Source of the DNA: Bacteroidota bacterium
GTDB taxonomy: Bacteria > Bacteroidota > Bacteroidia > Flavobacteriales_D > Crocinitomicaceae
Assembly: GCA_947378245.1 (NCBI GenBank)
Contig: CANCJF010000006.1
Span: forward strand, 1-45,120
Reading direction: 5' to 3'
DNA length: 45,120 bases
The notes beneath the pieces were generated by a model. The model saw nothing but the letters and a program-made list of their open reading frames with translations, did not search any database and had not been told where the DNA came from. Every line of letters starts with the position of its first letter. The stretch's first letter is position 1. Below are positions 1 through 45,120 of the stretch, one piece after another. Position numbers and translations under genes: made by a program.

Positions 1-465
1 TACGCCCAAGCAATACTTTTAATTGAAAGTCCTGCTCAACTTAAAAAATCAGAATCTGGTGCATATGGAGCATTTCAATTAATGCCAAGCGTAGCACGTA
101 ATTACGGATTGATTGTAAATGCTTCTGTTGATGAACGAGAAAGTTTCGAACGCTCCGCTTTTGGTGCAGCGCAATTAATTTCTCGTTCTTGTATTCCATC
201 CGTTAAAAGTATCCTTCAAGCTCATAACATACCTTATAACGAAACGGATCTCTGGTTTAGATTGTTAGTGATGCATGTATACCACGCAGGTGCTACCAAT
301 GTTCGCGCTGTGATCAATAAAATTCAACCCACACAAGGTGGACAAGAACTTATCAAACAGATTTGGTCTACAACCGCTGGTTCCTTTGGAAATTCTTCTC
401 AAAACTACTCGCAGGTAGCATTAGCAACACAGTTGTTGTTGCATGAAATAAGTACGGCGCATTAA
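1..465 (+). CDS. Lytic transglycosylase (SLT domain), C-terminal part, truncated at window edge
   Basis: Open frame runs in from position 1 in frame with the 82..465 ORF; contains ...AQAILLIESPAQLKKSESGAYGAFQLMPSVARNYG, an SLT-like motif (E-S-..GAYGxFQLMPxxA). Confidence 0.75.
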   Translation, partial: YAQAILLIESPAQLKKSESGAYGAFQLMPSVARNYGLIVNASVDERESFERSAFGAAQLISRSCIPSVKSILQAHNIPYNETDLWFRLLVMHVYHAGATNVRAVINKIQPTQGGQELIKQIWSTTAGSFGNSSQNYSQVALATQLLLHEISTAH

Positions 466-2513
466 TATCCCAACACAAAACCAATACTATTCTTAACTTT
501 TGTAGCATTCGTCAACAATGCTGCTTCCAAGGTAGAATTCAATGGTATCGCTGGAGTATCTACCGAACCTATAATTTGTACCGGTGCATCCAAAAACTTG
601 AAATTATCCCGTTGAATTCTTCCTGCAAGACCTAATGAAAACGATGCTTCGACCGATTCCTCTGTAACTACAATTACTTTACCGTGTTTCTTAGTGACTT
701 CATTGATGGTATCAAAATCAACTGGATTCAAGGTACGTAAATCAATAATTTCTACTTGTCCTTCAAACTGTTTCTCTGCTTCTAAAGACCAATAAACGCC
801 TCTACCATAAGTAATAATAGCACAAGATTCTCCCGATTGAATAAATGATTCATTCGCCTCTTTCACTACTCTCGCCTTTCCAAAAGGAATAACATATTCA
901 TCATCTGGTTCAATAGACATCGCTCCTTCCGTACCTGGAATTTTCGACCAATATAAGCCTTTGTGTTCTAATATAACTACTGGATTTGGATCATAAAATG
1001 CCGATTTCATCAATCCTTTTAAATCAGCTCCTGTAGAAGGATATGCTACTTTTATCCCACGAATATTTGTCAAAATAGACTCTACACTGGAAGAATGATA
1101 GGGTCCACCAGAGCCATATGCTCCAATTGGAACACGTATGATACAACTTACTGGCCATTTACCATTTGACAAATAATATGACCTACTCACCTCAGTAAAT
1201 AACTGGTTCAATCCTGGCCAAATATAATCTGCGAACTGTACTTCAACGATTGGTTTTAAACCAACTGCTGACATTCCAACGGTACTTCCAATAATAAACG
1301 CTTCTTGAATAGGCGTATTAAAAACACGGTCATCCCCAAAGGTTTGTGCTAAGGTTGCTGCTTCTCTAAAAACACCTCCTAAACGTCCTCCCACATCTTG
1401 ACCATACAACAATGCTTCTGGATGTTTAGACATTATCTCTCGTACAGCAAACAATGCACTGTCGACCATCACTGTTTTTTTCTTTCCTTGAGGTTCACGT
1501 TGTCCTTTTTCTTCCGTAATTGGACTTGGAGCGAAAATAAAATCTTGGATAGATTCAGGCAATGGATCTTGCGCATTTAATGCTTTATCATACGATTCAT
1601 CTACGAATTGCTTCACTTCATGTTCAATCGTAGAAATTTGAGTTTCTGTCGCTCCATGTTGTAAAAAAGCAGTTTTTAATTTTGGATATGGATCACGAGT
1701 AGCTGCTTCTTCCAAATCATCTCTATACCATTCTTTACGAACTCCAGAAGTGTGATGACCTAATAATGGAACTTTTGCATGTACAATAAATGGTCTACGC
1801 TCTTTACGCATTATCTCAAAAACCTCTTGAATAGTAGCATACGATTCTTCAAAATTACTTCCATCGATGGTTCTCACTTCAATTCCATGAAAACCTTTGG
1901 CATAACCTGTAATATCTTGTGCTCTGGTTTCTTTGGCATTCGCTGAAATATCCCAACCGTTATCTTGTACTAAATATAAAATCGGAAATTGTTTTAAAGC
2001 AGCCATTTGAAACGCCTCGGCAACCTCACCTTCTGTACAGGACGCATCACCCAACGAACAAACAACCACAGGATTTTTTCCTTCAAACTCTTCTGCTAAC
2101 CCTTGTTTTTCTTTGTATTGTATCCCCATTGCAATCCCTGTTGTAGGAATTGCTTGCATCCCTGTTGCAGATGATTGATGTGGAATTTTCGGCATATTAT
2201 CTCGCTTCAAAGAAGGATGAGAATAATAGGTTCTTCCTCCAGAAAACGGATCGTCTTTCTTCGCAAATACTTGCAACATCAATTCATACGGTGTCATTCC
2301 TATTCCCAATAAAATACTATCATCTCGGTAATAGGGAGAGACCCAATCTTGCGGTAACAATTGTAACCCAACAGCTAATTGAATAGCCTCATGACCACGT
2401 GAAGTAGCATGAACATATTTGGAAGTGATTTCTTTATTATCTTCATATTTTTCCGCTAAAGTCTTAGCAGTACACATGAGTTTGAATGCTTTTTCTACTA
2501 CTTTAAATTCCAT
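462..2513 (-). CDS. 2-oxoacid (branched-chain type) dehydrogenase E1, fused alpha and beta subunits
   Basis: 683 aa; TPP-binding GDASCTEGEVAEAFQMAALKQFPILYLVQDNGWDIS in the N-terminal half, transketolase-like beta half (YGQDVGGRLGGVFREAATLAQTFGDDRVFNTPIQEAFIIGSTVGMS). Confidence 0.92.
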   Translation of the reverse strand: MEFKVVEKAFKLMCTAKTLAEKYEDNKEITSKYVHATSRGHEAIQLAVGLQLLPQDWVSPYYRDDSILLGIGMTPYELMLQVFAKKDDPFSGGRTYYSHPSLKRDNMPKIPHQSSATGMQAIPTTGIAMGIQYKEKQGLAEEFEGKNPVVVCSLGDASCTEGEVAEAFQMAALKQFPILYLVQDNGWDISANAKETRAQDITGYAKGFHGIEVRTIDGSNFEESYATIQEVFEIMRKERRPFIVHAKVPLLGHHTSGVRKEWYRDDLEEAATRDPYPKLKTAFLQHGATETQISTIEHEVKQFVDESYDKALNAQDPLPESIQDFIFAPSPITEEKGQREPQGKKKTVMVDSALFAVREIMSKHPEALLYGQDVGGRLGGVFREAATLAQTFGDDRVFNTPIQEAFIIGSTVGMSAVGLKPIVEVQFADYIWPGLNQLFTEVSRSYYLSNGKWPVSCIIRVPIGAYGSGGPYHSSSVESILTNIRGIKVAYPSTGADLKGLMKSAFYDPNPVVILEHKGLYWSKIPGTEGAMSIEPDDEYVIPFGKARVVKEANESFIQSGESCAIITYGRGVYWSLEAEKQFEGQVEIIDLRTLNPVDFDTINEVTKKHGKVIVVTEESVEASFSLGLAGRIQRDNFKFLDAPVQIIGSVDTPAIPLNSTLEAALLTNATKVKNSIGFVLGY

Positions 2514-2537
2514 GATAAATTGACTTTAAACTGAGTA

Positions 2538-4664
2538 TTAATTGTTGTTTTTAAGAATGTAGGTTAAGATTTTTTCAATCAAATGAACGCGATCTTTCCC
2601 CATGACATTGTGTGGATGCATCGGGTAAGGGAAGAAGTCCACTTGAACTCCATCTTCAACAAATTGTTTGATCAATGAATAATTATGTTGCATTACCACT
2701 ACATCATCAGCTGTTCCATGAATTAATAATAAATTTCCTTTTAAATTTTTTGTGTAATTCAATAAAGAAGCTTTTTTATATCCTTCCACATTTTCTTCAG
2801 GTAAATCCATATAACGTTCACCATACATAATTTCATAATATTTCCAATCTGTTACTGGTCCTCCAGCAACTCCAACTTTAAATGTTCCAGGTTTACGTAA
2901 CATTAATGATGTCGTCATAAATCCGCCAAAGCTCCAACCGTGAACCGCCAAACGAGATGAATCAACATATGGTAAAGATTTCAAATACTTTACACCTTGT
3001 AATTGATCTTCCATTTCAATAGTTCCTAATTGTCTATGAATACCACTTTCGAATTCAAAACCACGATTTGCAGATCCTCTATTATCTACTGTAAAGACTA
3101 AATACCCTTTTTCAGCCATCCAATGCATCCATAAATTAGAACCATCTAACCATTCGTTTTGTATCATTTGAGCATGTGGCCCTCCATAGACGTAAACCAT
3201 TACAGGGTACTTTTTGGAAGGATCAAAATTGCTTGGTTTGATTAAACGAGTATATAATTTTGTACCGTCTTCAGCTTTAATTGAATTAATTTCAGTAATT
3301 CCTATTTTATAATCTGCCAACTTATCTTTAGCAATCACTAGCTCATTAACTACGTCACCTTTCCCATTTAATAATAATGATTTAGATGGAATAGAATGAC
3401 TTGAAAACTCATCAAAAAACCATTTCCCATCCATCCCAATTTGTAGGCTGTGCGTTCCTGAATTTTTAGTAATTAAACGTTGTTTACCTTTTAGGTTAAC
3501 AGCAAAATAATTCATGTCTAATGGATTTTCTCCAGTTGCCATAAAAACAATTTCACTTCCTTTATTGATAGTTCCAACAATGTTTTTAGTGACAAATTTA
3601 TTAATTGTTAATTGTAATTTAAGTTTATCACTCCAATCGTAATAGTATAAATTATTAAATCCATCACGTTGTGAAATCCAAACAAAATCATTTGAAGACT
3701 TAGAAGGGAAAAACACAGGATTCTCAGGTTCAACCCATTTTTCATTTTTCTCATCAAATAAGGTTCGAACAAACTCACCAGTTAAGGCATCATAAATATT
3801 TACCCACAAATGATTTTGACCACGATTTAATTCAACAATGACTACATATTTTTCATCTGGCGTCCAAGTTAAATTCGTTAAATAGTCGTCCTTTTTTCCT
3901 CTTGGAGAAATAAAAACAGTTTGTTTCGTGTTGAAATTATAAACTCCAACACGTGGCTTTTCAGATTTTTGCCCTGCCATTGGATATTTAATAGATATTA
4001 ATTCACCTGGTGTCGACTCGATATCTAACAAAGGATAATTATGCACTTCTGATTCATCTTTTTGATAAAAAGCAAGTAGGTTTCCTTCTGGTGACCAAAA
4101 AGTTCCTTTCGAAATTCCAAACTCATTTCGCGCAAAATATTTACCTGAAACAATATTTTTATCTGAATTTGAAGTGAGTTGAATAATCTCTCCCTTTTTA
4201 AGAACAAATAAATTATTTTGCACGGTATATGCTACTAAATCCTTGTAAATATCATAATCTATATTTTCCGATTTTTCATCTAATTCAAAAATTTCCCTCC
4301 CTTTTTTGGAATTAACATCAAATTCGTAGTAAACATTTTCAGCATGTAAAATGACTACATTCTCATCTTTCCATGTATAACCGTAAAAACTCCTAAATTC
4401 TGTTGACAATGAGGCGTTTACTTCTGTAATCAAAACTGAAAAGTTAACTTTTGAATCAACAGCCGAATTTATTTTTAGTGTTGTGAACTTATCTGCTAAA
4501 TAGCTGTACTTATCTGATTTTGGCAACCACATAAATCCATGCATCTTATCTGGACCTAATGCACGATATTGTTGTAACACAGATTCACTCAATGTTAATT
4601 CTTTTTTTTGAGCAATTACTGAAATTGAAAACGAAATAATCAACAAAAACAAATAAATTTTCAT
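2538..4664 (-). CDS. S9 family (dipeptidyl-peptidase IV-like) prolyl oligopeptidase
   Basis: 708 aa with signal peptide, DPP4 beta-propeller region, catalytic GWSFGGF (GxSxGG) and C-terminal HGTADD / HPHNV motifs. Confidence 0.93.
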   Translation of the reverse strand: MKIYLFLLIISFSISVIAQKKELTLSESVLQQYRALGPDKMHGFMWLPKSDKYSYLADKFTTLKINSAVDSKVNFSVLITEVNASLSTEFRSFYGYTWKDENVVILHAENVYYEFDVNSKKGREIFELDEKSENIDYDIYKDLVAYTVQNNLFVLKKGEIIQLTSNSDKNIVSGKYFARNEFGISKGTFWSPEGNLLAFYQKDESEVHNYPLLDIESTPGELISIKYPMAGQKSEKPRVGVYNFNTKQTVFISPRGKKDDYLTNLTWTPDEKYVVIVELNRGQNHLWVNIYDALTGEFVRTLFDEKNEKWVEPENPVFFPSKSSNDFVWISQRDGFNNLYYYDWSDKLKLQLTINKFVTKNIVGTINKGSEIVFMATGENPLDMNYFAVNLKGKQRLITKNSGTHSLQIGMDGKWFFDEFSSHSIPSKSLLLNGKGDVVNELVIAKDKLADYKIGITEINSIKAEDGTKLYTRLIKPSNFDPSKKYPVMVYVYGGPHAQMIQNEWLDGSNLWMHWMAEKGYLVFTVDNRGSANRGFEFESGIHRQLGTIEMEDQLQGVKYLKSLPYVDSSRLAVHGWSFGGFMTTSLMLRKPGTFKVGVAGGPVTDWKYYEIMYGERYMDLPEENVEGYKKASLLNYTKNLKGNLLLIHGTADDVVVMQHNYSLIKQFVEDGVQVDFFPYPMHPHNVMGKDRVHLIEKILTYILKNNN

Positions 4665-4849
4665 ACTTAATCTATTAATTAATAAAAATTAGAATTTGTA
4701 AAATTAAGATTGTTTAGATAAATATTGATTATATTCAAAATAATTCATCTGTTTATGAAGTCGATTCACACCTAATCTCTTACGAAATTCGTATTTTTGT
4801 ACGCATAAATTGTATATTTGTTTTAATCAAACCTAGAAATATCAGTCAC

Positions 4850-5437
4850 ATGAAGTTCAAGTTTATCATTTATTCATTATTTATCAGTTGCTTAACCTTA
4901 ACTGCATGTTCTAATTCAGATGAAAATAGCAACGAACAAGTTATCGACGAAGCATTATTAGATTTTAATGAATTTTCTTTAAAAGAATACGATATTCCTG
5001 CTACAATTTTGTTACCTGATGAAACTTCAAATGTAGGGGCCTCCACAAAAGTTGAAGTAAATCATACGGAGGGAGATTTTATGTGGGACTTAAAAATTGG
5101 ACCAAATTTTGAATTGGTAATTAATGATTGGGGGGACGATAAAGAAATTTTAAATGCTGAACTAAAAAAACTAAACGATTTAGAATTTTACAATGTGAAA
5201 TTTCTTAAAAAAACTCCAAATACTTTAATCTATGAAAGAACTTTAAAGGTTGATGGAAAGAAAAATGCATCCAACAAAGTAGGAGTTGAACATAAGACTT
5301 TTCATTTATTTATGACAAAAGTAATTAATGAAATTATTTATGTTTTTGAAACACGTGATGCTGGTTCAACCAAAGAAATTGTTGAATTGCAAGAAAAATG
5401 TATCAATTCAATTAAAGAAACTAATAAAGCTAGCTAA
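4850..5437 (+). CDS. Putative lipoprotein of unknown function
   Basis: 195 aa, lipobox-like LTLTACS at N-terminus, no recognised domain. Confidence 0.7.
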   Translation: MKFKFIIYSLFISCLTLTACSNSDENSNEQVIDEALLDFNEFSLKEYDIPATILLPDETSNVGASTKVEVNHTEGDFMWDLKIGPNFELVINDWGDDKEILNAELKKLNDLEFYNVKFLKKTPNTLIYERTLKVDGKKNASNKVGVEHKTFHLFMTKVINEIIYVFETRDAGSTKEIVELQEKCINSIKETNKAS

Positions 5438-5457
5438 AGGCTCAACTCACTTTTATT

Positions 5458-6525
5458 ATGTCGATTACTCGAGAAAATATTCTTAACGTACTTTCTAACG
5501 TTATTGAACCAGATTTAAAAAAAGACATCGTTTCTGCTAACCTAGTAGAAAAAATAGAGTTTGATGATTCAAAAATTCACTTAGAAGTTTTTGTTTCAAA
5601 TCCTGCATTACACGCTAGAAAAAGATTACAAGAACTTATTGAGTACAACTTAAAAAATACATTTGGCAAAGAAATACAATTTACAACTATAGTAAAAGGA
5701 CTTCCAGCCGAGAGTATTGCTGCTCGAAGAAAAATTCTACCCGATGTAAAATATATTATTGCTATCGCTTCAGGAAAAGGTGGAGTGGGTAAATCTACAG
5801 TTACAGCAAATCTTGCTGGTGGACTTACAAAAGCTGGATATAAAGTTGGAATCGTCGACGCTGATATTTATGGCCCATCTATGCCTACCATGTTTGATGT
5901 GGTTGGTGAAAGACCTACCATGATTGATATTGATGGAGTAGGGAAAATTAACCCCGTAGAAAACCACGGAATTAAACTACTTTCTATTGGATTTTTTACG
6001 GATCAAGATAATGCTGTTGTATGGAGAGGTCCTATGGCTGCAAAAGCTCTAACGCAACTTTTTACGGATGCTCATTGGGGTGAATTAGACTTCCTTTTGA
6101 TTGACTTACCACCAGGTACTGGAGACATTCATTTGTCATTAGTACAAACGGTACCGTTGGATGGCGCTGTGATTGTAAGTACTCCTCAAGAGATTGCATT
6201 GGCAGATGCTCGCAAAGGTGTTAATATGTTTAAATTAGAAAACATTAACGTTCCGGTAATTGGCATGATTGAAAATATGGCTTGGTTTACCCCTGCAGAA
6301 TTACCTCAAAATAAATATTATATATTTGGTAGAGATGGCGCTAAAAATTTAGCTGAAGGGATGAACATACCATTTTTAGGACACATTCCTTTGGTACAAT
6401 CTGTTCGTGAAGCTGGGGATGTTGGGAGACCTGCAGTTTTCCAAGAAAACACTCCAACATCTAAAGCTTTTGATGAACTAACACAAACGTTCATTACTAC
6501 ATTAGAATCTTTTAAGAAAAAGTAA
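5458..6525 (+). CDS. mrp: Mrp/ApbC/NBP35-type P-loop ATPase (Fe-S carrier)
   Basis: IAIASGKGGVGKSTVTANLA deviant Walker A, VDADIYGPSMPTMF, LIDLPPGTGD; N-terminal MIP18/DUF59-like region. Confidence 0.95.
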   Translation: MSITRENILNVLSNVIEPDLKKDIVSANLVEKIEFDDSKIHLEVFVSNPALHARKRLQELIEYNLKNTFGKEIQFTTIVKGLPAESIAARRKILPDVKYIIAIASGKGGVGKSTVTANLAGGLTKAGYKVGIVDADIYGPSMPTMFDVVGERPTMIDIDGVGKINPVENHGIKLLSIGFFTDQDNAVVWRGPMAAKALTQLFTDAHWGELDFLLIDLPPGTGDIHLSLVQTVPLDGAVIVSTPQEIALADARKGVNMFKLENINVPVIGMIENMAWFTPAELPQNKYYIFGRDGAKNLAEGMNIPFLGHIPLVQSVREAGDVGRPAVFQENTPTSKAFDELTQTFITTLESFKKK

Positions 6526-6526
6526 A

Positions 6527-6784
6527 ATGCATACAAAAGAGGAATTAATCGTATTAGTAAATAATTCAATCGAGCAATTAAGACCTTTCCTTAATGACGA
6601 TGGAGGCGACATGGAGTTGATTGACATCACTAATGAAGGAATTGTGAGAGTGAGATTATTAGGTGCTTGTAGCTCTTGCTCGATGAGCGTTATGACATTA
6701 AAAGCTGGTTTAGAAGAGGCTATATTAAAAATTGCACCCGAAATCAAAGGTGTAATTTCAGTGGACGATTTAGAAATTGCATAA
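6527..6784 (+). CDS. NifU C-terminal domain protein (Fe-S scaffold)
   Basis: 85 aa; LNDDGGDMELIDI...LLGACSSCSMSVMTLKAGLE with CxxC motif; directly downstream of mrp. Confidence 0.95.
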   Translation: MHTKEELIVLVNNSIEQLRPFLNDDGGDMELIDITNEGIVRVRLLGACSSCSMSVMTLKAGLEEAILKIAPEIKGVISVDDLEIA

Positions 6785-6786
6785 AA

Positions 6787-6816
6787 AAAGCGACCAATTG
6801 GTCGCTTTCTTTTTTT
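6787..6816. terminator. Bidirectional intrinsic terminator between the mrp-nifU operon (+) and sod (-)
   Basis: Perfect palindrome AAAGCGACCAATTGGTCGCTTT flanked by A-tract and T-tract, between convergent genes. Confidence 0.9.
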
Positions 6817-6827
6817 GTAAAGTTTAA

Positions 6828-7427
6828 TTACTTCGCAGCAGAAAATTTCTCTGCAACCACCGCCCAATTAATTACATTAAAAAATGCATTAATATAATCA
6901 GGTCTTCTATTTTGGTAATTCAAGTAATAAGCATGCTCCCAAACATCCATTGCTAAAATAGCTGTCCCAGTACATCCTTCACCCATTAAAGGATTATCTT
7001 GATTTGCTGTAGAGCAAACAACAAGTTTTCCACCTTCTACACATAACCAAGCCCATCCAGAACCAAAACGAGTCGCTCCAGCTTTAGCAAATTCTTCTTT
7101 AAATGCATCAAAAGAACCAAAAGCAACATCAATCGCAGCCGCTAGTTCACCTGTTGGTTGTCCTCCAGCATTTGGAGCCATAACTTCCCAAAATAAATTG
7201 TGATTCCAATATCCTCCTCCATTATTTCTAACAGCTGGTTTATCTTTACATACTTTCAAAATTTCTTCAATAGACTTGCCTTCTAAATCAGTCCCTGCAA
7301 TTGCAGCGTTTAAATTAGTGATATACGCTTGATGATGTTTTGAATGGTGTATTTCCATTGTTCTTGCATCGATATGTGGTTCCAAAGCATCGTATGCATA
7401 AGGTAATTTTGGTAATTCAAATGACAT
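6828..7427 (-). CDS. Superoxide dismutase, Fe/Mn family (residue pattern suggests Mn type)
   Basis: 199 aa; [62 protein letters not shown] context resembles Mn enzymes. Confidence 0.96.
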
Positions 7428-7518
7428 AATAGTTAGTTTTAAAATTTGAATTCAAAATTACATAGTTTTTCTTAGATGCCTAACACAGTTCACAAAAAAA
7501 AACCTTAATTTTATACTC

Positions 7519-7704
7519 ATGAAAAAAATATTTTTTATTCTTGGAATTATAATCTCTTCAGTACTAACAGCATGTTCTGAAGCTCCAAAAACCGAAAAAG
7601 CTGCTCCAAAAAAAGTAGAAATGTCTGAAGAAGACAAAGCACTTGAAAAAGAAATGGAGGAATTAGATGAAGATGTTGAAGCATTAGAAACAGTTAAAAA
7701 ATAA
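7519..7704 (+). CDS. Small acidic lipoprotein, unknown function
   Basis: 61 aa, signal/lipobox SVLTACS then very Glu/Lys-rich; 2-nt gap to the next gene. Confidence 0.65.
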   Translation: MKKIFFILGIIISSVLTACSEAPKTEKAAPKKVEMSEEDKALEKEMEELDEDVEALETVKK

Positions 7705-7706
7705 AC

Positions 7707-8141
7707 ATGGAAATTTTAAAACACGCACATTCAGGACTTCGTTGGGTAGCTCTAATTTTATTAGTATTTGCTATTATTAATGCGATTTCAAAAAAAGGTT
7801 CTTCTAACTATGAAAAGAAAGATAAAATGATCAATCTTTTTACAATGATTTCCTTACATACACAATTATTGCTTGGATTAATCCTATACTTCAAAAGTGA
7901 TAAAGTTCAATTTATTGCTGGTTGGATGAAACAACCGATGTTACGTTTTTATGGAATGGAGCACATATTATTAATGATTATCGCATTAGTAATTGTAACT
8001 ATAGGACGTAAGAAGGCTGAAAAAACAGAAGCACCATATTCTAAACATCAATTGATTGCAAAATGGTATTTGATTGGGTTTATTTTAATATTAGCTGCAA
8101 TTCCTTGGCCTTTTAGAAATTTAGGTGCAGGATGGTTCTAA
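7707..8141 (+). CDS. Cytochrome b-like small integral membrane protein
   Basis: 144 aa, about four predicted TM segments, conserved-looking His in HAHSGLRW, SLHTQ, MEHILL. Confidence 0.65.
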   Translation: MEILKHAHSGLRWVALILLVFAIINAISKKGSSNYEKKDKMINLFTMISLHTQLLLGLILYFKSDKVQFIAGWMKQPMLRFYGMEHILLMIIALVIVTIGRKKAEKTEAPYSKHQLIAKWYLIGFILILAAIPWPFRNLGAGWF

Positions 8142-8467
8142 AAATTGGAAGTATACTTCTTGGTTTATTCCTAATTTTTGCTTGTTCAACTCCTACTAAA
8201 AATAGTAATTCCCAAAAAAAGGATACTAATATAGTTGTAGATGCTAAAGCACTTTACACGCTTCATTGTGAAGCATGTCATGGTATGGATGGAACAAAAG
8301 GTGTTTCTGGAGCTGCTAATTTGAAAGTTAGTAAAATGACCGAGATTCAGATTAAGCGTACAATCGAAAATGGAAATGATAAAGGGATGATGCCTTTTAA
8401 AGACTTATTAAATTCTGAAACCGAGATTGATTCTTTGGTCTCATTTATAAAATCATTACGTAACTAA
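8132..8467 (+). CDS. Monohaem c-type cytochrome lipoprotein
   Basis: Lipobox FACS, haem motif CEACH, candidate Met ligand MMPF; overlaps the preceding gene by 10 nt. Confidence 0.85.
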   Translation: MVLKIGSILLGLFLIFACSTPTKNSNSQKKDTNIVVDAKALYTLHCEACHGMDGTKGVSGAANLKVSKMTEIQIKRTIENGNDKGMMPFKDLLNSETEIDSLVSFIKSLRN

Positions 8468-9666
8468 TGGAAGAAGGACACGTTGTTGTTGATCATGTTG
8501 AAGAAATTTGTGTATTAGTTGGGGTCGTAACTCAAAAAGTGAGCGACGAAACTGCTAATGATTACTTAGACGAATTAGAATTTCTTGCTCATACAGCAGG
8601 AGCAATTACGGTGAAACGTTTCCTGCAAAAATTACCTATGCAAAATCCCAAGACTTTTGTTGGAACAGGTAAATTAGAGGAAATAAAAGAATATATTAAA
8701 AAAGAAAAAATTGAGATGGTCATCTTTGATGATGAACTTTCCCCTTCTCAACTTAGAAATATTGAACGTGAATTGGAATGTAAAATCTTAGATAGAAACA
8801 TTTTAATTTTAGATATTTTTGCTAGCCGCGCACGAACTTCACACGCTAAAACACAAGTAGAATTAGCACAACTTCAATACATGTTACCACGATTGACACG
8901 TATGTGGACCCACCTTGAACGACAAAAAGGTGGTATTGGACTTCGTGGACCTGGAGAATCTCAAATAGAAAGTGACCGTCGTGTTATTCAAATGCGTATC
9001 TCCTTAATGAAAGAAAAATTACAGGAAATCGATAAACAAATGTCGATACAAAGAGGAAATCGTGGTCAATTAGTTCGAGTAGCTCTTGTAGGTTATACGA
9101 ATGTAGGAAAAAGTACGATCATGAATATGATTAGTAAATCCGAAGTTTTTGCTGAAAATAAATTATTTGCCACGTTAGATACAACCGTACGAAAAGTAGT
9201 CATCGAAAATTTACCTTTTTTATTAACCGATACTGTTGGTTTCATCCGAAAACTTCCACATCAATTAATCGAATCGTTTAAGTCTACGTTAGATGAAGTA
9301 AGAGAGGCAGATCTATTAATACATGTACTTGATATATCACACCCAAATTTTGAAGATCAATTTAAAGTAGTAAACGAAACACTTGCTGAAATTGACAATT
9401 CTGAAAAACCAACCATTGTGGTTTTTAATAAAATCGACGCTTTTAACCATATTCAAAAAGATGAAGACGATCTAAGTCCTACACTAAGAGAAAATATTTC
9501 CTTAGAAGAATTAAAAAAAACGTGGATGTCGAAAATGAATAACAAAGATTGCGTTTTTATTTCTGCTGAAAACAAAGAAAACATTGAAGAATTCAAGACA
9601 GTTGTTTATGAAAAGGTAAAAGAGATTTTTAAGATACGTTATCCATATCATCATTTTTTATACTAA
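8467..9666 (+). CDS. hflX: GTPase HflX
   Basis: 399 aa; GGIGLRGPGESQIE, VALVGYTNVGKSTIMN, DTVGFIRKLPHQLIESFKSTL; start overlaps previous stop (TAATG). Confidence 0.96.
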   Translation: MEEGHVVVDHVEEICVLVGVVTQKVSDETANDYLDELEFLAHTAGAITVKRFLQKLPMQNPKTFVGTGKLEEIKEYIKKEKIEMVIFDDELSPSQLRNIERELECKILDRNILILDIFASRARTSHAKTQVELAQLQYMLPRLTRMWTHLERQKGGIGLRGPGESQIESDRRVIQMRISLMKEKLQEIDKQMSIQRGNRGQLVRVALVGYTNVGKSTIMNMISKSEVFAENKLFATLDTTVRKVVIENLPFLLTDTVGFIRKLPHQLIESFKSTLDEVREADLLIHVLDISHPNFEDQFKVVNETLAEIDNSEKPTIVVFNKIDAFNHIQKDEDDLSPTLRENISLEELKKTWMSKMNNKDCVFISAENKENIEEFKTVVYEKVKEIFKIRYPYHHFLY

Positions 9667-10623
9667 TTGGAAAATAAAATATTTTCTGTCACACCTTCAA
9701 CTTTTGAAGAAACTGCAATTGATGTATTTCATTATCAATACACTAGAAATCCAATTTATAAACAATTTGTAGATTATCTAGGTAAAAATAAACCTCAAAA
9801 ACTAACTGAAATTCCTTTTTTACCAATTTCATTTTTTAAAACGCACGAAGTAAGATGTTTTGAAAAAGAAATTGAGATTCTTTTCAAAAGCAGTGGAACT
9901 GGAGGGAATAGAAGTCAGCACTATGTTGAATCTTTACAAATGTATAAACAATCGTTTGAACCAACCTATAGAAATCAGTTAGGAAATCCTGAAGATCAAG
10001 TAATAATAGCACTATTACCAAATTACATCGAACAAGGTGAATCAAGCTTGGTGTATATGGTCAATCGATTGATTCAATTAAGTAATAATCAACTGTCAGG
10101 ATTTTATTTAAACGAGATAGACAAAATCAAAGAAACCTATAAGCTAGCTGTATATCAAGGTAAAAAAGTAATAATCTTTGGTGTAAGTTATGCACTACTT
10201 GATTTAGCAGCATTAGAACCCGATTTGTCCGAAGCAATAATTATCGAAACAGGCGGAATGAAGGGTCGTCGAAAAGAATTAACGAAAGAAGAACTTCATG
10301 CAGAACTAAAAAACGGATTCAATGTTGATTTTATTGCATCAGAATACGGTATGAGTGAATTATTATCTCAAGCTTATAGTGATAAAAATGGACTCTTCAC
10401 CACTCCTCCGTGGATGAAAATCCTTATTCGAGATGTGAATGACGCATTGAGTTATGAAGAAAAAGGAAAATCTGGTGGAATTAATGTGATTGATTTAGCT
10501 AACCTATACTCTTGTTCTTTTATTGCCACACAAGACTTGGGGAAAATAATAGGAAATTCATTTCAATTATTAGGTAGATTTGATAATGCGGACATACGTG
10601 GGTGTAATTTATTAATTGAATGA
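9667..10623 (+). CDS. LuxE-like acyl-protein synthetase / AMP-forming acyltransferase family protein
   Basis: 318 aa; FKSSGTGGNRSQHYV adenylate-forming-like motif, ETGGMKGRRKELTKEE, SEYGMSELLSQAY; apparent TTG start immediately after the hflX stop. Confidence 0.75.
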   Translation: MENKIFSVTPSTFEETAIDVFHYQYTRNPIYKQFVDYLGKNKPQKLTEIPFLPISFFKTHEVRCFEKEIEILFKSSGTGGNRSQHYVESLQMYKQSFEPTYRNQLGNPEDQVIIALLPNYIEQGESSLVYMVNRLIQLSNNQLSGFYLNEIDKIKETYKLAVYQGKKVIIFGVSYALLDLAALEPDLSEAIIIETGGMKGRRKELTKEELHAELKNGFNVDFIASEYGMSELLSQAYSDKNGLFTTPPWMKILIRDVNDALSYEEKGKSGGINVIDLANLYSCSFIATQDLGKIIGNSFQLLGRFDNADIRGCNLLIE

Positions 10624-10685
10624 GACATGAGACATTAGACCTCAGACATGAGACCTCAGACATGAGACTATAGACTATAGACTAA
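10623..10685 (+). repeat. Tandem heptad array, 9 in-register copies of AGACNNN
   Basis: AGACATG AGACATT AGACCTC AGACATG AGACCTC AGACATG AGACTAT AGACTAT AGACTAA with no indels. Confidence 0.97.
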
Positions 10686-10716
10686 AATTAGAATCAATTA
10701 TTTAAGATCAAAATCT

Positions 10717-10744
10717 AATGTCTAGTGTCTGTAGTCTAGAGTCT
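10717..10744 (-). repeat. Inverted heptad array, 4 in-register copies of NNNGTCT (AGACNNN on the - strand)
   Basis: AATGTCT AGTGTCT GTAGTCT AGAGTCT, preceded by degenerate AAAATCT. Confidence 0.95.
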
Positions 10745-10782
10745 AATAAAAACTTTTAACTTTATACTTTCGACTAAAAAAA

Positions 10783-11190
10783 ATGAATTTCAATAAAATG
10801 AATTTAACTCTTAATGAAATATTAATTCTCCTCGCTATTGGAGTATTAGCAGGTATGATTAGTGGATTCATCGGTGTCGGTGGAGGAATAGTGATTGTTC
10901 CCGCATTAGTTTATTTCATGGGATTGACGCAACATCAAGCTCAAGGCACAAGCCTTTTACTAATGCTTCCTCCTATTGGAATATTAGCAGTCATGAATTA
11001 TCAAAAAGCTGGAAATATAAATTGGTGGTATGGCGGAATTATTGCTCTTGCATTCATTATAGGTGGATATTTTGGATCGAAAATCTCCCTTAAATTACAC
11101 CCAGGTATCGTAAAACTAGTATTTGGAATTATCATGATTTATGTTTCTATTAAAATGATTCTTTCAGGTTATAATTCAATCAAGCAGTGA
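10783..11190 (+). CDS. TauE/SafE family sulfite exporter / permease
   Basis: 135 aa; LAGMISGFIGVGGGIVIVPALVYFMGLTQHQAQGTSLLLMLPP. Confidence 0.92.
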   Translation: MNFNKMNLTLNEILILLAIGVLAGMISGFIGVGGGIVIVPALVYFMGLTQHQAQGTSLLLMLPPIGILAVMNYQKAGNINWWYGGIIALAFIIGGYFGSKISLKLHPGIVKLVFGIIMIYVSIKMILSGYNSIKQ

Positions 11191-12374
11191 GTATGGAAAT
11201 TCAAGCGTATATTCGAGAAAAATCTGTTGAATTATTAGATAAAATCAATAGTTATCGAGAGCATCTTCATGCACACCCTGAATTATCATTTGAAGAATTT
11301 GAAACTTCTAATTTTGTAAGTTCTAAACTTACTGAACTAGGTATATCCAATCAAAACATCGGAAATACAGGTGTAATTGGATTAATCATGGGAGATCATC
11401 ACTCTTTAAATGATTCATTTATAGGACTTCGAGCTGATTTAGATGCACTTCCAATTCAAGAAGAAAACAATGTTCCTTATAAGTCAACCATCACAGGTAA
11501 AATGCATGCGTGTGGTCATGATGTGCACACTAGTATTTTGTTAGGCGCCGCAGAAATTCTGATGGCTAAGAGGAATGATTTACCGAACCCTATCAAACTA
11601 ATTTTTCAACCAGGTGAAGAAAAAAACCCTGGAGGTGCATCAATCCTAATTCAAGAAGGTGTACTTAAAAACCCTAACGTTTACCGCATGTTTGCCTTAC
11701 ATGTATTTCCTGAAATGGAGACTGGAAAAATTGGTTTTAAAGAAGGACTTTACATGGCCTCATGTGATGAAATATACATGACTATTCATGGAAAAGGAGG
11801 ACATGGCGCAATGCCTCATCAATGTATCGACCCAATTTTGATTGGTGCTAATATCGTAACTTCACTACAACAAATTGTTAGTCGTTCTTGTGATCCAAAA
11901 ACTCCATGTGTACTTTCCTTTGGTCATTTCGAAGGTTTAGGCGCTACAAACGTTATTCCTTCTACAGTACATTTAAAAGGTACATTCAGAACAATGGATG
12001 AAACGTGGAGAGAAAAAGCTTTGGAACTCATCAAACAACAAGCAAACTCGATTGCTAACACTTTTGGAGGGACTGTAGATGTTGAAATTAGTAGGGGTTA
12101 CCCATGTCTTTTTAATAATGAAGAATTGACACGAAAACTTAAACAAAAAAGTGAACTTTTTTTAGGCGCTAATCAAGTTGAAGAACTTCCAATCCGTTTA
12201 ACATCCGAAGATTTTGCATTTTACTCGCAAGAAATACCTGTTTGCTTTGTAAGATTAGGTGTAGGAAATATTGAAAAAGGTATCACTTTTGGAGTTCATC
12301 ATCCTCGTTTTGACATCGATAAAAACGCTCTAATCATTGGCATGCAATCCATGTGTTTGGCTGCACTTGATTAA
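11187..12374 (+). CDS. M20 family metallo-amidohydrolase (N-acyl amino acid / hippurate hydrolase type)
   Basis: GLRADLDALPIQEE, GKMHACGHDVHTSILLGAA, FQPGEE; first ATG at 11193 is the likely start. Confidence 0.95.
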   Translation: MSMEIQAYIREKSVELLDKINSYREHLHAHPELSFEEFETSNFVSSKLTELGISNQNIGNTGVIGLIMGDHHSLNDSFIGLRADLDALPIQEENNVPYKSTITGKMHACGHDVHTSILLGAAEILMAKRNDLPNPIKLIFQPGEEKNPGGASILIQEGVLKNPNVYRMFALHVFPEMETGKIGFKEGLYMASCDEIYMTIHGKGGHGAMPHQCIDPILIGANIVTSLQQIVSRSCDPKTPCVLSFGHFEGLGATNVIPSTVHLKGTFRTMDETWREKALELIKQQANSIANTFGGTVDVEISRGYPCLFNNEELTRKLKQKSELFLGANQVEELPIRLTSEDFAFYSQEIPVCFVRLGVGNIEKGITFGVHHPRFDIDKNALIIGMQSMCLAALD

Positions 12375-15300
12375 TCTTTACTAAATAAGCTTATACTTCC
12401 TGACTTATTATAAATATGACCGTCTAAGAAAGTACCTTGCAACTTGTAAAAATAAACTCCATCTTCCATCAGCTTATTTTTACCATTTGTACCGTCCCAA
12501 AGGGATTTTCCTTTTTGGTCATTTGCAGTATAAATTATGTTTCCCCAACGATTAAAAATATTTATTGTGTAATTTGAAAATATTTCATCAAACAATACTA
12601 AATAATCATTGATACCATCCCCATTTGGTGTAAAAACATTGGGGACATCATAATCATCAACTACAAAAATAGTGTGTACATCTTGATCAGAACACCCATT
12701 AATGTCTTTGATTGTTAAAATAATTTCTTTTGATCCACCAATAATATATTTCTTACTAACTATTTGGTTTTGAGAACTATTAACAGAATCGCCATCTCCT
12801 AATTTCCAATCCCAAGATTTCAATTGATTTTTAGGAATTGAAAAATCTTTATAAATAGAACTCTCCCCTATTTTAATCGTTATGTTTTCTATTTCAAAAG
12901 CGGCTTTAATCCCTTTATCTGGAATTGTAATTGTATCTAAAGGATAGACTACTTTACATCCTTCTGGATCTTTTAACGTAACCGTTGGGCCAAACTTTTG
13001 AATGTTTTGATAGGAATGTTTAAACGTTAAAGAATCAGCAACAAAAGTTTTATCATCTAATGTCCAATAAATTGAGGTCACATTTTCTAATTTTGACAAT
13101 TTAAATGCATAATTCTGACCACAAATATCTCCCATACTACTCCATGATGAAATAGCTTTTGGACCTAAAATTGTCAAAAAATCAACAAGTGTTGTATCGC
13201 TTACACACCCGTATTCATCTTTAGATTTTAATGAAATAGAATAGGTTCCCGGAAAAAGATAATTAATAGTAGGAGAATGTATGATTGACTTCTTCCCTAC
13301 TCCAAAACTCCAAAAAGAAGAATCAATTTTTCCAATAGATGCAGTTATATCTTGATATTTCCCTTCAATCGGTGGACATTTAAACTCTCCTTTTTCATTC
13401 ATGTTATTTTCTAACTGACTTGTTAAATGAGAAGATATGTTTGCTTTAGGTAGAGAAACAGTAATTATATTGTCTTTTTTATTTCTGCATCCATTTTTAT
13501 CTATGGAATACATCGAAATAGTATGCTTAACAGAGGTTTCACTCGATTTATCTTGAAAAGAATAAATTAAAGTATCCTTATTATTCAACACTTGATTATT
13601 ATCAATAATCCATGTATTTTGAGTCCCTGATACAAAATTTTTACAATAAGTCGTAAAAAACTCATTCTGACAAACAATCGGTTTGTATACATATTCAGAA
13701 CTTGGCTTTGTAATTTCAATTATAGCTGTATCCACGAACGATTTACAACCAAACTTATCTCTAACTTGCAAATAGGTATTATACACTCCAACAGATAGAT
13801 AAGTTAAAGATTTTAATTCATTTAATTTAAAGGTTGAATCTTGCTTTTTAGAATAATCAAACTTCCAGATAAAAGACTTCATTGAAACCCCATTTTTCTG
13901 TACAAAAGAACTATTCTTATATGTAATCGTATCTCCTTCACAACCTATTTTCTTATCTGAAAGAATTTCTGCCTTGGGCAACGTCAATACAGTTAAACTA
14001 TCATAAACCTTTTTATCAAAACAGCCCACAGAATTTGTAGGTGTTAATACTATTTCAAACCTACCTCCTTTTTGATAAACATATTTGGGTTGCTGACCTG
14101 AAACTTGTCCGCCATCTCCAGTTTTAAACTCCCAAGTGGTCAATGGATGTTTTACAAAAGAGGTGCTTTTATCATAAAAACCCATCTCAGATAATTGACA
14201 AACTGAATCACGATCAACCGTAAAATTTGGTTTAACCCAAGAGATATGAAATTCTCGAATTGCTGTATCTACACAACCAGTTGTGTGATTAGTAACTGTT
14301 TGTATAGCTGTATAATCACCATAATTCGAAAAAATAGAAGATGATGAACCTAAAGAAATAACATTCATATTCACTTTTGAAATCGTCGCTGTTTTGCCAT
14401 CTCCAAAAGCCCAATGAACGGATACATCATCTGATTTACGTGATTTTGAATGATCATTAAACACAACGTTAACATCCATCACAGGATTACAATACAATTT
14501 TTGAACATCAAATCGAGCCAATGAAGGTTTAATATAAACAACATTCGGAAGTGTTAATGAGTCAATACAACCTCTAAAATCAATTTTCAATTTAACGTTA
14601 AAGTATCCTGTATCAAGACTGTACGAATGTTTAGGATTAAATTCTGTTATTTTCACTCCATCTCCAAAATCCCAAAAATATGTTACTTCATCTGCTGTAT
14701 GTGGTGCTAAAAGTGTACTTGCATCTGTAAATTGAATTGGTGTTTTGATACATTCCGCTTTAGGTTGAACGGTGAAATTCTTTTGATCAATACGACCAAC
14801 TTTAATAAAATACTTAAACACTGTATCATTTACACAATTCAGTAAAGTTGTTAATTTTAACTTAACATCATATTTTCCAACATCATAAACTTGATTTGGA
14901 GGGGTTTTACCTACAAATGTATGACCGTTACCTAAATCCCATTCCCACTTAACTATCGGATTATTCACGTCTGACATCTTTGAGGAATCAGAAAATTGAG
15001 TAGAGAGCATTGAGCATCCCTTAACTTTATCTGCAGAAATTTTAGGGTGTGGATTATGTACCAATACATATTTCTCAATTTCAGTAGTTCCAGTACATCC
15101 GTTTGTTCCTTTACAGGTTAAACTTACCGTATAATCCCCTTCTTTACTGTAGGTTATTGATGGAGGATTTTTACCTGAAAAACTCTCTGTCCCAAAATTC
15201 CATTCAAAATTTGTTCCTTCTGTTGAAGTATTTGTAAATTGAACAGGAAATGTAGGACATACTTTAATCTTATCAATAGAAAATGAAGGTGTTGGCAATG

Positions 15301-16129
15301 GTTTAACTTGGACTTTGTAATATGATTTTGCCTGACAATTTATGGTGTTATCAACCATAGTGACTTCTACCATATAATTTCCCGCTTTTTTGAAATAACC
15401 AGACATCGTATCATTATTTCCACCTGTCGTTTGATTTCCGAAATCCCAAGAATAGCTATCCACTTTTCTGTTTGGCTTAATGACTAAAGATGCTGATGAT
15501 TTAGCACATATGATATTTGGACCTGTCACTACCCCCGTAAAATCATAGATAGTGAATGATTTAGTTAAGTTACCTGAAGAACTTGAGCAACCCGGATAAC
15601 TATTTGATAAAGTCAACGAAACAGAAAAAGTTCCAGAAGAATTATAGATTACTGGTGTCGGAGAGTTTGATGTACTCGTTTGTCCATTCCCAAAATCCCA
15701 ATTATAGGTATATCCAGAACCTGAAGAAGATTTATTAACAATTCCAATTGTCGCTGGTATACTACATTTATCCCCAGAGAAATCAAAATCTGCTTTCGGC
15801 AACGCTAAAACTTCTATATAATTTGACCTCTTTTTTGTACCTGTAACACTACTCTTAGAAATAACAAGTAATTCAACAGTATATATACCAGGTGTAGTAT
15901 AGGCATGATCAGAACCATTAGTACCTGAAACAGAAGAAGTATTTCCATCTCCAAAATCCCAAGAAGATAATTGTATGGGAGAATTTCCTGCTTTAGAAGA
16001 ATTTGCAAAACTAACCGGAGTACCTACACAAACTTTCGTTGTGGTAGTAGAAAAATCGGCATTCGGTGCTTGAGTTAGTCCAATTAAACTAACAATCGTA
16101 ATGAAACAAAAAACGATACAATACTTCAT
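12371..16129 (-). CDS. PKD-repeat surface/secreted protein with T9SS type B (gliding-motility-type, CHU_C) sorting domain
   Basis: 1252 aa; repeated WDFGDG/WDFGNG PKD motifs; C-terminus VFTPNGDGINDYLVLFDEIFSNYTINIFNRWGNIIYTANDQKGKSLWDGT...DGVYFYKL. Confidence 0.95.
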   Translation of the reverse strand: MKYCIVFCFITIVSLIGLTQAPNADFSTTTTKVCVGTPVSFANSSKAGNSPIQLSSWDFGDGNTSSVSGTNGSDHAYTTPGIYTVELLVISKSSVTGTKKRSNYIEVLALPKADFDFSGDKCSIPATIGIVNKSSSGSGYTYNWDFGNGQTSTSNSPTPVIYNSSGTFSVSLTLSNSYPGCSSSSGNLTKSFTIYDFTGVVTGPNIICAKSSASLVIKPNRKVDSYSWDFGNQTTGGNNDTMSGYFKKAGNYMVEVTMVDNTINCQAKSYYKVQVKPLPTPSFSIDKIKVCPTFPVQFTNTSTEGTNFEWNFGTESFSGKNPPSITYSKEGDYTVSLTCKGTNGCTGTTEIEKYVLVHNPHPKISADKVKGCSMLSTQFSDSSKMSDVNNPIVKWEWDLGNGHTFVGKTPPNQVYDVGKYDVKLKLTTLLNCVNDTVFKYFIKVGRIDQKNFTVQPKAECIKTPIQFTDASTLLAPHTADEVTYFWDFGDGVKITEFNPKHSYSLDTGYFNVKLKIDFRGCIDSLTLPNVVYIKPSLARFDVQKLYCNPVMDVNVVFNDHSKSRKSDDVSVHWAFGDGKTATISKVNMNVISLGSSSSIFSNYGDYTAIQTVTNHTTGCVDTAIREFHISWVKPNFTVDRDSVCQLSEMGFYDKSTSFVKHPLTTWEFKTGDGGQVSGQQPKYVYQKGGRFEIVLTPTNSVGCFDKKVYDSLTVLTLPKAEILSDKKIGCEGDTITYKNSSFVQKNGVSMKSFIWKFDYSKKQDSTFKLNELKSLTYLSVGVYNTYLQVRDKFGCKSFVDTAIIEITKPSSEYVYKPIVCQNEFFTTYCKNFVSGTQNTWIIDNNQVLNNKDTLIYSFQDKSSETSVKHTISMYSIDKNGCRNKKDNIITVSLPKANISSHLTSQLENNMNEKGEFKCPPIEGKYQDITASIGKIDSSFWSFGVGKKSIIHSPTINYLFPGTYSISLKSKDEYGCVSDTTLVDFLTILGPKAISSWSSMGDICGQNYAFKLSKLENVTSIYWTLDDKTFVADSLTFKHSYQNIQKFGPTVTLKDPEGCKVVYPLDTITIPDKGIKAAFEIENITIKIGESSIYKDFSIPKNQLKSWDWKLGDGDSVNSSQNQIVSKKYIIGGSKEIILTIKDINGCSDQDVHTIFVVDDYDVPNVFTPNGDGINDYLVLFDEIFSNYTINIFNRWGNIIYTANDQKGKSLWDGTNGKNKLMEDGVYFYKLQGTFLDGHIYNKSGSISLFSKD

Positions 16130-16172
16130 CTACCAATTATTCCTCAAAAAAGAAAAGTAAAAGTACGAAAAA

Positions 16173-18848
16173 CTAGTGAATTACACTTCCTAACCAGCGT
16201 GACATTTCATCAAATGATTTCCCTTTTCTTCTTGCAATATCTTCAACTTGTTCATTCGTGATTTTTCCTAAACCAAAGTACTTTGATTGTGGATGCGAAA
16301 AGTACCATCCACTCACAGATGAAGTCGGTAACATGGCTAAACTTTCAGTTAAAGTAACTCCAGTAACATTTGTTGCGTCCAACAATTTAAACAAACCTAT
16401 TTTCTCCGTATGATCTGGACAAGCAGGATATCCTGGGGCAGGACGAATACCTTGATATTTTTCCTTAATCAAATCGTCATTTGTTAATTTTTCATGACTA
16501 GCATATGCCCAGAAATCTGTTCTTACTACTTCATGTAAATGTTCTGCAAATGCTTCAGCCAAACGATCGCCTAGTGCTTTTAACAAAATAGAGTTATAAT
16601 CATCATGTTCAGCTTCAAATTCCGCTACTTTCTCATCCAAACCAATCCCTGTAGTAACCACAAAACCACCAATATAATCATTTAACCCTGTTTCTTTAGG
16701 TGCTATGAAATCTGCTAATGACATACTTGGAGCACCAGCAACTTTCTCTGTTTGTTGACGAAGAGCATGTTGTATATTTGAAACCGTAGTTCTAGATTCA
16801 TCTGTATAAATTTCGATATCATCACCTACACTATTTGCAGGATACAAACCTACAACCGCACGAGCTTCTAACCACTTTTCATCCACTATTTTCTTTAACA
16901 TGTGTTGCGCATCAGCAAACAATTTTGTTGCTTCTACCCCCACTACTTCATCTGTTAGAATTTGTGGATATTTACCATGTAATTCCCAGGTCTGAAAAAA
17001 TGGTGTCCAATCAATGTAATCAACTAGCTTTTCTAAAGGATAATTAAGTAAGGTTTTATTCCCAAGGAAAGTAGGTCTTTTCAAATCCTCTTGGTTCCAT
17101 TCAATCTGAAAATTATTTTTTCGAGCCGTTTCTAAGGAAAGTAAACGTTTTGCACTTCGATGCTTTTCATGATGCGTACGCAATGTATCATATTCATCTT
17201 TCACTGCAGCAACAAATGCTTCTTTCCGCTGCCCTAATAAACTTTCAACCACCGTAACTGATCTTGACGCATCTAATACATGTATCGTCGGACCATTCGT
17301 GTAATGTTCTTCAATTTTAACTGCGGTATGTACTTTAGAGGTTGTAGCGCCACCAATCATCAACGGTATCGATAATCCTGCACGCTGCATTTCCTTAGCC
17401 ATGTGTACCATTTCATCTAACGAAGGTGTAATCAATCCACTTAAACCAATCACATCGACTTTTTCCTTAATCGCTGCTTCAATGATTTTCTCTGCAGGAA
17501 CCATTACTCCTAAATCAACTACTTCATAATTATTACATCCAAGAACAACACCTACAATGTTTTTTCCGATATCATGAACATCACCTTTTACAGTAGCCAT
17601 CAATACCTTTCCTGCTGAACTACTTGTACCTGCTTTCTCTAATTCAATATAGGGTAATAAAACTGCAACTGCTTTTTTCATAACACGTGCTGATTTTACT
17701 ACCTGCGGTAAAAACATCTTTCCACTTCCAAATAAATCACCAACTACATTCATTCCATCCATCAACGGACCTTCAATTACTTGAATTGGACGTGGATATA
17801 ATTTACGACACTCTTCGGTATCATCGTCAATAAATTCTACAATTCCTTTGATTAATGCATGTGCTAAACGTTCTTGAACAGGTGCATTTCTCCAAGATAA
17901 ATCAACTTCTTTTTTTGTCGCATCCCCTTTTACAGTTTCCGCAAATTCCAACAAACGTTCTGTAGCATCTTGTCTTCGATTTAAGATTACATCTTCAACA
18001 TGTTCCAATAAATCTTTAGGGATATTATCGTAAATCTCAATCATGGTAGGATTCACAATTCCCATATCCATACCTTCTTTTATGGCATAGTATAGAAATA
18101 CGGAATGCATCGCTTCACGTACCTTATCATTTCCTCTAAATGAAAATGAAACATTAGATACCCCGCCACTTACATGTGCACCTGGTAAATTTGTTCGTAT
18201 CCATTTAGTTGCCCTGAAAAAATCAACTGCATTGTTATTGTGCTCTTCCATTCCTGTTGCAACAGGAAAAATATTTGGATCAAAAATAATGTCTTGTGCA
18301 GGAAAATTAACTATATCAACTAATACACGATACGAACGTTCACAAATTTCAATTCTGCGTTCATAAGAGTCTGCCTGACCATCTTCGTCAAAAGCCATGA
18401 CTATAACAGCCGCACCATAGCGTTTGATTTTTTTAGCTTGTTCAATAAAATTTGCTTCACCTTCTTTCAATGAAATTGAATTCACGATTCCTTTCCCTTG
18501 TATACATTTTAATCCGGCTTCAATAATCTCCCACTTGGAACTATCAATCATAATTGGAACACGAGAAATATCAGGTTCTGAAGCGATCAAATTCAAAAAT
18601 TGAACCATTGCAGCTTTCCCATCAATCATTCCTTCATCCATATTGACATCAATGATTTGAGCACCTCCTTGAACTTGTTCTAAGGCAACAGACAAAGCAT
18701 CTTCAAAACGTCCTTCTTTGATCATCCTTAAGAATGCTCGAGATCCAGTAACGTTTGTACGTTCACCAATATTGATAAAATTAGTTTCTTTTGTAAGCAC
18801 TAAAGGCTCTAATCCTGATAATTTTAAAGGTGGTAAATTCGTATTCAT
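16173..18848 (-). CDS. metH: Cobalamin-dependent methionine synthase, C-terminal part (pterin-binding, B12-binding, activation domains)
   Basis: [56 protein letters not shown]-terminal [14 protein letters not shown] and [18 protein letters not shown]. Confidence 0.96.
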
Positions 18849-18849
18849 C

Positions 18850-19848
18850 TTAATAGTTTAAATCAATTTGACGTGGTTGGTAGTTTTTGGCAAGATTAGC
18901 AATTGCACGAATATGATCAGGAGTAGTACCACAACATCCGCCAATGATGTTTATTAAATTTTCATCTAAAAATTCTTTAATCTGAGCTGCCATCATCTCC
19001 GCTGTTTCATCGTATTTTCCAAATTCATTCGGTAGACCTGCATTCGGATGGGCACTAACTGCAAAAGGAGCATTCTTCGCTAATACTTGTAAATATGGAC
19101 GCATCATAGAGGCACCTAACGCACAATTGAAACCAACACTTAATAATGGCAAATGAGAAATTGAAATTAAAAATGCTTCAGCTGTTTGACCAGTTAATGT
19201 TCTTCCACTGGCATCAGTAATTGTACCTGAAACCATGATAGGGATTTTTACTCCTCTTTTTTCAAACACTTCATCAATAGCAAATAATGCAGCTTTCGCA
19301 TTCAAGGTATCAAAAACAGTTTCCACCAATAGCAAATCTACTCCACCGTCCATAAGTGCTTCCACTTGTTGTGTATAAGCAACGACCAGATCATCAAAGG
19401 TCACTGCTCGATATCCTGGATCATTTACATCTGGAGAAATGGAAGCTGTACGATTAGTAGGTCCGATTGAACCAGCAACAAAACGAGGTTTATTTGGTTC
19501 TTTTGCCGTAAATTCATCAGCCACCTTACGTGCTATTTGAGCAGAATGAAAATTGATGTCATATACAGCAGCTTCCAAACCATAGTCCGCTTGTGCAATC
19601 GTTGTTCCTGAAAAAGTATTTGTCTCGGCAATATCTGCACCTGCCTCATAATATAAGCGATGAATTTCTTCGATAATATCTGGTCGTGTTAATGACAACA
19701 GATCATTATTTCCCTTCAATGGTGACGGATGATTTTCAAACCAACCTTTCCTAAAATCTTCTTCTGTTAATGTATGTCGTTGAATCATGGTACCCATTGC
19801 ACCATCTAAGACTAAAATTCTTTTGTTTAATACTTCACGTATATCCAT
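18850..19848 (-). CDS. metH: Homocysteine S-methyltransferase domain (N-terminal part of split MetH)
   Basis: [63 protein letters not shown] junction to the next gene. Confidence 0.95.
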
Positions 19849-19869
19849 CTTTTATTTTTTTATTGTTGG

Positions 19870-19995
19870 AATACTTATACGGAAATTGAAGTCACTTATC
19901 TTTTCTGCTTTTGCAAATAGGAATTGGCACCTTACTATTAAGTAGGTTGCCAAGGTATCTTAGGGCCAGTCCCTCCACCTTTCTGTATAAGTATT
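19870..19995 (-). ncRNA. SAM-I (S-box) riboswitch upstream of split metH
   Basis: On the - strand: aatacttatacAGAAAGGTGGAGGGACTGGCCCTAAGATACCTTGGCAACCtacttaatagtaaGGTGCCAATTCCtatttgc...GATAAG...gtataagtatt, matching S-box consensus blocks. Confidence 0.96.
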
Positions 19996-20014
19996 ATGAA
20001 ACAATGAACTTTTA

Positions 20015-20044
20015 CAAATATACTAGTAATATCTTTAAAACAAA
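20015..20044 (-). promoter_or_regulatory. Bacteroidetes-type promoter for the metH riboswitch transcript
   Basis: - strand TTTG-N18-TATATTTG (20044..20041 and 20022..20015), matching the TTTG/TAnnTTTG consensus, just upstream of the riboswitch. Confidence 0.75.
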
Positions 20045-20074
20045 ATAGCCTGAGGAAAATCCACAGGCTATTTT
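20042..20074 (-). terminator. Intrinsic terminator of the adhesin-porP-ompA operon
   Basis: AAAATAGCCTG...CAGGCTATTTT inverted repeat just past the ompA-family gene stop, followed on the - strand by TTTTGTTTT. Confidence 0.8.
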
Positions 20075-20091
20075 AATGACTTAAAGAATAA

Positions 20092-22290
20092 CTATTTTTT
20101 TACTTCCTTATCATCTTCAGGAAATATTAAGACAAACTCAGTACGACGGTTGATTTGATGTAATTCTTCAGTACATTCAATACCATCTGCACATTGGTTT
20201 AACAATTCAGTTTCACCATAATTTTTAACGTTCAGTTTAACTCTAGGAATTCCCTTCGTAACTAAATAATTCACACAACTTTGACTACGAAGTTTTGATA
20301 AATTCATGTTGTATTCTGCTTTACCTCTACTATCAGTATGTGAACTAACATCAACGGTAACATCTTTATTTTCTTTCAAGAATAATACCAACGTATCTAA
20401 TTCAGCTCTACCTATTGAACTTAACGTGTATTTATTGTACTCATAAAGAATGTTATCTAACTTAACAGCAACATTTTTTCCAGTTTTAGAAAGTTCAACA
20501 TCTTTCTTAACTTCTTTCTGACCTTTGGCTGCAGTTATTTTAAACGTTTTTGGGTCATGACCAAACATAGAAGCCGTTACTTGATAATCACCAGGTGGTA
20601 AATCAACATTAATTACACCATCTTTACCAGACATTGAAGAGGTAATGACACCTGTTTCAAGATTTTTAATACTTAACTCAGCACCTTCTAAAGTTTGTTG
20701 TGTTTCCTTTTCGGTAACTACACCTGCCCAAGTAACTTGTTTATTGCGTAAACCAAGATCTTTAGTAATTGTATCACCAGCAGCAATTCCAATTGCATTA
20801 AAATCAAATTCAGAATCTACTAAGTCAGGATGTTTCGTTCTTACTTTATACACCACATCTGGTAAAGCTTTAAATAAAAGCTCTCCAGCTTCATTTGTTT
20901 TACCAGCAAAAATCACATTACCTGCAGAATCTAACACTTCTACTAAGATATCCGAAATTGAATCTTGTTTAAATAACACATAAATTGAATCATTGACTGG
21001 TTTAAGCAAAGTAACATTGTAGATACGATCGATAAAATCTCCACGATTACTCGAGAAATAACCCAAGGTATCAGATGCATCTACAATTAAAGAGAAATCA
21101 TCTGCGTGACTATTCAAGTTACATCCACCATTTACTACTTTTTGTGCATCCTGTCCAACCAACTCTGTTTTAAAGATGTCTAATCCTCCAAGTCCTGGAT
21201 GACCATTACTTGCAAAATATAATTTTCCATTTGCTTCGTAAGGGAACATCTCATCTCCTGTCGTATTCACTAAACTACCTGCATTGATCGGTTCTCCCCA
21301 ACCATCAGCCGTTTTCACAGAATGCCAAATATCCATTCCTCCAAAACCACCTTCACGGTTAGATGCAAACCAAAGAACTTGTCTATCTTTTGATAATACA
21401 GGATGACCTACAAAAACACTTTCGCTATTGTATGTAAATGCTGTTTCTTTTTTAGTCGTAGCATCATAGATAAAAATTCCGACAGTCGTAAGTGGAATAT
21501 TCTTTTTTGCTTTCAAATTTTTAGAATAATACCAAATGGCATCAATACTATCATAGTAAGCAACACCATCATGTTTTTTTCCTTTGATCCCTTTGATCTT
21601 TTTAACTTTAGTGGTAAACTTATCGTAAATATATTGTTCCAAGAAAGCTGAATTTTCAACCGCCCAAGGTGATTCCATAGCGTGATTACGTGCTGATGTA
21701 AAAGCAATTCCTTTTGGATGAAAAGCAGGTGAAAAATCACCTTTATTTGAATTGAAAGTTGCTAAAGAAACGGAGTACATAGATGTATCTCTTTTCAAGC
21801 TATCTAAAAAATTACGAGATGTATCAAAATACAAATCAAGGGATGGCTTTCTTGGATCTATACTTGAAGCGATAGCAGCATGTTGATAAATTGCTTGAGC
21901 ATCAAATGCCTTATCCATATAAAGTAAAAGTTTAATTAACTTATACCCATCATCAAATGTAAATTGATCAGTTCCACTTAAATAAGAAAGTATATCATTT
22001 GCTTCACTGTATTTTTTACATTTCATACAAGCTTCAGCAGCATTACGGTATACATCTGCATGAGATTGAGCATCCAATTTATCTTTATTAATTAATTCAA
22101 GATAAATTTCACTTGCTTCAGCATATCTATGTGCATTAAAATATTGCTCAGCAAACGCAACCTTTTTTTCCTGTCCAAAAGAAAAAGAACAAGTAAGTAT
22201 TAATAAAAGAACAGTTATACTTAATTTCATTTTTTGGTCAACTAATTTCACGGAATTTTGTTTTATTGATTTATAGATTTTCATAGTCAT
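20092..22290 (-). CDS. OmpA family protein with TPR-like and PD40 repeats (PorE-like architecture)
   Basis: PD40 motifs (FSPAFHPKGIAFTSAR, LWFASNREGGFGGMDIW, LYFASNGHPGLGGLDIF), carboxypeptidase-regulatory-like segment, C-terminal OmpA (NILYEYNKYTLSSIGRAELDTLV...SSHTDSRG). Signal peptide suggests the start may be internal Met at 22230. Confidence 0.92.
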   Translation of the reverse strand: MTMKIYKSIKQNSVKLVDQKMKLSITVLLLILTCSFSFGQEKKVAFAEQYFNAHRYAEASEIYLELINKDKLDAQSHADVYRNAAEACMKCKKYSEANDILSYLSGTDQFTFDDGYKLIKLLLYMDKAFDAQAIYQHAAIASSIDPRKPSLDLYFDTSRNFLDSLKRDTSMYSVSLATFNSNKGDFSPAFHPKGIAFTSARNHAMESPWAVENSAFLEQYIYDKFTTKVKKIKGIKGKKHDGVAYYDSIDAIWYYSKNLKAKKNIPLTTVGIFIYDATTKKETAFTYNSESVFVGHPVLSKDRQVLWFASNREGGFGGMDIWHSVKTADGWGEPINAGSLVNTTGDEMFPYEANGKLYFASNGHPGLGGLDIFKTELVGQDAQKVVNGGCNLNSHADDFSLIVDASDTLGYFSSNRGDFIDRIYNVTLLKPVNDSIYVLFKQDSISDILVEVLDSAGNVIFAGKTNEAGELLFKALPDVVYKVRTKHPDLVDSEFDFNAIGIAAGDTITKDLGLRNKQVTWAGVVTEKETQQTLEGAELSIKNLETGVITSSMSGKDGVINVDLPPGDYQVTASMFGHDPKTFKITAAKGQKEVKKDVELSKTGKNVAVKLDNILYEYNKYTLSSIGRAELDTLVLFLKENKDVTVDVSSHTDSRGKAEYNMNLSKLRSQSCVNYLVTKGIPRVKLNVKNYGETELLNQCADGIECTEELHQINRRTEFVLIFPEDDKEVKK

Positions 22291-23207
22291 TAAAAATATC
22301 TTGGAGATGCATAAATAGATCTTCTTCCATTCATATCATAGGTTAACATCACCTCATGTGTACCCATATTACTCGTCTTACGCAATGAATTATACACATA
22401 ATCGAACGAGTAACCAAACATCCATTTTTCTTGAAATTGAATTGCCATGTTTACTCCAAACGACTCATTGTAACGATACATACCACCCACCCAGAATTTT
22501 TTGTAAAAAAACAAATTGGCATTTAAATCAACCGTAACTGGTGCGTTTTTAACAATTTTTACTAGGGTACTCATTTTTAAATCAGTCACTGTATTTATAG
22601 CGTGTACATAACCTGCATTTACAAAAATATGTTGTACTGCTAAATCTACATTATTCCAGTTTGCTTTCATCACACGAGGGATACTCGCTCCAGCATAAAA
22701 ACGCTTAGAGTGAAAATACAATCCAACTCCTGTATTAAAAGCAACCTTTCCAGACTTAACCAAGTAATTTACATCGGTCGGATCATTAGGATTTAAATTC
22801 GTGAAATCAAAGTTATACATATCAACACCTGCACTTGCTCCAAAATTCAACCTCTTTCCAGTACCTAATGGCATAGAATAAGCAAAATCAGCAAATACTG
22901 AAGTGTTATATTTCGCTCCAATTTTATCATTTGATAAGTGACCTCCTACACCAAATGCTTTACGAGCAATAGGTGCATGAACTGAAGCAAACTGAGTTAT
23001 TGGTGCACCACTTACACCGATCCACTGAGCACGATTTACCAAAGTAGCGTTTAAAGCACCCCTACTTCCTGTATAACCAGGATTGAATTGAAGTGGATTA
23101 AACATATACATACTCGCTTGTGCATCTTGTTGTGCGAAGATTTGATTACTAGTCATAAACACCAGTAATAAGGCACCAAGTTGATACTTTAATTTTGAGA
23201 CTATCAT
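22290..23207 (-). CDS. PorP/SprF family type IX secretion system outer membrane protein
   Basis: 305 aa; QQDAQASMYMFNPLQFNPGYTGSRGALNATLVNRAQWIGVSGAP...; TAATG overlap with the OmpA-family gene. Confidence 0.95.
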   Translation of the reverse strand: MIVSKLKYQLGALLLVFMTSNQIFAQQDAQASMYMFNPLQFNPGYTGSRGALNATLVNRAQWIGVSGAPITQFASVHAPIARKAFGVGGHLSNDKIGAKYNTSVFADFAYSMPLGTGKRLNFGASAGVDMYNFDFTNLNPNDPTDVNYLVKSGKVAFNTGVGLYFHSKRFYAGASIPRVMKANWNNVDLAVQHIFVNAGYVHAINTVTDLKMSTLVKIVKNAPVTVDLNANLFFYKKFWVGGMYRYNESFGVNMAIQFQEKWMFGYSFDYVYNSLRKTSNMGTHEVMLTYDMNGRRSIYASPRYF

Positions 23208-23225
23208 TTATTCTGTGTTACTTTC

Positions 23226-26200
23226 TTATTTAACTAATTCAACAAAACCTGATTCAGGATCTGTACCATCCCCTTTATCAATCATATAAAAATAGGTTGC
23301 TGATGGTAAAACATTAGAACCTAATGTAGCTCCAACATTTGGTTTTCCATCCCAATCATCTTTATATGGTATTTCACTTTCATACACTAATGCACCCCAT
23401 CGATTGTAAATCGTTAATTTACATGATGGGTATTTACCAGCATAATGCAATACAAATGTATCATTTTTTTTGTCACCATTCGGTGTGATTATTTGTGGCG
23501 GTAATGAAGGTTCACAATCTGAGAAGTAATAATGTGTAGTATCCCAACACCCTTTAGTGTCTGTAACTGTCACATTGTATTTAATGGTTTTATCATCCGT
23601 TAAGCCTTCGATAGAAGATCCTGTTTCTGATAATTGAACGCCATTTTTGAACCATACATACGTATATGTTGAATTTTCACCTAATATTCCAAGCTTACCA
23701 TGACCTGCGCCACAAATAGGTAATTTCTTTGGAATAATAGAAATTGAAGGCTTCTGAAAAGAAACAACCACTTGTTGAGGTTTATCACTCACGCAATCAT
23801 TTTGTGTCTCTGCAGCGGTATAGGTTCCTTGAATCAACGCATCCGTAGATAACTGGGTTTTCCCATCTATTGACCAAACCAACGGAGTCAATGTAGAAGA
23901 TTTAGACGGTAAATCTGCTACTTTATTCGTAGAATTTTGACAAAAAACATAACTGTTTCCTGCGTCCAAGGTCGTTTGACCAAACGATACAATCGATACA
24001 TTTACTTGTTGACGCGATACACTTTCACATCCAGGGTTTGCAGTTAAAGACGCGTAATATAGACCACTGATTAAAGGATCGGTATCTTTAAATGCTCCAT
24101 TGCCTGTTTCAGTAGAATACCATGTCAATATTCCAGCACCCGCACTTGTTTTAGTTGAAGCTAAATCAGCAACTGTTGGGTGTTTACTCTCACAGAAATA
24201 GTTAGTTCCTCCTTTTAAGGTTAGGTCTTTTGGACCTTCATTTATTTTAAAGATAAGGCTTGAAAACTGAGTGTTTTGGCATCCCTTATCGTTCATAACG
24301 TTATAGTAAATCGTTTGTTTGTTTCCATTTAATGTTCCTACAGCAAATGTATTATTCACGATCGGATTACCTGAAGGATCCAATGCAAAAATAACTTTAT
24401 ATCCTGCTGGAACAGGAATCGATGTTATTTTCTTAATCTTATTAAACAAGGTACTAACTAATGAATCAAATGTTGGTTTTTTCACTGCACAAATTAATTC
24501 ATCGGACATATCGATTGGAAGTACAGTTGGTCCAGCGTCCATCGTAATTTTTGTTGTGAGTGCTTTTGGACTTGCACATTGACCAATCATAAAAACAAAT
24601 TTATAAGTCGTATTCGGAAGAAGTTTAGTTGTACTACCTGCATATTCGATGGTACTATCCGCACTGAAGTATTTCACGGTACCCGCAGGGCTAAACAACA
24701 CCTGATCCAACATGTAGGATTTTGAGGAACAATAGTTTCCTAAAGGATCCAATACCGGAGTTGCTGGTTTTTGCGGAGTAGGATTTATCGCAACATTTGA
24801 AAGAGTTGGAGACACACAACCATTTACAACATCTTCACAAATAATGGTATACGTTTCTGGTGCTAATTTAATTTCCGCATCAAAAGGATTCACTGTTACT
24901 GTTTTTGTCAATACAATAGGAGCACCAACTACTGGAGACGCGGTAATTTTCCAATCACCAGCGCTTGGAAGATTCAAAATCACTACACCACTATCATTTT
25001 TACAATCAGGTTGTGTTACCTTACGAGCAACAGGAGCAGTTAGCGTAATCACGTTTACAACTACAGGTAAACGTGAAGGACTAGTACAAGTACCTTCCGA
25101 TTGCTCAGCATAATATTTTTTTCCTTGTACTAATAGATTTGTATCTTGGTATTTAGTACCTCCAGCTGGTAAATCATACCAAGTAATCTTTTTAATTGGA
25201 GTTGTCAATTTAGCAGTTAAATCAGCTACTTTTTTTCTGTCAGATGCACAAAAAATTGGATTTGAGTTTATAATTGAAGGATTTGGAGTGGAAATAAAAG
25301 ACAAAGTCACTTGATCTATCGATGACTTACATCCTTTATCTTCTAAATAAACAGAGTAGGTATGACTTTCATTTACACCAGATGTAGAAATAACTGCTTT
25401 TGCGTTATATGAATTAGTAGTCACGGAAAGATCAACATTATCTTTTTTCCAAACAAATGACTCAGTTCCAGTTATTGAAGTAAATGTCGCAGTTAAAGTG
25501 AAATTATCATTTTCACAAATAGAATCATTTAAATAGCTCAGAATAGGATCAGAAGGTGCTCCAGGGTCACTAATACTAAGATCTTTTGTAAACTCACATA
25601 GACCATCATTAAATACTAAATGATAAGCACCCGATTTAAGTCCAGTTATTTTATAAGGTAAATCTATATGGCTATTAATAGGTACTAAAGAACCTTTATT
25701 GTACCAAGTTAAGGTACCAGAAGAAACAGCTGTTGATTCAATAGTACCATCTGAAAAACCACATTTACTAGGTTTTGTAGTTGTTAACAATGTAAGTAAA
25801 GGGTTAGTCGGAATTTTCACCAAAATTGGCTTACTCGTAACCGGAGAACCTAAAACACAAGTACCATCTGCAGTTACTTTCACAGATATAATATCCCCAT
25901 CATTCAAAACAATCGTTGCATACGTATTTTTAGTCTCATCCTGTAATATATTACTGTTTTTATACCATTGGTAGGTAACATTCTGCAACCCTGAATTTGT
26001 ATCAGCAGTAAATACAACACTATTATCAGGACACGTTTTCAAAATATCATTCGGTGTAGAAATTGTAAGCGGTGGATTTGAAGTTACAGTCACAGCAGCT
26101 GTGATATTTGGATTAACAGTTACTTTTACAGGGGATGATGTATCAGCTTTACATGTACCACTTGATACTACCGTTCTATAATAAATCGTTTTAGTAAGTT

Positions 26201-29006
26201 TATCACTAGTGTAAGATGCTGATGTAAAACCAACACCTGTAGTACAATTAATCCATGTTCCATTAGTACCTGTTGTGGATTCTTGCCATTGAATTGTTCC
26301 TGTATAATTCGCTAATGTAATTGTCGATTTATCACCAGAACAAATCGTACTTGGGTTAGCTGTTGCTGTTCCTGCTACTGGCGCTTGGCTTACAGTAATA
26401 TCAACCACGTTACTATTCGCTACCAAAGAACAAACCCCATTTTTAACTTGTGCTCTAAAATGATATGTACCTGGAGCTAATGAAGAAGATGTATTAAAAG
26501 TAGTCCCATTTTCATTTTTAATATCAGACCAATTCGTTCCATCAATAGAAGATTGCCACTGAATTGATCCAAGACTTCCTGTTAAATTAATTGTCGTTGT
26601 CGCATTTGCACATAAAGCAATATTTGTAGCAGTTGCAGTACCACCTGCTGCTTTAGGATCTACAGTAATTGAAGCTGTTTGCGTACAATTGGCTGCATCC
26701 GTATAGGTTATGATTGTAGTACCTCCTTTTTTACCAAGTATAGCACCATTTATTACAGTAGCAACTGTAATATCTGAAGAAACCCATGGTTTAACAGCAT
26801 TTGGTGTTGAAGGAGTAGTTAATGTATTATCTGTCCAAGCTTTTAAAGTAATTGTTGAATCCACACAAATTTCTCCAGCTCCTGAAAGAACAGGTTGACC
26901 TGGAACAGTATTAAAAGTAACGGATATAGTATCAGAAGTACAACCACCTTTTGAAGCAGCTATTTTATACGTACCTGGACTTGCCGTGACTAAACCTGTT
27001 CCATTTGCAGAGATTCCAGTAGATGGATTAAAACCATAGGTAACCGGATCATCTGATGAATTTAATTGAATAGTACCTGTTGTAACGGTACAATTTGGTT
27101 GAGTTAGTATACCTTTTGTAGGAGTTGCAGGTTTAAGATTTACAGTAATATCAAAAGTTGGATTACAAGAAGCACCTTCCGCCATTGTAATTGTATATTT
27201 TCCAGCCACTGTAATTTTCGAAGGATCAAAATCACCATTTGCACTTAGTGCGGCTGTACTTCCTGCATTTACAGGGGAAATAGAAAACGTTGCTGAATTA
27301 TTTGATGAGTTCGTTTTAGTAACAGACATAATAGCATTCCCCGAACATACTACAGCTGGGGAATAAGAAATTGTCGTATTACATGAAGGACAATCATAAG
27401 TAATTTTAATTGGAACAAATTTACCACAACCATCTAAACTTGATTTTATATAATATGTTTTAGAAGCCGATACTCCAGTTATAGGGAATGTTGGTAAAAT
27501 TGTACTTGCTGTATCTATATATGCTAAAGTAGTATCAGAATATAAATAAAAAACACTTCCTGAAGGACCTGTTGTAGTTAATGTAGCAGTAGTCGCAGGA
27601 CAAGTAACAGTTTGATCGGGACCTACTGTCGCGGGATTACAAACCGAAACAAAAGGACATGAACCTGCATAATTTGGTGTTACAGGAGTTGTTGTAGAAG
27701 TTCTTACTTTGGTATCTCCTAGTATTGTACCTGAAAAGTTATAAGTTCCACTATTAGTTACTGTTACCGTACCTGAAGAATTAACAATACTATTTGAAAG
27801 AACATCTAAAGAACAATCATCAATGGTTACATTTACAGATTTACTTGATGCTTTTGTATAAAGATCCGTACCAGAAAAAACGTTAAATTTATCAAAATAT
27901 GCTTTATTATTGATAAACGAACAGGAAACAATCTTTAAATCTACTTTACTATTCACTCCATTTATACCAATTGCACCACCCCTTGATAAAGGATTTGTTA
28001 TACCTGCAGGACTAGAACCTAATGTCTTATCAATTTCATTATTCGAAAACAAACAGTTAGTAAATGTACATAACCCTGATGTGCCAAAAAGGGTTATTCC
28101 ACCTCCATAAGATGCGAAATTTTTATCTCCTACAGAAAAATTGTCTTTAATAATACAATTATTTAAATTAAGTATACCACTATTCACAAAAACACCTGCA
28201 CCTTGACCTGCTTTATTGTCTGAAATCATAGTATTGTTAATCGTAACTACTGTCGTTTTATCACCAGAAATCAATATACCTCCACCATTTGTACCACTAG
28301 TACCATCAGACTTATCATTATTTGAAATTAATGAATTATTAATTGTAACATTAATATTGGAAGTAGATGCAATACCTTCAACCTCAATACCACCACCTAA
28401 AGAACTATTATTTTGACATATAAATGAAACAGAATTAAAAACCACAGTTGAATTATCGGTTACATAGATTGCTGCCTCTCCTGCAGCGCCTAAATTTTTT
28501 GAAAAAACAATATTTTCAATTAAAATATTTTGAGCGTTTTCAATATTAAAAATTTGACCTGAATGAGAAACATCACTTATATAACCATTAACTTGAAAAT
28601 TTTTAATCGTTATATTATTGAAACCTTTAATACGCATAAAATAGTTACCAGATGCATTTGTAGACCCAGCATAATTAAATTTAGTTAATGTTGGGCCAGC
28701 ACCAATTATTGATATGTTATTTTTTTTTATATAAGTCTCATTTACTACCTGATCACTATACGTACCTGACTCAATATAAATTATATCATTCGTAGTAATT
28801 TGTTGTAGTGCGTATTTTAAAGTTAAAAAAGGTTTTGACTTAGTACCACCTCCAGATGCTATTGTATTATTTGAACCTATAGCTGAACACCATAAATCTC
28901 CAACTTTTGAATTATCATTTACATAATAAGTAGCAGAAAATGAAAAAATTGAAGAAAATAGGATAATAAACCCTATCAGAACCCTAGTAAATATTTGCGT
29001 TTTCAT
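23226..29006 (-). CDS. Giant adhesin-like protein: N-terminal beta-helix, Ig-like/SprB-type repeats, T9SS type B sorting domain
   Basis: 1926 aa; parallel-beta-helix region with N/S-rich repeats, multiple Ig-like repeats (GTATATNIALCANATTTINL, GTATANPSTICSGDKSTITL), C-terminus QIITPNGDKKNDTFVLHYAGKYPSCKLTIYNRWGALVYES...SATYFYMI. Confidence 0.93.
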   Translation of the reverse strand: MKTQIFTRVLIGFIILFSSIFSFSATYYVNDNSKVGDLWCSAIGSNNTIASGGGTKSKPFLTLKYALQQITTNDIIYIESGTYSDQVVNETYIKKNNISIIGAGPTLTKFNYAGSTNASGNYFMRIKGFNNITIKNFQVNGYISDVSHSGQIFNIENAQNILIENIVFSKNLGAAGEAAIYVTDNSTVVFNSVSFICQNNSSLGGGIEVEGIASTSNINVTINNSLISNNDKSDGTSGTNGGGILISGDKTTVVTINNTMISDNKAGQGAGVFVNSGILNLNNCIIKDNFSVGDKNFASYGGGITLFGTSGLCTFTNCLFSNNEIDKTLGSSPAGITNPLSRGGAIGINGVNSKVDLKIVSCSFINNKAYFDKFNVFSGTDLYTKASSKSVNVTIDDCSLDVLSNSIVNSSGTVTVTNSGTYNFSGTILGDTKVRTSTTTPVTPNYAGSCPFVSVCNPATVGPDQTVTCPATTATLTTTGPSGSVFYLYSDTTLAYIDTASTILPTFPITGVSASKTYYIKSSLDGCGKFVPIKITYDCPSCNTTISYSPAVVCSGNAIMSVTKTNSSNNSATFSISPVNAGSTAALSANGDFDPSKITVAGKYTITMAEGASCNPTFDITVNLKPATPTKGILTQPNCTVTTGTIQLNSSDDPVTYGFNPSTGISANGTGLVTASPGTYKIAASKGGCTSDTISVTFNTVPGQPVLSGAGEICVDSTITLKAWTDNTLTTPSTPNAVKPWVSSDITVATVINGAILGKKGGTTIITYTDAANCTQTASITVDPKAAGGTATATNIALCANATTTINLTGSLGSIQWQSSIDGTNWSDIKNENGTTFNTSSSLAPGTYHFRAQVKNGVCSLVANSNVVDITVSQAPVAGTATANPSTICSGDKSTITLANYTGTIQWQESTTGTNGTWINCTTGVGFTSASYTSDKLTKTIYYRTVVSSGTCKADTSSPVKVTVNPNITAAVTVTSNPPLTISTPNDILKTCPDNSVVFTADTNSGLQNVTYQWYKNSNILQDETKNTYATIVLNDGDIISVKVTADGTCVLGSPVTSKPILVKIPTNPLLTLLTTTKPSKCGFSDGTIESTAVSSGTLTWYNKGSLVPINSHIDLPYKITGLKSGAYHLVFNDGLCEFTKDLSISDPGAPSDPILSYLNDSICENDNFTLTATFTSITGTESFVWKKDNVDLSVTTNSYNAKAVISTSGVNESHTYSVYLEDKGCKSSIDQVTLSFISTPNPSIINSNPIFCASDRKKVADLTAKLTTPIKKITWYDLPAGGTKYQDTNLLVQGKKYYAEQSEGTCTSPSRLPVVVNVITLTAPVARKVTQPDCKNDSGVVILNLPSAGDWKITASPVVGAPIVLTKTVTVNPFDAEIKLAPETYTIICEDVVNGCVSPTLSNVAINPTPQKPATPVLDPLGNYCSSKSYMLDQVLFSPAGTVKYFSADSTIEYAGSTTKLLPNTTYKFVFMIGQCASPKALTTKITMDAGPTVLPIDMSDELICAVKKPTFDSLVSTLFNKIKKITSIPVPAGYKVIFALDPSGNPIVNNTFAVGTLNGNKQTIYYNVMNDKGCQNTQFSSLIFKINEGPKDLTLKGGTNYFCESKHPTVADLASTKTSAGAGILTWYSTETGNGAFKDTDPLISGLYYASLTANPGCESVSRQQVNVSIVSFGQTTLDAGNSYVFCQNSTNKVADLPSKSSTLTPLVWSIDGKTQLSTDALIQGTYTAAETQNDCVSDKPQQVVVSFQKPSISIIPKKLPICGAGHGKLGILGENSTYTYVWFKNGVQLSETGSSIEGLTDDKTIKYNVTVTDTKGCWDTTHYYFSDCEPSLPPQIITPNGDKKNDTFVLHYAGKYPSCKLTIYNRWGALVYESEIPYKDDWDGKPNVGATLGSNVLPSATYFYMIDKGDGTDPESGFVELVK

Positions 29007-29097
29007 AACAAAAAGTTTTATACGTATAAATAACTTTAAGGACGTAGAAATAAGTTTTTGGTTGCCCGAAACATACTACGTCGAATTTAAAGTGTGA

Positions 29098-29127
29098 CAA
29101 AAATAAGATAATTTGCGGAATTTCAAA
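29098..29127 (-). promoter_or_regulatory. Bacteroidetes-type promoter for the adhesin-porP-ompA operon
   Basis: - strand TTTG-N18-TATTTTTG (29127..29124 and 29105..29098), giving a predicted 5'UTR of about 80 nt. Confidence 0.65.
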
Positions 29128-29160
29128 ATAAAATGGGGATTATTGAACCATATAAGAAAT

Positions 29161-29255
29161 GAGTGACGGCCCTTCGAGAACCTCAGGGACCGAGTGATGA
29201 TCCTTTGAGAACCTCAGGGACCGAGTGACCCTTCGACAGGCTCAGGATAAACTTA
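29161..29255. repeat. Imperfect tandem repeat, about 31-bp unit, 3 copies
   Basis: gagtgacggcccttcgagaacctcagggacc / gagtgatgatcctttgagaacctcagggacc / gagtga-cccttcgacaggctcaggataaactta. Confidence 0.92.
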
Positions 29256-29402
29256 GTGACGGGAGGAGGGTATGTAGTGATAAGGAAAATGGGGAGTGTA
29301 AAATTTAAAAATTTAAGTAAGGGCTTTTTGTCGTATATTTGTGCTACCGTATTCCTAGGGTTTAATTCAGAACAGCATAGGAAAATCGATGAATATTCTC
29401 CT

Positions 29403-30707
29403 ATGAAATTTGAAGATCTACAACTTATTGAGCCGATTCTTAAAGCTTTAAACGAAGAAGGTTATACGAACCCTACTCCTATCCAAGAAAAATCTATTCC
29501 TATCTTATTAGAAGGCACTGATTTGTTGGGTTGTGCACAGACAGGAACAGGTAAAACAGCAGCGTTTGCCATTCCAATTATACAGTTGTTATACAATAGA
29601 AAAGAGGCTGGTGAACGCAATAATAAAATTCACGCATTAATCGTTACCCCTACCCGCGAATTGGCCATCCAAATTGGTGAAAGTTTTGCGAGTTATGGTC
29701 GTTATACAAAATTAAGACACACTGTCATTTTTGGAGGTGTAACACAAAGTTCTCAAGTAAATGCAATCAAAGCTGGAGTTGACATCTTAGTAGCTACACC
29801 GGGGCGTTTGTTAGACTTAATTGGTCAAGGTGTAATTCGTTTAAACGATATTCAATTGTTTGTTTTGGATGAAGCGGATCGTATGTTAGACATGGGGTTT
29901 GTGAACGATGTGAAGAAAATCTTAAAAGTTATCCCTGAAAAGCGACAATCTTTATTTTTCTCTGCTACGATGCCTGACACCATCAAGGTGTTGGCAGGTA
30001 ATATTTTAACAAATCCTGAAAAAGTGGAAGTTACTCCTGTTTCTTCTACTGCCGAAACGATACAACAAGAAGTTTACTATGTAGATAAAGGAAATAAAAA
30101 TGCTTTATTAATTCATTTATTGGAAGATCCATCTATTAAATCAGCTTTGGTTTTTACTCGTACTAAACATGGTGCTGACAAAGTCGTTAAGATTTTGGAC
30201 AAAGCAAAAATAAAAGCAGAAGCAATTCACGGAAACAAATCTCAAAATGCGAGACAACGTGCGTTGAGCAATTTTAAAGATTATACGACTCGCGTTTTGG
30301 TAGCGACAGATATTGCTGCACGTGGTATTGATATTGATGCATTAGCGTTTGTTGTAAATTTTGAATTACCGAATATCCCCGAAACGTATGTGCATAGAAT
30401 TGGTCGTACGGGTCGTGCTGGAGCTTCTGGTAAGGCGGTTTCATTTTGTGATTATGAAGAACGCGCATATTTGAAAGATATTCAGAAATTAATTTCTATG
30501 CAACTTCCAATTGTGGAGGAGCATCCATTTCCTGCGAAGATTTTCGTGATTGAAAAGGAGGAAAAAAGAACGTTTAACAATCAACGTGGAGGTTCAGGGG
30601 GATCCAATGGTTCTGGTAAACGTCCACAAGGCGGTGGTGGAAATAGACCAGCTGGTGGAGGTGCAAAAAGTCCTGAGAAGAGAAGGTTTAGTCCGAAAAA
30701 AGGGTGA
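29403..30707 (+). CDS. DEAD-box ATP-dependent RNA helicase
   Basis: MKFEDLQLIEPILKALNEEGYTNPTPIQEKSIP..., AQTGTGKTA, DEADRMLD, SAT, HRIGRTGRAG; Gly-rich C-terminal tail. The track start at 29256 extends upstream of the likely ATG at 29403 and across a TATATTTG (29334) candidate -7 box. Confidence 0.95.
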   Translation: MKFEDLQLIEPILKALNEEGYTNPTPIQEKSIPILLEGTDLLGCAQTGTGKTAAFAIPIIQLLYNRKEAGERNNKIHALIVTPTRELAIQIGESFASYGRYTKLRHTVIFGGVTQSSQVNAIKAGVDILVATPGRLLDLIGQGVIRLNDIQLFVLDEADRMLDMGFVNDVKKILKVIPEKRQSLFFSATMPDTIKVLAGNILTNPEKVEVTPVSSTAETIQQEVYYVDKGNKNALLIHLLEDPSIKSALVFTRTKHGADKVVKILDKAKIKAEAIHGNKSQNARQRALSNFKDYTTRVLVATDIAARGIDIDALAFVVNFELPNIPETYVHRIGRTGRAGASGKAVSFCDYEERAYLKDIQKLISMQLPIVEEHPFPAKIFVIEKEEKRTFNNQRGGSGGSNGSGKRPQGGGGNRPAGGGAKSPEKRRFSPKKG

Positions 30708-30722
30708 TTTTATATGAACGGA

Positions 30723-30806
30723 GGATAATTTATCCAGCGTAGCTGATACAGGATAACATATCCAGCTTAGCTGACGCAGGATAACACATCCAGCGTAGCT
30801 AAGTTT
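30723..30806. repeat. 28-bp tandem repeat, 3 copies
   Basis: ggataatttatccagcgtagctgataca / ggataacatatccagcttagctgacgca / ggataacacatccagcgtagctaagttt. Confidence 0.95.
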
Positions 30807-31183
30807 CACAAAGTACACTAAGTTTTCCGATAATTATTTTCGCAGAGAAATCAGAGAAAAGTGAAGTTGTTTACTGAATTTTAGGTCGCAGAGATTTTCT
30901 AACTTTGTTAGAAATGTGAAAAATAGACACTAGAAAAAAAGTCTGAAATATTTTGAATTATAGTGATATATATAACGTTTTATGCTAACGCTAGATATGT
31001 TATATATCGTAGGTGAGGGCGCAAAGACACAGAGAAACACAAAGATTATCTTAGTTTGACTCAGAGATTCTTTCAAGTTAAACTTGGTATATAAAAAATA
31101 ATACTTAGAGTGCTTGGTGAAAAACTTGGTGACTTTGTGTTAAATGAAAATAGTTACGGGATAACATTTCTAGTTTATCCGAA

Positions 31184-31204
31184 GGTAACATATCCAGCGT
31201 AGCT
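31184..31204. repeat. Outlying copy of the 28-bp repeat core
   Basis: ggtaacatatccagcgtagct, same orientation as 30723..30806, near the stop of the MMPL gene. Confidence 0.85.
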
Positions 31205-31214
31205 ATTTATTTTT

Positions 31215-33833
31215 TCACTCTTTCTTTTCGATTTGAATCTTATGATGATCAAAATCTACTTCTTCGTCGTAGATATCAAAGAAAGGTTCTTTAAATGATT
31301 TGGTTGTGACTTTACGTTCGAGCGTTAATAAGAGCGCTGGTAATATGATTAGATTGGTTATCATACCTACAAGTATTGTAATTGACACTAATAAACCGAG
31401 ACCTTTAGTACCTCCAAATTGAGAGAATACAAACATGATGAACCCGAAGAATAAAATTACGGATGTATAGAAAATCCCAAGTCCTGTTTCACGTACAGAA
31501 ATTAGGATCGATTGTTTTATATCCCATGTATGGGCACGTAACTCCTGACGGTATTTAGCTAAGAATAAAATGGCGTTGTCAACCGTTATTCCTAATGCGA
31601 TTCCAAACACTAATAAGGTGGAAGGTTTTAATGGTATTTGGAAATACCCCATGATTCCGGCGGTAAACAATAATGGTATAATGTTTGGAATCATTGAAAT
31701 TAGTATGATTCTGAATGAACGGAAAAGAAATGCCATTAATAGTGCAATAGAAAGAATTGCAAAAATAAGAGATTGTACCAGGTTAATAAATAAGTATTTT
31801 GTTCCTTCAGACACCACCACAGAAGTTCCAGTAAAAGTTACATCGTAATATTCTTCATCGATAGCTTGACGTAAAATGTTTTTGAAATCCGGTTTGTTTT
31901 TGTATGCATCAATTTTACTAGGATCTAGGTCGAACGCAGCTTGTAAATCCGAATTTCCTTTTGAAAGTATGGCTGTTACATTATTGAAAATCCAAGGATA
32001 CTCATACAATAAAGTATCTACTAGTTCTTTTCTATTTTTAAAGGCTTTTTTAAACGTAGCTTCTACTTGTTTTTTCTCTGGATTTAAGATATTGTCGACC
32101 ATTAATTTAAGTGATTCCACTTTTTTAGAAACTACATATGAACCGAGATCTTTCATTTGTAGTCGAATACGCAGAGATGTGTTTGTTGTATCTACCAATT
32201 CTTTGATAGACATACTTCCACTATTCGCACTATTAATATCTGTTTCATCGAAGTATTTTTTTAATCTCAATTTATCCCTGGTAGATATTAATGTATAATG
32301 ATTAGAATCGTTATCAAAATAAGCCATATTGATAGACTTGATAAAATTCACAACGGATAAACTTTTAGAAAACAACGTATCTTTTGCAAATTCACCTTGA
32401 ATCTGATCGACTTTATCAAGTGTTTCAGATGAAAATAAACGTCCTTTTTCCTTGTAATTGATTAATATTTCAAAAGGTATAGAACCTCCAAAATTTTTCT
32501 CAATAAACTTTAAATCTAGTAAGATTGGATCGTCTTTTGGAAGGTCGCTCGTAACATTACCAGTAGCAACAATCTTAGTCATTCCATACAAACTAATAGC
32601 AACTACAACTACCGACGTAATGTAAATCCATTTTCTATATTTTGTAATAATAATGATGATATATTCAATAAAACCTTTGGAATATACTTTATATAAATGT
32701 TTTAAATGTCTTTCTTTTGGAGGATTTGAATAAGATGCCATAATTGGCAGTATGCAAATAGACAAAGCAAATACCACCATAATATTCAAACTAGAAATAA
32801 TTCCAAACTGTGCTAATTTCTCAGAACTAGTAAAAGTACAGAATCCAACAGCAGTAGTTAAATTAGTTAAGAAAGTCACCGAACCTATACGTTTAATCAT
32901 TGTAAACAAGGCTCTGATTTTATTGTTATGTAGCACATATTCCTGATGATAACGGGTGACTAGAAAAACACAATTTGGAACACCAATTACGATCAATAAC
33001 GGTGGTATCAGTGCCATCATTATTGAAAGTTGAAAATTAAATAATGCGATACTCCCTAAGGCCCAAATAACAGAAACAAATACAACTAGATTACATTGCA
33101 TTACGATTCTAAAAGAACGAAAGAAGATATATAATAAGAGTGAAGAAGCTAATACGGACAATCCTAAGAAAATATACATTTCATTGACAATACGTTTACC
33201 GATCACAACACGCATGTGAGGTAAACCAGCAAAATGTGGTTTTCCAAAATAATTGGAATAAGATGCGACTAATTCTTCTATTTCAAAAACAACTTTTGAT
33301 TTCTTTTTATCAGCTAGGTATTTTTCATCCATCCCTATTAATAACAGAGATACCTTAGTTTTATCATTATATAATAATCCATTATACAATGGATTTTGTT
33401 TTATTTCTTTACGAATCGAGTCGATAGATTTTTCATGGAATGTAGAGTCTGAGAATATTTTTTGAATTTCAAATCGCTGTTCGGATTTATTATTACAAAT
33501 TTTATAGAGTGTAGCCTCGGAGATTACACTTTCTACCCCTGAAATTTCAAGAATTTTGAATGCTAAATCTTGCCATTTCACAAAATTTTTCTCGGTGTAA
33601 AGTGAATCAGAATGTATTGCAACGGCTAACGTAGAACCATCTTCTCCAAATTGTTCTTTAAATTTTAAGTAATCTGCCTGAGGTTTACTATCTTTTGGTA
33701 AGGTATTTCCGTATTTATTATCTACCTTCAGTGAGGTAACTGCAAAATATCCAAAAAACACCGTGAGTATAATTACAATCGCGATAATAAATAAGCGATT
33801 ACGTAAAATTATACTAGCTAATGAATTCCACAT
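31215..33833 (-). CDS. MMPL/RND superfamily exporter (predicted lipid/hydrophobe exporter)
   Basis: 872 aa, two 6-TM SSD-like blocks (VFGIALGITVDNAILFLAKYRQEL; PPLLIVIGVPNCVFLVTRYHQE), N-terminal periplasmic domain. Confidence 0.92.
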   Translation of the reverse strand: MWNSLASIILRNRLFIIAIVIILTVFFGYFAVTSLKVDNKYGNTLPKDSKPQADYLKFKEQFGEDGSTLAVAIHSDSLYTEKNFVKWQDLAFKILEISGVESVISEATLYKICNNKSEQRFEIQKIFSDSTFHEKSIDSIRKEIKQNPLYNGLLYNDKTKVSLLLIGMDEKYLADKKKSKVVFEIEELVASYSNYFGKPHFAGLPHMRVVIGKRIVNEMYIFLGLSVLASSLLLYIFFRSFRIVMQCNLVVFVSVIWALGSIALFNFQLSIMMALIPPLLIVIGVPNCVFLVTRYHQEYVLHNNKIRALFTMIKRIGSVTFLTNLTTAVGFCTFTSSEKLAQFGIISSLNIMVVFALSICILPIMASYSNPPKERHLKHLYKVYSKGFIEYIIIIITKYRKWIYITSVVVVAISLYGMTKIVATGNVTSDLPKDDPILLDLKFIEKNFGGSIPFEILINYKEKGRLFSSETLDKVDQIQGEFAKDTLFSKSLSVVNFIKSINMAYFDNDSNHYTLISTRDKLRLKKYFDETDINSANSGSMSIKELVDTTNTSLRIRLQMKDLGSYVVSKKVESLKLMVDNILNPEKKQVEATFKKAFKNRKELVDTLLYEYPWIFNNVTAILSKGNSDLQAAFDLDPSKIDAYKNKPDFKNILRQAIDEEYYDVTFTGTSVVVSEGTKYLFINLVQSLIFAILSIALLMAFLFRSFRIILISMIPNIIPLLFTAGIMGYFQIPLKPSTLLVFGIALGITVDNAILFLAKYRQELRAHTWDIKQSILISVRETGLGIFYTSVILFFGFIMFVFSQFGGTKGLGLLVSITILVGMITNLIILPALLLTLERKVTTKSFKEPFFDIYDEEVDFDHHKIQIEKKE

Positions 33834-33949
33834 ATTTTGATCTTTTTTGATTCAATCAGTACAATAATACCAATAATTTCCGACTTTCAAGGTAGTTTTT
33901 ACGTAGATTTAGACTTTTTAACGTCGATTTTCTAACATTTTATTTTGCT

Positions 33950-35044
33950 ATGTTTCGTTCTTTAAAAGCTATTATACTGTTTCTTTTTGGCTTGAATATG
34001 ATGCTATCTTGTGCAGAAATACAAAAAGAGAATACTCAATTTTACGGAGCTGAAGACCCTTTTTTCCAGTATGTAGGTCGAGTAGATTTTTCCGATAAAA
34101 CTGCTCCGAGATTTTGGGCACCTGGTGTTTATATACAGACTGGCTTTACTGGTTCATTTTGTGAAATCACCATTAACGACGAAGGTTTTTTAAAAAGATC
34201 GACTGAACACAATTACATTGAAGTAGTGATCGATTCACTTCCTGTACAACGTATTCACCTGACTGGAAAAAGCAATAAAATTGTTGTTGCAACAAAATTA
34301 CGCAGCAGAAAACACACGTTAACCATTTGTAAAACTACAGAAACGAAGATTGGATATTTAGAATTTATTGGATTAAGGGTAGAAAAACTGATTCCAATCA
34401 AAAAGAAAAAGCGACGTATTGAATTCATTGGTGATTCGATGACTTGTGGAAACGGTATGGACAATACCAATATCAAATGTGGTGAAAGACATTGGTTTGA
34501 CCAGCATTGCGCTTACATAAGTTATGGCCCTACCCTCGCAAGAAGATTGAATGCAGAATGGATGCTTACTTCCGTTTCGGGATTTGGTATGTCACGAAGT
34601 TGTTGTCACAACACAAAAACTATACCTGATGTTTATGATTACACTGATTTGTCACAACAAACAATACGATGGGAAAAATCTAACTACCGCCCTGACTTAA
34701 TTAGTATTTGTTTGGGTCAGAATGATGGAAAGCAAGATGTAACACTTTTCACTACTTCTTATTTGCGTTTTTTAACGAAATTACGTCGTGAAAATCCAAC
34801 AGCCACCTTATTGATCTTAGATAGTCCGATGGCGAAAGAAAGTTTTAAACCCTATTTAGATAGTATGCTTACGATTATCTTCAATAAATTTAATGATTCT
34901 AATTGCTTACTGTATTTTTATAAGAAAAGATATAGTAAAGGATGTGTAGGACACCCGGATAAAGTGGAGCATGAATTAATGGTGGAAGAGTTGTATGGTT
35001 TTTTGAAGGGGAAATTATGGCGTAATGAGAATCGAAGTGACTAG
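33950..35044 (+). CDS. SGNH/GDSL hydrolase with N-terminal CE2-like domain, lipoprotein
   Basis: 364 aa; lipobox MMLSCAE; RRIEFIGDSMTCGNGMDN (GDS block), ISICLGQNDGKQD, C-terminal GHPD motif. Confidence 0.88.
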   Translation: MFRSLKAIILFLFGLNMMLSCAEIQKENTQFYGAEDPFFQYVGRVDFSDKTAPRFWAPGVYIQTGFTGSFCEITINDEGFLKRSTEHNYIEVVIDSLPVQRIHLTGKSNKIVVATKLRSRKHTLTICKTTETKIGYLEFIGLRVEKLIPIKKKKRRIEFIGDSMTCGNGMDNTNIKCGERHWFDQHCAYISYGPTLARRLNAEWMLTSVSGFGMSRSCCHNTKTIPDVYDYTDLSQQTIRWEKSNYRPDLISICLGQNDGKQDVTLFTTSYLRFLTKLRRENPTATLLILDSPMAKESFKPYLDSMLTIIFNKFNDSNCLLYFYKKRYSKGCVGHPDKVEHELMVEELYGFLKGKLWRNENRSD

Positions 35045-35049
35045 TTATT

Positions 35050-35505
35050 GAACCATTTAATGCATATTATATTAATTGGGGAAAATATGAAACATTGAGA
35101 AATTGAGAAGTTAAGGACGATTTAACGGGGATGATTGAAGGTGATTAAGAGACCTGCGGTCTGATTGAGGCAACAGTTGATGATTAGAGGTTTTAAAGGT
35201 TTTGACACAGAATTCACAAAGAATTTTCACAAATTACACAAAGTGAAAGTGGATTGTTTTTTAAGAGTAATATTGTTTTTCGAACCATTTAATGCATATT
35301 ATATTAATTGGGGGAATATGAAACATTGAGAAATTGAGAAGTTAAGGACGATTTAACGGGGATGATTGAAGGTGATTAAGAGACCTGCGGTCAGATTGAG
35401 GCAAAAGTTGATAAATATTAGGTTTTGAAGGTTTTGACACAGAGTTCACAAAGAATTTACAAAAAGGACACAAAGAGAGAGTATGATACAAAGTTTGAAA
35501 GTTTT
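35050..35505. repeat. 232-bp direct tandem duplication
   Basis: gaaccatttaatgcatattatattaattgggg... begins at 35050 and again at 35282; about the first 115 nt nearly identical, then progressive divergence. Confidence 0.95.
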
Positions 35506-35527
35506 TAGAATTTTAATAAGAAAAGTT

Positions 35528-35556
35528 TTTGAATATTAAAAAAAGATGTACATTTG
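35528..35556 (+). promoter_or_regulatory. Bacteroidetes-type promoter for tRNA-Leu
   Basis: TTTG (35528) -N17- TACATTTG (35549..35556), about 52 nt upstream of the tRNA 5' end. Confidence 0.7.
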
Positions 35557-35607
35557 TACACCGAAATTAAAAAGGGTTTAATTACAGTCGTGTAATTAAT
35601 TAAACAA

Positions 35608-35689
35608 GCGGATATGGTGAAATTGGTAGACATGCCAGACTTAGGATCTGGTGCCGCGAGGCGTGTGGGTTCGAGTCCCTCTATCCGCA
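35608..35689 (+). tRNA. tRNA-Leu (anticodon UAG)
   Basis: GCGGATA/TATCCGC acceptor stem, CCAGA-CTTAGGA-TCTGG anticodon arm (TAG), class II variable arm, GGTTCGAGTCC T-arm; CCA not encoded. Confidence 0.97.
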
Positions 35690-35703
35690 CTAAAAATTAA
35701 ATT

Positions 35704-35734
35704 AAATGGTATAAGTGTTCTTATGCCATTTTTT
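35704..35734 (+). terminator. Intrinsic terminator after tRNA-Leu
   Basis: AAATGGTATAAG-tgtt-CTTATGCCATTT followed by TTT; one G-U pair. Confidence 0.8.
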
Positions 35735-35759
35735 GTTTATAATTAATAAAGTCAAAAAG

Positions 35760-37121
35760 ATGAATGTAGTTCGCGAAGATTTAAATTCAACAAGTGCAAT
35801 TTTACGTGTAAGTATTGCTCCATTAGATTATGAAACTCAAGTTTCAAATGCTTTAGAGAAAGCTAGAAAACAAGCTAAAAACCCAGGTTTTAGACCAGGT
35901 CATGTTCCATTGGCTTTAATCAAAAAACAATTTGGTAAAGGAATATTAATTGAAGAGATTAATAAGTCTGTAAGTAATGCTTTGACTACATATTTCACAA
36001 ATAACAAAGTAGAGATTTTAGGGAATCCAATTCCATATGAAAAGGAGGAGGTAAAAGGTGATTTTAATAACCCAAGTAACTTTGAATTTGCATTCGAAAT
36101 TGGATTAGCTCCCGAGATTAAAATTGATGCAACATTGAAAGAAGCCTATAATTATGTCAAAGTAAATATTGACACGAAATTGATTGATCAACAAGTTGAT
36201 GATTTACGCAGACGTTATGGGAAGTTAGTTGCTTCTGATAAAGTAGGTGCTACAGATATGATATTAGCTCAATTTACAGAGCTAAACATTGATGGATCGG
36301 TGAAAGAAAATGGTGTTTTACATTCATCAACAATTTCAATGGAATTTGTTGAAAATGCAAACGCTAAAAAGGAACTTACAGGTAAAAAAGTTGGTGATTT
36401 ATTAACTGTCAATCCCTCTGATGTTTCTAAAGGCGGAAAAGATACTGCAGCAATGTTAGGTTTAAAAGAGGAAGATTTAGCTGATATTTCTGATAAATTT
36501 GAGATGAAAATCAATGAAATTCGTCATATGGAGTTAGCAGAATTAAATCAAGAATTATTTGACAAATTATTTGGTGAAGGAATTGTTTCTTCTGAGCAAG
36601 AATTAAAAGACAGAGTAAAAGAAGATTTAGATAAGATGTTTGCTCAAGATTCTGATCGTTTATTAACACGTGAAGTTTATGAACGTTTAGTTGAAAAAAC
36701 AGCTATTGAATTACCTTCTGATTTCTTAAAAAGATGGATTAAAGCTTCTAATGAGAAAGCAATTTCTATGGAAGAAATCGAAGCACAATTTGAAGGATAT
36801 GAGAAAAGCATGAAATGGCAATTAATCCAAGGTCATATCTTCAAAGCGAACGATATCAAGGTAGATCAAAAAGAAGCTTTAGAATTTACAAAAGGTTTAT
36901 TGGTTAATCAGTATGCACAATATGGAATTCCAGCTCCTGAGGATAAAGAATTAACTTCATCTGCGATTCAAGTGTTAACAAATAAAGAAGAGTCTGCTAG
37001 AGTTTATGACATGTTAGCTGAAACTAAATTAACTGAATATTTTAAATCTACTGTTAAGTTATCCGACAAGGTTGTTTCATATGACGAATTTATCGAGATA
37101 GCAAACGGGAAGAATAAATGA
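35760..37121 (+). CDS. tig: Trigger factor (peptidyl-prolyl isomerase/chaperone)
   Basis: MNVVREDLNSTSAILRVSIAPLDYETQVSNALEKARKQAKNPGFRPGHVPLALIKKQFGKGI; FRPGxVP signature. The track GTG start at 35715 lies inside the tRNA terminator. Confidence 0.93.
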   Translation: MNVVREDLNSTSAILRVSIAPLDYETQVSNALEKARKQAKNPGFRPGHVPLALIKKQFGKGILIEEINKSVSNALTTYFTNNKVEILGNPIPYEKEEVKGDFNNPSNFEFAFEIGLAPEIKIDATLKEAYNYVKVNIDTKLIDQQVDDLRRRYGKLVASDKVGATDMILAQFTELNIDGSVKENGVLHSSTISMEFVENANAKKELTGKKVGDLLTVNPSDVSKGGKDTAAMLGLKEEDLADISDKFEMKINEIRHMELAELNQELFDKLFGEGIVSSEQELKDRVKEDLDKMFAQDSDRLLTREVYERLVEKTAIELPSDFLKRWIKASNEKAISMEEIEAQFEGYEKSMKWQLIQGHIFKANDIKVDQKEALEFTKGLLVNQYAQYGIPAPEDKELTSSAIQVLTNKEESARVYDMLAETKLTEYFKSTVKLSDKVVSYDEFIEIANGKNK

Positions 37122-37143
37122 TTTTGTAGATTGAATCATATTT

Positions 37144-37211
37144 TACTGAGCTGTGCTCAGTATACGTTTTAAACAAAGAAATCCTGAGCTGTGCTCAGGA
37201 TTTCTTTGTTT
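37144..37211. terminator. Two consecutive hairpins downstream of tig; the second is a strong bidirectional terminator
   Basis: TACTGAGC-tgt-GCTCAGTA (37144..37162) and AAACAAAGAAATCCTGAGC-tgt-GCTCAGGATTTCTTTGTTT (37171..37211, 19-bp perfect stem). Confidence 0.85.
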
Positions 37212-37245
37212 ATGAATATGTGTGGGAGACCCGACGTATCACGCA

Positions 37246-37355
37246 TTTGGGCGCGACTCATCACGTATTTGGGCGCGACGCATCACGCATTTGGGCGCGA
37301 CGCATCACGCATTTGGGCGCGACGCATAACACATTTGGGCGCGACTCATCACGCC
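37246..37355. repeat. 22-bp tandem array, 5 full units plus a degenerate leading unit
   Basis: Unit tttgggcgcgacgcatcacgca at 37246, 37268, 37290, 37312, 37334. Confidence 0.97.
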
Positions 37356-37356
37356 C

Positions 37357-39429
37357 CTACGAATTGGATGTGATTTTGAATTCGGTGCGACGGTTTTGTT
37401 GACGACCTGATTCTGTTTCGTTTGTTGAAATTGGTTTCTTTGAACCATAACCTTTAGCAGTAAGTCTTGAAGCTACAACTCCCTTCGTTAGTAAGTATGT
37501 GACTACGGCATTCGCTCTCTGTTGTGAAAGGCTTTCATTTGTTGCTGCAGAACCTGTGTTATCAGTATGTCCACTAATCTCGATTTTCAATTTAGGTGCA
37601 TCGTTCAATAATTTCACTAAACGATCAAGTTCGGCGTTTGATTCGATTCTTAAGGTTGCTTTTCCTAAATCAAAGAAGATATTTGTTAAAGTGATTGTAT
37701 TTCCAACGGCAACATTTTTTAGTTGAATTGTTTTTGATACAATGTTGTCCTCCCCCCCATCTGGTAAATCAAAATTTTCTGAGTGGAAAAGGTAATTATT
37801 TGATTTTACTGCAATTCCATAATTTTTACCAGAGGGTAAGGTAATTAAAAACTTACCTGTTGCGCTATTTGTGTTTACTGTCTCAGTCACTTTTCCCGAA
37901 GCATTATCTGTAATATCAATCGAAGCTGCTACTGGTTGAGCGTTTAACAAATCTATCGTATTCCCTTTGAAAACAGTTAAAAATTTACGTGTTACGTCTA
38001 CTTTTGACTCGATTGTATTATCATTTACAGGTTGGATTATTGATGAAATCAAAAGGTCTTCCGTAGAAACCAATGGTGTTTTATCAGGTCCCCAATAGGT
38101 TACTTTATAAATATCATACCCACCTTTTCCTCCAGGTCTATTAGAAGTAATATATGCAAACTTACCATTTACAGTAGGAGAATAAAAGAAATCATCGTAT
38201 ACTGAATTAATTGGATATCCCATATTCACTGGTGCAGTCCATTGCCCTTGAACAAATTTTGATACAAAAATATCATATCCTCCCATTGATCCATGTCCTT
38301 GAGAAGCAATATATAAAACATCTCCCTTAATGGTAATGTACATAGGACCTTCATTAAATTTAGAATTTAGTACATCTAGGAAAGTTGTAGTAGCATAATC
38401 TCTTCGTAATTTACTTTCCATTCCAGAATAAACAGCTTGGAAACCATTTTCTGCTTCGTCATTATCTCTTATGAAATAAATTTTATACCCAGTATGATTA
38501 TAACAAGCAAAACGATCATTATATTTCGGATTAGAAATATTAGCGTTCATTTTTTCGGGAGTTGACCAATTTGCTCCTACTAACTTCGACTCAAAAATAT
38601 CAGATTGATTATTTACAGATCGGTGCATTAATAATGTTGTACCATCGTAACTCATTGTATTCACAACATCATCTACTTTCGTATTAATATCTCCTGATAA
38701 TCTATTAGGAGCTGACCAATTTCCTTTTTCTAACGAAGAGCTGTAAATGTCAAAATCATACTCACCGATTGAATCTGGTGTGTTGTCATTCTTTCTTCTA
38801 GAAGAAAAAAGCATTTCTCCTCCATCTACAGAAATAGAAGGGGTAATATCATCTTTATCTGAATTTAATTCTGTTACATTATCCACCCAAACACGTAATG
38901 GATTTACTTGTAACTTCTTCGCATTTTCACATTCTTTTTTACGTTGGTCTATAAATTTACTATACTCAGTTGCTTTTTTATATTCGGATGAAAATTTAAC
39001 GTAATATGCAATCGCCTCATCAAATTTGGAATCCAATTGAGCTAATCTTCCTAAATAATAATTTAAAAATGGGTCACAATTCGGATCTAGATCTTTCGCT
39101 TTTAAGAAGTATTCCGATGATGTCATTGGATTACTAGAATTAAATAAACAAACCCCTATTTTAAAATTCAATAAGGCATTAGAAGGATTAAAAATTTGAG
39201 CAATTTCATATTGTTTTTTTGCATAAATAAAGTTTCCCTTATAATCTTTGACACCGAATAATAAACTATTCCCTTTTTGAAAATAAGTATCCCCTAATTC
39301 AATTGCAGCTTCCGCTTTTTTAAACCCTTCTTTATCGTTTTTAAAATTAGAGGATTTAAATTCGATATTTTGAGAGAATGTAAAAACTCCTAAATTAAAT
39401 GTACAGAGTAATATTAAAATATTTTTCAT
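37357..39429 (-). CDS. OmpA family protein with TPR and PD40 domains (PorE-like architecture)
   Basis: 690 aa; TPR-like N-terminus, PD40 motifs (EMLFSSRRKNDN, LYIASQGHGSMGGYDIFVSK, AYITSNRPGGKGGYDIYKV), C-terminal OmpA (NIFFDLGKATLRIESNAELDRLV...SGHTDNTGSAATNESLSQQRA). Confidence 0.93.
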   Translation of the reverse strand: MKNILILLCTFNLGVFTFSQNIEFKSSNFKNDKEGFKKAEAAIELGDTYFQKGNSLLFGVKDYKGNFIYAKKQYEIAQIFNPSNALLNFKIGVCLFNSSNPMTSSEYFLKAKDLDPNCDPFLNYYLGRLAQLDSKFDEAIAYYVKFSSEYKKATEYSKFIDQRKKECENAKKLQVNPLRVWVDNVTELNSDKDDITPSISVDGGEMLFSSRRKNDNTPDSIGEYDFDIYSSSLEKGNWSAPNRLSGDINTKVDDVVNTMSYDGTTLLMHRSVNNQSDIFESKLVGANWSTPEKMNANISNPKYNDRFACYNHTGYKIYFIRDNDEAENGFQAVYSGMESKLRRDYATTTFLDVLNSKFNEGPMYITIKGDVLYIASQGHGSMGGYDIFVSKFVQGQWTAPVNMGYPINSVYDDFFYSPTVNGKFAYITSNRPGGKGGYDIYKVTYWGPDKTPLVSTEDLLISSIIQPVNDNTIESKVDVTRKFLTVFKGNTIDLLNAQPVAASIDITDNASGKVTETVNTNSATGKFLITLPSGKNYGIAVKSNNYLFHSENFDLPDGGEDNIVSKTIQLKNVAVGNTITLTNIFFDLGKATLRIESNAELDRLVKLLNDAPKLKIEISGHTDNTGSAATNESLSQQRANAVVTYLLTKGVVASRLTAKGYGSKKPISTNETESGRQQNRRTEFKITSNS

Positions 39430-39440
39430 CTTTTTTTTAA

Positions 39441-40535
39441 TTAATTATTACAGTTTGTTGTATAATATGTTTTACCGAGTTCCACGCCTAAATCTTGTGC
39501 CTTATGCCAATCTTCGCAGGCTCCTTTCAAGTCTCTCAACATTTCTTTAGCAATTCCTCTATTTAAATAAGCGGCACCGTTATGTTTATCTATACTGATA
39601 GCAATTTCAGCGTTTTCAAGCGCGTCTTTAAAGTCTTTTTTTAGAATTAAAATTGAAGCAAGATTTGCGTAAGCTTGACCACAATTTTCATTTATTTGTT
39701 TTGCTTGTAAAAAATCTTTTTCAGCTTCAGCTTGTTTCCCTTGCGTAAAATAGGTTGCTCCTCTATTTACATAAGCCATATAGAATTTTGGGTCAACATT
39801 AATAGACTTATTAAAAGCAATCATTGCTCCTTGAAAATCTTTCATCTTTTTCTTTGTTGTTCCTATATTATTATAAACAAAAGCTAGATTAGAATTTCTT
39901 TTAGTCGCCTCTTCATAATCTAAAATCGCTTTAGGTAATTCACCTAACATACGGTAGCAACTACCACGATCATTGTAATAAAAAGCTGAATTTGGTTCAA
40001 TTTGAATGCAACGTGTAAATTTTACAATTGCATCTTTATAATCTTGTTGCATAAACCTCAAAACACCATAATTATAAATTATTTTCACATTTGTTGGATC
40101 ATATTTTAATGCCTTTTCATAGTTTTTTTCTGAGCCGTCATATTCTTTTAATCCAAAAAAAGCTTTCGCACGTTGAAAATAAGCTTTGGAATATGTTGAA
40201 TCGATAGAAAGTAATTTATTGAATGTTGAAGCTGAAGCTAAAAACATTTCTAATTCATTTTCGGCTACACCTTTGTTATAGTAAGCAGCTAAAAACTTTG
40301 GATCCGAAAGAATTGCTTTTTCAAATTCTTTGATACATTCAGCGGTTTTCTTTTCACTAAATAAATTAATCCCCCTGTTGTAAGCTTCTTTTCCTTCAGC
40401 ACTAGCGTTTGCAGCTTCATTAATTTGAGCAATGGAATCCTTAAATGCTTTTTCTTTTGCAGACAGTATTTCTACTTGGGAGAAGTAATTTCCTATACAT
40501 AAAGTAAATAGGAATAAAAATGAGATATTTTTCAT
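39441..40535 (-). CDS. TPR repeat protein, secreted/periplasmic
   Basis: 364 aa with signal peptide and at least 8 TPR-like repeats (AYYNKGVAENELEMF, AFYYNDRGSCYRMLGELPKAILDY). Confidence 0.9.
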   Translation of the reverse strand: MKNISFLFLFTLCIGNYFSQVEILSAKEKAFKDSIAQINEAANASAEGKEAYNRGINLFSEKKTAECIKEFEKAILSDPKFLAAYYNKGVAENELEMFLASASTFNKLLSIDSTYSKAYFQRAKAFFGLKEYDGSEKNYEKALKYDPTNVKIIYNYGVLRFMQQDYKDAIVKFTRCIQIEPNSAFYYNDRGSCYRMLGELPKAILDYEEATKRNSNLAFVYNNIGTTKKKMKDFQGAMIAFNKSINVDPKFYMAYVNRGATYFTQGKQAEAEKDFLQAKQINENCGQAYANLASILILKKDFKDALENAEIAISIDKHNGAAYLNRGIAKEMLRDLKGACEDWHKAQDLGVELGKTYYTTNCNN

Positions 40536-40674
40536 TGAATTATGTTTTGTTAAGGTATGAAGTTAAAAAATAAATTATTATTTCAGGTTTACGATTCACT
40601 AATTCTTCAATATTTTTTTGTGATTATTTCATTCTCAAACTCTTTATTATCTTTGAGCCATAAAATCGAAGTAT

Positions 40675-41883
40675 ATGTCAAAAGATGTCTTTTTAGTGAA
40701 TGGTGTTCGAACAGCCATTGGAAATTTTGGAGGAGCCTTATCAAATTATCGTGCTGATGATTTAGGCGCTGATGTTCTTAAAGCGTTAATTGCTAAAAAT
40801 CCAACTTTAGACCTATCACAGATTGAAGATGTCATCCTAGGTTGTGCAAATCAAGCTGGAGAAGATAATCGTAATGTTGCACGAATGTCATCGTTATTAG
40901 CCGGAATTCCTTTAGAAGCAGGTGGTGAAACTGTAAATAGATTATGTGCTTCAGGAATGGCTGCAACCATCAATGCTTCACGAGCTATAAAAGACAATGC
41001 AGGTGACATTTACATTTCAGGAGGAGTTGAACATATGACACGTGGTCCGTGGGTGATTTCGAAAACGTCATCCGCTTTTGGACGTGACGCTCAAATGTAT
41101 GATTCTTCGTTTGGTTGGAGGTTCATCAATCCTAAAATGGAAGAATTATATGGAGTTGATAGTATGGGGATGACTGCAGAAAATTTAGCTGTAAAATATG
41201 GTATCTCTAGAGATGATCAAGATAAATTTGCTGCTTGGTCACAAGAAAAAGCATCTCAATCACAAGCTAAAGGGATCTTTCTGGAAGAAATAATCCCGAT
41301 TTCCATTCCTCAAAAAAGAAAAGATCCTATTATTTTTGATTCGGATGAATTTATCAGACACGAAACCAGCCTTGAAACACTTGCAAAATTAAGACCCGCT
41401 TTCACAAAAGAAGGTACTGTAACGGCTGGAAATGCATCTGGATTAAATGATGGTGCAGCAGCACTATTATTAGCTTCTGAAACAGGTTTAAAGCATAACA
41501 ATTTAACTCCAAAAGTTCGAATTGTAGGAGGAGCTGTAGCGGGTGTTGAGCCTCGAATTATGGGAATAGGACCTGTTTTTGCTACACAAAAAATATTAAA
41601 ACGTTCTGGTTTATCTTTAGATCAAATGGATGTCATTGAAATGAACGAAGCATTTGCAGCACAGGTATTATCTTGCTCGAGAGCATTAGGATTAGCAGAT
41701 AATGACCCTAGAATTAATCCAAATGGAGGTGCAATTGCATTAGGTCATCCATTAGGAATGTCAGGATCTCGAATTATTTTAGCCGCAGCTAATGAACTTG
41801 TTAGGAGTAATAAAAAATATGCTCTAGCAACCATGTGCATAGGAGTAGGTCAAGGATATGCGGTTATTTTAGAACGAGTTTAA
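40675..41883 (+). CDS. Thiolase family protein (acetyl-CoA C-acyltransferase)
   Basis: VNRLCASGMAATINASRAI active-site Cys, GNASGLNDGAAALLLAS, NPNGGAIALGHPLGMSGSRI, CIGVGQG. Confidence 0.96.
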   Translation: MSKDVFLVNGVRTAIGNFGGALSNYRADDLGADVLKALIAKNPTLDLSQIEDVILGCANQAGEDNRNVARMSSLLAGIPLEAGGETVNRLCASGMAATINASRAIKDNAGDIYISGGVEHMTRGPWVISKTSSAFGRDAQMYDSSFGWRFINPKMEELYGVDSMGMTAENLAVKYGISRDDQDKFAAWSQEKASQSQAKGIFLEEIIPISIPQKRKDPIIFDSDEFIRHETSLETLAKLRPAFTKEGTVTAGNASGLNDGAAALLLASETGLKHNNLTPKVRIVGGAVAGVEPRIMGIGPVFATQKILKRSGLSLDQMDVIEMNEAFAAQVLSCSRALGLADNDPRINPNGGAIALGHPLGMSGSRIILAAANELVRSNKKYALATMCIGVGQGYAVILERV

Positions 41884-42047
41884 TTTGACAGAACGCTTTT
41901 TTGAACTCGGTGTGAAGTTGCAGTCCTTAGACAGGTTCAGGGTAAAATTACTGATTAACGGAAATCAGATTAAGCTATTAAAGTTGATGTAAACGTATGT
42001 TGTAATCTAGAGTATCGTGTTTGACAGCTATTAATCTTGGTTAATAC

Positions 42048-42524
42048 TTACCCTTTTATTACTTCTGAAACCACTTCATGGATCAAATCAGACTCGTACC
42101 CTTTTGAAGCTAAAAACGTGCTTATACGTCGTTTTATCGCCCAATAATCATCCTTCGCTTTTCTTTCTGCATATTTTCTTTCTGCAAGATGCTTCATTGT
42201 CTCAAAATACACATCCATATCAATCAATTTAAGACCTTCTTGAATAGCGTTTTTCTCAATTCGTTTTTGGTTTAGATGGTGTTTAATTTTGATTTTCCCC
42301 CATCTTTTTATTGTAAATTTTCCTGAAATAAAAGAAGCTACAAACCTTGTATCATCTAAATATCGATTTTTCCTTAAGTGTTCAATAATTTCGAGTTGAT
42401 TTTCAACAGAAGTTTTCCATGAAGTTAGTTTTTGTTCAACTTCAAACGTGCATCTATCTTGATAGGCACACCAAGATTCTATTTTTACTTTTGCTTCATG
42501 GAGCGAGTACTTGCACTCTGACAT
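42048..42524 (-). CDS. recX: RecX family regulatory protein
   Basis: 158 aa; CTFEVEQKL, YLDDTRFVASFISGKFTIKRWGKIKIKHHL typical of RecX. Confidence 0.88.
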   Translation of the reverse strand: MSECKYSLHEAKVKIESWCAYQDRCTFEVEQKLTSWKTSVENQLEIIEHLRKNRYLDDTRFVASFISGKFTIKRWGKIKIKHHLNQKRIEKNAIQEGLKLIDMDVYFETMKHLAERKYAERKAKDDYWAIKRRISTFLASKGYESDLIHEVVSEVIKG

Positions 42525-42528
42525 GATA

Positions 42529-44076
42529 TCAGAGTGCTAAAGTATCGTTTTTAGAATCTACAAACGAGTATTGCATTAAATGATTTGCAACAACTCCGCG
42601 AATACTTATCCATTTTTTGTATTTGAAGAACCATTTAATTTGTCTTGAAATGATTCCGCATTTGAAATAAGCTTCTAAATATGGGTGAACAATTAAAGTT
42701 ACTTTAGGTTCTTTTTTGTCAACCACTAAATAATTTAAGTTGTTCTCGATTTCTTCTGCTAGTAAGATACTAGCTTGTACCTCACCTGTTCCGTTGCAAG
42801 TTGGACAAGTTTCGTTGGTTTTAATTTCTGTTTCTGGTCGTACTCGTTGTCTTGTAATTTCGATTACACCAAATTTGGATGGTGGGATTAAATTGTGTTT
42901 AGCACGATCATTTTTCATGAATTCTTTTAATTTTTCAAAAAGAATTTTGTTGTTTTCTCGTTCATGCATATCGATAAAATCGACAGCAACAATTCCTCCC
43001 ATATCACGTAATTGTAATACGCGTGCTATTTCTTCCGCAGCTTCCACATTGGTTGCTAAAGCATTTAATTCTTGTCCTTCAGAGCCCTTACGGTTACCAC
43101 TATTGACATCGATAACATGCATTGCTTCGGTATGTTCAATAATTAAATAACCTCCACTTGGAAGAGGAACTTTTTTACCAAACAATGTTTTAATTTGTTT
43201 AGAAATACCAAAACGCTCGAAGATGTCAATTTTACCATCGTAATGTTTTACAATTTTCTCTCTACCTGGAGCTATTCCTGCAACATAACCACGAATTTCT
43301 TCCGAAAGCGTTTCATTATTTACATGAATATTAGAAAAATCTCCATTCAACAAATCACGAAGAATTGAAGCTGTTTTATCTATTTCACCGAGTACTTTTT
43401 TGGGAGGTGTTGCTGTTTTAAGCGCGGTAAACATTACTTTCCATTTCTCTAACAAATTGTTAAGATCTTGGTGAATTTGTTCTACTTTTTTATCTTCAGC
43501 AACAGTACGAATAATCACTCCAAAGTTTTTTGGTTTGATTTCGTTTAATATTTTTTTCAGACGATCTCTTTCCTTTGCATCTCTAATTTTTTGGGAGATA
43601 GAAATTTTATCTGAGAATGGCACAAGTACGATGTACCTACCTGCGAGGGTAATCTCTGCACTTAATCGAGGACCTTTAGAAGAGATTGGTTCTTTAGCAA
43701 CTTGTACTAAAATAGATTGAGAGGAAGACACTACTTCTTCCATTTGACCTTCTTTTGGAATGTCAGTTTCTAACTTAAAGTATTGTAGGTCGGCTACATT
43801 TTGCTTGCCGTGTAACGTGTCTTTGGTGAACTTATTCAGCGAATTGAACTGTGGTCCGAGGTCGAGATAATGTAAAAATGCATCTTTTTCGTATCCTACA
43901 TCCACAAAAGCTGCATTCAAACTTGGAACCGTTTTACGAACTTTACCTAGGTATACATCACCAACTGCAAATTCTGTGTTTCCTTGTTCTTCGTGCAATT
44001 CAATAAGCTTTCCATCACGCAACAACGCAAGCCATATCCCGGTTGACCGAGAATCGACTACTAATTCTAAACTCAC
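42529..44076 (-). CDS. rng: Ribonuclease E/G family (RNase G)
   Basis: 515 aa; S1 region GDVYLGKVRKTVPSLNAAFVDVGYEKDAFLHYLDL, VDVNSGNRKG, AVDFIDMHERENN, CPTCNGTGEV. Confidence 0.95.
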   Translation of the reverse strand: MSLELVVDSRSTGIWLALLRDGKLIELHEEQGNTEFAVGDVYLGKVRKTVPSLNAAFVDVGYEKDAFLHYLDLGPQFNSLNKFTKDTLHGKQNVADLQYFKLETDIPKEGQMEEVVSSSQSILVQVAKEPISSKGPRLSAEITLAGRYIVLVPFSDKISISQKIRDAKERDRLKKILNEIKPKNFGVIIRTVAEDKKVEQIHQDLNNLLEKWKVMFTALKTATPPKKVLGEIDKTASILRDLLNGDFSNIHVNNETLSEEIRGYVAGIAPGREKIVKHYDGKIDIFERFGISKQIKTLFGKKVPLPSGGYLIIEHTEAMHVIDVNSGNRKGSEGQELNALATNVEAAEEIARVLQLRDMGGIVAVDFIDMHERENNKILFEKLKEFMKNDRAKHNLIPPSKFGVIEITRQRVRPETEIKTNETCPTCNGTGEVQASILLAEEIENNLNYLVVDKKEPKVTLIVHPYLEAYFKCGIISRQIKWFFKYKKWISIRGVVANHLMQYSFVDSKNDTLAL

Positions 44077-44106
44077 GAAAGCTTATATTAAAGATTTAAA
44101 AATAGA

Positions 44107-44136
44107 ATAACTTAGCAAGCGAACCTACTAAGTTAT
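44107..44136 (-). other. Inverted repeat/hairpin between the 30-aa ORF and rng
   Basis: ATAACTTAG-N12-CTAAGTTAT; followed on the - strand by TCTATTTTT. Confidence 0.75.
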
Positions 44137-44157
44137 CCAACGAATTTCAAAAGAAAA

Positions 44158-44250
44158 TTATTTTTTCTTTTTGTGACGATTTTTTCTAAGTCTTTTTTTA
44201 CGCTTGTGCGTAGCCATTTTATGTCTTTTTCTTTTTTTTCCGCTTGGCAT
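44158..44250 (-). CDS. 30-aa highly basic protein, bS22/mS38 (AURKAIP1/COX24)-like ribosomal small protein candidate
   Basis: Translates to MPSGKKRKRHKMATHKRKKRLRKNRHKKKK, then stop; pattern KKRxRxKM..HKxxKRxRxxR resembles the bS22/mS38 family. Too short for the supplied track. Confidence 0.8.
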   Translation of the reverse strand: MPSGKKRKRHKMATHKRKKRLRKNRHKKKK

Positions 44251-44299
44251 AACAATATATATTAAATATTAAACAATCTTTTCCGTTGGTGTTGTATTA

Positions 44300-44331
44300 A
44301 AAAAATACACTCCTGTCATTAAACAGGAGTG
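44300..44331 (-). terminator. Intrinsic terminator downstream of the HU gene
   Basis: CACTCCTGT-cattaa-ACAGGAGTG followed on the - strand by GTATTTTTTT. Confidence 0.85.
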
Positions 44332-44381
44332 CAAAGATACAATTTTACTTTTAAATGCATGCAAGATGCAAAAAGAAAAAA

Positions 44382-44675
44382 TTATTTTTTTACTTTAACT
44401 TTGTTTTTTACTTCTTCAACAAAAACTTTAGCAGGTTTGAAAGAAGGAATGTTGTGTGCTGGGATAATGATTGTTTCATTTTTAGAAATGTTACGACCAG
44501 TTTTTTCAGCTCTTTGTTTTACTACGAAACTTCCGAAACCACGTAAATATACGTTTTCACCAGTTGCCATAGAATCTTTCAAAGTCGTCATAAACGCTTC
44601 AACAGTTTTTTGTACTTCTAATCTCTCTAATCCAGTTTCGTCAGAGATTTTTGCGATGATATCAGCCTTTGTCAT
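44382..44675 (-). CDS. HU family DNA-binding protein
   Basis: MTKADIIAKISDETGLERLEVQKTVEAFMTTLKDSMATGENVYLRGFGSFVVKQRAEKTGRNISKNETIIIPAHNIPSFKPAK; likely start is the ATG at 44675, not 44756. Confidence 0.95.
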   Translation of the reverse strand: MTKADIIAKISDETGLERLEVQKTVEAFMTTLKDSMATGENVYLRGFGSFVVKQRAEKTGRNISKNETIIIPAHNIPSFKPAKVFVEEVKNKVKVKK

Positions 44676-44767
44676 AATCTTTAATGTTTTGATTTTCAGT
44701 GACAAATTTAAGTCATCAAAATAATATATCTTTACATAAATTAATATTTTTTTCAAAAAATCTACGA

Positions 44768-45120
44768 ATGCACGATTTTAACCTATTAATTATCAATTGG
44801 TATAGACAAAACAAGCGAAATTTACCCTGGAGAACAACTAAGGACCCTTATAAAATTTGGTTATCCGAAATTATTTTACAGCAAACAAGGGTTGATCAAG
44901 GATTAAATTACTACATAAAATTCCGTACAAATTATCCAACAATTAAAGATTTAGCAAATGCGGATGAACAAGAAATTCTCTCTGATTGGCAAGGACTTGG
45001 ATATTATAGTCGTGCGAGAAATCTTCATTTTACGGCAAAAATGATTATGAATGAGTTCGACGGCACGTTTCCAGATACATACAAAGATATACTTAGGTTA
45101 AAAGGCGTAGGAAATTATAC
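44768..45120 (+). CDS. mutY: A/G-specific adenine glycosylase, N-terminal part, truncated at window edge
   Basis: Translated from ATG 44768: MHDFNLLIINWYRQNKRNLPWRTTKDPYKIWLSEIILQQTRVDQGLNYYIKF...DWQGLGYYSRARNLHFTAK...LKGVGNY. Confidence 0.93.
   Translation, partial: MHDFNLLIINWYRQNKRNLPWRTTKDPYKIWLSEIILQQTRVDQGLNYYIKFRTNYPTIKDLANADEQEILSDWQGLGYYSRARNLHFTAKMIMNEFDGTFPDTYKDILRLKGVGNY

Follow-up and report, generated by a model that had tools for sequence, protein, structure and literature searches.

Between a LuxE-like acyl-protein synthetase gene and a co-directional TauE/SafE gene of a Bacteroidota bacterium (GCA_947378245.1, contig CANCJF010000006.1, positions 1-45,120 of the forward strand; this whole stretch of 45,120 nt is called the window), a row of 7-nt units with four fixed and three free letters faces an inverted row of the same word. 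The question raised by this locus is what such an array is, whether it recurs elsewhere, and what it might do between two genes.

Anatomy and copies of the array

The gap and its flanking genes contain the following features.

9667..10623, + strand: LuxE-like acyl-protein synthetase gene (ORF; Pfam PF04443, E 2.6e-09)
10621-10623, + strand: stop codon TGA of the LuxE-like gene (ORF)
10623..10685, + strand: left arm, nine AGACNNN units (read directly)
10686..10716, + strand: A/T-rich spacer (loop), 31 nt (near-identical in G001, alignable in G008 and G010)
10717..10744, - strand: right arm of four NNNGTCT units, which spell AGACNNN on that strand (read directly)
10748..10775, + strand: four NNNNACT units in the array's 7-nt register (decayed or second-word heptads)
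10783..11190, + strand: TauE/SafE gene, downstream and co-directional (ORF; PF01925, E 3.8e-23)

Nine in-phase AGACNNN units, a 31-nt spacer and four inverted units, as described in an earlier note on this DNA, were all recovered by direct reading. That note had the array begin on the final base of the LuxE-like stop codon, as it indeed does, the A of TGA being the first A of the left arm. Left-arm units are AGACATG, AGACATT, AGACCTC, AGACATG, AGACCTC, AGACATG, AGACTAT, AGACTAT and AGACTAA, and right-arm units are AATGTCT, AGTGTCT, GTAGTCT and AGAGTCT. The spacer (AATTAGAATCAATTATTTAAGATCAAAATCT) is closed by ATCT, which looks like a decayed fifth inverted unit. Beyond the GTCT arm the 7-nt register is continued by AAAAACT, TTTAACT, TTATACT and TTCGACT, which reach nearly to the TauE/SafE start codon. 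Four-unit AGACNNN matches (≤1 mismatch) numbered 8 in the window vs 0 in 100 dinucleotide shuffles, so that none is expected by chance.

Arrays were surveyed in genome stretches; the IVP-rich genera G015 and G016 were covered by genome-wide pattern counts instead. In the window's own genome (G000; 2.98 Mb, 240 contigs, 92% complete), AGACNNN arrays of four units were found on both strands at some nine sites, and those of three units at several others, and a reversed control pattern gave 0 four-unit and 1 three-unit array. Four-unit arrays were carried by 10 of 12 congeners and by 20 of the 59 genomes searched. When any tetrad recurring in phase four times was accepted (1245 kb, three genomes), 17 clusters were detected at period 7 vs 2 at period 8, and block-shuffled sequence yielded 0 at period 7. 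AGAC/GTCT or TTAGA words were present in 10 of the 17 clusters, AGAC/GTCT being the commonest word. A second heptad word, ACTTTNN, was arrayed in G000 at C12:24621-24672, C17:12553-12656 and C181:4213-4278.

The copy downstream of LuxE was kept in three sister species with changed unit number and triplets. In G001 (LuxE orthologue 91% identical in protein) it has eight or nine units with different triplets and a near-identical spacer, in G008 three left and four right units, and in G010 five decayed left and four right units. The corresponding site of G007 carries an inverted pair with a different word, and no array was detected downstream of the LuxE orthologue in G009 and more distant species. 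The genome-wide search proposed in the earlier note thus returned many loci with conserved phasing and variable copy number, and local slippage unique to the window locus was ruled out by the dispersed arrays and the sister-species copies.

Two AGAC hairpins with similar loops occur in succession within an arsR - hypothetical - arsC-like gene row, and further hairpins occupy the mrdA-rodA, gltX-folB and panB-rluA-like gaps (gene names by reading the sequences). AGAC arrays were found in divergent and convergent gaps too. Spacers of different loci are unlike one another, and the AGAC copies compared had no common spacer or palindromic core. A 24-unit AGACNNN stretch (L225 1527-1691, G005:C26) was located within a predicted 294-aa ORF, not in a gap.

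Constraint, polarity and predicted folding

Tetrads and triplets were compared between orthologues in eight orthologous groups. AGAC/GTCT tetrads were 96.8% identical (763/788), triplets 78.3% (463/591) and the remaining gap positions 83.9% (1558/1858), the size of the tetrad effect being uncertain because repeats may align one unit off, which flatters tetrads. The window element is real and repeated, and it is apparently under constraint. It is plausible by eye that the triplets could provide stop codons in all frames.

AGAC was directed away from the nearest gene boundary, start or stop, in 61 of 66 arrays; in mRNA sense, therefore, AGAC follows stops and GTCT precedes starts. The median distance from array to boundary was 9.5 nt, and 14 arrays overlapped the boundary. 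Five arrays broke this rule: three of them form arms next to IVP genes, and another precedes a tmRNA gene, which was absent from the ORF list used for this count. At L013 (G000:C67, 8271-8385), the gene directly downstream of the AGAC/GTCT arms was recognized by eye and is presumably that of tmRNA.

RNA folding was predicted for 36 co-directional AGAC gaps (60-240 nt) and 208 control gaps. Strong folds (z < -2) were modestly enriched (20/36 AGAC gaps vs 75/208 control gaps, Fisher p 0.04), and about half of the AGAC gaps were without a strong hairpin. The predicted fold of the window gap, at -36.6 kcal/mol, scored z -2.93 relative to dinucleotide shuffles (1 of 200 was as good), with some pairing among the nine left units themselves. 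In the MFE structures of the 20 strong-fold gaps, 85% of tetrad bases were paired vs 44% of triplet bases. The term "register-flexible hairpin", taken from the earlier note, is therefore a good description of the predicted RNA of two-armed copies. Positions 5-7, which the same note had proposed to check for covariation between arms, showed no systematic pairing between them. Several conserved arrays are single-armed (L001 group, L218, L206) and, taken with the gaps lacking a hairpin, indicate that pairing alone is not the whole story. Bridging from stop to start was not claimed as a distinctive property because 26 of 70 strong-fold control gaps do likewise. An alignment of six ars-type hairpins had too few sequences for covariation, and its place was taken by the joint change of words in both arms at the thiolase locus (described below).

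No terminator-like site, that is, no G+C-rich stem with a T run, was detected at 10500-10900, in line with the earlier view that the array is unlike a simple terminator. An intrinsic terminator and a sigma-70 promoter were rejected, their signals being no more frequent than chance. Rfam 15 gave no family match above gathering score, the sole sub-threshold match being to a microRNA (23.2 bits vs 90). The earlier interpretation as a whole stood as to the non-terminator character, the many phased loci and the tetrad hairpin, and found no support as to triplet pairing between arms; it did not include the IVP/S23 association, the constant polarity of the arms or the arrays of the same architecture with other words.

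Association with IVP/S23 genes

G000:C50 carries, between AGAC arms and just ahead of a thiolase gene, a gene of PF05635 (23S_rRNA_IVP), the IVP/S23 family that is best known from insertions in rRNA. Most other PF05635 genes of the genus and family are likewise bracketed by inverted arrays, whose 7-8-nt units spell different words. At 35 family loci, the complementarity between the two flanks of a gene was 22.2 for own upstream-downstream pairs vs 13.2 for mismatched pairs, the observed sum being 777 and the best of 20000 permutations 587. Phylum-wide, the values were 17.4 for own and 11.6 for mismatched pairs (30 loci). Flanks of 234 control ORFs scored 14.4, and two IVP genes were among their top six. 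Autocorrelation of IVP flanks at lag 7 was 0.076 upstream and 0.121 downstream, with an echo at lag 14, little at lag 8 and nothing at other lags; 168 control gaps were near 0 and had no lag-7 peak. At the locus before thiolase (14 loci, many genera), own arms outscored arms taken from other genera in every one of 50000 permutations, and the word changes between genera in both arms together. PF05635 genes across Bacteroidota are thus flanked by inverted heptad arrays whose words differ from locus to locus, a new observation: the literature yielded no description of such arms, whether they surround IVP genes or lie between protein genes.

The majority of the Bacteroidota genomes tested (90 of 118) contained PF05635. 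Four-unit heptad clusters numbered 0 in 679 kb from four family genomes without a PF05635 match vs 17 in 1245 kb from three IVP-bearing genomes (Poisson 9e-5), a co-occurrence drawn from few genomes of related species. Whole-genome pattern counts with three heptad words were positive in 46 of 54 genomes that bear IVP vs 1 of 6 that lack it (p 0.001, uncorrected for kinship and genome size), and the sole IVP-less genome with heptads is a 79% complete assembly. Within three genera (g14, g18, g22), IVP-less species were without the arrays present in their IVP-bearing congeners.

To our knowledge, IVP/S23 proteins have no known function, and bacterial heptad repeats are likewise unexplained. The architecture common to the window array and the IVP/S23 flanks connects these two features of bacterial genomes, and since the two travel together each gains a concrete, testable partner. 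Inverted, 7-nt-phased and concertedly changing arms suggest that hairpins resembling intervening sequences (IVSs) are common in mRNAs, beyond 23S rRNA.

Possible roles of the element

Intercistronic palindromes such as REP/BIME and ERIC, and processing or stabilization stem-loops, are hairpins in co-directional gaps that can set mRNA processing and stability. REP/BIME palindromes are marked by a core conserved in every copy and by a RAYT transposase. The heptad arrays share the placement in co-directional gaps and appear to differ in having no fixed palindromic core or common spacer; they are built of 7-nt units and linked to IVP. Closer likenesses are found in 23S rRNA IVSs, stem-loops that may or may not contain an IVP/S23p gene and that RNase III excises (PMC4990558). 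The IVS of Coxiella burnetii has complementary ends forming a near-perfect 28-bp stem, an S23p ORF and, immediately ahead of the start codon of S23p, a varying number of tandem GACAGAT heptamers, cleavage taking place at the first of these (PMC4990558). Complementary ends that form a stem, by which membership is judged, are present in the window array, and arrays of its kind likewise occur with or without an intact ORF for the IVP/S23 four-helix bundle and carry variable-number tandem heptamers near the end. The window array differs in that its arms consist of repeated units in place of a near-perfect 28-bp stem, and its 31-nt spacer contains no IVP/S23p ORF, whereas the arms at G000:C50 enclose one. 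It is placed outside the rRNA IVS family because its location between LuxE-like and TauE genes, not in a 23S rRNA helix, fails the definition. TAACTGA heptamers of Beggiatoaceae, Cyanobacteria and some Bacteroidetes are also tandem, intergenic and near start or sometimes stop codons, and a post-transcriptional role has been proposed for them (PMC4679880). They have seven fixed letters and are mostly direct repeats; the window array contained no direct repeats of TAACTGA, its word being AGACNNN, four fixed letters and three free, with an inverted arm.

Because the same architecture encloses IVP/S23 genes across Bacteroidota, the window element is tentatively taken to be an IVS-like RNA hairpin that has no ORF and separates two cistrons, working like an IVS in mRNA (probability about 0.4). 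It would be one ORF-less member of an intergenic class ended by inverted arrays of 7-nt units. If transcribed between the cistrons, the element would fold into a long interrupted stem in which AGAC:GTCT tetrads make up the helices and triplets either open into small internal loops or pair optionally, and the arms could pair in several registers because every unit carries the same tetrad. At the RNA level, such a stem may be a target for RNase III-type cleavage, for an IVP protein acting in cis or trans, or for both, and could thereby separate the two flanking genes or set their relative stability and translation. Unit number would shift by slippage, and tetrads would be retained through pairing and/or recognition. 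Arrays in divergent and convergent gaps are left unexplained by an intercistronic RNA role.

A neutral origin, in which slippage favors 7-nt units and template switching across the quasi-palindrome keeps the arms complementary without any function, is doubtful. It would account for the varying unit number among sister species and for locus-specific words that change in concert, and heptamers are reported to be the commonest repeats of 5-11 nt in many bacteria and to be tied to polymerase slippage (PMC4679880). Slippage and drift should, however, affect tetrads and triplets equally, and tetrads are conserved far better than either triplets or the remaining gap positions (subject to the alignment offset noted above); neither fixed polarity nor the IVP association is predicted. 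The arrays were also considered as tandem sites at gene boundaries that a sequence-specific protein would bind, as DNA or as RNA, with the hairpin incidental. Recurrence of the AGAC tetrad at many unrelated loci, single arms included, and its direction away from boundaries whatever the direction of transcription would fit, but other loci of these genomes show this architecture with different words, so that one protein would need many specificities, and within a locus both arms have a common word; this reading is improbable. Slightly less probable again is that the arms are terminal inverted repeats of a small MITE-like mobile element with IVP as occasional cargo. Both ends do have fixed inward polarity, forms with and without an ORF exist, one gene row holds two copies with similar loops, and rRNA IVSs have been described as selfish elements that may once have been transposons (PMC4990558). 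Against this, spacers differ between loci, and locus-specific words together with the retention of the thiolase element across genera indicate vertical descent.

Beyond the IVS-like hairpin proposed for the window array, inverted heptad arrays and IVP/S23 four-helix-bundle proteins might conceivably be halves of one Bacteroidota-wide system, IVP acting in trans on mRNA heptad hairpins or helping to create them, an extension that is speculative and unlikely on present evidence. If it were true, each genome would keep a few words (e.g., AGACNNN), genes with the same word would share a post-transcriptional fate, and rRNA IVSs would be the special case noticed first.

Other repeats were recorded in the window. 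A convergent gap holds 5.6 copies of a 22-bp repeat (CGACGCATCACGCATTTGGGCG) at 37232-37354, adjoined by an inverted CTGAGCTGTGCTCAG palindrome. REP-like 31-bp repeats (CCCTTCGAGAACCTCAGGGACCGAG) occupy a gap at 29161-29236, with a similar motif in G010 (L171, about 13300). A 28-bp repeat (AGGATAACATATCCAGCGTAGCTGACAC; 2.8 copies) directly follows a stop codon at 30722-30800, and a 231-bp tandem duplication lies at 35050-35482, with the end of a gene on one side and a tRNA-Leu gene (35608-35690) on the other.
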